Source: Lineus longissimus (lineage: Eukaryota > Nemertea > Pilidiophora > Heteronemertea > Lineidae). Taken from it: a stretch of DNA of 64,000 nt. The notes under the pieces are model-generated. The model was given only the letters and a program-made list of their open reading frames with translations. It was not told where the DNA came from and did not search any database. Each line of letters starts with the position of its first letter. Position 1 is the stretch's first letter. Below, piece by piece: positions 1 to 64,000 of this stretch. Position numbers and translations under genes: made by a program. Location of the stretch: contig NC_088318.1 of assembly GCF_910592395.1 (NCBI RefSeq), forward strand, positions 432,001-496,000, read 5' to 3'.

Positions 1-3000
1 ATCATCATTCTCCCTATGTATATTTGGCGATGACAGTATTAGGAACAAGCTTCTGAACACATGGTACAGGAGATTAACTGTTCATGGTGCGGAAACTAGG
101 GATTGTGTCCACTGGTGATCGTCTGGAAACACAGCTAGTTTTAGTGCATTTTGGTCACCTGGAACACTGGTGCAGACGACAATCCCTCAATCCAATGAAC
201 CCATCGGAAATGTTGTTCAATGACCATCTACTGTAAAAACCAAAATATCGGCAACGCCGTTTTTCGATTCGGAAAAGTGTCTCAAGAATTGACATGTTCA
301 CGATTTATCCGCCGATTATACAATTTCCTTCGGTTCTTTCTATCGTTTTGCAATTGCATTCATCTTAATTATTATATTTGCGAAATTCGTGGAAATAAAT
401 GCGCGCGCAAATGTTTCGTTTCACATTTTCGAAAATGAACAAGCTCATCTTCACTCTCATATGACAGAAGAATAGCACATTGTGGTAAACCATCAATGAA
501 GGTAGAGGTTTTTGAATTAGATCACTGCTAGTCTGATATTGCTCTGGCATTAAAGATGCTATCATAACCAACGATGACATTTGAAAATAATGGGAAAGAC
601 AGATAATGGGTGTGAAGGTTATAGATGTGGCGGCGACGGAAGGGGGCTTTTAAAAAGTAAGCGAAACGAAGCGGGTGGCGGTTATAATGCATATGTCTCC
701 AGGGTATGCATTTTATCTTTGTCTCAAAACAATAGATATTTCGGCGAACTTTCCATCGACATTGGTAATAACAATTGATACAATATTGGCTTACATCTAG
801 GCCAATGTAGCATCCTCTAAACAATACCTGGACTGTCACCATGAGGTGCCACGAAATATCACCCCCAACTCATTGACCGTGGTCCCAAGATGTTGTCTCA
901 TCTAGCCTGATGAATATACCTGCCAAAGTCACGCATCTGAGAGCCAACTAAGAAGGAAGACCTTGCCATTACCATAATCACTTCGGGGACTGTTGACAGC
1001 AAGTATATGAGAAGAGGGAGTCGTTACGGGAAAACGACTAATCATCCAGAACAAAGGTAATTGAGTCAGAGAAACAGTAACAACAAGATGTGAACATTGC
1101 CAAATGTGTACTGCATCTAATTAAAGGCACTGAGCTTGGTGGGAGGTGCCAGTGGTGCGCGTTCACTTCAAGCTGATAACTTTAAATGTGTCTCTCCCCG
1201 TGATCACCAATGAAGAAATTGATTATCTGATGGAGGGGCGCACTATTCTCTAATTCCGCAGAGTGCCACCCCGCGGCGTTTATCGCAATAAGCAGCTGTT
1301 ATACGTCCTTTTGCTGACATTAAACAGTAAGGGATAACTTGGCAATGAGCTTGTGAACGCAATGACCCATATTTTTTAAGAAGAATCGTTCTTAGATACA
1401 GTGAGACTAAAGCTATACCTCTTCGTGCGTCTGTACTCGCACGCCCAGCTTGTTTTTTCTCAGTAATATTTCATACCCACAACAGATCTTCATCAGACGC
1501 CAATCTTCTCATTGTTATTATTGGCACGTCCATAACAGGAACCACATGACAAGATGCTAGGATGAACACAATACTACCAGAGACTGTTGATTTACGATTG
1601 GACGGAAATATGGCCAACTCTGACAGCATGAAGGTCACCGGAAGATGTCCCACCTTTCCACACCTGCGTTTCCGGCACCCAGTACATGCCGGCAATAAGG
1701 ATGACTTAATTGACGAGACAAGGTAAATATCAAGGGATGATAGTGATGATCACGCGACGATGTTGACTGTCTGTTGTACCAGCAGAACTGATGAGGTAGC
1801 ATATGGTCTTATATGGTAATTGTCACAAGAAGTGAACAGTGACACGTTAGATGTGAAAACGTGAACTCTATCAATAATCGCAACCTTACTGTCAGTGCTA
1901 AGGACCGCAAAACGTTTATCGGCCATATGTGCTGATTTAGCTCAGCCCTACAACAGTCAGATTATCATGGTTCTGGTGATGACCTCATGTCGCTGTCAAG
2001 CTACAGAGGATTGGGTTCAAGATGGCCGCTATCTGGTCATGTTACAGATTGGACATATTGCTTCGTGCTGATGGAATGCGTCAGCTGAGATAAAAGGAGA
2101 TCATCCTATCGGTATATATGGTATCTGTCAGGATCGTGTCGAGGTCAGACCGGGATTAAGAGAGGGTAACAATGGTTGATTTGCCCATATGATATGACGA
2201 TGTTCCTTACGAAAATGGTGCCGCGATGGAGGGCGATTCACCCGGGTTTCTGAGGTGTGACATTTAGTATATCACCTCCCCTCCCGAAAGTGGGTCACGC
2301 TATGGCCTAACGTGGTCCTGGGCTGTCATCGGAAAACCAATAAATCAAAAAGACAATCAAGAAAGATAAGGGGAAGACAATTGAATGAGTTTGTCAGTAA
2401 TCTGCACTCTTAGTCATAAGTAGTTTAGAATTAGGTATTGAGGTATTTAAGAGTTTGAAAAAAACAATCAATTACGCTTTGCAGAAAGTAGTAATTTGAT
2501 TCAAAGAAGAAAATTGATAGAACGAGGTTGTTATCAATGCATTAAATGACAGATTATTTCATCAAATTCAAATCAAAGCAACCGGAATGATGGCGCCACA
2601 GAAGGATGATTGTAAAAAGTGCAATCTCGACGCTGCATATGCCTCATCGACCTGCACTAATAGGTTTGAGGATAAACATCTCTTTGAATAAATTGATGCA
2701 TTATATTTGAGCTACAAAGCGACAGTTTGATAAGGTCAGCAGTAGAACTATCTTGCAACGTGAACCTGCGTGGAGATTGGCGTGAGTAGATTGGGATCAT
2801 CTATCACATGGGCTGTCGTTCCTGGTTACTTCTCTTACGTTCGCGCTCGACTACTTCCGCCAAGTTCTCTTCTCGCCCGCTATGCGAAATGCAACTGTTC
2901 AGTCATGATTTTTTTCGTCCGTTCAATTCATGAATGGAATCCGAGGTGGATGGGTTGTGTTGAGATATCAAAACTATTGAGGGTGGAGCTAAAATGTTAT

Positions 3001-6000
3001 AAAAATCTTATTCCGGAGGCGAGTTTTTTTTTAGAGAAGTGTAGCAACACTAAATAGTGTTTTGGTATCCCAACGTGGACTCGACGCCAAGGGTTCGAAT
3101 TCAGTTTCAGATTGCCTTCAATTCAGTGAATGATATTCATCATAACTCAGGAGCGTCTTGTTTCCATGACCGAGACCATGCATTCAGAACAAGCCTAAGG
3201 GTTTTCCTTTGACATTATAATTGGGAATACGCGAGTATTTCAGAAATTCGGCCGCTAGTTGGCAAATCGGCTCACAATCCACTTTGCTAGAGACAATTAG
3301 AATCCTTCGGGTTAAAGATAAACAGTAGTGGACAGAGAACCAAAAAAAACTTTCCGAGATGGGCAATAAATAGTACATGGTAAGTAAATGAATGAATGGA
3401 AATTCGAACGGAGAATGAGTCAACGTGGACCAGAACAGACGTGATTCGTTCCACAGTAAAAAGACGCCACTGAAAGCAGTTTTGAAACCCCATCACGAAC
3501 CCGAACTGTTGAATGAACAAACCGTTGCAATAAAGAACTCGCTTTTCGTCGGCGTCACCTTACCGGTGATGGAGAAATAAACAAAAAGAGTGCAATGAAT
3601 GCTGGAGTGATTCAATTACTATTTTTCCTTCAGCTAGAACTAATTAACGATAAAAAGTCCGGGTTGACTTCCACGGATGACGTTGGAATTAGGTTTGTCT
3701 TTCTCAGAAACATTCTTGTCGTGGAATGTTTTCATCATGATGAGTTCATGGTGTGCTTCTAGAGCAGGAATGACACAAAGTCAAAAGAAACAGAATGTCG
3801 AGAGTGGATTCAACCTACGGGCCTCGCTACCATTATGGTGGCCTTCTTCGAACGATAATAAAGATAAGAACTTACAACGGCGTAAAGTCTCAGCTCTCTT
3901 GCTGAAGGCTTGGCACCAACTTGAAACCAACCTACCAATGTCTCATGATCCTAGTCTTACCTTACACATGCTGCTACTGTTATATGTCAACACCACGATA
4001 GGATGATCTGCCTACATGATTAGTTGATGCATTCCTTTAGCCATGGACAACAAGTCCAGTCAGTAACACGACATGATGAGGACACGGTACACCATACCCT
4101 CTCGAACTTGCCAGACAGTCACATGAGGAAAAAGCAGCAGATTTTGTGGGAATGGGATATGTATCACGAGCAGCAACCATTCTGTTATGGCGGCTGCTAA
4201 ATCACCAGGTTAGTCAAAAACTAATGTTTTAACTCACATATGTTTTTATGATCGCGGAACTTTATAGAGATATGGTAAATTGGTTTAAAGCTTCCTTTAC
4301 AAACAGTAAAGGAATAAAGCGCGACCCTTCACTTCATGTAAGGTACAAAATGATTAGGAACTGTTAAGAAGATGCTGAATGTATAAAGCCTTAGAATATT
4401 CAGACCAAGCGCGATCTTTGTCTGACCTCCAAAGTTCTTTTGAATCTGTTCAACCTATGTTATCAGTAAACCTCGTCCACTAACAATGATCAGTCATCAG
4501 TAGAGACAGGACGCGAAGGGTATCGTCATCCAGCACCATGTGCACGTCAATGACGGATTAGGATGTCATGTGGTCTCTGACACCGGCGCATACGTGATGA
4601 ATAAACCAGAGGGGAAAAGCGCTCTCGTTATCCCTGCAGTAGGATTGGATTCCGGCTGATGTGACGGAGTTCGAATAGTTAAGGAGGGCTATCAGGTTTT
4701 GGAAGAAATTGCATCTAGGCCTTTATGGCGCTGTGCAGTCATAGTGGGAAGCGGGGGCTATCTGATGTTTTGAGGCTTCTCTGGGGATGTGAAAGACAAA
4801 ACGTGAAACAGAATCGGAAAAGCCTCCTACTGGTAACTGAGGTAATCATTCAAAAGACAAGTCCTTGGAGGTGGACAAAGTGTGGGCTGAAGCCAACAAT
4901 ATAATCTCCTACTGAACAAAATTGAATCAGATGCGTGATAGTAGGTAGGTGTGTGTCACTAAAATTAAGTGCAAGGAGGGTCGTTATCCGATTTCGAATG
5001 AATTTCGATACGAGGCATAACTAACTCTATCCAACTTTCCTCCGCTCTTTTAGAGATGATCTTCATATATCGAAGCCGTTTTTGATGGTTGCATGCCTGG
5101 ACAATATTGACGAAGAGGTTTAGAGATGTCGAATGACGCACGATGAAGTTCAGGTTCTGTCTATAAAGTTTCAGGCTTCGTATGTTTTGCAAGAAGAGGA
5201 CATCACCACGTCTTTAAATATCGTGTATTGGCTAATTTGACACGACTCGTTACTTGAACAGGGATATTAGGCTGCTAGGTAGGAGAATCGGGAGGGTATA
5301 CCGTTGTTTTCTGGGATAGAATAAGACTAGCACTCCTATCTTACCAACGAATTCACTGAGATGCACGCATACAAAGAAGATGACAGTATTATATAGTCTT
5401 TGGAAATCCCTACCCCGGCGTTCAACCTTACAAGAAAAGATAAAACTTATTTAACTATCAATGTAAGACAGAAGCACCCACACTAATGCTTAACTTCATC
5501 ATAACCAATGAAGAGATAAGCTCAATATGCTTAAACGGCTAATATAACAGAGAGGAGTTTTAATCCCTCTCCACCTTCTCAATGTTTGATGCACTCTGAT
5601 CGATTTTAGACTTTGAACGTCGAAAAACATACCATCAACCAGCTGATGAAATGTCATTGAACTTAGCTAGGTTTTATCTAAACAACAAAAGCCGATTATT
5701 ATGCATTTTCATCCCACGTTTTAATTTCCCTTGGCAGCCTTTGACAGCTTTTACTCAGTACAAGACAGGAGTAACACCTTGGTACAAAGAACGCCGTTGG
5801 AAGTGATCGCCAGATCTTGACTTCAAACAAGGCTTAGACTGGCTTTTTTAAAGGAACTTGCAACTTATTTGTTCTTTCCATCATCCGCATCTTCATGAAT
5901 GCGGAAGGTGTTTTAAATCTAGGACGAAAAGTTCGTATCAAAGATTATGTGTTGCATTATGAAACCTCAGCGCTTCGCACCAGGGAGCCAGGTTTCCCAT

Positions 6001-7129
6001 TAGGAAGCATCTTCTGAGATCGTCTGGTTGCCATATCAGGCTCTGACACCTGAGGAGGCTGACCTATTTATATTCAGAGAAAGGCGGGGACACCCGGTGC
6101 TTCACAAGAAACGGTCAATTTTAAAGATCGTTTTAAACTTTCAAGGTCAATAAATCATACGCCCCCATTAGACCTCGCTCTTCACTCACTTTATTGCTAT
6201 GTTCAACAATTCTCAACAACAAGTCAATGTCTTTGAATTCACATCCACTTCGAATGCCACGCCCCAATCCAAAAAGGACAACAGATGCGTCAAAACCATA
6301 GAAGACCGCCATGTTTTATTCGTCTTGTTCTGTTCTGATAATGAATCCCTTCTGGGTTAGCCTCATTATTTCCTAATCTAATGATGACATGCTCAGCGTG
6401 GAAGCCTCATTGCACCAGCTTCCTGCTGCCAAACTACCTAATCAGGCCTAATGAACCGGCTCAGCTCTTCCTTCGACACAATCAAAATGGTCCCAACTTT
6501 CTTCATGCTTTGAGGAAAGAACCTGAACGCTGTCATCTATCAATACAATTGAGTCGATAGCGTGATATCCGTCTTTATCATCTTGTGGCGTGTCCCGCAA
6601 GTTCTTACTCTTTACATAATTGTAAGATCTAAAGGCACTATTCACCAGGACAATTGTTCAGAAAATGATCCTAGGCTATGATCGCAGACTGATATAAGGT
6701 AGGCACTATTATGTCGCTAGCATCATTTAGAATGGATACTTCTATAGCCTTTCCTGCTTCACTGAGTGGGACATTTGCAACTCCCGCGGTATAACTATTA
6801 TAGTCGTAAGTCAGTGAAAATGAATGATTGGTCCAACTGAGGAAGATAATGCTTTTGTAATTTTCCAAAAGACATGAGCAGATCGCTTGTGTAATTCTCG
6901 CGAAGGAGACAACAAATATAACCAAATCAGGTATTGTCTAGACAGAGATCGCTTTTGATATTGTGATGTATACTTACCATACCGTCTTACTAATGGTTAG
7001 TTAATGGAAACTTGTGAGAGGTGTTTAGTGTAAGGCCAAAAGCTTAAAAGGCTTTGAGTGGAAAAAGGATACCATCCGTACTTACGGGAATTATTATCGT
7101 CGTCCTCATAAAATAAATGCCCAGGTCAA
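1..7129. other. Intergenic, no recognisable gene
   Basis: All open frames are short (about 110 codons at most) and none resembles a protein family I know. No convincing exon with both splice signals, no tRNA-like fold and no clear repeat was seen. Confidence 0.6.
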
Positions 7130-7310
7130 TTTTTGAGCCCAAATGTTTTTTTCACTTGTTTTATTTCTGCTCAAAATGAAGAAACATCATCAGCCCCAAA
7201 ACAATTTTGGCTTTGAAAATTTTTCAGAATTTTGAACTTATGACCACCCCGGTAACGCGACCATTCAACATCGGTCCCATGAATGGTCGTGTTACCGGGG
7301 TTCTACTTTA
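7130..7310 (+). repeat. Dispersed repeat ending in a hairpin, copy A
   Basis: Perfect or near-perfect arms at 7247-7267 and 7280-7300 (CCCCGGTAACGCGACCATTC against its complement) enclose a 12-base loop. The flank at 7209-7242, containing TTTTTCAGAATTTTGAACTT, recurs in reverse complement at 40404-40438. The block is therefore a dispersed repeat, probably a MITE end, rather than a chance hairpin. The family is not identified. Confidence 0.65.
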
Positions 7311-9005
7311 TAATACTTAAAGGCTCTGTTGTGAAGCCACACTAAAATATCACATCGATGTTAGTGGCTGATATTACGTCTGCTTGATAGCTTATCATCA
7401 AATAACTAAGACTCTCTTTTCTCCTAGATCATAACAAAGCTAGATGTTGTACTTAATTCTCAACAATATAATTACAATCTAATCTGATTATAAACGAGCA
7501 TTTGAAGAGTTCCCCTTCTATGAATCATTTAAACGGAACTGAAATTTCTCCAAATGCAACGAGATGAAAATTCCAAGAAAAATTGATGAAAGAAGGCAGG
7601 AAGCTTTCATCTGATCAATTCTAACCGCTCCTTCCGATTGGAGGGATGGACTGAATATTTCATGTTTCCTTTCTCAAGAAAAAGCAATGATGAGGAAATC
7701 ATTCTAAGATTTCGAGAGCGATGGCAATCAGGTGCTAGCCCCAGGCCAATATTCCAAAGATTGTCAAGACTCGCAAACCATGACGAGATATAGAAGACGT
7801 GATTGTATCAACACAGACATTGGTCTAAAATCTCATAAGACATTTGCCTTTGTAAGAAAATAATATAGTGGCAACAAGGCCGAACTTCTTTTAACAAGTG
7901 ACTGATCTGCTTTATCTAATGCCAACGATACCGTTTAGACTCACTGTAGCACCAGTTGCCCAATCATACCTGTATGTAGAGGTGAAATTTACTCCCTCAA
8001 TACTTCGAGTATCAATTTCATTTGCTACAAAGGTCTTTGGCGAGTCTATTGTGGTCCACAACAGTTAACACATTGTTCCAACCCATGAAACTTATCAGTA
8101 ATCTTACCAAGTGTTCAGCGACAAGTGAACTTATACCACTCTTCTGGTTGTGACTTTGTCCTTAAAGACAAATTTGGCACGAATGTAAACAATAATCAAA
8201 CACCGCAGAATCTCTTTTCACGCCACTCTGCCATTATAAAGACTATTGTTACGTGTTCTCATAACAACCCCTCACCGCTCTTCCTTTCCTTGAAGGAACT
8301 TTGAGACAAGTTCTTCCAAACCTTTTGTAGGCTATTTGCAAAGTGGGATAAGCAGCCTTTGTCACTTTGTATTTTAGAAAAGCAATACTATGCATCCTTA
8401 ATAGCATGGCCCCGCTGATAGTAATGGTAGTTTGATATTTGACCAATGCCTTAGACCACTGTCTTGTCTATGGATTACCAGCGGCCCCCATTAAAAGCTT
8501 CACCTTTGAAAGACTACCTTCACAGACAATACAATGATGACCACATCTCATGTTTGCAGGTGTATCAAGTTGGTGAAAGATACATAGTCATTAAGGTTTG
8601 CTTATTCCAGAGTTGATGGAAAACACTCGACACTCAGTAGCAGTATCACGGGGGTATTGGCTTCGCAGCTAGATATCCTCGCTTATCATTTGTTTTCACT
8701 CGCGAATATGGCCACCCTGGAGCTTTTGTGACTAACACTATACCCCGTACTTTGAGGGAAATCAGTCTGAGCTTGCCATGGAATCAGAATCGTACATGGC
8801 CGAGACCTTCAGGCACCATTTAGTGTAACCTAAAAAATAAACGCCTATGTAAACCTTCTTTATATCATCTATCTTGTGTCATATTCTCTAACTGAGTGAC
8901 GCTAAAACCTGAAATATTCGAATAGACTTATTAATTCGCCAAGATTTCGAAACAAAAGTCACGTTTTTTTGTAGATCACATAGTATTTTCCTATTGGCTT
9001 ACAGT
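7311..9005. other. Intergenic, nothing recognised
   Basis: Only short unrelated open frames and AT-rich sequence. No repeat, RNA gene or exon can be supported. Confidence 0.55.
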
Positions 9006-9320
9006 GGCGGAGTGCCCCAACCCAAAGGAGAATCCTTCTAGAAGATGTCCCTCTTCGTCATTGCAGTTGCATAGATAGTCTCATCAATGGGGGCAGGCCT
9101 GGTAGAACCCACACCGTGGATGACATGGCATGCAGTAGGCCTATCAAGGGCGGAGTGCCCCAACCCAAAGGAGAATCCTTCTAGAAGATGTCCCTATTCG
9201 TCATTGCAGTTGCATAGATAGTCTCCTCTGAGGGGGTAGGCCTGGTAAAACCTATCCTGGTTGAGATGGCATGTAGTAGACCTATCAAGAGCAGTGCCTC
9301 ATCCCAAGAGAGAATCCAGA
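9006..9320 (+). repeat. Minisatellite of about 143-bp units
   Basis: GGCGGAGTGCCCCAACCCAA occurs at 9006 and again at 9149, with most of the following 140 bases repeated (including GAAGATGTCCCT and GTTGCATAGATAGTCTC). A third, degenerate and truncated unit starts near 9289. That gives about 2.2 copies of a 143-bp unit immediately upstream of the chromodomain gene. Confidence 0.8.
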
Positions 9321-9762
9321 CGGAGGAAAGAACATATGACAATGACCTATATGTCCATAACATCTCTGAAGCAAGGCCTATACTTCATGACTTTGCCAGG
9401 CCAATATATATGTACATCATGCACATGTACATTGTATCTTTTATCTAGGCTACAGAATTAAGTATGTCTGAAGTCTAGCTTGTGTCTGCATGCGATTTGA
9501 TATCATATTTACGGAATTCGGATGATTTGTCGTGAAACCGGTAGCGCATTTTAGAGACCCCACTGCGGTCTTAGGCTAACTAATCATCAAAAGAAACCAA
9601 GGTGATCATTGATAAAATTATTCCAACCACAGGTAGCATCGTTGTCGAACAAACCGTCCCGGGCAACACCAGAAAAACCCGACCAACGCCGTCCGATAGA
9701 GGCCGCTAGTGTAATCAGTCACGTGCCGCCATTGACGAATCAGCTCGCAGCAATCAATCACA

Positions 9763-11354
9763 ATGGCAGCCTCAACGAGACGCGGTATCCGTTTGAATTA
9801 CGCTTTGTTATCCGATATAAAATTGCCGAATTACAAGAGAGAAAAACGAGTAGTCCATAATAACACCAGTCAAGAGTTTTATGATATCTCAAGGATCATA
9901 ACAAGACGAAGTTCTAGCCAGGTAAGTGTCTTTTAACGGGACATTTTACGCATTAATTTTGCCGATTTTGAGAAGAACATTTTGTGTACTAACTGTGTAT
10001 GTATACGTACATGCATGTACATGGCCAATATGGCCGTTGTCAAAATGATCGAAAAAGATTTTTCAAATCCGACATTTTGGAGTGGTTTGATCATCCATAG
10101 GTTATCAAAATATTTGTATTCATAAAGTGTAGGTATTAATTCATAGTTTAGGATGACGAGTTTTGTGCAATCGGGAGTTTGGATGATAAAATTTTCATGT
10201 TTAATGTCCCTTTGAAATATTTCATTTTCGTTTTGCATGCATGCATGGTGGAGTAAAAAAGGCCCTGATTAAATCCAACATTTTGGAGAGTTTTAATCAT
10301 CGATCGATACTCAAAACCTTTTTATTTGTAAAGAAGAGATATCAATCCGTAGAATAGCACAATGAGTTTGGTGAATCTGGCAGTTTGAATGAAAATATGT
10401 TCATGTTTTTGTTGTCGTTCGCGAAAAGATTTTCGAACTTGTGATACAATACTACACAGCATGCTGTAAAAATCCCTTCCACTATTTTCTTATTGCCACT
10501 TTGCCATCCGTACAAAACCTGTATCTCACTGAAGCAAAGGAAGTGAATATTTCTATATTCTGATGTTAGTTTGGTCACTGACGCATGCAAAATACGATGA
10601 ATTGTGTTTTAGCAAGCATATTACATGTAATTCTGAAGTAAATGAGGCAGTGAATTATTTGTTTTTGTCGCACATTTCTTTATTTCCCTGAAGTCCTGTG
10701 TACATGTACCTGCTATCGGAGTGAAATGTGTTTGATTTAAGTATCCTTATCCCCCTACCAGTTGTTTTGTCTTTCTAAAGTATTCAAAAACAAACGTCAA
10801 TTTTGTATTTTCAGGGCGAAGAGTACCTTGTTGAATGGAAGGGCTACCCAATCGAAGATGCCTCGTGGGAACCCCAGACCAACCTTACTGATGACGTTCT
10901 TCTCTCATTTCTAAATCCGCCAGTAGAGCCGGCCAGGGTTCAGCAGACACGCTGCCAGATCACTGCTGCATTGCAGTCAATTTTACGTGGGAAAACGAAC
11001 CAGACAAAGCCAATGACAATCACCGTTTCCCTTGATGCGTTCCGGAATATTTCTTCAGATGCCAGGCCGGTCGAGTCGCGTATTCGGGGATATTTGGCTT
11101 ATTCCAAGGTGGATTTGGAAAGTTTCGGCCTTCTGCCTGGGTGGCGATACATTGTCGATTGTGAAGGAAGTGGTATGAGCCTTGTATTTCCTGTTCTTAT
11201 GAAAGTGTTTGTTTCCTATACCCCTAAAAACTATGGATTTAATCAGGACGGAGAGCTTCACGAACTAAAACGGTTGCCTGTGGAGAAACTTGCGATCAAG
11301 TGTTGCGTTGATCCGTTTTCAATTCATGATGCTGAAAATGACATGTCGGACTAA
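9763..11354 (+). CDS. Chromodomain protein, two exons
   Basis: Exon 1 is 9763-9921 (donor CAG|GTAAGT) and exon 2 is 10815-11354 (acceptor TATTTTCAG). The intron is phase 0 and the product is 232 aa. The start is the first ATG after an in-frame stop at 9733 and has a strong ACAATGG context. The intron splits the chromodomain: exon 1 ends FYDISRIITRRSSSQ and exon 2 opens GEEYLVEWKGYPIEDASWEP, so residues about 38-87 rebuild a whole domain. The methyl-lysine aromatic cage is complete (Y40, W61, Y64), which in HP1/Polycomb-type domains predicts binding of a methylated histone tail in the nucleus; the mark is unknown. The C-terminal 140 residues match nothing I recognise and hold no retroviral integrase. 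A possible ATTAAA poly(A) signal lies at 11412. The RAG1-like gene follows 456 bp downstream on the same strand. The splice model is strong; the function is inferred. Confidence 0.85.
9922..10814 (+). other. Intron of chromodomain gene with diverged tandem duplication
   Basis: This 893-bp GT-AG intron contains two diverged copies of a roughly 206-bp unit. The first begins near 10065 (AAATCCGACATTTTGGAG) and the second near 10271 (AAATCCAACATTTTGGAG). Both run into a shared TTCATGTTT segment at about 10194 and 10401. No coding potential was seen. Confidence 0.7.
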
Positions 11355-11810
11355 CAACATTGTATGGTTTTTAAATGAGGACTCCTGCCCCCTGCTCATC
11401 TGGTGTTGTGCATTAAAATGACATTTTTCATGTACTTGAATGAATGTGAATACTGTTTGCTACATTTGTACGCACTTGTTATTCTAATCTAAACTAGAGA
11501 TGCCAACCTAGCCATTTGACATTGTTGTACTAAATGTACATGTTTGTTTTCTAACATTTACATGCACACAAATCATCCAAAATAGTACTAGTTAGTAGTA
11601 AGTACACTGTAGTTTACAAGTGTACGTGTACAGCATATTCCTGTGTATTTCGGTTGTCTTATTTAATTATCACACTGGTGAAGTATAGTCCTCCATGATC
11701 AGTTAACTTTTCTGATCTTTGTCCTGCAGACTATTAATGATTTGTCCTCCAGATGTAAAGTTAGGTTGGCAACTCTTGTTTAACTTGATTTTGATGATGT
11801 CATTGACTAG
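11355..11810 (+). other. Spacer between chromodomain and RAG1-like genes, with MITE-like inverted repeat
   Basis: Arms of 15 bp, 14 of them matching, lie at 11496-11510 (AGAGATGCCAACCTA) and 11762-11776 (TAGGTTGGCAACTCT). They bracket about 280 bp, the layout of a small non-autonomous transposon. Inside it, a pyrimidine tract runs into GTCCTGCAG at 11721-11729, a good splice acceptor. Transcripts of the downstream gene could therefore have a spliced leader exon. The downstream reading frame has stops before its ATG, so any such exon would be 5' UTR. Confidence 0.55.
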
Positions 11811-14438
11811 ATGTTATGGTTCAGAATTCTTTTGATTGAAACATACAACTGTACACGTATCGTACACGTATCAGCCAAAATGCCTGCTCTTTCTAAACCA
11901 GCGTTGTCCCTTGTGACCAGTCCAATGTTCAAAGAAAATGACGCTTACATTTTTTCTGTTGAGATACCATACTCTGTCGCCATTTCTTGGTTTGATGAAG
12001 CACAATCGTCTGTCGCCAGGTATTTTTCACTTCTAGAGAGATTTCTTTGTGTGAACTATTGCATGAATTTGAAAGGTGACAATTTTCGTCTTGGTGAAAG
12101 GCTTCGTAGAGAATGCCCTGTTATTGCAAAAAAAGTTCGTAAAACTACTGGCAGAAAGCGTGTCTCTTTGTTAAGCAAACTGCTCAGATTGAACATTCGA
12201 CGGGACGACCTGACAACTTTCCCAGCCACGAAGAGAAAGTTGGAATTCGTACAAGAACAGTTGGTTGTGGCAGGAGAAAAAATTGGAGAGGTGGAAGATC
12301 AGTTGGCTGTAGCTCATGAGCAAATTGCGAATTTCGAACAAGAAATCTTGAAATTGCACTCGGAAATTTGTGAATTGAAGGTGCTTAATGACTCGCTGCA
12401 TCAAGATTTGAAACTTGAAAAAGACAATGCGGCAAATTTGCTTGAAACAAATCAAACGTTGCGGTCATATGTAGAAAAGCTGTGTGGCACTTCTCTCGAT
12501 ATCCAGGGTGGAAAACAAGGTGCATGTTCGAATTTCAGCAAATTTTCAAGGTCGTATCAACTGCGACGCTTGAAAGAGGTCAAGTCGAGAGCAGAGTGTG
12601 CTCTGTGGTTCCTCGAATTGTATGGTTTAAAGCTAGACTCGGTGAGTGTGAAAGATGATGCAGGAAACCAGCACAACATACAATCTGGTACGTTGAGTCA
12701 TTCTGACAGGAGCTCCCTTGAGCAGGTTTTGTACCTTTTAGATCGGTTTTATGTGTCAGATGCCTTTTATCACGAAATGACTTTGGTTGGTGATGGTCTT
12801 CCTAGGTCGTATTTGGTAAAGCAGCTGCGCAATGATATGAACAAACTTTGCCATGTACAAAAAACACCAGGTGTTGCTGAAGGGGCTGAGTTAGATATAG
12901 AGACTGAACTGGAGTTCACTATCAAGTGTCTTGTTGATCAGCATCCAGAACTGAAGGCGTCCGAGACAAAGCCATCTTTTCATGTGAAGTTTTGTGGTGA
13001 TGGCACTAATGTTTCGAGAAAAAATGGTATGTGTGTTATGAGTTTTTCGTTGTACTCTCCTGACAAACCTGAGACTGCTAATGGAGGTGCTCATCATGCC
13101 GTTGCAGTAGTAAAAGGCCACGAAAGTTATGAGATGTATGAAACGTCTTTTGCAAATGTCTGGGCAGCCATGAACCTGCTTCATGATCGTGGTTTTGTAA
13201 AAATAGATGGAGAGGATTACCCATTAAAAGTGTTCTTAGGGGCTGATTACAAGTTTCTTCAGATTGTCATGGGTATGTCTGGTGCTACCTCAAAGTATGC
13301 ATGTTTGTATTGTAAGGTTGAAAATGATATTCTTGCTCCTGATTCTCGCTGGGATACCTCGAAACCTATGGATTATTATGATACCCTTCCAAGGGCTCGT
13401 AGCATGGAAGAAGTTGAGTCTTGCTGTCTATCACAATCATTTAGTTGTGTGAATTTGCCTCTTGTAAAGCTACCATTTGATCAAATCATAGTTGATGAGT
13501 TGCATTTAATGCTCCGGATTACTGATAGAATGACGGAAAACCTCATTCAGGATTGTCTTGACTTAGATGAAAAGGAACATTTAGGTTGCATTGAAAAAAC
13601 CCTTGCAAATCCTGATTCACATTTGAATGCATTAATAAAGGCGGTTAGGTCCTGTGGTGTGAGTTTCAGGGTGTGGATGACCACCGATAAAAACGGCAAG
13701 AACGGTTTTGACTCCTCCAGTTTAGTTGGAGATGAAAAGAAAAAGTTGCTGAAGTTTTTGCCCCAAGCGTTACTCCAAAACAAGGTTCTTCACCCCCAAA
13801 CTGAGACAGTGGTGGCCCAAATTTGGCAAGATTTTGCAACATTTTATCAATTCATATCGGCTAATCACGATGATGAGGTTCTCGCTGAAACAGTTTTTTG
13901 TATGGCTCGTGACTGGATTCGCTTGTTCCTCTCCATTGGGAACAAAAGAAAAGGATACGAGAAGAAACGTGTGACCCCTTATATGCATATTGCTGTTTAC
14001 CATGTACCAAAATTGTGTGCCTCTCACAACGGTCTTAAGAAATTCAGTGCACAGGGAATGGAAAAACTAAATGATCATGTCAAGAGCATACATAAGCAGC
14101 ACTCGAACAAAATAGGGGCTTGTAGTGACATTGTAAAAACAACTTGGAGGCAGAATCAGCTTGCCCATAAAAAAAGGTCTCCAAATTCCTACTGTAAAAA
14201 ACAAGATGGCTATTGGCAGAAACAGATTTTCGAAAAGCGTCGTCGAGTTGAGCCGGTCGTTACTTGCACTGAAGCTCAGAAATCTGGTGCTGTCGATGTA
14301 AATTCGATGAGTGTGCAAGAAATGAAAGCTATGCTTAAAGAGCTCAAGGTATCCCATAAGATTCGTACGAATGTAGCAAAATTGCGATCTCTCCTAAAAG
14401 TAAACTTGCGTTTGAAGTCCGGCAGCACGAAAGCATGA
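11811..14438 (+). CDS. RAG1/Transib-like DDE recombinase with coiled coil and SAP-like tail
   Basis: Intact intronless frame of 875 aa. A second in-frame ATG at 11880 (MPALSK) has an A at -3 and may be the true start. Residues 141-224 form a long coiled coil. The core matches RAG1: D397 in FCGDGTNVSRKNG, D479 in FLGADYKFL, then C498 and C501 (YACLYC), H565 in VDELHLMLRI, H726 and H731 (YMHIAVYHVPK), and E751 in SAQGMEKLN. In mouse RAG1 the catalytic residues are D600, D708 and E962, and zinc is held by C727, C730, H937 and H942. The offsets D2-to-C (19), C-to-C (3), H-to-H (5) and H-to-E (20) are identical here. Residues about 832-868 look like a SAP DNA-binding fold. Similar proteins exist, as I recall, as uncharacterised entries in invertebrate genomes. 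All predicted catalytic residues are kept. No terminal inverted repeats were found, so active element and domesticated host gene both remain possible. Confidence 0.8.
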   Translation: MLWFRILLIETYNCTRIVHVSAKMPALSKPALSLVTSPMFKENDAYIFSVEIPYSVAISWFDEAQSSVARYFSLLERFLCVNYCMNLKGDNFRLGERLRRECPVIAKKVRKTTGRKRVSLLSKLLRLNIRRDDLTTFPATKRKLEFVQEQLVVAGEKIGEVEDQLAVAHEQIANFEQEILKLHSEICELKVLNDSLHQDLKLEKDNAANLLETNQTLRSYVEKLCGTSLDIQGGKQGACSNFSKFSRSYQLRRLKEVKSRAECALWFLELYGLKLDSVSVKDDAGNQHNIQSGTLSHSDRSSLEQVLYLLDRFYVSDAFYHEMTLVGDGLPRSYLVKQLRNDMNKLCHVQKTPGVAEGAELDIETELEFTIKCLVDQHPELKASETKPSFHVKFCGDGTNVSRKNGMCVMSFSLYSPDKPETANGGAHHAVAVVKGHESYEMYETSFANVWAAMNLLHDRGFVKIDGEDYPLKVFLGADYKFLQIVMGMSGATSKYACLYCKVENDILAPDSRWDTSKPMDYYDTLPRARSMEEVESCCLSQSFSCVNLPLVKLPFDQIIVDELHLMLRITDRMTENLIQDCLDLDEKEHLGCIEKTLANPDSHLNALIKAVRSCGVSFRVWMTTDKNGKNGFDSSSLVGDEKKKLLKFLPQALLQNKVLHPQTETVVAQIWQDFATFYQFISANHDDEVLAETVFCMARDWIRLFLSIGNKRKGYEKKRVTPYMHIAVYHVPKLCASHNGLKKFSAQGMEKLNDHVKSIHKQHSNKIGACSDIVKTTWRQNQLAHKKRSPNSYCKKQDGYWQKQIFEKRRRVEPVVTCTEAQKSGAVDVNSMSVQEMKAMLKELKVSHKIRTNVAKLRSLLKVNLRLKSGSTKA

Positions 14439-14888
14439 TATTCTGTATTGTTCGATTTTACGGTAAAGTTGGTGCTTACCAAGTGAATTACATCTACTTG
14501 TACATTTCTAGTTGATATTGTAACTCTACATTGTAGACATAATGTTCAAAATATGACTTGCTGGTGCTGGGCATTACATGTACTAATGATTTCATCAAAT
14601 GTTATCATTAATAGCCCCTTTAATCAAAAATTTAAGTGTGTGCTCTCAAGTCTTGATGTGCGTCTTGCCCTAAGTCAGTTGTGATTCATCTTAGATGAAA
14701 GTCTCTAGTCTAATGCTTAATTTTGGTAAAACTTAAATTCGACTCAGTGAGCTAGCTTTGTCTCACTTAAATTTCTTGTATGGTTGTAATGTGATACATG
14801 TATGTGTGGATTTTTTATTTAAAAATCAAAATCCTGTGATTGGTATGTACCACACTATGTTGAATCTCCTGTCCACGGACAAAAATGA

Positions 14889-15077
14889 TACAGTCCAAGT
14901 CACATAATGTCATCCCTCTCGCGTCACATCAAGCGATGCATGACATGCGTTTGAGGTCTGTGCCGAATGATGTGGCAGTGACACACATCTCTCGATTTAA
15001 CACCGTTTACGCGCGACCTTCGCATAAGTGACACCAATGATACGATTTTTGTGATGTCATTTGTGACTCGGACTGTA
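14889..15077. mobile_element. Tc1/mariner-like MITE, 189 bp
   Basis: The left end begins TACAGTCCAAGTCACA and the right end, read in reverse complement, TACAGTCCGAGTCACA. Similarity continues for about 26 bp, including a shared TGTCAT/TGACAT block. Ends of the form TACAGT fit Tc1/mariner-type elements with TA target duplications. There is no coding capacity. It sits inside the likely 3' UTR of the RAG1-like gene. Confidence 0.65.
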
Positions 15078-15286
15078 CCGTATATTTATTTACTGAGATG
15101 TCGATGTTTGTAGTGTGGCCTCTCCTGCTGCCAAGATACTTCTTCATTCCTTATACATTGTACCCGGTATTATGATTAACATGTTGATTTTTTTTTCACT
15201 GCTGGACAGTGGCAATGGTGCCTTTCTATTGTTTATAAAAGTGCTTCCTTGTAATTTCTGAAAATATATTTTATGTACTTTGTAAT

Positions 15287-15292
15287 AATAAA
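15287..15292 (+). terminator. Poly(A) signal AATAAA
   Basis: AATAAA in an AT-rich context about 850 bp downstream of the RAG1-like stop codon, followed by T-rich sequence. It is the first canonical signal after that gene, so it is the likely 3' end of its transcript. Confidence 0.5.
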
Positions 15293-15705
15293 GGCATTTT
15301 ATTCGACAACTTATTTTTCTGTAAAATTAATCTGTTTGTTTCTTGAGCTATCCGGGGTATAGCCTCTCTGGCGGTTGCTCTGTGCAGGCTGCACTGTTTA
15401 CATTACAAGCATGATGTCTTGTACATAGGTGTACCAACCTTGGTTTGATAATTTCATGGAAACTGAAGTGGAGCTGCATACATGCAATGGGATTTGCAGA
15501 AAGACCTTCTGAGGACACCTCGCACAGACACCTGGGATGATCGATCCAATATGAGAGCATGTACTTCTCTTAATATTGTTCCTGGGAATGAATCTCTCCT
15601 GAAGGACACCGCCTTATATTCAGGGGAAAGTATTGCAGAGTTGTCCGCACTCTCCCCCCAAACCTGAAGGAGACATGTCACATCCACATACCTCCCACAA
15701 TAACA

Positions 15706-16330
15706 TCTATCAGATGAATGAATGTCGTATTGCGACCCCTCCCTATGATTATGAAGGATATGTCCGTCTGATCTGATCCCTAGGTTGTCCTCATAGCAGG
15801 ACCGTCTTTTTCCAAAGTGCACTCCAAAGGGAGGTCTGCTCAGTGCAGCACCCCTCCTCCTAAAGGACAATGTTTGACAGATTAGGCGAGTCCATGTTGA
15901 CCTGATTTGAGAGTTGTGCAACGTATCTCCCAAATAGGACATCCTTTGGATGAATGAATTCATATCGCGACACTCGTAGGATCATAAAGGATGTCTTGTC
16001 CCTAGGTTGTCCTTACTTGAACGCGAAAGACGTCTGTTCAACACGTACTCAGGAGGACATCCTCCTGTTGGGACAACCTTCCATTTGACGGATTAGGCTG
16101 GTCCATGTTGTCCTTATTTGAGAGTTGTGCAACGTATCTCCCAAATAGGACATCCTTTGGATGAATGAATTCATATCGCGTCACTCGTAGGATCATAAAG
16201 GATGTCTTGTCCCTAGGTTGTCCTTACTTGAAAGTGTTCAACACGTACCAGAAGAATGACATTGTCCTCCTGTAGGGACATCCTTCCCCTCCCTGAAGGA
16301 CAATATTGTCCTTCCTAAGTAAGACGTCCT
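15706..16330 (+). repeat. Tandem repeat with 211-bp period
   Basis: A block beginning GATTAGGC at 15880 recurs at 16091 with near identity over about 140 bases (shared words include GTGCAACGTATCTCCCAAAT and GTCCCTAGGTTGTCC). An older, diverged unit precedes it near 15711-15790. GGACA/TGTCC words occur throughout. The 169-codon minus frame over 15454-15963 falls mostly in the repeat and is not treated as a gene. Confidence 0.8.
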
Positions 16331-16700
16331 TTATGGCTATACAGACAAGCGTAGCTTGGGGTGTATTCAGAGAATTACCTTCTGTGTGAGGACACCTTTG
16401 AGACAGGACAGCATTGTTTGGTCCCTAGGTCTAAATTGATATCGTATTATACCGCGAAGACACAATGTACCTCAAAAGTACGGCTCGCAGTATGTTTTGG
16501 CTAAACGATCGTACGTCTTGTGTTCGAGGACACAGGTGATCATAATCAGGACACCTCTTTATTTAGGACAGCGTCCCTGATGTCCTTGTTTGTATGCTCC
16601 CACCTGATATGACTGTTCACCAGAGGATCTAACAAATTTGCAATCAAATTACTGGAATGCCTACATCAATTTCAAACCTGGATGCCAACAAGACCAACCT
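16331..16700. other. Non-coding flank with degenerate GGACA-rich sequence
   Basis: Scattered GGACA/TGTCC words suggest further decayed units of the preceding tandem repeat. There is no coding signal. Confidence 0.4.
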
Positions 16701-16747
16701 CCACCCCACCCCACCCCCACCCCACCCCCACCCCACCCCCACCCCCA
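16701..16747 (+). repeat. CCCCA-type microsatellite
   Basis: A run of alternating CCCCA and CCCCCA units, purely low complexity. Confidence 0.9.
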
Positions 16748-17569
16748 AGGTAGGAGAGGCCAAGACCACAGTACACCCCCCACAAAATGCCCAACTTTTT
16801 TACATTAGACAATTAGATATAGGAAAGCTACCATCAGTAATAAACTTTGGGTGCAGGGAAACTGGACTCATGCAGTCATGATTAGCATGATCATCAAGTG
16901 AAAAATGAATTTTCAAACTTCATTTAAAATCTAGAGTGAAAAATTTAAATCTCAGTAGTATCAGAATGATGGTGTTTCACATTAGCATGAAACAAGCACG
17001 ATTTAAAACTAGGTATATTGCATAGATCAACCCCCCAAGCTCCCTAGTGACCCCCTCGCAATGACCAATTCAATTTTTTGCTGTCACATCATTAAAACCT
17101 CCAATTTCGGCATGCAAGTGGACAAAGAAAAAAATGTTCCAAAACACCCGAAGCAGTGTTATTATGACTCTAGATGGTATTGCCCTCTCGCGGATCTATC
17201 GGCAACTAAAATATTATCGCTAGAAATGCCAGTTTTTGAGCCGTAAAAACGCCTCAAAGGCTTATTTTCCTGATTTTCCCTGTTTGAACTTCATCAATGC
17301 ATGCAAAGCGGCGGTACAAAGGTGGACAAAGGATTTTTTTGACTAAATTCACTGAAATTTCGCACAGTATTAGCTAGACATTAGAGGAAACCAATGGGCT
17401 ATCGGCAAAGTGCGTAATGCTCCCCACCGCCTGATTAACTCTGCTTTTGGAGATTGCCCTAAGCTAAGGGCACTACTGCGTTGATCAGCCGAGATGGTAA
17501 TTAGTGCGCATGCGCAAGTTCGAGGTCGGGGATTTCTGGTATTGGTATACCACAATCTCCACTCAACCC

Positions 17570-17875
17570 TACCCGGGTGACCCGGTATAACGCAACCTCC
17601 TAACAACATATCACGGACCAGCCCGGTAAAACTTCATCCAACCCTACCCGGGCCGCTACGTAGCGCCCCGGTACAACGCAATCTCCCGACAACCTATTAC
17701 GGAGCGGCCCGGTATAACGCCAACTCCATCCAACCCTTCCCGGGCCGCTACGTAGCGCCCCGGGACAATGCTATCTCCAAACAATCTGTCCCGGGCCGCT
17801 ACGTAGCGCCCCGGGACAAACCTATCTCCAAACAATCTGTCCCGGGGCGCTACGTAGCGACCCGGGTCACTATCT
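17570..17875. repeat. Array of GC-rich perfect palindromes
   Basis: The palindrome GCTACGTAGC, embedded in CCCGGGCCGCTACGTAGCGC or close variants, occurs at 17655, 17747, 17798 and 17849. The last three are exactly 51 bp apart and the first lies 92 bp upstream. More degenerate CCCGG blocks precede it from about 17570. Each unit can form a self-complementary hairpin. Because 51 is a multiple of three, a minus-strand frame stays open across it (17-residue repeat PGRYVAARDRLFGD), which I read as a by-product of the repeat and not a gene. Confidence 0.85.
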
Positions 17876-20800
17876 AGGCCTATTTTACTGCTGGGGTAAT
17901 TAGCGCTATCTATCAATGTGCACCGGGTCTAGAAATTCTTAGTGATTACGACCATTGTCATGGAGTTTTATCTTATTTTGTACCGGGAGTCGACCTTATG
18001 GACTGTAAGAGCCGTGGTGATGAACTTTTGTTCCACTTTGACCGTGGGTCGCAGATCATTTGATAGGGGCAGTACCGGTATTGGTGTTGGTAGACATATG
18101 CCCAATCCCAGAAATAATAAATCCCAATCCATTTAATAGACTGTTTATAGTCTACAATACATAAGCATGCACAATAAGGTCCGTCTCAGAAATCTGACCC
18201 ACGAGGATGGTTTTGCGTTGTATGATCACATTCTGAGATAAATCTCCTCCGGTGTGTCTGGTACAATGTATCATCATCCGCTACAAAGCTCCCGAAAGAA
18301 CGGACACTTTATTTAATTACGGGTTCATCTCTGGAGTAACACGAGAGGAATAAGACCAGAGATCGAGACGCAAAGAAGCGTAGACGAGTGTTCGATGTCA
18401 GGGAAATCTTTGAGAGAAATATGGATGTCAAGGAACGTCGGCTTGATTAAACTTCTCAGTTCCCTGGGACATAGTTATCTCCTGAAGCACGACTTCGTGG
18501 TTTTGTTGGACGTTGATACAAATCAGGTACCACGTCGAGGGCATGGCGACTGGTATAGGTAACTCTTGAAGCGATATTGGCTTTTTCATTAGTCCGAACT
18601 GCATGCTTTGAACCAGAGATTACCCAGTCTCTGTGGCAACCACATAGGACGCTGATAGCTCGTTTTATTACCAATAAAGCAGGAACGATTCTGTCTGTAA
18701 TTGCCGTCCTTAGTAATCATTGCACTTTTTTCGCTTTAACCTCCTCAATCATTTCTCCAGTTTCTAGTGATGGTCGCATGGGAACATTCATTGTAAACAA
18801 CTTAACCACATCTGAAAGTCTTAGCGATTTGCAATGTTCTCGACAGAATGCTAATTCGCTGCGACTCGAACTATCAGTAAAATTCTGGTGGTAATCGATT
18901 TAAAAGGCATATTGAGTGATATCACATACTGTAAGAGTCACTGTCGCTACAAACAGGTCTTGTACAAAACCAACTAAATCATTACGGTTTTTTTTTTATT
19001 TGGCTAAACGCCAATCAACAGCCCCACTCGAGAACACAGGGGTGCATTCCTTATAAAGCATTAGATTATATCATGTTAAGTTGTTGGTGATTTCAAAATT
19101 CGGTTCATATTTGACAAAATTTAGAAATTTTATGATCACATTGCACGGTTTCCCAACAGCACATACACCATCAATCCTATACCAACAGCTATCAGAAGGT
19201 GAAGACTGGCTTCCTGGCGTCTTTTGAAACACGCCCCGAGGCCGGGAAAGGTAATGGCCAATTTCGAACGAGAATCGAACGTGTAATCAAAGCCAACGGA
19301 ACCCAGTCTTAGCCGGTCATGTGGCAAGTACTGTCGTCAACGTCAAATTTAATATCTTTAGTCGAAGTAGTACAACTATTAAAGCGTCACGCTGACACAT
19401 CTACCAGACTTCCTGTTGGCTTATACAGTTTTAATGGACACTGGGGGTCTGAAATATACAATAATCGGTGTTGTAAAGTCATATGAGGGCGATGGCGGAA
19501 ATTGGTCGTCCTTTCTTTGAAGGAGTTCTTTATAGTATGGTATACGAGAGTGGTTATGTAAAGGCGTAGGCGTCGATTACCTTGAAGCAGCTACATATTA
19601 CAAAGTGCAAAAGCCAGTAACCTAATCTGGCATCCTTCCACAGCAGGTCTTTGTATCCTTCCTTAAATACATTCAATCAAAAATGTTCAGAAACGATATG
19701 AAGCCCAGCTAAGGACGAATTCAGTTAATCTTTTATCACGCGATTAACCTCGATGTTCCGTCGACGCCCCGAGCATGTTTTGAGAGTGGTACCACACTTC
19801 TCTCTTACTCTCTCGCTAATATGCCCGGCAAAACTTGTTCCTGACCTAATACGTATCTCACACCTTCATCCAATCTACTGTTGATACTGATCTCATTGGT
19901 TGGTTAGCACTATAGTCACGCTGGAATCTGATGTCAACAAAGGACCACTGACTGATCAGCTTAACTTCTGACTTCTTAATATCGCCCTCCAATGAAGCGC
20001 TCTAGCTGAGGCAATCGAATTCACGCTGGCGTTACTAGCATCACGGATCTTATCAATACAATGATATCACCGAGAACTGGATTATGGGCATCTTTTGGTG
20101 CGTCAACAGGCAAAGGGTAAATTCTGTTCCGTGTATTTGTTCAATTTATACTTGATATGACGAAGCCTTTGAGCAAAACCTATCGTATGCTGTGCATGGG
20201 AGAGTTATCTCCTTCCACCCCAGCGACGTGAAGCGGACCATTAGGTCAGTAGAAGGAGGAGACCTTTGACCAAAGGATATAGCCAGCCTCTGAAAGATCC
20301 CATGAATGCAGTTAGCCCAATTCTTGGTCTCAAAAGAAGTGAAGAATGAATACACCGGCCCTAAAAAGGCTTGAACACTCTGCATCGCCAGAAAAAAAGT
20401 TGATCGCAAGAGAAATCCCCGTTATGTTCCGGTACTCTTTCATGGGATGATATATTGTTGACGCTTCTGAACAAGGGTCAACCGCCTCCAGTCATCCGTA
20501 ATCAGCTGGCTTCTGATTCATGCAGAGATTTTCATTATATATATTAAGAATACCTGATCCGAGGCCACCAGACTATCCTGTTGAAAGGCAATGACGGCGA
20601 TTCCTGGCGATCTTGGTGATGAACGAACTAAAAAATGCATAGAATACTCTTATATCTCAAGTGATACCTACGACTATTGTCCAGACATGCCAGATGCAAA
20701 GCGACGTGATAATTCACCTCCAAAACAAAAATCGCCATGATTCTTGCCAAGGTCCACTCCGCGGAAGAATGAAACCATCTGCCAGTAACATTACATCAAT

Positions 20801-23800
20801 ATGACGGCAGAGCATGGGAATTCCATCAATGAGACCTTAAATGTTCTTTATTTTTTAAACTACCAAGAACGAGGTTGATAGGAATTTACAATGACACAAG
20901 TACAAAGTTTCACGGTTTTCCACGACAAACTGCAGCTGAGATCACCGAGACGGACACAAAACCAATATATTTTGTGTTAAAAAGCAAAAAGGGAACATGA
21001 TTATTCCAGTGTGATGTCCGAGGACTACATTTCACAAGCAAGTACCGTAGGGGAGGACTTGAAGCCACTATTAGGACGGCTCTTGGCAATGTGATAGGGA
21101 AAACAATTTCATCCGTAAATCAGTTTCTACCCAAGGTACGCGGGCCTCGGGGAAGTGATCCGCAGGCGCAATCCGATTAAATCATCGTCGTAAAACTGCC
21201 TCGGGCCAAGAGAGTGCTGATGTCACCAGGAGTTTTGCGTAACATCTGTGAATCCCCAGGCACCCCAACCATAAGGCAATCGACAGTGATGAATGTATTT
21301 CCTCGTTCAAGTAATGGATTTGCCAGCCACTTAAGACTTGCTTCCTTATTCAAATTGACCTCGGCTAGTGTGATTGGGAGATGTTTAGCGAAGGAAATAT
21401 GTTTGACCAAAAAGTTAGTAATGGCCTTGCACTTCCCGTCTTTTTGTCACAGTTCATATCAAGGCTGACGCGAATAACATAAGCATGCGAGAGTTGCCAT
21501 GTGACAACGTTGGAGGTAATCTAAGCCATGTGTGGATGATCTTCTGCAAAAGAAGGGATCCTTTATGTCGTGTTAAGTAAACTATTCTAACAGATCTTAG
21601 CAGGAACACGAGTCAATTCTTACATTCAAGATCCCGTCACTTAAGTATCCTTCCCCTTTAAAGATGCTATTCCCCTATAGGCATGTCCTGACTCTTGATG
21701 GAGTCGCTGCCAATTAACCTATCTGAATTGAATGTCATGTATATTGTAGCTTAAACCTGCATGAATGATAACAGTGTGGATTCATATCAAAATGTCATTG
21801 AATCTTGCCTCCACGTTATACCGAGTCTTGATATTAGTCCTATTCAGTTATTATAACACATCGGTTTATTTGGTGTATCACGCGATGAAATCTACAAAGC
21901 AATACAAAAAACCCAAATGTCACTTTCTTTCTTGAAATCAGGGAATCTGTCATTATTACCGCAGGTGAACTCGTGACGTCAGATCAGCGGATTATTTTCT
22001 GTTATTGCAAATTTTTCTAACACCTGCCAATTACTATGCGAAAGGAAAACGCGGAATATTAACTTCAATGTTAAATGTGGAGGCAACAAGTCGGAAAACT
22101 GTTCGCAATGCGCACCGTGAAGTCACTTTGATATGGAAATTATCCGAGGTGTTCGAAGCTGAAGAAAAATATGATACGCCCATCGATGCACAGATTGCTG
22201 GGCGATGAAATATAACCGAGTCGGTTTTTGTCGTAGCGCTCCAACTAACATCGGTAGGAGTCACATGAAGGAGTTTTATGCAGCAGCTGATTACTGCAAT
22301 GGAGAGTTCTTTCACGATGGAGTGCGATATGAAACCCCTCCAATTCACAATGCCACTAGAAATTGAATTAGGGGAATCTATTAGAGCGGCGTATCCCGAA
22401 GCTGTCGTGGATTTGGATGACATAATGATTGAATTGATTTCAAGGCTACTCGTTATACCAGTTCCGCAAAAAAGCATACGACAGTGCAAGTGTCGGATCA
22501 CTATCTGGTATGAATAATAACTAATGAAATATCCGAGGCTACTGCGCTTGTTCTCACAATATGCTGTACATTGACATTTTAGCACGGTTTTGGTGCAGTG
22601 AACCATTATGTTTGCAGTGTCGACGAAAGCTTCATTACTGAATCTGATTTCAGAACAGCGTCGATTTAGCACGGCTTTGCCTCACAGTGAGACCAAGTCT
22701 TGTGGCACAAAACAGGTTGTCTGTAGCATCTGGTAAAAGTTTCAATTCTCAATATTCATCGATAAGCATAACACCAATTGCTGTAGAAAAAAGACACGAT
22801 TCCAGTCGCCTCTAAATACACCAATTCCCTCCATGAGCATGAGCACTACAATGGAGCTTCTCATAGTGCACCGTTCAACGCATTATACCACCCGGCAGCG
22901 CTTCCTTGAGAAAAGTGCAAAAAACGAAATCTGTAAACAAATCTTCTTGCAGCAGACTAAGTTTCGTACCGTTGGCTGCGTTAGTCAATCAAACAAACTT
23001 CTGGGATATTGAATGATAAAATGTGCAAATTGGATGAATGAAGAAGAGTTAGTTTGCACAGACCTTGTGTGCACTGAATCCTGTAATACCCTCTGGCATG
23101 AGTCCTTCGTTTATTCTGTTATACCATCACAGTCAGATTACTACAAGCCGGTAACTCGCATTGACGAGAAAACACACAATGCCCAATTGCCTCCCGGTTC
23201 ACTACGAAAAGGAACATTTGGAACCTACGAAAGGTATCAGACGAAACCTGAACTCTAACATTCCTCGACTCCTCTCTCATGAGCGCGATTATAGTGATCA
23301 CGTGTCTGTCAGAAAGTCAAGGATATGCAATGGCAAATCAAATAGACGATTTTTTGCTGAAGAAAATCAGTACAAGAGTAAAAAAAGTGCACACAAACAA
23401 CATTTTCAAAAACCCCAAACTCGCCAGCAAACCCTAAACAACTGCTCTACCGAATCACTAAAAGCTGATGCTATCTTTTCTCTTCCGCGACGCGCGGCAT
23501 CGTCAGTCATATTACGTGACGATCAAACGGTGGTTCCAGTTTACACGGCTAATGCACGTAGACAGTACTTTAATCTTTAAGTGTCGTTTTGATTTGAAGA
23601 TCGAACCAAGGACGTGAAGCTGTCTTATTGAATTAGCGATCTGCCACTTGCAAGGTAAGTACGCGATTGTCAACACGGCAGACCGTTTGATACCTGAGTG
23701 ATGATGCTTGGCTTTCTATATGTTTGATACGATTAAGATAAATCAAGGTTGAGTGAAATGTTATTAAGAACTAAAACAACACCAAATGATAAAGGACGCC

Positions 23801-23945
23801 GTGTGTCAGTTTTAAAAGTTCTAAGATGCAGTGCCAAATGATTTGATTATGCACTTTCAATTTCTGAAGAATTGGAGGTAAAACAATTACTGAGTTGAGA
23901 GCTTGGCATCCACTATAACATTATTAGCTCTACAATCAATGAATT
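17876..23945. other. Intergenic, nothing firmly recognised
   Basis: Many short frames, none family-like. A cysteine-rich stretch near 22030-22125 (VKCGGNKSENCSQC) ends at a possible GTGAAGT donor and could be a decayed exon of a secreted protein, but no acceptor or partner exon supports it. A 212-codon minus frame at 22034-22672 lies opposite this area and resembles nothing known. Confidence 0.5.
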
Positions 23946-24124
23946 GTGTAGTTTACAATGCAAAGAAGGAGAAAAACTTGAGAACCCAGTGGAAACCTAT
24001 GGTGTTCAAGAGAGTCGCTCTCTCTATCACATGAGCATAGTCGGACCGACCGGGAATCGAACTTGGAACCTCGGTGGTGACAGGTGCTGACGTCTCCACT
24101 GCACCACTACGGTGAGACTGTAGA
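23946..24124 (-). mobile_element. tRNA-derived SINE
   Basis: On the minus strand the head reads GTAGTGGTGCAGTGG (box A-like). About 40 bases on comes GGTTCCAAGTTCGATTCCC (box B-like, plus-strand 24052-24070). The body, containing GGTTTCCACTGGGTTCTC, then follows. This promoter-plus-body order is that of tRNA-derived SINEs. The body does not fold like a complete functional tRNA, so a tRNA gene is less likely. Confidence 0.65.
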
Positions 24125-24792
24125 GGATTATAGATAGGGATCATGTACCGGATTAAAGCAATCATTTCAACTCAGAGTCACGTTGGTGCTGTACTTCCGT
24201 TAGTCAAGTGATGTTACTGACGGATGTGGGACTAAATGCATTATGCATGAATCTGCGTGAAGCAGCACGACGAGAATATTCAATCGCTGAGCCTTTCTGA
24301 ACTTGAATGCCGCTGACAGGAGTGTCTTTATCAGAACCTAATATCTAATCGTCTCTATGCTCCAACCTCTCAGATGCAGCTGACAAACATCGACAGACGC
24401 CTTCAAATGATAAACCTGGGCAGAATTCCAAAACGCCAGTATAATGCTCGTTCTGTTCCTCAAACGACTTGATTAAGTTTTCTCATAACATCCCCGTTCT
24501 CCCAAGACACCCAAAAGTGTCGCTATCTCTTTGAGTACTTCGAAATTCTGGTCTTTTCCTTTGCGGCCAATAGTTTTTATTGCCAAGGTAACGGTTATTA
24601 TTTCATTATTTTAATCATTATTCCCCGCAATGACGCTTTTCGTGATTGTCTTCCAAACACGAAAAATGCGAAAAATTGCCAACATTTTTTCTCTGCTTCT
24701 AATCAGCAGTTCAGTGACCAAGACTTTCTATTTGCCAGGTCAACAACACCTAGCCTTATTATTTCATTAGCGTTTGAGCAACAACTTCCAGA
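24125..24792. other. Intergenic, nothing recognised
   Basis: Short AT-rich stretch between the SINE and the fossil reverse transcriptase. No feature can be supported. Confidence 0.5.
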
Positions 24793-25176
24793 TCAAGGCA
24801 ATCGAAGTGAAACGCTGTTCCTCAGCAAGTTTTTTTCTGACTCTCTCAAGCTTTGCTTTGCTATGGCAAATTGACTACTGTAATCTGACAACTCCCAATG
24901 GAAGAATGGGGTGGAAAATGAACCACTCCCAACGTCATCCTGAAAACGTTCTCCATTGCCCATTCTGACCATCACCCGATTCATCAAACGCTGAAAGTTA
25001 GTAGAGGTATTTTTTAGACCAATCGGCATTACTTTGTAACGACATAAACCTTTAGGAGTAGCAAAAGCGGAATATACCCTTGGTGTTTCAGAGAGCGGTA
25101 CTTGCCAATACCCTTTCAGCAGATCAAATGTGCTGACGTATCTGGATTTTCCAACTCTGTTAATGCAGTCAACAGC
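24793..25176 (-). pseudogene. Ty3/Gypsy reverse transcriptase fragment
   Basis: Minus-strand translation from 25176 gives DCINRVGKSRYVSTFDLLKG followed by YWQVPLS, SAFATPKGL and then VMPIGLKNTSTNFQRLMN. These are the consecutive palm-domain blocks of Ty3/Gypsy reverse transcriptases. The catalytic box, normally Y-x-D-D, appears as FQDDV near 24931-24945, and the sequence decays after it. A stop lies just upstream of the first block. No protease, RNase H, integrase or LTRs were seen nearby, so this is a truncated, inactive relic. It is a different lineage from the LTR element at 34-38 kb. Confidence 0.85.
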
Positions 25177-28100
25177 CTCTCAGATACATAATTTATTTCA
25201 ACCGAGCTAAGCAAGGTATTTACAGCACTTGCATCAGGACCATTTTCACCTTTAGCATATTGACATGGCAATATTTTAAACATTGACATATTTGAACCTG
25301 GGAAACACCTAAAGGAAATGGGACCAAATATTGCACTCTCCAAATATACTAGTGGCTCGGGCCCTCATCACGAGGTTCAGAGGAAGAAATCAATGCAACT
25401 CGTGGTCAGACATGAAGAGTTCCCTCTGGCACGTTCATTATCAATTAATTGCTATTGCCAGCAACTGTCATATCTGATTACAACATTAATCAGATGCCCA
25501 GTTACCAGTATCGGACAGTGAAGAGCAGAATATTAATGAACGGCATACCCTCAAGGCAAGTTATTACTTTGTTCTAGTTGTGACTGCTCCTCATGTTACA
25601 TTGGATTCTGTTGGTAAATAAATTATTGCTGATATTTATCTGTCCATAAGCCAACCGGAAAATGAGCAATAATGTCAGATTGACACGGATGGCGTTTCCG
25701 TTGACATCAAGTACCATTGATCATTTGAGGTGACTCAAATCCAAGTCAGTGCGTTGTCATTCCAAACTTGTATTGATTGCTCCCATATCATTCACTTTTA
25801 TAAGTTAATCACCTATGATCAGCTGACAACTCCCAAATTATCAAAACCTGGTCTTCAACATGTTCAAACAACTCGGCTTGGCCTGTCATTTTGCCCGAAA
25901 CCTCCCCTGCTGCCTTGTTTTAGGCCAACACTGCTGTGTATCCAGTTCAGTATCACTGCAGTGAATATTGATAACTCTTAACATATCTACATAATCATTC
26001 TTGAACCAAAGCGCCAATAGCTTTCTAATGTCGGAGATGACACAACATTTTTACTTATCAATGCTCGAAAGCCAGCAAGTGGGAAGACAAGATGGATTCA
26101 ACCAGTTTCTTAAAAAACGCGAAAATATTAATCTTAAATCGCCATATTCAAGATCCATCATTTCGTAAGATGATATTAGCGATTTAAATCTGACAGTGAA
26201 AACAATCCCAGGGAAGGGCAAAGCTATTAGGCCCCGTCACATAAAAACTCTTAGCTAAATGACTTCACATCATAGCTTTACAGAGAAGTCGAGCACCAAC
26301 CTGCTTGTGGCACAACAGTCGTGCGCTGTCTGAATATCCTGTAGAATATCCGTAACATTAATGTCATGGTTGGTATTAGAAAGTAACCTTCAATGTCATT
26401 ACGAACCTCACCGGTTTATAATATAATCAGTCTCGATAACATCGACTATAACACGACACTTCCGATGATGAAGGCCATGAGGAAATGATGTCTTATCGAT
26501 AAAGGCGCTCAGACCTCGAGGAATCTGAGCTATGGGGTACAATACATACATGTAATTTTGTTGTCACTTGAAGATCATCTTTCTAAGGATAATCAGCTAC
26601 CTTCTACTCATGTTCTCTTAAAGGCTACAGTTCAAGTTCATTAAACTTTCTTGTCGACCAGTTAAATGAAATAAAAACACTCCCGTATAAATTATGCACG
26701 CACATTTGCTTAAAGTTCGGTATTTCTCTATTGACATTTTTAGCTCATCGAAAGGCGTTTTTTTCTTTTTGATAACAAAACCTAGAATATGAATATTTCT
26801 TGACAATGATTGCGCTCTTTTTATATCAGAAGCTGATTACTCTCGGGAAATGCATGGAAGCATAAAGGCAACATGAGACAGGCATGAATTGACATTAGCA
26901 AAGAATGGGCTGCAGCGGATGTTTTCAACAAATAAACCAGAAATATGAATATCTTGACAATGAACGCTGCTTTTATGCTAGAGGAAGAATATGACCGGCA
27001 AGTGAAAGCAGACAAGCAGAATATTTTGATCAATTTTCCACAGTCATTGATACAGGCAACAGGAGAAGCTCATGTTGACATGTGTAGCTCAGTATTAAAG
27101 AGCTATTGATTACGTATGATACCAATTGCTATGGCAATTTGTTTTCTATAGAATCACAATATAGATGTGTTCGTCACGAAGATTGGTAATGACTATTATC
27201 GAAAATTCCATGACAATATTAGTCATCATTCTCTTAGAATGATAAGCACATATTAACAGTAATGACATCTGACGTTGGCAATAATGACATCTCATTCTTT
27301 TCTATCCGAAGAGAAAATAAGTATGGATTTGTGAGATACTGATGTAAGTGATACATTAAGATGCGTATTCAAGACAGTAACGTGAATGTAGGATTAAATC
27401 AGAGTTATTGATAGCTGAAAAAAATACGGAGATGTTACGGTGTTATCTGTCAATAGACCCACCGTAAATTTGTATGATGCCGACATAACAGAATGTTCTA
27501 CATCCTGGGCAAATTCATTGGGTTGGAGAGAAAAACAACTAGTCACGACGAAATATTTCTAACATTATAACTGTGTTCGCCCCCGACTTTCTTAATGCTC
27601 CATTTCCAGTGGAATAGCTTTTGGTACTGGGCATTGTTTCTAAAGTGTCATGTATCACGGTTCCAAATGTTTGAACCATTGCGCTGCCAGAAACAGCAAT
27701 TCAATTATTCAGACTCCCTCAAGCGATGGACACATATCACAAAACCCTGGATCGATGGTCACCCTTGTGTTCTCAAAATACAAGATGTTTTCTACGGTTC
27801 TTTTGGCAACATCTATAAATATCCCCAGCGACTTATTGTAATGTATCATTTGACGTCTATCCGGCATATTCCATTCAATGATTGACAGGTCTAAGCAATA
27901 CAGATTGATATTATCAATCCGGCTAAAGCATAAGGGCATATTCAATAAGAAGGGGACTAAGCAACCACTTTAGGTGAGAATGGAAGTGTCAATCAACCAA
28001 TATCGGTCGCTAAAGAGTAGTAAGAATCGATGCTATTAGTTTATCAAGCAGAATTGGGTGAGAAAGTACAGACTCCATCAGCTTTAAACTTCTTCACAGG

Positions 28101-31100
28101 CAATGGCACAGTTGGCATGATTAGTAACAGACCACAACTGCTCACATTCACAGAGAAAATGATGGAGCAGTAGCCTCTGGTTATGTTCCACGTTAAAAGC
28201 GGGTCAAAGTTACTCTCATTCGTACCCAAAATGACCACCAGATACTCGACATGGACTCGTGCACATCTTTGTTTAAGTATTTACTCAGAGATATAGGGAG
28301 GCAGACATTGCAGATCAAATCGGAACACCCCTGCACAAGGGCCGTTGGGCTTTCTTTGACAGCACATAAGAAAAGTCAGTTAATACCCTTTAAAATGCCA
28401 ATGAACGAAAAAGTCATTGCTTTTTTTCAGTGGGAAGGGCGGCACCCCAACTTGAATATTGTGTTCATCAGCCTGCATGTAATTGTCTATCACGGACAAC
28501 CTTGGAAGGAAGATTAATACATTCAGAGGCGCTTATTATTCTTTCAACGAGTCAATAGCAATTAAAAATCGATCTCTTGATATTATAGGATACACGATTT
28601 GTAATCTTGTATAATGTATCGGTGTTAGGATGTTAAAGATTCTCGGAGCCGTGATAGATCGATCAGATGTGCTTGTCTGCATCTTTGGAAGGCCGCTGTA
28701 CATTTGAATATCAAGTCCAGATGGACGGAAGATTGGTAAGTTCACACGCGCTGATTACACCTTCCAGCGAGTACATACCGATTGAAATCGATCGGAAGAT
28801 CTCACTGTTTATCCAGTTCGTGTAATTCTGACCTGAATTATGAATGAGTGCACAGGGTAAGTGATGGCGTGATGGTGGGTCAGGCTTCGTTTCATGATGA
28901 TAATGATGTTCTTTCCATGGCCAATACGCTTTGACCAAATACGGCGAGTCGGATATCTTCCATAAAATGCCGTTTGGAGGTATCTGATTGAAATGTCCGA
29001 TTCTATCTCCTGTAAACGGAGGCGTTAATTCCCTGTTTGTAGTTGAGTTACAGTCAACCAAAATGCGATCGAATGCAACCAAACTGCGGTCAACCAAACT
29101 GAATCATGTTATCTCGGGTTACTTGCGACCGGGCACCAATCATGTGATCAGTCCCAAGTGATGGAAAAGCAACAGATGGTATTATATTAGATTAAAAGGT
29201 TTCTAGCCTGAATGAACATCTGTGACGCTTCACCTATCAATCAAAATATTTCTTCTTCAAATTTTGTCGATACGCTATGGGAGGCTATGAGTGCCACCAA
29301 ATATGGATTTAAACAAAATAGTACACTCATGCTGACAAGAGCCTATAAAGTATGTAAACGGCTTCATTTTCCGGTGAACATGTGCAAAAACAGATTTAAG
29401 CAAAAACTAATGGCGCATCCTGATTGGTCATTAAAACAGATACTTAAACTGTTCTTAAGGCGAGTGTTCCTGATTCGATACCTCCGTTTTTGCATTATGT
29501 TGCATGACTAACGGCATCACGTGACAGGTCCATGAATAAATCATAATGCCGGGCAGCATCAATATTCATGGACCGATCATGGATTGGTGCATATTGTTGT
29601 TGTGTGTTGTTGTTGAGATGTACGCTCCCTGTCTTTGCTTTGGTTTCATAGGTTACTTTGGCTTTACATGTTACTTTGGTTCTTCAAGTGAAGAGGTAAG
29701 CAACATCCTTGGAGCTCCATGCTTCCTCCACCTGACCACGCACCGTAACCAAAACCAGTCTTCAATATCAGAGGCGGATCGAGTATGTAGCGATACCATG
29801 TTTTCATTAGCGACCTAATCAACGCAGCGTCACCTGATATGATCAGATTGTCCAGGCTGTTATTGCCGCAAAGAAAAACCGATTCTGACATCGGGTAGGA
29901 TTCAAGGTGACGATATTGTGGAAGGATGTTTGCAAGTCACATCACTTGTTGGAGTCAATCTTATCTTAATGAATCTGATCTACGTCTCGACGTGATGCAA
30001 TCATATTGTGATGAACTAAACTCCCATAAGAACTGCTCCTTTCGTAGACCAACGTCCTTCTCAGGGCAATATATTCTGACAAAGCCTCACAGAGTACGAT
30101 GATGGTCAATATGCTACGTCAGCAAAAATCCTGAACCATCAACCTTCTTCCATGAAGAACATCGTTCAGTGGGATAAATCACTGGATCAAACTTCAAAGA
30201 GTTGAAGATGATGTGGAAATGAACCATTGTGTAAGTTCACAGAATAGGTCCAAATACGATTGTTACATTTTCCTTGATCAATTTCAGTTTTGTATTGATT
30301 AATTCATTTATTTCTGACAATGATAGATTTTATGAAATGTTCATTGTCATCAGCAATGGCTTCTAGCCATTTTTAAAACATTGCATAAAGACAATATGTA
30401 GATGGTGATCCGGGCAGTTACAGTATTGAGGGACGAATCTGTGCCGATTTCAATTCATAATAGAAGTGTTGGTTCGTGGTGTTGCAAACTTCGGGAACAT
30501 TTCAATTTATCGCTTACTGAGGATCGTACGAGTATATCATTGTTGAAACCAATAGTTCCACCGCAGTCAGTTAGCGGCAAACGGAGAGGCCACACTGACC
30601 ATTGAGTCAACTGACAAACTAAGTGAAGTTACTAAAAACGGCAGCTATTGGAAAACATTTTGATTTTCTCGCCCTAGTCATAGTTTTGGCCGATTATTTA
30701 ACGAACGATCACTTGGAGGTGTATGAAATTACTCGATATCGAAAATTGTAAAGGTATGTCTTCGTAGCTGGCTCATAAAACTCTTCTATTCAGTTCACCT
30801 ATTGGATATATGCGTTACTTGACGCATAAACTGAGAATTGATGCGACGACACATCAGCTTTGATTTATACATACTACCAGATACTGAATTAACCAATACC
30901 GACATTTTTCGTTTGGAAATAATATGCTCAAACGGAACTTATCAGCTCTGGGTTGTATTAGAGTATAGCATTCAAGATGTTTTATAATACAAAAATTCAG
31001 TAACTTACTATTATTTCTATAACGCTACATATGACGAACTAACTAAGGTTTTTGCAAACTTACAGTTCTCCACACTTTTCAGATCAATTTCAGATAACTT

Positions 31101-31405
31101 TAGTTTGATTGCCTAAACCGTTCCTTTCCCTCCCACGCAAAGTACCAGTTTCAGAATTTCAGGATTCACAGTTCTCAACTGACAGTTACAAGAGCGTCAA
31201 ACGTGATATCAGAGAAATTGAGATTGACCAACTTGTGCGAGTTCTTGTATGCGGACAAGGAAAGTTTGCGGATGTTGCAGGTGGTTTCTGTCGCTTTTCT
31301 TACAAATGCATTAAGTATTCGCATTGGTCGGTTCATCGCCAAACAGTTCATCGACTGTTAACTTACTGGAGCAATGTGAAACACGTCATGTAATACAAGT
31401 ACAAT
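25177..31405. other. Intergenic, nothing firmly recognised
   Basis: Short frames only. One 12-bp hairpin (GGTCCATGAATA with its complement) lies at 29527-29574. A 128-codon minus frame at 28711-29097 and a 94-codon plus frame at 31109-31393 have no family resemblance. Upstream exons of the apple-domain gene, including a signal peptide, should lie here but were not located. Confidence 0.5.
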
Positions 31406-33327
31406 ATGCCGTACAGGAGATACCAACGGTTGATAAATGACAGAACATTCGCTGACCAAACAGCTAGTTTTGAACTGCGGTCGCGTTGTGAATGTGCTCT
31501 AGTTTGTTTCTTGCTTGTCAACTGCACGACTTTTAACGTCTATAAGAATGGTAGGACATTTAATTGTTATCAGAGTGAGAAAAAGGCAACGTGTATGGAG
31601 AAGGAGGAGGTTGAAATTAAAGCAGGATACGCTATGTTTGAAATCATGGTAAGATTTTATGAAGTCAAAATGATTTATCTGGCCATTGTCACTAATGATA
31701 TTACGCTCTGCTACGTTATTAGAGGCTACCTTTGTCACTGAGGTTTATATAAGCTGGAATATCTCTTATTACCAATCAATGTCACATTTGTAGTCGCTGT
31801 CTTCGACATCAAACTCAGTCTGTTTAACAAGCCAAGTCAATTGGGGGCACCCACGGGAGTAGTATATGGGCCAATTTGGGATGTTTTTGAACTATATTGA
31901 CCAGTGACCTAGTGACCAACTTTACAGAGGCGAGATACTCTTCGTTCAAGGTGAAGGCATTGTTAGGTTCAGTTCAATATCTTGCAATCGTGAACCTGGG
32001 CATTTTCTTAGAGCACTAAGCCTGTATTTTCATTCGCCCAATACGATCAAACGCTGGCACCATGTAGAAGCATTTGCTCTGTGGGTCGAAAAGTTCTCTT
32101 ATCCTCCTATTAGAAAATAATAATCTTCATATTATTTACTTCATCAGTGAACCACTTGATCACTGTTGAATGTCGATGATGGTATTTGTTTTTATATTTA
32201 CTGTCCAACCTTCTACTGGGCAGTTTAATTTTAGATTCTCACCATTTAGCGACATTGCGACTGAACTCAACACAGTATGGTATAAGTTATTCGTCACATT
32301 TTGAATAGTTTTCCAGGAAAAGACTGTAAAGAAATTCAAGCTTCGTGGCCGACTGTTGTTCAAACCGCCAGCCTCGGTCATGGTGACTGAATATCAATAC
32401 ATGCCATACTTGTATGACCAGGAATCGATGTCAATCGTATTCATTAATCAATTCAAACATGAGCTAGCTTTAGAGCTGAGATACATCCTTGTCTACCGAT
32501 TTGAGGTCGACATTTACCGACTCGCTCAGAACACATCAGTAGGTCTATATGTGACGAAGCATTATCGAATGTCTGCCATAAAGCTGATATTCCTAGAAAA
32601 TAAGGGAAGGAGAGGTCGTGAGTGGCGTGTTATTAAAACATTTGACGTAATGACTGGCAATCTGACACGTTTCGACCTTCCGCGGGACCATCCATGTTCG
32701 AGTCTAAGAAGAGGTCGAAAAATGCTGGACCCACAAATTACAAAGGCTCATATGTTGATCGGCTGTTTTGATAGTTATAAGAATGAACATATCAATACCT
32801 TATTTAACATAACATGGCGACCGGGACAAGGTATTGTTTCTTCTGGCTTCAGTTGGCATACGCCAAAACCGGCCATCTTCAGACAGCGCATTCAAGATGG
32901 CAGTGTTATCGGCTCGGAGCTTTTATCCAGGGGAATAAGAATTCATCATGTTCATTCAACGACGTCGCCGAGAACATTCCATGACCCACTTCATTCCAAC
33001 ATTTTTCTTCTCACTTATTATCAAAAGCCGTCATCGTTTTTGATTGGTTTTGTCTCCAAATATTGGATGCAACCAGTTACCATCAGGATTTTAAAAATTG
33101 CATGCGTACGAATCCCGGCGCATGCATGGTATAAGAAATATATATTTTGTGCAGACGTGAAAGTCATTATTAACTGCCATTATCAAATTAAAAAAGGTCG
33201 CCATCAATTAGTCGAAAGGCAAATCTTGATGCAAAATTCTGGCAACTTAGTTGAACCAGTACTGTTTATTCACAAAAGTACAAGGACCTTCAGATTTTCG
33301 AAACTATACGAAAATGTAATTTCGTAG
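31406..33327 (+). CDS. PAN/apple-domain extracellular protein, two 3' exons (5' partial)
   Basis: Exon A (31406 or slightly later, to 31648) ends EIM|GTAAGA. Exon B (32317-33327) follows acceptor TTTTCCAG. The junction is phase 0, giving IM|EKTVKKFK. Exon A has the PAN/apple cysteine pattern: C28, C30, C34, C40, C54, C63, with CTTFNVYKNGR in the middle, a fold used for protein or glycan binding outside cells. Exon B encodes 336 aa of a domain I do not recognise, with motifs LPRDHPC and ITWRPGQGIVSSG. No transmembrane segment is obvious. The 5' limit of exon A is uncertain because a stop codon lies just before the ATG and no strong acceptor is seen. A signal-peptide exon is missing. Exon B has a homologue at 37986-39047. 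Confidence 0.65.
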
Positions 33328-33770
33328 AACAAGCGTTAGAGAAATATCCGATCTCGGCCCTCAACAGAGGAAAGAGGATAGCGGGAGTTCGGCATTAAGG
33401 ACTCGAAATACTGTCATGCTTTGTCTGTAATGGTATGGCAGGTGGTCATTTAGTGATGAGCCCGGTGGTATCATATCGTGACCCCAAAACAACCAATGGA
33501 CATGAAACAGCTACAAGATATATCGATTCGGTGCAGTAGTTTTAGCTTGAAGTCCAACTTAATGAAGCAATTTCAGGACTAATTTTAAAATTGTTTCAAT
33601 TTTTCCGGATTTTAATTACCACAGATTTTGCTTCAGGAATTAGTCTATGGCGCTGATACTATGAGACCGAATCAAGATATCACGGTAGCGTTATCCACCA
33701 AAATGACGACCCCCACACAGAAATTCAAACTTCTTACCATTTCATCCAACATTACCGGTGGAGGGTATAG
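33328..33770. other. Flank between terminal exon 1 and LTR element
   Basis: No open frame of note and no apple-domain exon for the second copy. No AATAAA signal is obvious within the first 300 bases after the stop. Confidence 0.5.
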
Positions 33771-33986
33771 CGCCAGTTAGGGTAGAACACAACGACAAAG
33801 CAACACCGATATCCAATCCAACGCAACTTTAATGTGAGACAAAATAAGCACACGACCAACCAGTCGTAGGGCTGAACTTAGAGTGGCCTAACATACATAC
33901 ATGTACATGCATACACAAATAGTATTAGGGCAATTACAACAATACATAAAAGGGTGTTATTAACAACAATACCACAATTACTGGCG
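33771..33986 (-). repeat. 3' LTR, 216 bp
   Basis: Identical to 37551-37766. In element orientation it begins CGCCAGTAATTG and ends CTAACTGGCG, with 7-bp inverted ends (CGCCAGT/ACTGGCG) and not the usual TG...CA. A CACATTAAAGTTG stretch is a possible poly(A) signal region. Confidence 0.95.
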
Positions 33987-33989
33987 CAA

Positions 33990-34003
33990 CCTCTTTTTCT
34001 TTT
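33990..34003 (-). other. Polypurine tract
   Basis: The minus strand reads AAAAGAAAAAGAGG three bases before the 3' LTR, the expected place and composition for the plus-strand primer. Confidence 0.75.
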
Positions 34004-34062
34004 AGAAAGATGATAGTGAGAGTCCAATATATTCACGAATGATCATGAGAATGAGGTTTGAA

Positions 34063-35571
34063 TTAGAAATGGCCGTAAAACTGCGTTTGCTTTCGATCAC
34101 GGCAGGAGCGTCGCAGAGGTTGAGGGTCAGTGGACGCGGATATGCATGGTTCATTTTGGGTCGAAGGCTCGGCTATTTCCAGAGGAATCTCGGGAACGGG
34201 CGGTGGCGGTGGCGTCTGTATTGGCTCTGGGAGTTCGGATAAGGCACGTTCCGTCGCAGGTACGCACACGGTCACGTCGGAGTCGTCGTCGTCATCGTCA
34301 TCTGTCGAGTACTTATAGTTTTTAGTGTCTAGAACTACCTGGCTTGGTACCCTATAACACTCAGTTTTCTTGACCCGGTAAGATGCATTTCGCAGTTGAG
34401 AACCAACAAGCTTTCTGATATTGCACCAATTGTTGTCTAGTGACGTCAAGATGTAACGATCACGAGATGCGGACTTGTTACGATCGGCGTAGAGGTACAC
34501 GATGTCGCCGACTTCCCAATCCTGTATTGAACCAGTGTCGGAGGTGCGCGTGTTCGGAGCTTTTGACTTTTCGCTATGTGGGTGATTGTCTTTGCGCTTA
34601 CTGTGTTGATTTCGGATCAAAGACTCGTCAGACATATTCAGCTGTCTGTTCGTGAACTGGTCACGTTGTAGCATCATTTCACGTGCGGAGAGGCCTCTTG
34701 AGCGGACGCGAGCATTTAGGGTTGCAGAGGCAATGGCTAGGGTCTTCGCGGAGATGCACCCACCTGTGGGGTCAGTTTTTAGCAACTCCAACTCTAATTC
34801 CTGGACAGCTTTTTCGGCTACCGGGTTTTTGTTGACGTTCTTTACTCTACCAACTTCGATCGCGATTTTGAGTTCTGATAGCTGTTTGTCCCTGACTAAA
34901 GCTTTGAAGCCTGGCGCCGGGTCAACGCGAATTACAGCGTTAGGACCATCTAAGGGTCTAATATCAACACATAGGCGGATGAGACCATCGCGGAGTGATT
35001 CATGGCGCTCATCTTCGATAAGGGTTGACGTAGTGTATGACGTCACACACTCTCTGAGGACAAGGATGAACTGCCTGTTGCGCCTGATCACATCTGCAGC
35101 GAATGATACACCGACGGTGTCTGGCGGATCACAAGTACTTTGTTCCGCAAACAAATGTGGGGTTTTCAAAAGCGATGCGCATTTGTGACAAGACTGAGCG
35201 ACCTTTTCAATGGACTTGTCGAGATCCAAGGTGAAGAAGTAGCGGTGGGTAACCGACTTCAGCTGATTGGTTGACGGATGGTCAAGCCTAACATGGAGAG
35301 CTGTCAGTAAGCCATCTAGTACCTGACGGGGAACGACTATTCGTTCACGCGTTGGGATGAGTGGTTCGTTCTGGGGTACAACCAAAAGACCGTCTTTTGC
35401 AATCGTCGCAGCGTTGAGGTAACGTTTCACGTCCTTACTGTTAGTTACCTTTTTGGAAGGGCGTGTACCTTGCTTCAGGTGCGCATGTGTGCGTCTTAAA
35501 TCTGCGCACTCAGACTGGATCGATAGCCATGTCGACCTGCTGGTAAACGGGAGCTTGTGAATGCCGGACAC
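34063..35571 (-). CDS. Retrotransposon integrase
   Basis: A 502-residue frame read from a GTG; the frame is also open a little upstream, as expected for the 3' part of a pol gene. The N-terminal zinc finger has H93, H98, C128 and C131 (HVRLDH...CHKC). The catalytic core has D160 (FAADV), D217 (RVDPAPGFK) and E253 (NPVAEKA), with 35 residues between D217 and E253, the classical DD35E spacing. The C-terminal part has an SH3-like basic stretch (GDIVYLYADRNKSASRDRY) and ends in an acidic and proline-rich tail. There is no chromodomain. The frame is intact and would be predicted active for strand transfer. It is the only pol function left in this copy. A 178-codon plus-strand frame over 34652-35188 is its antisense shadow. 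Confidence 0.9.
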   Translation of the reverse strand: MSGIHKLPFTSRSTWLSIQSECADLRRTHAHLKQGTRPSKKVTNSKDVKRYLNAATIAKDGLLVVPQNEPLIPTRERIVVPRQVLDGLLTALHVRLDHPSTNQLKSVTHRYFFTLDLDKSIEKVAQSCHKCASLLKTPHLFAEQSTCDPPDTVGVSFAADVIRRNRQFILVLRECVTSYTTSTLIEDERHESLRDGLIRLCVDIRPLDGPNAVIRVDPAPGFKALVRDKQLSELKIAIEVGRVKNVNKNPVAEKAVQELELELLKTDPTGGCISAKTLAIASATLNARVRSRGLSAREMMLQRDQFTNRQLNMSDESLIRNQHSKRKDNHPHSEKSKAPNTRTSDTGSIQDWEVGDIVYLYADRNKSASRDRYILTSLDNNWCNIRKLVGSQLRNASYRVKKTECYRVPSQVVLDTKNYKYSTDDDDDDDSDVTVCVPATERALSELPEPIQTPPPPPVPEIPLEIAEPSTQNEPCISASTDPQPLRRSCRDRKQTQFYGHF

Positions 35572-35585
35572 AATGTCGGATACGT

Positions 35586-37418
35586 TTACAGGTACGCGTC
35601 AAGACTCACTGTAGCGGAGTGTTTTGAAGAGTCAGACTTAGCCCGTATCAGGGGTGTCTTTGTGCATCGCGTCGGCGCAGGATCTGTTTCCGGCACGAAG
35701 ACGGGGCGAATCTGGCATATATGTTCGTTGCGTTTTAGGACAACGGGTTCGCTAGTAGTGTTAGGGATGCGGATTTTTCCTGCGATACTTGGTATCACGG
35801 CTGGACTAGGCCAAGTTTCTGTTGCGAGTCTGGCGTCTACCTTGGGTTCCAGAGCGAATTCCGAATCGGGGACCGGGGTGTCTATTTCAAGGAAGTCACC
35901 GGGCCAAATCGTGACAGATTGGTCTGGAGCGCGGATTACGCATGAGCGAATTGCATGACGACCAGATGGTTCGGGTAGTGAGCCGTAGATGTACTTGGAG
36001 CCGTCGCCAAGCCGGACCTCGCGTTTTGCAGGTCGGACGGAAACGTCATTATGTTCCATGAACGGGGTACCTGCAAGGATATCTACATCAAGGTTTTCAA
36101 TGACAAGACCTTCAAAAAATAATGGTTGATCGTCTCTGGTGAATGTCAGCCTAGTTTCCCCAATGACTTTCAAAGGGGATGACCCGTCAGCTTGGTGGGC
36201 AGACTGTGAGCTTTTACGGATGTCTACGCCAAGTCTTTTAGAAGCTGGCAAGCTGATGAGGTTCCCTGTTGCGCCAGTATCAATAGTGATGCGGGCGCCA
36301 TGGTGTTCATAGAAACAGTTTATGTAGGGTGACTGACGCACCTGGATTCTTTGGGCTGATGGGTTAAAGTCACAGCTACTCGGACCTTGAATGTCACTAC
36401 TGCAATCAAAACTGGACACCTGAGGTTCCTGAGTAGTTGTGTCATAATCGGCATTGTCATTGTCAATGATACTTAGTATCTGTCTTGCTCTAACCATGTA
36501 GCGGCGATCCTTTTCGGGGAGAAACTTGCACTCGCTTAGGAAGTGTTCCTGATCACTGCGACCCGCCTGTTTGCAAAGAGGACAAGACTTATCCCCTCTG
36601 CCGTCGAACTTTCTGCCTGATCTCCCTTGAGGGCGAAACGAATTGGTTTTAGGAACGGATTGGTGTGATGCTGCGGCACGCATCACTTTAGCACTTTCGT
36701 TCGTACGTATTTCGTCCAGTAGAGAATCGAGGGCTTGGGAGATCTCCGGTTTTAACGATGATAGGGTCCTCGATCTTAGCTCGGTCCCGTAACGTTGTTT
36801 AACGAGTTTGGGTAACTCCGGGTTGATGAGTCTGAGCCACGTAAAAACTACCATATTCTCGAGAGAAGGTGAGAGCTCTTCATCTTCGGTCATGACAGAC
36901 CCGTGGTGAGATAAGCCGTTCGCTTTTAGTAGATTGTCCTCGACGAAGGCCACGAGCCGTTGGTATAGGTCCTCTGGTCTTTCGTCAGGCCCTAGTTGAA
37001 AGTCGGCCAGATCAAGGAAATGGCCACCCGTTGTCTGGAATCCAAAGTGTAATCGGATAGTTTGCCAAATGAGATCGGTGGATGTGGAGTTCTTCACTAT
37101 AGTATTCCGGGAAATAATTGGACAGAAGTTCGCTATTTGACCAAACATTAGTTCTAACATGGACACCTTTTGTTGGGCAGTCCACCTGGATCCTTCAGGT
37201 ACGGTTGCTGGGTCATCCTTGAACCCGCGAACCGGTTCAGTCTTGGTTTTCTTGCTCCAAGTCATACCATCCACCAGAAATTGGGTAAAGTTTGCATCAA
37301 GGGATAGGGTGTACACTAAGTTCTGTTTCCAGTTCTCGAACGAACTTATCGTCTCGTTTTTGGTCAAGCACCACTGTTTCGGCGCGCGTTGCATGATGGA
37401 ATTGGAAATTCGGATCAC
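35586..37418 (-). CDS. Gag-protease polyprotein of the LTR element
   Basis: 610 residues, intact. Residues 1-250 are the capsid-like Gag region. A zinc knuckle-like motif follows: C279, C282, H292, C297 (CPLCKQAG...EHFLSEC), with a longer loop than the usual CCHC knuckle. The aspartic protease active site is D380-T-G in ITIDTGATGNLISL, and a second conserved block is DILAGTPFM. The frame closes at 35586 with no reverse transcriptase. The start is the first ATG after the primer site, about 130 bp from the 5' LTR. Gag would package element RNA and the protease would cut the polyprotein. I recall closely similar Gag proteins from molluscs and other marine invertebrates, but this needs a search. 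Confidence 0.9.
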   Translation of the reverse strand: MIRISNSIMQRAPKQWCLTKNETISSFENWKQNLVYTLSLDANFTQFLVDGMTWSKKTKTEPVRGFKDDPATVPEGSRWTAQQKVSMLELMFGQIANFCPIISRNTIVKNSTSTDLIWQTIRLHFGFQTTGGHFLDLADFQLGPDERPEDLYQRLVAFVEDNLLKANGLSHHGSVMTEDEELSPSLENMVVFTWLRLINPELPKLVKQRYGTELRSRTLSSLKPEISQALDSLLDEIRTNESAKVMRAAASHQSVPKTNSFRPQGRSGRKFDGRGDKSCPLCKQAGRSDQEHFLSECKFLPEKDRRYMVRARQILSIIDNDNADYDTTTQEPQVSSFDCSSDIQGPSSCDFNPSAQRIQVRQSPYINCFYEHHGARITIDTGATGNLISLPASKRLGVDIRKSSQSAHQADGSSPLKVIGETRLTFTRDDQPLFFEGLVIENLDVDILAGTPFMEHNDVSVRPAKREVRLGDGSKYIYGSLPEPSGRHAIRSCVIRAPDQSVTIWPGDFLEIDTPVPDSEFALEPKVDARLATETWPSPAVIPSIAGKIRIPNTTSEPVVLKRNEHICQIRPVFVPETDPAPTRCTKTPLIRAKSDSSKHSATVSLDAYL

Positions 37419-37524
37419 TTGATATGTACGAATCCGGTGAAGATACGGTGCACGTTAGCACTGTGCCGTGTTTTGCGATTGTCCTACCGCCGTTAGAGTA
37501 TCGTTCACTCGTAGGCACGGTTTT

Positions 37525-37550
37525 TGGGTTCGAAGGAACCGCTGCCACCA
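37525..37550 (-). other. Primer binding site, tRNA-Leu type
   Basis: Directly abutting the 5' LTR, the minus strand reads TGGTGGCAGCGGT (37538-37550), complementary to the 3' end (with CCA) of the animal tRNA-Leu AAG/TAG family. After three non-matching bases it continues TTCGAACCCA (37525-37534), the complement of that tRNA's T-arm. Confidence 0.75.
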
Positions 37551-37766
37551 CGCCAGTTAGGGTAGAACACAACGACAAAGCAACACCGATATCCAATCCA
37601 ACGCAACTTTAATGTGAGACAAAATAAGCACACGACCAACCAGTCGTAGGGCTGAACTTAGAGTGGCCTAACATACATACATGTACATGCATACACAAAT
37701 AGTATTAGGGCAATTACAACAATACATAAAAGGGTGTTATTAACAACAATACCACAATTACTGGCG
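37551..37766 (-). repeat. 5' LTR, 216 bp
   Basis: Identical to 33771-33986 over the full length. The offset between the two copies is exactly 3780 bp. The outer edge plus flank forms a palindrome (ATACCACAAT...ATTGTGGTAT). Confidence 0.95.
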
Positions 37767-37985
37767 TAGTATTGTGGTATAAAATGGTAGTACGATCTAT
37801 TTGTTTCCTTCTCGCAAGACTCGAGTCTTCTATTGCAGATAAATGTTTGCCAGTGGTAGGTGGCAGTATTGTTTTTGATGCCACTCAAATTGTTGTATCA
37901 AAACCGATGTGATTTTGATCTTCATCATAAAATCAGAGCAAATACCATTGACCATTAAACAAGTTTGATACATTTACTCTTCCAG
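37767..37985 (+). other. Flank upstream of second terminal exon
   Basis: Ends in a good acceptor (CATTTACTCTTCCAG). No apple-domain coding sequence is present, so the second terminal exon has no nearby partner of its own. Confidence 0.6.
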
Positions 37986-39047
37986 GAGAAAACTGTACTG
38001 AAGTTTAAGCATCACGGCACCCTGCCTTTCAACCCTCCTGTCTCTTCTGTATTAGCAAAAAATGAATACCTGGTTTATATCCATGATCATGACTCTGATG
38101 CTATTGTATTCATTTACAAATTCAAGGACAAATACTTTACTAAGTTAAAAGCCATCCTTGTTTACCAATTAGTAGAAGATGATTACTGGCCCCAGGATTA
38201 TCGGCTTGTTAGCAATTTGTCTGCCTTGTCAGTGGAATGCGAGACTCAAATACCTTTCTTCTGTGATATGAGGCTGTTTCTTTTGGATAGTGAACGAATC
38301 GGACCGCGAAATAAAGTCATACTTCAGTCGTTTGACACGATTACGGGCCAGTTAAGACCAATAAGTTTTCCGCGGGAACACCCTTGTTTTAGTACGGATT
38401 CGTTTCAGCAGCCAGCTATATATCGCGACAAAGCGGTGTTTATATGTAAAGATAAAGATGGTGTGTTCGATGTCCTCGTATCTAATATAACATGGCGCCA
38501 CGGACAGGGGATCGTTTCAGCTGGGAATTGGTTGGAAAAGGGCGTGCAAAAAATTATCACCGCATACATGTACATTACGAAAAATCGTGAGGTAATTATT
38601 GTGACTGTTCATCCTCATGGTGAACAGAATGACGTTATATCCATTAGTCACAAGTTCCCACCGAGGACGAACCACCCACAGCAGACGTTCAGAGTCCGGA
38701 TACAACATCCTAATGCCGTAACAGATTTTCACCGAAAGCAATCAACAATTTTGACAGTCAGCTTTAACAAATTCTGCAAGGCCATTCTTGTTCAGATGTT
38801 TAAACTTCTCTGTGCTCCATTGGAACCTTTGATAATCCAAAGGTTGTTTGGTAAAAGGATTAGAGTTGTAACAAGTTTTCATATTCATTGTTTGGAGAGT
38901 GAATTCAATGATGCAGACTCCATATACTTCCTTCTCATGCTCAGCAATGGGGATATATTTTCGCCAGTAGCTTCTGTTGAGCGAAGTGGCAAAGACAACA
39001 CAAGGAAAACATATAGGTATTCTGAATTCTTCACACAGGTTAAGTGA
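37986..39047 (+). CDS. Second homologous terminal exon of the apple-domain locus
   Basis: A phase-0 exon of 353 codons after acceptor TCTTCCAG. It begins EKTVLKFKHHG, against EKTVKKFKLRG in exon B at 32317. Shared landmarks run in the same order: the FKPP/FNPP motif, IVFI, LPRDHPC against FPREHPC, ITWRPGQGIVSSG against ITWRHGQGIVSAG, and a final tyrosine/phenylalanine-rich tail. It is longer by 17 residues and has diverged strongly. Lacking its own PAN/apple exon, it could be an alternative last exon spliced to the exon ending at 31648 (the phases match), or the remnant of a duplicated gene whose 5' part was lost. The domain is unrecognised. The frame is intact, so it has probably been under selection. 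Confidence 0.65.
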   Translation, partial: EKTVLKFKHHGTLPFNPPVSSVLAKNEYLVYIHDHDSDAIVFIYKFKDKYFTKLKAILVYQLVEDDYWPQDYRLVSNLSALSVECETQIPFFCDMRLFLLDSERIGPRNKVILQSFDTITGQLRPISFPREHPCFSTDSFQQPAIYRDKAVFICKDKDGVFDVLVSNITWRHGQGIVSAGNWLEKGVQKIITAYMYITKNREVIIVTVHPHGEQNDVISISHKFPPRTNHPQQTFRVRIQHPNAVTDFHRKQSTILTVSFNKFCKAILVQMFKLLCAPLEPLIIQRLFGKRIRVVTSFHIHCLESEFNDADSIYFLLMLSNGDIFSPVASVERSGKDNTRKTYRYSEFFTQVK

Positions 39048-40403
39048 GTCGTCTGAAGAGGTTTCGGCCGAAACGGCCATGGAATCGCAAAAGGAGCCAC
39101 GTTCACGTTTGTATAATTAGAGTTGAATATATTTTGGAATAACAGAAATGGGTTCTATCAACAAAGTGGTTAATTTCTTAAATGAAGGTTCTAGTGAGGC
39201 TATCATTGATAACAAACTACTTTCCATCATCATCATCATCATCATCATCAACAGCGACGTCATGGGCCTTCTGTGTCTTTGCCATTGATGTGTTGGTTTA
39301 AATTGTGTATCGTAATTGAGAAGTCTTAAAACCAAAATCCTGCATGACCCTTACAAGAAACTGAGACAGTTAAGAATCTTATACGACTCTTACCGAGATA
39401 ACCGAGATACCCTTCCTTGTGAGAGCGAGGATTTACACTTGATGCGCGCAGACTTTCACTCTTTCGTAGCTGACAGCTTCAGGAATCGCAAACTTTTTCG
39501 AACATTATTTGGCCTACATTGACCCCAAAAGGGCATAGTACTCAAATCTGAAGCGAGCTGTGCCAAATGTAGACACTCAAAGCTCACTTGCTACCCCAAA
39601 AGTCGACAGCACTTTAAGAGCTCTGAGAATTACCTCAAACCATGCATGTGAAAATGGCCAGTTCTCATTGAAGGAGGCTCGAACTACTCGACAACTGTTC
39701 CACACGGGTGCCTCTAAGTGGCACTGATATCGAACGAGCAGTTTCCAAGGAAGACACTCGTGGCAGTAGAATCTTCGTGAGATGTATGCTACTCAAGTAA
39801 TCGCCTATTTACCACAGGCAGCACGGCAGGCATTTTAGAAGAAGCCGAAATAAAGGGTGTCGCCACACTGAAAATAACGTTGAACATTTACGACGAAAGT
39901 GTCAAATGCAGCAAAGTGTTTTTAAAGAGAGGTTCTTTTCCTATGCTCGTTTGGCGATGATACAGCGATATTCCGGCACTCGGGAGTAACTTTACTGTGA
40001 GAGGGGTACCTGTTGCAACCTGATGATGACTTGGGGTCAGCATGCTGCCAGGAATCCCCGAAAACGATGTAAAGCTATTGCTGGCGGACTGAGAATCTCC
40101 AAAAATGCCGGGCTAATTAAATTTCAATATTCATTTTCAAGAATCAACACTTTTGAAAATAGGCCTACTCTTTCAGAAGGGCGAGCGGGCCGAAAAAAAT
40201 ATTACTTTTTTGAACTCTGAAACCTTAGGTGTTTATAGTTACCTAATTGATATTTAATTAGGGTCGATAAATAACATTTTAAGGGTCCAAGGTCTTACCA
40301 GAGTTGCTCATACAATATCAGGGGTGACCAATGTTTCATCCGATCAAACAGCTCTGGTTGAGTTACAAAGAAGGTGTAGTCATTCACGTGACACGATATC
40401 CTT
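39048..40403. other. Downstream intergenic region with ATC microsatellite
   Basis: (ATC)n runs at 39225-39250. The rest shows no exon or repeat I can support, and no AATAAA close to the stop at 39047. Confidence 0.6.
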
Positions 40404-40550
40404 TCATAAGTTCAAAATTCTGAAAAATTTTCAAAGTCAAAAAAGTTTTTGGACTGATGATATTGGTGATGTTGGTTCATTTTGAGCAGAAAAAAATGTT
40501 TCGCATTACCGGGGTGGTCGCCGACCGGGGTTCCACTGTATACTATGTCC
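40404..40550 (-). repeat. Dispersed repeat, copy B
   Basis: Reverse-complement match to the repeat at 7130-7310: shared blocks include TTTCTGCTCAAAATGAA, AAATTTTTCAGAATTTTGAA and GACCACCCCGGTAA. Copy B ends with GTGGAACCCCGGT, the counterpart of GTAGAACCCCGGT in copy A. The order of blocks differs partly between the copies, so the family is probably modular. Confidence 0.6.
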
Positions 40551-41923
40551 ATCAGGAGCGGGACAAGTAAATAAGATAGGTGTAGATCTGCCTTGTTACA
40601 TGTATCTGACATTTCGTATCATCTGACAATTGCTGGATAAAGCACACGTCAACAGATATTGCACAGATTCAGTTTAACGTAACAGTGTCTTTATAATCCA
40701 CAGCGGATTTATTCAATCACCTTGAATTTTTTTCTGCTATGTGACGTTTTATAAACAGAATGTCCCTTTTGGCTCTTGGCAGAACAGCATTATTTTGTGT
40801 AAAAGCTTTCAAAGAGAAAGAAACCCCATGATAATTGGCTGAAAACAATCCATAGGCAAGCAGTCGCTTTGATGAGAGCGACCATGTAAAATCGGGCGAA
40901 TAATGGAGTGCATCTCTGGGGTATCATCGATATAAACAAAGGGCGTCGGTAAAACAAAAAACTGAAACTGAGTCGAAAAGGCAAGTAAACGAACGGAGCC
41001 ACGTGACAGATTCCGATGCAGATCGGTGTGAAGAAAAACACGGAATTTGCGGTTATTACCATAATAGACTCGCCCGAATCTTTTCTCAAACCACATGCTG
41101 AGGGCTACACTCCTTACACCCCTCAATTTCACCAGTCACAAAAGGCCAGGCGGGTCTATTTACCTGGCGACCCATTCACTACGGAATATAGTCGTATTCA
41201 TTGGGCTCTGTGGTTTCTTGATGAACGACGCCCGAAACCAAGGAAGAATAGAAAATATCGCCGCTGGTGATTTGAGCGAAACAAATAATGGTTCTGTTCC
41301 TCTTTGCTGTATTTAATCATGAAGATTAATCAACCGGAAAGAAGATAAAGAATGCGATTACAGGCACATAATATATTTATGACGGGCTAAACGGGTGGAA
41401 GGTTCGTGGGGTGATCAGATGTTTTTGTTAGACAAGTTTGTGGTGATTGATAGAACATTCAACCGTTCAAGTGATCTCAGACGTTCTTAATTCAGAGGAC
41501 AACCCAGCTCCCGGGAGAGGATGATTTCTTTTCGATTCAACGGAATAATCATTTCTAAAATGATCAGTCGCTTTTATCCACGTGTTTACGCCGATATTCA
41601 AAAGTCTTCATCGTTCTGAAATTCACTCTATGTAGCACGCTTTCTCACGTCCATTCTGATATGCTTAAATGAACCAATAAAGCATCAGATGCCATTGGAT
41701 AATCACTGGTAACCGATATTCATCACATATACAAGCAACTATTCCAATCACACTCCTTTAAATGAGCGATGTGTATCCTGGAAGATCTTCTAACGTGACC
41801 ATCAGAGCTGGCCAGCATCATGACGACGACGGCATTTGCTTAAGCGAATGGAGAAGATTCGCAAAGAGATAAAAGAGATTCCTCATCCGAAGATGGAACT
41901 AGTCTAGAAAACGTACACAGCAC
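40551..41923. other. Intergenic, nothing recognised
   Basis: Short frames only; no supported feature. Confidence 0.5.
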
Positions 41924-42046
41924 ATTGGGTGATATGAATAAAGACTAGCAAATGCTTTTATCTAAAACTCCATGTACATTTACACTAGGCCTTCCTGTAC
42001 AAAACCGGAGTAAAAGCATTTACTAGTCTTTATTCATATCACCCAT
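41924..42046 (+). mobile_element. MITE, 123 bp, copy 1
   Basis: Inverted ends of about 34 bp (TTGGGTGATATGAATAAAGA at the left, its complement at the right) around a core containing TACACTAGGCCTTCCTGTAC. A near-identical copy in the same orientation lies at 63618-63741. It has no coding capacity. The target duplication is not clear. Confidence 0.85.
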
Positions 42047-45000
42047 TGATTCAAAGCGTTTTGTCTTTTTGTGAACAAAAGTTGCATTCATCTCGATCTG
42101 TGTTTCTCTTGTGTAAGCTTGGAAGTCACAAACTTATAATGCCAGGCTTGGTGCAGAAATCAATCTTGCATAATAAGACATACCAGATAGCATGTCTTAG
42201 TCATTACTTCTTTACTTAGAAAGAGAGACAGAAATCATTCAATGAGTAACATAAAGTTTGATTATCCTCTAAAAACTCTAGTTTAAACTAATGTCTGTGT
42301 ATATTGTATGTTCCAAAACTGTTCTAGTTGAAAGCTAACGAGACATATATCGTGCCACCACAGACATTCCATCATCATATTATTATTACTGGGGAAAGTA
42401 AATTACCAATATATTACTCGGCACCTTTGCGTGCAAAGTATCATTTTTTCGTCATCATTGCAATTTAAAACTTGTTATCTGCACACTCGATATCGTATAC
42501 GTGTTTTTTCTTTCTTGACAACAAATTTTGTTAATGATATGATTATTTATAAAATCTATGGTTACATTGGCTTGGTTACAATACTATAGCTTCAGCCCCA
42601 AGTGCTTAGTTTGTTAACTCGTGATTAGTGAATCAAAACAAGGGACAACGTGAATCCGGTATAATTTCGGCAAAATGCTCAGCTGATACGTCCCATTGAT
42701 TTTCATGTCTCATTCATGAGATGCATACGAATGCTGACGACAAATCTTTAAAAGAGAGTCTCCCAATTTCTCTTTTGTTTCGTAGTCTCTGGAAGGAAAA
42801 TGCCAGCTTTTTGGCTCAGTGCAACATGAAGCTCACTTTGAAGTTTCAAGTAGTTGAATCGTTTTTGCTCTTTGGGAGGAGGCAGCACGACCAGTCATAA
42901 AAAGGCAAGACGTGTGACCGGTAAAAAGTAACTGTGTTATATCTGATCAAATGGCAAGCATAAGGGGCCTAAAGAACGAAAGGTAGCAGATTAGTAAGCT
43001 CGACACTGCAAAACTGCGAGTAGATTATCAGATACTCTTACATGTTATTCTTTAGCAAAAACGTTATCGAACCAACCAAACGAAAAATACAACCGTTTGT
43101 TAATGCTACATCGATGACCAGACTTGCCAGAAAGCACGTTCCATTTTCTTTGACCATCGAAAATAATGGCATGCCTCATGAAGAAAGAAACGTGTTGCTC
43201 ATTTCGATCAGGTGGTTGCCAAACACCTGAAAAGATGATGAGCCTTTGAATATATGGTTGAATAACCCGAAAGTACCATGCGTGCCCAGTCGATACGACC
43301 GTATTGCGTGGGGCATAGGTTTCCGGTCACAATGAACCAGCTCCTTCTGTTGTGACTGGTGAAATCAAGGGGTGTGAGGTGTGCCATTCACGCCTCGCCT
43401 GAGGAGAAAGCGCTTGGGCGGATCGTAGTTCTACTGCGGCAGCATCAGAGATGGAATTAGGCCTTTGGTCTGCTACCGACGGGCAGCGATCGACAACTGC
43501 AACCATTTCAGAAGAATCTTCAGGAGACATAGGCGTTTTCGAAAATTAATCATATAAAAATTCCCCACGGTCGCATACCTATATAAACTGCACAACACAA
43601 CCAATTCAATATCATTACATCGACCTTGATCGCACTAGCAACAAGTAAGAATTGAAAAGCCAATCTAAATATAACCTTTGATACAATGAGGAAGGTTCGA
43701 GCTTTTAATTTGATTGGACTGACATTGAAAGTCGATCAGCTCCCTGATCGAGCTCACCCCTCAGGACGCCAGGGCCCGCTGTAGAACAAGTAATGTCCCT
43801 AGGGTCGATTCCTATTGTATTCTGGCGGATTGTGGTATATTGAAAGAGGTCAGGACTGCCAATACCTCAGAGATGAAACTAAGTTCGTAAAAGAAACCTT
43901 TGTTTCGAGGACACTCCATCCTGGGACATTTAAGACTGTTACACCTGGCCTTCCAACAGACGTAAAACGCAGAGAAATTATAAAAGCAACACATTAGAAA
44001 CTCACCTTGGTAGGAAACATTTCTCGCATCCCGTAAATTTCATTATCCTACCATGGCCGCAACAAGTCTTGGCTAGACTACCACAAGAAGCTATCTTTAA
44101 TCCTACTACACCCTAGTCCAATTATAGTCAAGTTATTTGATCCAAATTCAAATTGAAAAATCAATTGTCATTTCCTGAGGTTGTATCGAATTCTCATTCA
44201 ATTTCGTTGAACGGTAATGATGTTCTTTCTGTCAGTGACGCATCGCTTGAAATATTCAAGACGGACTAAAGTTTGAGTCAGTCTGTTTCTGTCTGAGATA
44301 GGAGGCAATCATCAATTGTCTTACAGCAAATGCGATCGTTGATTATAAGCAAATAGAGAGCGGACATTAACGAACATAACATCTCACTTGAAGCCAGGAA
44401 GAACTTATCAAAAGTGGAAAGCTTTCCGTTCCACTAACTCGTAAATAAAAAACTGAGCAAAAACTTGCTCTCGGAGACGTACTGTAACAACGGGTTTACT
44501 CCATCACACGAGACACTGATGACAAGAGGACCCGAGGCCAAGAAATCGGCTCAAGTGTACGACGCTAGTAGATGAATACCTGAGTCCATTGTCCACACGT
44601 GTTTGCAATAATGCCGTTAGGAGATTCAACGTGTTATCGATATATAATATACTTTACGTGCTACACTTATATTCCATTGATATCCTAACATCCAACTGAC
44701 TCCACCACGTGCAACACCGACTCCGACTGGTCTCCGTCTGCTTTGTCACCAACAGTAACCACGTGAACGCTGGCAGAATAACGCTGCTACAGACGACTGA
44801 ATAGTTGTCAATGTAAACGCGATGTGAGCGGTGGATGACATCCCACTGCCTGGAATCGACGTGAGGTCAAAGACTGATTGCTGCTTCGTGGCTGCAGCAG
44901 TTTGGAACTCTTCGTAGGTTCCAAGAAAAAATACGAGCCTGGTACACTTGGCCGACTGTGAATGAACGCTTCCAATGATACTTCAACTGCCAACGAGGTT

Positions 45001-46790
45001 TTTTCTGTAAGGCCTATGTTAGAACTCCCAAAAAAGTTACAGCATTCTTTCATGATGTCCGGCTTGTTAAATTGCCTCATTCCCAGCCATGGTTGAGGTA
45101 AGACAGGTAATTTCTTTGTTTCGTGCAGTGATTTGATATTTTCTTATTTAAGTATCCGTTTCTACTTCAATTAGGACTCGGTCCTATTTCGGCAAGTAGC
45201 ATCTAGAAATCATATGGTTGTTTGAGACAATGTCTTCTGGTCTTGTCTGCCAACTTTCTAATTATAGTTGTTGTTGTTGTTAGTAAAATACGTCCGATGT
45301 CTAATGCGTACTCCCGAAAGGTGAAAAAATCTAAAAAACGAACCCTGCGAAGTGCGATGTGATGATAGCAAGTAACTGGTGTGACATGTCCTAACGAGGC
45401 ATGTGCCCTAACGAGGCATGTGACTTCTTCCTTTAATTGTGTAAGATACAGCATCTTGTTCTTGCGCCAATGAGATCGGGCATTCGTGATAACCTCTAAA
45501 AAAGTATAGTAGATGCTTTAATTTCAAAGAAGGGGGATAAACGTAAACAGCCATACGTTTTGCCCGCGGCACGCATATACATGTACTCTCAAATGAACAT
45601 CGTCAATGACAGGACGAGGAAATAGTGTTCATGTCACCATTGCTTCTTTCGCGTGTTAGTTCCATTACCTTTGTGGGCAGTGCTTTTTGGGCGATTGGGG
45701 ATAAACCGTGATCGTATGCCGCGGATAATCACAATAGATGATATTCCGTGATGAAACAACTTGGCCCGCTTAGGGTTTCCAAGGCTGGCTGCCGAATAAG
45801 GCACACTCCAACACGGAATGAATGTCTCCAGTGCGACGCCACTGAATATTGGATATCATTTTTCAATTAAGCCATGTTATTCTTTCGTGATACTCTGAGA
45901 GATCGGTGCCCATGAGTTGTGAGAAGAGTCTATATTTAAAGAAAATAAGTCACGCCTTTCCAGTAAATTATCTAGCACATAAGCAGGAGCCAGCCGGATG
46001 GGCATGATAAAGTTTCACTGAGTGGCCGATATATATCTCTGATATCTCACAGTACGCTAGCACTAAATGTGTTTAAGTGGAACGAAAATGAGTGCGTCGC
46101 ATGAAGAGTTGATTTCAACCGTATCGTGCGCGGACAAAAGGATCATATCAGTATCAACCAGCGAAGCTATTCTGTCGGCGAACATTTGCCACGTCTAAAA
46201 TGCCAACGAAATAACTTCAGAAATTTACGACATGACCTGTCTGCATCACCTCTAGCCAGCGCACGCGTATTGCCCTAGCTTACCACCAAAACGTACCAGC
46301 CATGTAAGCGTTGTTTGAACGCACTTTGTCTTTCTCGTCGCTGTTTTTCCGACATGAAATGGCGAGACTAGCGTTGAGCTTCAACCCTGGCTTGGCATAC
46401 GATCACCTCAGAATAACCTCAATCTTGAATATCAATCTCAGTACATTATCACACATTTTTCTTACGATGAAATCTCACTTCCTATTACCTAATATATCAC
46501 TATGATTCACCAAAACGATCTATGTTCTTTATTATCACTAAGATCGGACCAAAATACCACACAATAGTCGGAAACGCGTGTATATCTGTATAACTGCACG
46601 CCGACAACTTATACATAGCAGCGATCGCACACACATGTGTCACCATGCTCTCTTGTCAAAACTGACTTTGAATGCATGGATTATGTTACGTCATCACTCA
46701 TGTAATGAGCGGGCAGCGTGTCGTGGATTAGCTCAGTCCCTATTGTGAAGCCAAGTGAGGTATTCAATGATTAGGCTCATGATTTAAGGA
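42047..46790. other. Intergenic; weak promoter-like site only
   Basis: CTATATAAAC at 43580 with a possible GTAAGA donor near 43648 could mark a promoter and a non-coding exon, but no gene follows. A short region near 43850-43930 shares words with 59140-59215. A 16-bp direct duplication (CCTAACGAGGCATGTG) lies near 45392-45422. Confidence 0.45.
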
Positions 46791-46955
46791 ATTAATACCG
46801 AGCTGGCGGTCATTGGTTGTATAATCAAGACCGCTCGGGTAGACCGAAAATGCAGTCCAAAACCCGAGGCGCTTCGCCGAGGGTTTTGGACGTAATTTGA
46901 GGTCTACCCGAGCGGTCTTGATTATACAACCAATGACCGACAGCGAGGTATTAAT
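46791..46955. mobile_element. Fold-back element with arms of about 55 bp
   Basis: The left arm 46791-46845 pairs with the right arm 46901-46955. The inner 40 bases are essentially perfect (for example TTGGTTGTATAATCAAGACC against its complement); the outer ends ATTAATACC/GGTATTAAT also match. The loop holds a second, smaller hairpin (CCAAAACCC...GGGTTTTGG, 46857-46889). It is non-coding. Confidence 0.8.
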
Positions 46956-49900
46956 TTATATTCTAAAAGGTTTCAAAATTAAACAAATTAAATACGATTT
47001 GAAAGGTATATATGTTCCGTTTTCGTCAAAGAATGATCCAGCCTGGTGTCCGGAACTCCGCCATATTGTTGCTTGTGAAGATGACGTCACGCAGCAAGGG
47101 AATTCCCAGTCTGCTAGCTCGATTTCTACCATTTCCTCGTCTTTGACCTCTTCTGAATCCTGACTGACGACCTCAAAAGAGTCCTCGGGTATCCTCCCTA
47201 CTTCACAAATCCCAATATATCGGGGAATACTTCAAAATCTCGTGTTCTTGACATTGTTTTGTGGGGCTGAGTCGTTGCTTCTTGGTGAAAATAATTCGTC
47301 TGCTAAAATTCAGAATTTTATACCTACCCAGGCGGTCATTGGTTACGATACCAAGACCGCTCCGATCAAAACGAGGCGTAATGTATTTTGTATTAGAAAC
47401 AATGATATACTGTGACTAAGGCCTTTTAGAATGAATGATCTTAGTTTGGCAACAAAAGGCGATTATGACGTCATTTTTCTATACCAGGTGAATGGAGAAA
47501 AGAAAACGTTCGCAATCTGAAGTTGGTTTCTTTCTGCGATGTTGGAGGGTAGAACAATAGATTTCTCGTGCCTGACTGTGCAGAATCTGTCATGGTCATT
47601 TGGACTTGCTTTCTTTTGTCTGTCCTTCCAGCATGGCAGGTCTCGTGAAACTACTCCATAGAACATCCTTAGCTGCTGATCATGGATTAATCGCTTCCAA
47701 TTCGTAATTGAAGAAGCTTGAAAACCATAATGGCCGGAGAGATTCTCCAAACTGTACAATGCTGACTGGTTTCGATCGACACCAATCAATGACAATAGTA
47801 GATTTACATGGAGCTTTCGGGGCAGGCTGTTGATCTCTCATATTACCTTTCAAGGTTATTAGTCGAAGAGTTATTGATGAACATCCAATAATCGTCCATC
47901 CATTATAATGCTGGCGGATGACTGACATGGTGTTCCGCTAGGTTATTAAAGAATTGCTAATATCTGTTTCCAATTAACAAATAGCTGATGCATCATTGTC
48001 GGGTACCTGTCCTGGCACACTTTCCCAAGTCCGCCAGAGAGCAGTGGGATGGGATTAGGCAGTTTGAATGTACAGTAAACCCCGGGACTATCATTGTCAA
48101 AACTAGCGATTTCCAATTACAACGGCGGACGAGAGAAGGGCGTAAATATAGGAGGGAGGGGGGGGGGGGCAGGATGGCAAATGGCCCCTATAAGACGTGT
48201 CTTTGTCAGTGATTTTGGCTGACAAATTTCGAAAAAGTTTCACCCTCGAGAGCATTTTGCAAATTGATGATAGAAAAATCGATGCGACAAAATTGGAATA
48301 AAATATCACCGACTGATGAACCTGAACATTTCACAGGTCGCATCTTCCCTGGGGGATATCATGACAATACAGCACTATTTATGGCGTGTGGTCGGTCCAT
48401 TATGAACGCTGGGAGGATAAATGGGATAAAACATCATGGCCTTGATGGTTGGGTGATGAACACAAAAAGAAACGAATAAAAGCTCTAACAAGAAACGAAG
48501 AAACGAAGAAGAAACAAAAATGTTGGACGTCTCAGTGTTTTTTTCAGGTGAAAGGTGCATCATTAGAGGAGAGGTCATAGCTCCAAGCCGCCAATGCATA
48601 ACTCTGTGTTCAAAGCAATACCACTAACTAATGCCGGTAATGGACGATGATGTATTTTTATTGCGTTTGGTCGATTACCATAAATGTTACCAGACAGTTA
48701 CTCTTCTCGAGACAATGTCTACATTATCTCGATACAAATTTACTTAAAGTGCTTTTAAAGAAATATTCTCTGGATAAAAAGATAAACGTAAATGTCCTTG
48801 GAAAATGATTAGTCATGATGTGACGGAATGCAATGATGAATTTATATTCCTTTTGAGAATTAGAACTCTTCAATACATTTCGTCTTCAATAGCTTTTGTC
48901 TGCGGTGTGTTGAGGTGCAGTCTTCAAATAACGAATTCAGCCTTCGAACATCCAGTGCATTCCGACAATATTGCCACGACCTAGAGAATTATCATGCCCC
49001 ACCCCACCCTAGCTTGACTGACTTGTCCTACAACCACCTTAAACAATACTTGGTCTCGTTACTAAGTCATATTCGATCTGAGTACAAGGCTTAGTTATTT
49101 ATCATTATTCGTGGATCAGTGCGCTAAGGAGATGTCACAAGGACAGGCCGATACGAAATGGATTTGAATGCCAATGGAGCGAGATTATGCCGGGATATGA
49201 TGGAATCATCAGCAAAGTGTAGAAAGTCCATTGATGAGCGGTTTAGTGGTTAGGTCGAACGGATTAACCTCTTAAGCATGTACGTCTAAGGCCTCGATCA
49301 ACGTCATCTCTGTGACACATTCCTTATCATGACCCGATCAAAGTCGTGTCGAAAATTCATTGATGAGAGCGGTTGGTTGAACTGCAGACATCGTGAAAAT
49401 ATAGAATTTGTGATGTACCTTATTATTGACCATGCACGACACCAAAATGACAGGGCATTCAGACATAGCTTATGTTGCTGCAGTCCAACATATTCCGTTG
49501 TACGTTCATGGAACGAGCATAGGGCAGGACTAACTCTACAATACTGATCAGAACCAATTCGATGTCGGTGCCGGTGATGCCGACGCTGTTTATGCCGTCA
49601 ATCAACTTGATAATCGACGGAGATCGTCCGAACTATGATATAAAAATGATACACTTTAACACTACATTATGCAGATTTCATGGTCTGTTGACCTCAAATA
49701 ACGCTTTAATCTGAGTTGGTCGATAGCGAATTCAATGATACTGAAGACAAGACCCTAAACGTTCATGACACAGCTAATCAGATCTCTCGTGTAAGGTTTC
49801 TGGAACGACCCTGATTAAAAACATCTCAAGAACACCAAAGTTCTCGTGTTTAAACCAAAGTATCGCGTTTAATTCTGACACACAATCAACTAAATAGCAA

Positions 49901-50658
49901 GCTTAAAGGCCACGACTCCTGCTTTTATGATTGCATGACATGTACAGATCCTCAAAGAGTAGACTTAAAGCTCCGCATTAAATCAAGTTTGATCAAAATT
50001 GAAGCACCCAGTCCAGAGATAAAGCAAGATTAACTGTTTTGTTTACATGTTATGTAACAGCCTTGGTTAGGTTTCTAAGTGAAGTCAGGCGGCAAGTTTA
50101 CTGACATAGATCAGACTGATGTTTGATTTCTTACTATAATGGTATAAATTTGTCTGTATTCCCTTACCTTATTATAGGGTATATCGAAGGTTAGAATTAG
50201 AAATACAGACTAACAGACTTCATATATCAATTTTAAGAGCATTCATTGATATTTGTCCTCCCAAGCAGGGCAATAGCCTGATCTACATCACAACTTTTGC
50301 TGAACCCGCCGCCTGGCTCTAACAAGCCAGTTGCTAGCCTGATTAGGTAATCAAGTTGTCAAACACATAAATGGCTATATCTTCAAAATGGATGGAGCTA
50401 ATTGCATTGGGTTTTCTGTATTGTATAAAGTGTTAGGTACACTTTTGAAATCGTCTTACAACAGAAAATGGCAAAATACCTGGAGTTATGGCCTTTAACA
50501 TGACTTGCAGGATGTCAGGACAATCATTACTGGTTTCTGATGACCGTCTGAAACACAAACAAACAAGCCATTAAGACTCTCCCGGTTCTGTCTGTCATGT
50601 CATCAGTTGGCGTCTGTTAACGAAATAGTCTGGTAATGACAGACTAGTATATAGGGAT
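46956..50658. other. Intergenic with one solo arm of the fold-back family
   Basis: 47331-47363 (GGCGGTCATTGGTT...ACCAAGACCGCT) repeats the arm of the element at 46791-46955, probably a relic of a second copy. A poly-G run lies near 48159-48168. No gene is supported. Confidence 0.5.
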
Positions 50659-51601
50659 CAAGGAGGATACCGCGGTGACGTCACGGCTTTTCCAAGATGG
50701 CGCTGCATATTGTAAACAAACTCGATCCACGGCCAAGGGAAAATCAAGTCATCAAAAAAGTTAGATTTTTCGCATCAAATCAGAGTTATTGGTACTTTTC
50801 TGCTATGAAATAAGTCTTCAGACAATAAGCTATCATTTGAATAATGAAAAGTGCTGTTTTGATGGGGAAAAATAGGGTTTTTTAAACCAAATAGCCGGGC
50901 ACCGATCTTCCAAAATTAGCGATGGTTTAAAACAGTCTCCCAGATATGGGGCAATCTCTTCATTATCATAATGGGATTTGGAGGCATGTTTACAGATTTT
51001 ACAAGTTCGAGACCTGTAAGACCTAAAACTCGCATAGATCCCCATAGATCCCCTCTATTTGTCGAGTTAGCGCCCCTGTAAGATCATGCATTTTCGGACA
51101 CTAGAACGAAATCTTCCTGCGGATATCGCGGTTTCGGTGATGATTTAAGGAGAAATTGACTGTTCTTAGAGTTGTATGGGACAGAAATGAGTTCATACTT
51201 CATGAATACATGAATATATTATGATATGGGCGGGCTTCTAAGTCAAAACAATAACAAACTCAACTGCATCTCTACTGTATATTGCGTAGTGCATTGCCTA
51301 GTATATTTCGTAGTGTATTTTAGCGGAGACATTATTTCCGCACTTTGGCCACGCCAAACGTCTTTTTTATTCGTGGAAGTTAATCTGCTCTGTAAATATT
51401 ATTTTACACAGGAAGAATCCATACTTGGTATTGCAATATTTCATGTCTATTGGTGTTTTTGTGTGCAGGAGCACACCAGACAGTGAGACGTGGAGATGTG
51501 TTCAGTGCTGCTGCTGTCAGTAGACTGAATCTGATTGGCCAAAGCGATCAGTAATATGGGTCGGGATCACGTGATGTGACGTCACCGCGGTATCCTCCTT
51601 G
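50659..51601. mobile_element. Non-autonomous TIR transposon, 943 bp
   Basis: Perfect 26-bp inverted ends (CAAGGAGGATACCGCGGTGA... at 50659 and the complement ending at 51601) flanked by the 9-bp direct repeat TATAGGGAT at 50650-50658 and 51602-51610. A 9-bp duplication suggests a Mutator-like or Merlin-like transposase source, but the superfamily is not proven. The ends contain the palindrome TGACGTCA, and the left end is followed by CCAAGATGGCGCTG. No transposase is encoded. Confidence 0.9.
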
Positions 51602-54580
51602 TATAGGGATTAAGGATAAAAGGAACAAGAAATGGTGATCTAGACACAGCTTATTTCCCCCTTTTTGACAGGACACAAGGTCGAAGCGATATTTGACTAT
51701 CGGCCCCAGTGATCAGCTTTTAAAATATTGTCTCATCATCAAAAATGATTAGTGTCGTCTAGACACTAATCTAATTACTGCCGGGGGGGGGGGGAGGTTC
51801 ATCTCTATATCTGTCATTGAATCTGATCTGCGCTGATGGCCTACGATTCTAATTGTTCGAACAATTCGTCTGAGTCTGAGTCATTTTCCAGTTGAATTGG
51901 CACAGTCTAATAGGCGTTTGCCTTTGGCCACCCCCTGGCCTTAACATTAGCAGTGGGCTTCTCTTCCTAATACCTTAATGATAATGGATATTTTCAATGA
52001 AATAACCTTATAACGGAACAACTTTATTTTCGATGATATTGCTTCACTGGCTTGTTCTTTGTTTGTTACCGCGGGCCCACCGAATGCACCCGCTTTGTTC
52101 CCATAACAAAATAATATGAATAATATGGTCACCTGCTCTTTTCTTGTCCATTTGTTGGTTAGGTTACATTCTAATGTACTTACGAAATAAAAGATAGTTT
52201 TTCATTCCGCAGTGGTTCCTGAAGATATTCATATCGATTCACTTCCCGCTAATGGACGCAAAGGAAGAACACTCAGATAATATCAAAACTGTGGCATTAT
52301 TTCAGATGGGTTTGTTCCTGGAAAGCCTGAAGTTCCATCCCTGAGATCACTTCGTCAGAGATCGCTATTGTTCGCTAATGCACAAAAAGAGACTCACTTT
52401 AAACCCGCTATACTCTCTCGCGTTTCAGGAACTTCGTGCTCCATTGCATAAGCCAGGAGACTCCCGCATCCGGATGGTTCCTTGATCCAATGTCGGCGGT
52501 TGCAAATAAATTTTAATGGGTCGGGGGCCCGAAAACTTGATATTTCGGGACTGCGCTGCGCCGTGGTCGGGCTTCGAGCCAAAGTGGCAAGTCCTCTCAA
52601 CTTACGTTGCAACAACCGATGGCTACCTATTGACATCTGATCCCCGATATCGATTTCCTCTCAGTTATAACGATCGCAATCAAGATAGTCATATGCGAAC
52701 AGGTATGAGGGGTTGATAAAGCTATTCTCGCCTTTCCCCGCTAAATAATTAACTAACGGTAGCTCCCGGGCAGACTCTGATCGACGTTGATCCCTTATTA
52801 TTCATCAATCTTGTTTACAAGGATGAGAATCGCTGATTACAATAAAGGATTGTCCACTTGTTCTTAGTATGAATTGATCACAAATGAGATACCAGACCGA
52901 ATCGTCGTAAATATCATGATTGCGCTCAATCTCACTGACCGCAGATGTATGCTGCATTCTGATTACCCGGGCTACCTGCTGGTCGTTGATATAGCTCATA
53001 AACATTCATAGGTGATCGGTCATCGGATCCACGATCAACAGATTGGGTTTGATTCATTAACCAGCTGCTCCTCTTCTCCCGTTTGCCAGGATTCGTACCC
53101 CCTCCTCATACTTTACTACATCCTGAGCTTCACTCGCCACTCGTACTTGCCGAGCTCATGCCCTGAGGAGACCAACAGGACCAGCGGGCTTGCAGGTGCT
53201 CGGACATTTTTGAGTGTTTCCCCTCATTGTTGGGAACGCTGAAAATCGGATTGGCACGTTGTTCTGTGCTTCCACCTGTTGAAAAATCATGGTCACTCTA
53301 GCTGTCAACACCATCCTGAACTTCAGGCCATCAGTCGGCACTAACGACCGAGCTATATGTGTGCGAGGGGAGCACAACACGACAGACTCCGGGTTTTTTT
53401 TGAGGATGGGTAACACTGAAATATAGGAATTGACCACAGATGTTGCAGTGAATAGCTGGCTGTGCTCTAAAGTGATATGAGTGAGGAGCTCCTGGTGTTC
53501 GAGGATAACTTCCCTAAGACAATACCAAGGTCGTCGAGGATTGTAATGAAAGAACCTTTCAAACACTACATCACACTTTTCACCTCGAGACAATAGAGAA
53601 GACAATACAACACAATCCGTACGGTATACTTTTGGAAATGCGATATATACGAAAGCAGTTTGCTGAGAGATATAAGTGCCTTGAGAAGTCAGCTGAGTAA
53701 AGCTGCTTTGCGGTTAGATATTTCATCTCTTTTGTCAGTTTCCATTAAGAGGCAATACCATCAGAACCCGACTTCTATTACATTCTTTACCAGGAGAGAG
53801 ATATTTAACTTCCTGCCAAAGTAAATACTTTATATGAGTCTGTGATTACTTTAAAGATCGGGGTTTGATGGTAAAATATGGATGGGTTTCTACATTAAAT
53901 AAGCAGAAAGATGATCAGAAGAAGAAGGTTGAAGACGTCTATCAAAGTATATATGTTAATCTACTACTAGCAATTGCTTTCTGGAATTAAACATTACGGT
54001 GATTTGCCTTTGCCGGTGTCCGCCTATCCACCCCATGAAAGCTCTTACTTGGGGGTCGATGTAGAACAGTAGAACAATGGGGATTTAGGCCTAGGCGCGA
54101 GTGGGCTTTGTTTAAAGACAAAGGACCGTATATTGGGCGAGGTATGCGTGGTAAGGATAATAATAACATAATGAAGCTTGATTCGGCAACTATCTCTGTT
54201 CAACACCCTCCTCCATTGTCAGCGCAAACTAATTAATTGTGTTATCGCAGACAGCTAATCTCTATAATTCCTTCTCTGATATATATTGGTTTTCTGGTGA
54301 CAGGTCTCACCTCTAGAACAAGCGGTACGTGGATACCGACAGCAGACCAGCTGAGTAATTATTAGTGTCTTTTGAAGTATTGTCTGGCAAATATTAACAC
54401 ACGCCAACGCAACCACTCGGTTTTCAAGGCGTTGTCAAGTTTTACTCGGGGCTCAGTACACAAATCAGCTATAGGGTCCGTGTACATTTTGTATACATAC
54501 ATTTTCGTCATTTGTGTATGCTCTAGACAGAGACAATCCAGACTGATCAGATTTATTCCGTCAGGTGTTAACATCGGTGT
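51602..54580. other. Intergenic, nothing recognised
   Basis: A poly-G tract at 51782-51794. Open frames such as the 149-codon minus frame at 53156-53605 resemble no family. Confidence 0.5.
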
Positions 54581-54712
54581 TAGTCCGGGAGCTTAGCGAC
54601 TTTTATTTAACATGCAAGCTACAAATGATTTGAATGTGTTGAGGGATAGAGTACGCCGCCTACCTGACCATAGAAACCCAATTCTGAAGTTTTTCCAATG
54701 GTGGGTGTGGGA
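54581..54712 (+). repeat. Dispersed repeat, copy 1
   Basis: Matches 61513-61642 in reverse complement with few differences; shared words include TTTTATTTAACATGCAAGCT and CTGACCATAGAAACCCAATT. It has no inverted ends of its own and no coding capacity. The family is unknown, perhaps a retroposon fragment. Confidence 0.8.
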
Positions 54713-57039
54713 AAACAATTTCTCAGTTACAAGTTTGCAATAACTATTTGATTATTTGCTCGCATCGGCACTCTGTGACTAACCAAGGATAAGAGGGATG
54801 AGATTAAGGAGGCCAATGTTTGCTTCGCGGACAACCCTGATGTTTCTTCAAGGATAACGCCTTAGAAACTCGGACAATCTACAGAAAATTTGATACGGCA
54901 CAATATCGCTCATTGGATAAACAGTACTTGTATCAGAAGCTGCTCAAGGACATTGACAGCTTTCCAGTGAAGGGTTATAAAAGCCTTTCAGTCAAGCCCT
55001 ACAGCCCACAAGACCTCTTGCTGGTGGACAGCTGGAGCGCTTTCGGCCGAAATCTCCCAGCCAATCTACTACAAGACAGGACAGAAAAAGTGTCCCATCC
55101 TCGGTCCTCCCTGTCAATCCATAACTGCCCCACAATGATGATTTTCCCTTCAACCTCGGGAGATGAGCGGAATATAACATACATGTATGGAAAGAGAATC
55201 ACAGGGGGAACAAAACAGACGGAATCAAACTTACCAAAATGGTGGTCCGTTACAGGTATCACAACACAAGGCGAAGGGAATGCTTGGCAAAAGTTGGCCG
55301 GTTTAAATTTTTAAAAGTTATATATAACTTCGATACGAGAATAAATTGAAGTGAGGTAAGGAATATTTTGAATTCAAAATAAAATGTTATGGAAGGCCAC
55401 AGGGTTGACAAAGGGGAGGAAATATATTGAGTAAGAGATAGGCCTAAGATCAATCAAGAGTTACTGCCTGTGTCATAAGAAAGAACGAATGTTTAACACT
55501 GTTGTTGATCAAAAGTTGATGGAGAAACAAATTCGAAACGAGCTAAAGTGCCTGCAGTACAAGAAACTTCTCTGTTACTAGGGTGCCTCTGCGAATCTCT
55601 GCGATAGGGAGAGTTGCTCTGAAGCGCTTTCAGACAGACCGCTGGTCGGTGAAAAGCACTTTTTAAAGCCGACAATTGATCCATTCTTGTCATTAGTTAC
55701 CTTGCTCCCTCTCGTGTTGATAATTTGGCATATGTCCCATATGTGATGGTCTACCGTGATCTACCAGAAACAACTTGAAACAGACTTAGTCGAGAAAATC
55801 TGATTAATGAACCTGTAATGCAATGGGTAAAGCTGGAGATGAAAATGATGAAGTTATATAACCAAGCGGGTAATGAATCGATGGTGGTTCAATATCCGCG
55901 GCGGTGAGATGATTAATGCTGAAAACATCAGAGGTACATGCCGATGAGGAAAAGATCACATGGAAATAGTTCGTCCTTGGAATATTATCAGTAGGGTTCG
56001 CATCGTCTGAGGTCCTTATGATTAACAGGCAGGTTTCGCTAATCTTACGCAGAGCTTCGAACGACGAAGTACGAAGTTTGCAAACGTACGTTATCGACGA
56101 CTTGTTTTCAACTGTCCCCGAGTTTTCCTCGGACAACTAGGGATAAAATATGATAAGTGTCGTGTGAATGAATAAGCATACCGCAGGCAAAAGTGTGCAT
56201 GCATTGATCATTGATGGCCCGATGGATCAGTGATGATCATCACAAACCACGTTTTACACTTAGAACCAATCATAGATTCTATGATGGCCCATGGACAGAT
56301 ACGACCACGGGTTCCATCCATGGACCTATGATGGGGATTCTCCATCTGTCCATGAATGAGCCCATGGCTGGAACGTTGATGATTAATCGATGCATAGATC
56401 CATGCATGGACATTGTTGTCTGTGTATATACGGTAGGACTTGACGAGACGACAGACCTACGTACTTAAGTCGTTTGTACTGTTTGCCAAACCTGCCTGTT
56501 TTACTTCACCAACAGGCCTGTGACTAGCCAAGATCAACAGGTATGCTGTCTCCATCTATGCGACTCGACATTAATTCCTTCGCTGTCGAGATGGCCATAT
56601 ACGACACATATTCAACATAATTGAAAACGTTCGTTTCTGATGGACTTGGGAGTAGAGCAGCAGAATCCTTTTGCCCCGGGACACTCTACACTCGGACAGT
56701 TGTTTTTACAGCAGCTTGTTGTTTGCACACTTGCCACATGAAAAATTGAATCTGATGTCTATTAACTGGTTCTGTCACAAACCTGGTCTGGCAATAAACA
56801 ATTTTTTAAAAATTGCAGCTGTTTTTGTTTAATTCCGTCGTATCGTTAACATAATTTTTTAACTCCATCACACCATGGGTTTCGTTTGTTTAGGGTTGAG
56901 GAAACTGGTCAAACAGCAAAAACTCTATATGCTGCGAGTTTATGTATCGCTTGCAGTGGTGTTGTCAGCAGATCGAGAGAGATATCTCAGTCAGGTACAT
57001 CACAGGTTCAGAAGGTAGAGTATTAAGGGTTGATCATAG
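54713..57039. other. Intergenic, nothing recognised
   Basis: The longest frame (133 codons, 54913-55314) has no family resemblance. 56190-56420 is rich in CCATGGAC/TGATGATC words and short self-complementary stretches. Confidence 0.5.
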
Positions 57040-57226
57040 GTACCACCATTTTGGCTCCAACCTGAAATCCAAAGTCAACTAGAACTCCTTCAAAATGAAG
57101 TGAATGCCGGTTTAAAACCTTGGAGGCTGTTCTCTAGCAAAAAAGAACAACTTCCCACCCTTGAAATTGCCATACACTTTGTTTTGAAAGAGTTTTAATT
57201 TCAAGTTCGAGCCAAAATGGTAGTAC
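57040..57226. mobile_element. MITE, 187 bp
   Basis: Imperfect inverted ends of about 28 bp: GTACCACCATTTTGGCTCCA at the left against GTACTACCATTTTGGCTCGA read inward from the right. The interior is non-coding. It lies about 480 bp upstream of the first eight-cysteine gene's coding exon. Confidence 0.7.
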
Positions 57227-57709
57227 GTGTTGCCTGACCTTAACATAAAACCATCAGTCCGAGACTGCACATCAGTGCAAAGCTTCAAGGCTTGCCTCCC
57301 AAAGGGCAATATACGTCAAGCGACGGCTTGCCGAGTCCCAAGTGTAAGAAGAGGAAGCGTGTCGTCTCATGGTATCACGGTCACAAGGCAGAGACGTGGG
57401 CATCTCGTGGTCTCACGGGAAGATGCGTGGTGTCTCATGGTCACAAGGTGCACTCGTGCCTGAATCACTTAGCCATCCGTAGGAGCAGAGAATGACACCT
57501 GGACAATGCTTCATTCTTTTATTTTAAATTCCGCTGAATGTTTTGAACTATCTCTATGTCCTCTTTTGATAAGTTGAAGAATCAGTTCTGCTCGAAAGGT
57601 CTCGGAATGCCATATTTGCCTGTTTAGGGCCCTCAAAACGACCCGAACCCTCGTGTTCTTTTTTGGTTAACTTCTTGCTATTCACGTCTCATTGTTTCAG
57701 CTCAGCAAG
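57227..57709 (+). other. Upstream region of eight-cysteine gene A
   Basis: Ends in a strong acceptor (GTCTCATTGTTTCAG at 57700), so the ATG exon is preceded by a spliced non-coding leader. The leader exon itself was not located. Confidence 0.5.
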
Positions 57710-58758
57710 ATGAGGCTGGTTATACTTATCCTCACCACAGTCGTAGGATGCTGCTCTGCTGCACATCACAAGGCCATTGCTCTCAAACCAGAAATATGGA
57801 CCAGATGCATGGGAAACAAAAATTCTGACCAGGCTGGCAAGATATTCAACAAGGGGGAGAAGTGGACAGAAGTGCTAGATGACGGGCGCTCGTTCAAGTG
57901 TACCTGTGGAACATTCAGCGATGTTTTTCCTGGTGTCGGAGGCCCGGCGGGGGCCAGGCCTGCTCGTGTCTGCAAATTGAACGGTAGGCATGTTCAGCAA
58001 ATCTATGCTTTGTGGGAGTTGATCTTTGGTTGCTATACATGTAGATTTTTTTCGCAAATCCCCCAAATTCTCCTGTTCCACTGTTCGACATCGTGATCGG
58101 GAGCACGACCAATGACAATGATGGGAAAGGCGTTCGCATTTGCGAAAACTCCCTGTTGTCGATTCCCGTGCGTGAAGCAGGCAAAGTACATTCTTCGAAA
58201 GAAATGTTCTGGAGCTTTTGAAAAAAACTTATTGAGATCCTGAAGAACCCCTGAGGGTTTTTCTTGTCGCTGAAAAACAAGGCTTTACGAGGTGTTTATT
58301 TTTGTTAGCCAAAGGCATTAAAAGTTTTACAAAAGCTAAAAAACCTTTATTTCAAGGAAACTCCGCTGCGATGCCGAAGCGTGTATGAATGGGGTACTCC
58401 ATGGCCGAGTTCGGGCCTGATCTGGAGTTAGACCCGAGCGGATCGGTACGGAAGCCCGTATGGTTCATTAAAACTCAAAAATTAATATTCAAACCTCGAC
58501 CTGGCACTTTTGCGAATGTATGTTTGTAGTTTTCTTGGCGATCTCGGAAATCGAGTGTATGTGTTGTTTTAACTAATGCTTCTCGTTGTTTTCTTTCTTA
58601 CAGGATGTATGACGTATGTATACCCAGGGAAATATGTGTTCGTGCCCCCAAAAGGGAAGAGAAGTACCTGCAATTGTGTTCCTGGGAAGAACCCTGGTCA
58701 ACTTGCCGGACCGCGTGCGGATCTTTTCCACTGTATCTTCCGGTACGTCAAGGGATGA
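57710..58758 (+). CDS. Secreted eight-cysteine protein A
   Basis: Coding exons 57710-57983 and 58604-58758, joined by a 620-bp phase-1 intron (GTAGGC...TTCTTACAG), give 142 aa. The start is the ATG ten bases after a strong acceptor. Residues 1-18 are a signal peptide (MRLVILILTTVVGCCSAA). Cysteines lie at 33, 64, 66, 88, 93, 114, 116 and 135, forming two successive C...CxC...C modules. The exon boundary falls between C88 and C93, so each module is largely one exon. Four intramolecular disulfides are plausible. There is no transmembrane segment. The pattern recalls small VWC-like extracellular modules, but I do not recognise the family. AATAAA at 58967 would end the transcript. Its paralogue lies 3.1 kb downstream on the same strand with the same intron phase and leader-intron arrangement. 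Confidence 0.8.
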
Positions 58759-61512
58759 TCGTCCCAAGGCCGGTAGCATTTTAAATCCGAACCGAAACTA
58801 TGACCCGTATACCCGATGTAATCGAACCTGAATTCTTGCACGAACTGGAAGTTTATTAGCTCCAGAATGACTATTTTTGCTGAAACAGTACGGTACGCCA
58901 TTAGGTAGACCAAGTGATACAAAGTCGCCGGTAGAGGTCTCTCCTATCTGACAGTACAATGAAATCAATAAATCAATACTGTTGACATTGTACTGGTCAG
59001 TGGAGAGATACCTTTCAGTTCCGTATTTTATACCTAGTCTCGAATTGCTTGACTGATAAAGTCTATTATTGATGAAACTGTCTTACTTTTATTTAATTTC
59101 TCGACTTTATTTGAAAGACTCTGACCCAAACTGGTTTGAAATGTCCCAGGATGGAATATCCGGGAACAGACGATTCTGATATGCGCTTTAAATCTCTGAG
59201 CTATATTGACAGCCTCTTTAGAATCATTTACCAGATCCGACAGAATACAATAGGGTCGGTCACATTTACCAGGGGGACATTTTCTACTTCTACACTGGTG
59301 AACTTGTGCACGACCTGACAACTTGAAGAGAAATGGGACAAGATGCGAGGTGAATTTCCTGACATCTTCCCCTTTGTAAGAGATTCTTGGCATATCCCAT
59401 TATTCCGGAAGCATTTGCTGATGGTCCTCATCCGCCACAAGAGACCAGCTTCACCAATCCAATGCTGTCGGACAGACGCAATGGTATGGTGGTTCTCGTT
59501 ATCCATGGTGCTCTTCCGACATGATATTGAAATCGCTCCAATGGAAGGCATTGTTCAAAAGAAGGGGGAACACGTCAGGCATTGGTTAAAATGTTCTGGT
59601 GGCCAGCGGCGAGGCCTTTTTGTATGGTGATTATTCTTGTTCTTCTTTACAGCGAAAATCGACACCAGGGCGGTGTATAGCTTCACTTGTGGATAAACTT
59701 TTTACATGAGCTAAAAAAGAACCATTTGATCTGTATCAGTTATCCTCAAGATATCCAAAATCATGTGTCCTGTTGACTCCAAACGATCTAATCGTGCTCA
59801 GACTCATAATTCATAACCGATGGCACTACAAATGACTGCATGTCAGTGCAAATGAACCAAGCTATCACAATCAAGTCTTCAAAAACAATGTCCACAATTA
59901 CCATATATCATGATATTCGATAATTTGGCATAGAAATGACTGCTACGTGTGCAATCAGAAGTTTACTCAGTCAAATCAACTAATATGAAAATCATCATTT
60001 TGAGGATGACATTTTTGTTCTATTATCAACACTTTCCGATTCGAGACGCCCTATAAATCTTTCGCTTGCCGGTACTTAGTCTGCAGAGCCCGTTAGCTAT
60101 TTACTAGTTCTCTCTATTGCCGACACTGGCCGGCTAGCTACCTGAGAGAATGGACAACCGCGTGGTGGACGTCCCTGATCCAACCCCTGAATGAAATGGG
60201 CAGGACTTCTTGACGCTACAGACCATCTACCAATGAGAGGACTGCGCTTCATTTGCCTCCTAAACCGGAAGCGATGTACGAAATGTACGGTGCAAGCTTC
60301 ACTGAGCAACGGTTGCCATGGCGAGGCTAGGAGTTGACCACAGACAGGTCTTCGTTCTCGCGCTTACGTCATTCGTGGGTTGCGAAGGATGCCTGTTCGC
60401 GTATTCCGTGTGAGATTGGGGGGGGGGGGGGGGGGGGGTAACCTGAATCAGGTCACAACTGGTGACTGCAACCATGACCAACATTTCTGACAAATTTCTC
60501 CTCAGTAACTCCCCTTAATCGTCATATCACTGGTATGCAAATTACAGGATGTTCGGCATTTGATATATTTGCTCATAATTGAATCAGATTAACAGAATTG
60601 TTTCCTCATCAAGTGCCAGTGCTAACGGCGAATGATATTGCCACTGATCATTGAGACTAACTATTTGGTCAATTGTCGCAACCTCGATTGTTCTTATGTG
60701 GCCCACTTCTGCATTGACATTCATATTTGACCGCCAATATCAAACGAGACGAATATATGCAGTGCCTACTGATGAAATTACACTGAATCCGATCATTTGC
60801 CTCATAATTGGCTATAATCTGATTTAAGGACGAATCATTTCAGTGCGAAACATTCCTTTTGATCTGTCCGGACGAAGGGAACGTCGCAGTCGGATCGAAT
60901 ACGACAAGGTATGTAGGCTATAGCAGGTGCATGGGCTGATGAGTTTCTGATTGAGCATCATTGTCATTATTGTCATCCTTCCATCCTGCCCTCAGCAGTG
61001 CGATCATTAGCGTGTCCTTGTTACTCTGACAATGTGGCGTCACACAGTTGAGTTTCCTCGACAGGGCGGATCAGGTCGCCACGGTCCATCCTAGCACTTG
61101 TTGATCGGCCGTTATGTCTGGTCACTGCAACACATTCCCTTGGCTCTTCTGACGAGCAAAGTCACAACAAGGAAGTAAAAATAGGATGATGAATATACTG
61201 TCTCGTAAGCTTATTCTTGGGTTGCACGGCACATCAGGAATGTATACTTCGGTCCCTGAGGCACTCGAATACAGTGGCTGTTGGCACCTTGTAAAAAAAG
61301 TCAGTTCTAAACACACTGTCACTTAAAAACAAATAAACACATGCTTATCTCACTCAGAGACACCCTGTTTCTATCTGTTGGTAATACATTCATAGAGTCT
61401 AAATCCAACCGTTCAAGATTTACGTGTATATTGATGCTTGTGCTCCTGTACAGAGCTCCCATTCGTGGTCCAATGATGAATAGTCATTAACAAAAACTCT
61501 AACCACTCTTAT
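58759..61512. other. Region between the two eight-cysteine genes
   Basis: AATAAA at 58967-58972 is the likely poly(A) signal of gene A. A poly-G tract lies at 60418-60438. The region near 59140-59215 shares AAATGTCCCAGGATGGA and neighbouring words with the minus strand of 43850-43930. No third gene copy was found. Confidence 0.5.
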
Positions 61513-61642
61513 CTCCCACACCCACTACTGGAAAAACTTCAGAATTGGGTTTCTATGGTCAGGCAGGCGTACTCTATCACTCAACACATTCAAATCATTT
61601 GTAGCTTGCATGTTAAATAAAAGTCGCTCCACTCCCGGACTA
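61513..61642 (-). repeat. Dispersed repeat, copy 2
   Basis: Reverse complement of 54581-54712 with small differences, including loss of one triplet in the GTACGCC(GCC)TGCC region. It lies just upstream of eight-cysteine gene B. Confidence 0.8.
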
Positions 61643-61681
61643 TTTCTACAGATTAAAATGAGTCTGATTCTACAATCGATT

Positions 61682-61770
61682 TGTCGGCCTATTTGCTTGT
61701 CACTGTGTCACTGTGTCACTTTCGCAAGATACGACAGTGACAAGCAAAGTGACAAGCAAATAGGCCGACA
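61682..61770. repeat. Fold-back repeat with perfect 23-bp arms
   Basis: TGTCGGCCTATTTGCTTGTC at 61682 is exactly complementary to the end at 61770. The inner part adds imperfect GTGTCACT/AGTGACA repeats. It is a small fold-back element about 130 bp upstream of the gene B acceptor. Confidence 0.8.
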
Positions 61771-61902
61771 GGTACAAAGATACTAGGTACACTTCAACGT
61801 ATTTACCCAGTTTCTTCCTTGTCGATATATATGCAGGCACCACCAATGCGTCATTGGATTTAACTTTATTGTGATCAAATTGGGCGTTGTCTTTTCAGCA
61901 AG

Positions 61903-62641
61903 ATGAAGACCTTATTGATAGCTGCGTTGCTGGTCGTGCTGGCTGAGATGGGTCTTGGTAACCGTTCCCCAGGATACGTCCCAGGAGGCAGACCAGGAGG
62001 CAGACCAGCAGGTCCTTCAAGTCCGGGCTCGGCGCCGAAAAGAAGAAACTGCCTTGACGTGAACGATGACAAACGTGTACTCGGTGAGACCTGGATCGAA
62101 CAGGCCGGAAGGTACTCATGCCAGTGCGTCCCGTTCGACCACGGACTCTTCTCCGTCCCACCTGGAATGGACAGGTCGCCTAAAAAATGGTGCGAACTTT
62201 TAGGTATGTGGCGTTTGATCATTTAATTTCCTTGCGATTGTTTTTGGTGCGATGTTATGCCAAACAGGCACATTTTGCTTTGTGGCATTGTATCTTCTTT
62301 AAGGTAGGTCACAATGCAATGCCACTACTGACGCAACTCAAAAATCAAAATCAAAACTATTGCAAGCAGCTGTATCCTTATAATATGACACTTGATTGTC
62401 CTCTGTAACACAATCTGGCAGACATTTCCCTTTGCCATGGGTGTGTACTCCTCTGTGAGTGACGACTGGCGACAAGACGGTATGGAGAGAATGATAACAA
62501 ACCGTATCCTGTTTATTTCCAGGCTGTATGCGCGGAGACACCTTCATCGCCCCTGGAGACACCAAGAACGGATGCCACTGCATCCCCGGCACCGATCCTC
62601 GCATACAGGACGCTTCGCAAAAGTATCACTGTAACCGGTAG
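61903..62641 (+). CDS. Secreted eight-cysteine protein B
   Basis: Coding exons 61903-62203 and 62523-62641, with a 319-bp phase-1 intron (GTATGTGG...ATTTCCAG), give 139 aa. The ATG lies four bases after acceptor CTTTTCAG at 61898, again implying a non-coding leader exon. Residues 1-19 are a signal peptide. A Gly/Pro/Arg-rich linker with GGRP repeats follows (about 28-47). Cysteines are at 50, 73, 75, 97, 102, 118, 120 and 137. The two spacings around the exon junction (21 and 4 residues) are the same as in protein A, as are the WCELLGCM/VCKLNGCM type junction and the CxCxPG motif. The proteins are clearly paralogous but highly diverged, with the ends of the modules most variable. Extracellular; function unknown. 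Confidence 0.8.
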
Positions 62642-63362
62642 ACGGACGCTCAGTGGACGCACTGACTACAGTAAAGGAAAGGAGTAGGCCTATTTTGTAA
62701 CAACGAACAATAAGGACACTTTCTTGTTTAGATGAATTTGTCTGCAGTCCCGATAATGGGGCTATTTTCTATACAACTAAATGATCCTGGCCTGATTCGG
62801 TGCCTTCAGTTATCGGCGACATTGATTAATGAATAAGATCATGTAACGATACTTAATTCATGCAAACTGAAAAAGTGAAAAGGGTTAATTACTAAAATCT
62901 CGAAAGTTTATTATTATTCTTCGGCGTTACTTTTTTTTAAACAAAAAAAATTCTCTGAGGATGAAGCTTATCTCAGACAAAGTATCTGAACGACCTTCTA
63001 TTACTTAAGTTGAATCATCTGCATCATAACGGTAAAATGTGTCTCAATTTCACCATGGTAAATCCACAGTTCACCATGGTAAACTGACAGCACTAGGCCC
63101 GTACTATAAATCAGATACTTGGTCGTGGTCAATTGGACAGATTACCACTCGGAAGAGATTGTCCCCATGTTTATTAGAAATGTCTTGAGGCCTGTCCATA
63201 TGATTATTGGAGATGTCTCTTGGACAAATTTCTCTTCGAGTAATTTCTAATTGAGGAGCCAGCACAATTAAATACTCCATTGGCATGTGTGATGTTATCA
63301 TCAGTATCTTTGTCACAATTCTGTATCCACTTTCATCTCGGTTGTGTTGGCATTTGTTTCAG
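62642..63362. other. Intergenic between gene B and sulfatase exon
   Basis: AT-rich; CACCATGGTAAA is duplicated near 63052 and 63072. No poly(A) consensus was found close to gene B. Confidence 0.5.
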
Positions 63363-63512
63363 GTCTCGCACATTCCCAGAAACCCAATGTTCTGTTGATT
63401 GTTGTGGATGATTTGAGACCAGCTATTGGCTGCTACGGCTAAAAATCTAACGAGGACTGACAACGAATTTGAGGGCTTCTTTCCAAAATTACACTGTAGA
63501 CAAATTGATCAA
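63363..63512 (+). pseudogene. Iduronate-2-sulfatase-like exon, disrupted
   Basis: After acceptor TTTGTTTCAG the translation reads LAHSQKPNVLLIVVDDLRPA then IGCYG and a TAA stop. NVLLIVVDDLRPxxGCYG is the N-terminal block of sulfatases of the iduronate-2-sulfatase group; the two aspartates are metal ligands. Beyond the stop, similarity resumes in other frames: KNLT...DNEFEG, then ASFQNYTVDKLIK, in the place where family members have a TPNID...FxNAYV stretch. It then runs into a possible GTAAAG donor. So at least two frame breaks occur in 90 bases. The window shows no signal-peptide exon upstream and no active-site CxPSR exon. It could be a decayed copy of a lysosomal sulfatase gene, or a real exon with assembly errors. 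Confidence 0.7.
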
Positions 63513-63617
63513 GTAAAGTATTTTTATGTAGATATTGACGTCATTTTGGTGGCACGTTTAAGATGACTGTGGTCCCAAGTGGTACTCAGGTTGTACTTAA
63601 AGAGTTGTCAGGTAGAT

Positions 63618-63741
63618 ATTGGGTGATATGAATAAAGACTAGGAAATGCTTTTATCTAAATCTCCATGTACATTTACACTAGGCCTTCCTGTACAAAACC
63701 GGAGTAAAAGCATTTGCTAGTCTTTATTCATATCACCCAAT
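63618..63741 (+). mobile_element. MITE, 124 bp, copy 2
   Basis: Near-identical to 41924-42046, same orientation, same 34-bp inverted ends and the same core (CATGTACATTTACACTAGGC). Only a few substitutions separate them, so both moved relatively recently from a common source. Confidence 0.85.
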
Positions 63742-63764
63742 GTGTACTGCCAGTCTCGTGAGAT

Positions 63765-64000
63765 CAGATAACCAGCTGGCAGAGGTTGGTTGTTCCATTG
63801 TCCGTCCTTGTGAGATGATTACCATGGTACAACCAAATCAGTTGTCTTGTATCACCCATGTAGAACGCAAGTGTAATGTTGTCTTCTACAGCTAAGACCC
63901 TTTGAAGGTTGTGTCAATGTCTTCCCAACCTGACCAGATAACCAGCTGGCAGAGGGTAGTTGTTTCAGAGTTTTTAGGTTGTGTCAAGGCCTTTACAATC
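63765..64000 (+). repeat. Start of a tandem repeat with 170-bp period
   Basis: CAGATAACCAGCTGGCAGAG occurs at 63765 and 63935. GGTTGTGTCAA recurs near 63908 and 63976. The array is cut by the window end. Confidence 0.6.

Follow-up and report, generated by a model that had tools for sequence, protein, structure and literature searches.

A two-gene transposon of the nemertean Lineus longissimus with a putative RAG1-related transposase and a one-base target-site duplication

The window analysed here, a 64,000-nt stretch of the Lineus longissimus genome, contains a transposon of about 7.9 kb. It carries two recognised genes, ORF1 and ORF2, in that order and on the same strand. We propose, with a probability of about 0.86, that ORF2 encodes the DDE transposase of a two-gene cut-and-paste transposon of the CACTA/Mirage/Chapaev/Transib-RAG1 group, near the branch of the RAG1-like (RAG1L) proteins. 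RAG1, the enzyme that assembles vertebrate antibody genes, itself descends from a transposase. The original prediction, made for ORF2, had described RAG1-like geometry in an uncharacterised protein. The observation is real, and the protein probably represents a divergent lineage near RAG/Transib; the transposon nature of the locus, its second gene and the unusual target-site duplication had been missed. The element and its ends are as follows.

9664..17544, + strand: whole transposon, 7881 bp from terminal inverted repeat (TIR) to TIR; a second copy (on contig C9) shares both ends and has unrelated flanks
9664..9684, + strand: left TIR, CAACACCAGAAAAACCCGACC, from comparison of element ends
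17524..17544, - strand: right TIR, read inward CAATACCAGAAATCCCCGACC, equal to the left one at 18 of 21 bases, from comparison of element ends
15873..16287, no strand: direct repeats with a 211-bp spacing in the 3' half, with no gene recognised, from the sequence

The two genes

ORF2 lies in an open frame of 875 codons (11811-14438, + strand). MPALSKP/MPAFSKP starts that align across relatives make 11880 its likely start, yielding 852 aa.

11880..14438, + strand: ORF2, encoding the predicted DDE transposase of 852 aa (probable start taken from relatives; the frame itself is open from 11811)
12249..12482, + strand: coiled-coil region, about residues 147-224 (weak Pfam, NCBIfam and PDB matches, to coiled-coil proteins only)
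12999..13001, + strand: D397 codon, predicted first catalytic Asp (position check, RAG1L profile alignment, family conservation)
13245..13247, + strand: D479 codon, predicted second catalytic Asp (RAG1L profile alignment, family conservation)
13302..13313, + strand: C498..C501 codons, ZnC2-like pair (PDB profile search, RAG1L profile alignment)
13494..13505, + strand: D562-E-L-H565 codons, DxxH motif (aligned with DATH of RAG1L)
13986..14003, + strand: H726..H731 codons, ZnH2-like pair (PDB profile searches, RAG1L profile alignment)
14061..14063, + strand: E751 codon, predicted catalytic Glu (PDB profile search, RAG1L profile alignment)
14301..14411, + strand: SAP-like tail, approximate limits (sequence)

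The DDE set (D397, D479, E751), the C2H2 site (C498/C501, H726/H731) and H565 were verified in the translation, each at the position originally assigned to it, and all are conserved among relatives. In a 39-row family alignment, the expected residue occupies 32 of 33 filled cells at D397 and at D479, 34 of 34 at C498 and at C501, 32 of 34 at H565, 24 of 24 at H726, 27 of 28 at H731 and 22 of 25 at E751; gapped rows number 6, 6, 5, 5, 5, 15, 11 and 14, respectively. All 20 rows with the eight columns filled have the same offsets: 19 from the second Asp to the first Cys (D2-C), 3 between the Cys (C-C), 5 between the His (H-H) and 20 from the second His to the Glu (H-E). Catalysis, zinc binding and hairpin chemistry would be properties predicted from these residues. 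Taken alone, the window protein gives weak, mostly coiled-coil matches in Pfam, NCBIfam and PDB. It has no Pfam SAP match; in one relative (P0008) SAP scores 0.0017, which does not pass the curated threshold.

The upstream gene, ORF1, appears to consist of two exons.

9763..9921, + strand: ORF1 exon 1, 53 codons, first part of the chromodomain, with a GTAAGT donor at its end (splice inferred from sequence)
10815..11354, + strand: ORF1 exon 2, following ...TTTTCAG, with the remaining chromodomain and a conserved C-terminal domain (sequence, Pfam, relatives)

The exon frames join without a shift into a 232-aa product, whose predicted spliced form matches Pfam Chromo at 3.8e-11 (residues 40-80). 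The same two-exon layout is found in two related elements: ORF1 identity is 27.9% with L031 (208 aa aligned; E=7e-28) and 40% with L035 (179 aa aligned). In a deep relative (L023), an upstream frame has a weak MSL3-chromo-like match (4e-4, below the curated cut-off). A search of an open-licence literature collection for chromodomain, RAG1 and DNA transposon together yielded nothing beyond one fungal co-option survey (PMC10799480).

Relation to RAG1 and RAG1L

Profile searches and profile-profile alignment bore out the proposed relation to RAG1. When the family profile (A3) was run against 177,635 PDB sequences, amphioxus RAG1L came first (1.9e-4), followed by zebrafish RAG1 (8.3e-4) and mouse RAG1 (about 0.01). 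Apart from these, the best 60 of 83 matches do not extend past profile position 202 and so concern the coiled-coil part alone, and D479 was aligned in this search only inside a weak second stretch. With a smaller alignment (A2), 18 of 18 PDB rows were RAG1/RAG1L or coiled coils. Comparison of the family with 18 RAG1L sequences by hhalign gave a probability of 95.1, an E-value of 3.1e-8 and a score of 78.7; the best of 60 column-shuffled controls scored 28.3 and the reversed profile 20.2. D397, D479, C498/C501, D562xxH565, H726/H731 and E751 all fall on their RAG1L counterparts in one colinear alignment, which establishes homology of the catalytic core. The match is strongest between a point shortly ahead of C498 and the end of the protein; D397 is placed by fuller alignment paths.

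The prediction had also held that four offsets between these residues are identical to those of mouse RAG1, whose counterparts it gave as D600, D708, E962, C727, C730, H937, H942 and H795, the last of which also appears in print. Measured against RAG1L, this holds for D2-C, C-C and H-H (19, 3 and 5 in all 16 comparable rows of the 18) and fails for H-E, which is 20 in the family and 23 in 15 RAG1L rows (20 in one). The value of 20 thus fits mouse RAG1 as given in the prediction, not invertebrate RAG1L. Two further offsets differ: C-H is 68 in RAG1L and mostly 59-64 in the family, and D1-D2 is about 110 and about 80, respectively. The window protein has no match to Pfam RAG1 (PF12940) at E<=10, in a search whose filters drop most matches above 0.1. 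One relative (L026) reaches 0.13, under the cut-off, and a true RAG1L of the same genome scores 4.6e-58.

The C-terminal region was said to be unlike RAG1. This stands for the window protein, which lacks the C-terminal Cx2Cx3GHx4C (CTT*) knuckle, but not family-wide, because one subclade (P0005, L020, L023 and L026; 4 of 39 rows) carries a RAG1L-like knuckle. In these proteins a terminal Cx2Cx4Hx4C lies 47-50 residues past the catalytic Glu, with an exact G-H form of CTT* in P0005 and L020. In RAG1L the knuckle is present in 17 of 18 rows, 51 residues after the Glu in the 12 measurable ones. Aligned with RAG1L, the subclade has a probability of 96.4 (E 1.3e-9); for the remaining 35 rows it is 86.9 (4.2e-6). 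Such CCHC knuckles are common, so a convergent origin is possible; position and neighbouring sequence agree nonetheless. The RAG1 domains, H795 and the CTT* motif are described in PMC7204232, and PMC3985635 assigns both RAG1 and CACTA to the RNase H-like superfamily.

The window protein further differs from RAG1L in having no RING match, and its branch in the coiled coil and SAP-like tail. At the level of the element, comparison is possible with RAGL, which occurs in cnidarians and in a pelagophyte; the pelagophyte element has asymmetric ends, a 5-bp duplication and a RAG2L gene that precedes RAG1L and is oriented like it (PMC9435367). The present elements resemble RAGL in their asymmetric ends and in a second gene with a histone-reader-type domain. 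They differ in that no kelch/PHD RAG2L gene was recognised (the other recognised gene encodes the chromodomain protein), in ends of the form CAWYACC, and in a 1-bp duplication in place of one of 5 bp, besides the H-E offset.

These data could also be read as a deep branch within Transib/RAG1 in which the 5-bp stagger, CAC heptamer and RAG2 disappeared. The three shared offsets and the near-equal position of the knuckle would suit such a descent. We consider it somewhat unlikely. In an unrooted tree of 20 of the 39 family rows, 18 RAG1L and 2 CACTA sequences (the latter on long branches), the family and RAG1L are separate clades, each at 100/99, with the knuckle branch apart from the window branch. 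RING match and kelch/PHD gene are lacking as noted, TIR and duplication are different, and the A2 profile has no match to HzTransib at E<=10, whereas a RAG1L profile reaches it at 2e-9.

Relation to CACTA and Transib

Placement in a divergent RAG/Transib branch, as originally suggested, is upheld as far as RAG1L homology goes. It is qualified by the group-wide occurrence of the geometry and by the match of the family to CACTA; the family may lie inside RAG/Transib or beside it. A C(2)C / H(3-4)H zinc site spans CACTA, Mirage, Chapaev and Transib (the CMCT group), which have CA..TG ends in most cases and duplications of 2-5 bp (PMC12730594). The zinc geometry alone is therefore not diagnostic of RAG1. 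The family has such a site, with C498-x2-C501 and H726-x4-H731 conserved between D479 and E751, and its elements end in 5'-CA..TG-3'.

An ordinary CACTA/EnSpm or Chapaev-type transposon, RAG1-like in appearance merely through features common to the whole group, would thus explain the zinc site and the ends. It would also explain why the family profile matches CACTA of the same genome at a score of 45-50. Several results make this reading unlikely. RAG1L thinned to three random sequences scores 54-73 with the family and outscores CACTA in all eight draws; single sequences give 42-55 for RAG1L (8 of 18 tried) and 20-36 for CACTA (three tried). The three CACTA rows that span the region have H(3)H rather than H(4)H. 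The window protein has no match to PF02992 (CACTA/EnSpm), the duplication is 1 bp instead of 2-3 bp, and the C-terminal knuckle in a subclade is RAG1L-like. On these scores the family stands nearer to RAG1L than to CACTA, a tentative ranking because the CACTA set is small (five rows) and partly made of fragments. RAG1L and CACTA scored about 24 with each other, which is not significant.

Sequence comparison covered RAG1L and these few CACTA proteins, so that any placement relative to Transib, Chapaev, Mirage, Plavaka, ESTA and Lanisha is provisional. The family is like CACTA/EnSpm in its CA..TG ends, in a C(2)C followed by paired His, in the D-x-x-H motif and in a detectable profile match. It is unlike them in the H(3)H of the three CACTA rows, the 3-bp duplication of EnSpm (PMC12730594) and a match weaker than that to RAG1L. 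Transib has the same types of catalytic and zinc residues by published description (PMC12730594, PMC9435367) and is described as a single-gene element (PMC7204232), unlike the two-gene family, whose A2 profile moreover misses HzTransib. No Transib sequences were obtained in the prokaryote genome scans (with the family profile and with RAG1L), and the RAG1-family search of the host genome gave RAG1L-type loci.

Ends, copies and spread of the element

The C9 copy is 98.5-98.8% identical over window positions 9664-17544, except that it lacks 11275-13998; a further copy (C6) retains only about 2.2 kb. Two relatives, L031 and L032, are 99.96% identical across 5.5 kb and have unrelated flanks. The inverted repeats of the window element are slightly asymmetric, and its CA..TG termini recur in related families. 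The L035 element, whose protein is 48% identical to the window protein, has the ends CATTACCAGCAATYCCCAACYTT, and the L031 element has CATTACCAACTTTCGCT.

Searching the host assembly (391 Mb, 30 contigs) with the ORF2 protein returned at least 51 matches. Some are fragments of two near-identical copies (89-95%); others lie at 24-64%. Sites with at most one mismatch number 84 for the window TIR and 80 for the L035 TIR, with none for either backward control; the L031-type TIR has 8 exact matches, its backward control none. Many of these sites are spaced like the two ends of an element about 1.05-1.3 kb long, which amounts to dozens of short copies, for most of which spacing is the sole criterion. 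TIR pairs were hand-picked from the site lists, 20 from the window family and 19 from the L035 family, and their ends were fetched. All 39 copies have one end of each inverted-repeat type. Most other inverted-repeat pairs were taken as chance.

No gene was recognised in the right half of the element (14439-17544), where the longest of three frames of at least 75 residues has no Pfam match. No relative turned up when viral contigs and prokaryote genomes were searched with the family profile, and a RAG1L scan of the prokaryote genomes likewise found none.

A one-base target-site duplication

9663..9663, no strand: G to the left of the element, one copy of the duplicated target base, from flank comparison
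17545..17545, no strand: G to the right of the element, the other copy of the duplicated target base, from flank comparison

Insertion duplicates a single base in two families. Of 20 window-family copies, 17 carry identical bases immediately outside their left and right ends (35% expected from base counts; P 7e-6); two of the 20 have a common flank and are not independent. The three non-matching copies are one that abuts another copy and two others. The window, C9 and C6 copies agree in 3 of 3 cases. In the L035 family the match is 19 of 19 (33% expected; P 7e-10), with L035 itself, besides these, matching too; at longer lengths it falls to 1 of 19 at 2 bp and 0 of 19 at 3-6 bp. A 5-bp duplication was seen in none of the 19 L035-family copies and in at most one of the 20 window-family copies, whatever end shift was applied. 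Among elements of L031 type, a third TIR family, one of four copies matches at 1 bp. The C9 insertion sits in an open frame. Removal of the element and exactly one base leaves 94 codons open from an upstream ATG to the end of the stretch examined, while removal of 0 or 2 bases brings in stops. An earlier reading of no target-site duplication (six sites, 2-10 bp, nothing consistent) was dropped once more copies gave the 1-bp match. Both families thus fall short of the 2-5 bp of the CMCT group. No report of a 1-bp duplication was found in the open-licence literature searched, where absence is not the same as being unpublished.

Might the match be a coincidence produced by a preference for T-rich targets, with insertion leaving no duplication? 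The flanking base is indeed most often T (11 of 20 on the left and 10 of 20 on the right in the window family, 9 of 19 in the L035 family), and the third family matches in one copy only. Such a coincidence is highly improbable in view of the complete match in the L035 family at an expected 33%, of the match in 7 of 9 window-family sites with a left base other than T (counted by eye; binomial), and of the single base that must be removed from the C9 frame. Transib makes a 5-bp duplication. Spy transposons (PHIS), which belong to a different transposase superfamily, are not known to make any, and the present families are like Spy in a target duplication that is very short or absent.

That ORF2 is a domesticated host gene rather than the gene of a recently moving element, as the long and intact frame of the window copy might suggest, was rejected as scarcely credible given the terminal repeats, the near-identical copies, the dozens of short copies and the internal deletion in C9.

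Proposed mechanism and significance

As the DDE transposase of this element, the ORF2 protein would presumably bind one end of each of the two slightly different inverted-repeat types and cut at the CA..TG ends through the D397/D479/E751 site, which the C2H2 zinc site may hold together. Joining of both ends to the target with a single-base stagger would then duplicate one base. The chromodomain protein of ORF1 presumably anchors this complex on modified histone tails; its ligand and its part in transposition are suggested by domain content. In RAG elements the chromatin-reading role is played by RAG2.

The family may represent an undescribed superfamily of animal transposons, bridging RAG1/Transib and CACTA, with a 1-bp stagger and with a RAG1-type transposase and a histone-reading partner (chromodomain or chromo-like) paired since its origin. 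We advance this tentatively, at less than even odds. If true, a RAG2-like chromatin-reader cofactor would be no one-off acquisition of the RAG lineage. The pairing would in any case be a second instance of a RAG1-like transposase travelling with a gene of chromatin-reader type.

The stretch between RAG1/Transib and other cut-and-paste transposases is poorly known. Since the family matches both RAG1L and CACTA, which lack a detectable match to each other here, it can serve as an anchor when the whole group is aligned or placed in trees. A one-base duplication, below the 2-5 bp of the group (PMC12730594), is relevant to the control of stagger by the strand-transfer complex.

At one locus (L115), head-to-tail copies abut as TG|CA without a spacer. 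A signal-joint-like product was considered for this junction; a 1-bp-duplicating insertion beside an end would account for it as well.

Related sequences in the host genome and other features of the window

The host genome (assembly G000) contains a decayed true RAG-like transposon, L041, at C7:11996913-12001592. Its RAG1L lies on the plus strand, is interrupted by stops and matches Pfam RAG1 (PF12940) with E = 4.6e-58. Frames on the minus strand, convergent to RAG1L, appear from a by-eye reading of the sequence to represent a RAG2L with kelch and PHD-like parts. Another RAG1L remnant, in fragments (L042-L046), is found at C16:11365392-11368190.

CACTA-type transposase frames matching PF02992 also occur in this genome (L047, L048 and L054, the last below the cut-off). 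These frames have H(3)H where the window transposase family has H(4)H.

In the family of the relative element L031 (copies on C1, C12, C16 and C20), the same base flanks both ends in only one of four cases, a rate unlike that of the two larger TIR families. At L115 (C2:10457900-10460300), around position 1176, two short elements of the type of L035, another relative, are arranged head to tail; they abut as TG/CA with 0 bases between them, one copy being a partial match only.

In the window itself, a stretch of locally higher G+C (46-50%) holds the following feature:
34063-37418, minus strand, a pair of long open frames lying next to each other, one of 502 aa and one of 610 aa
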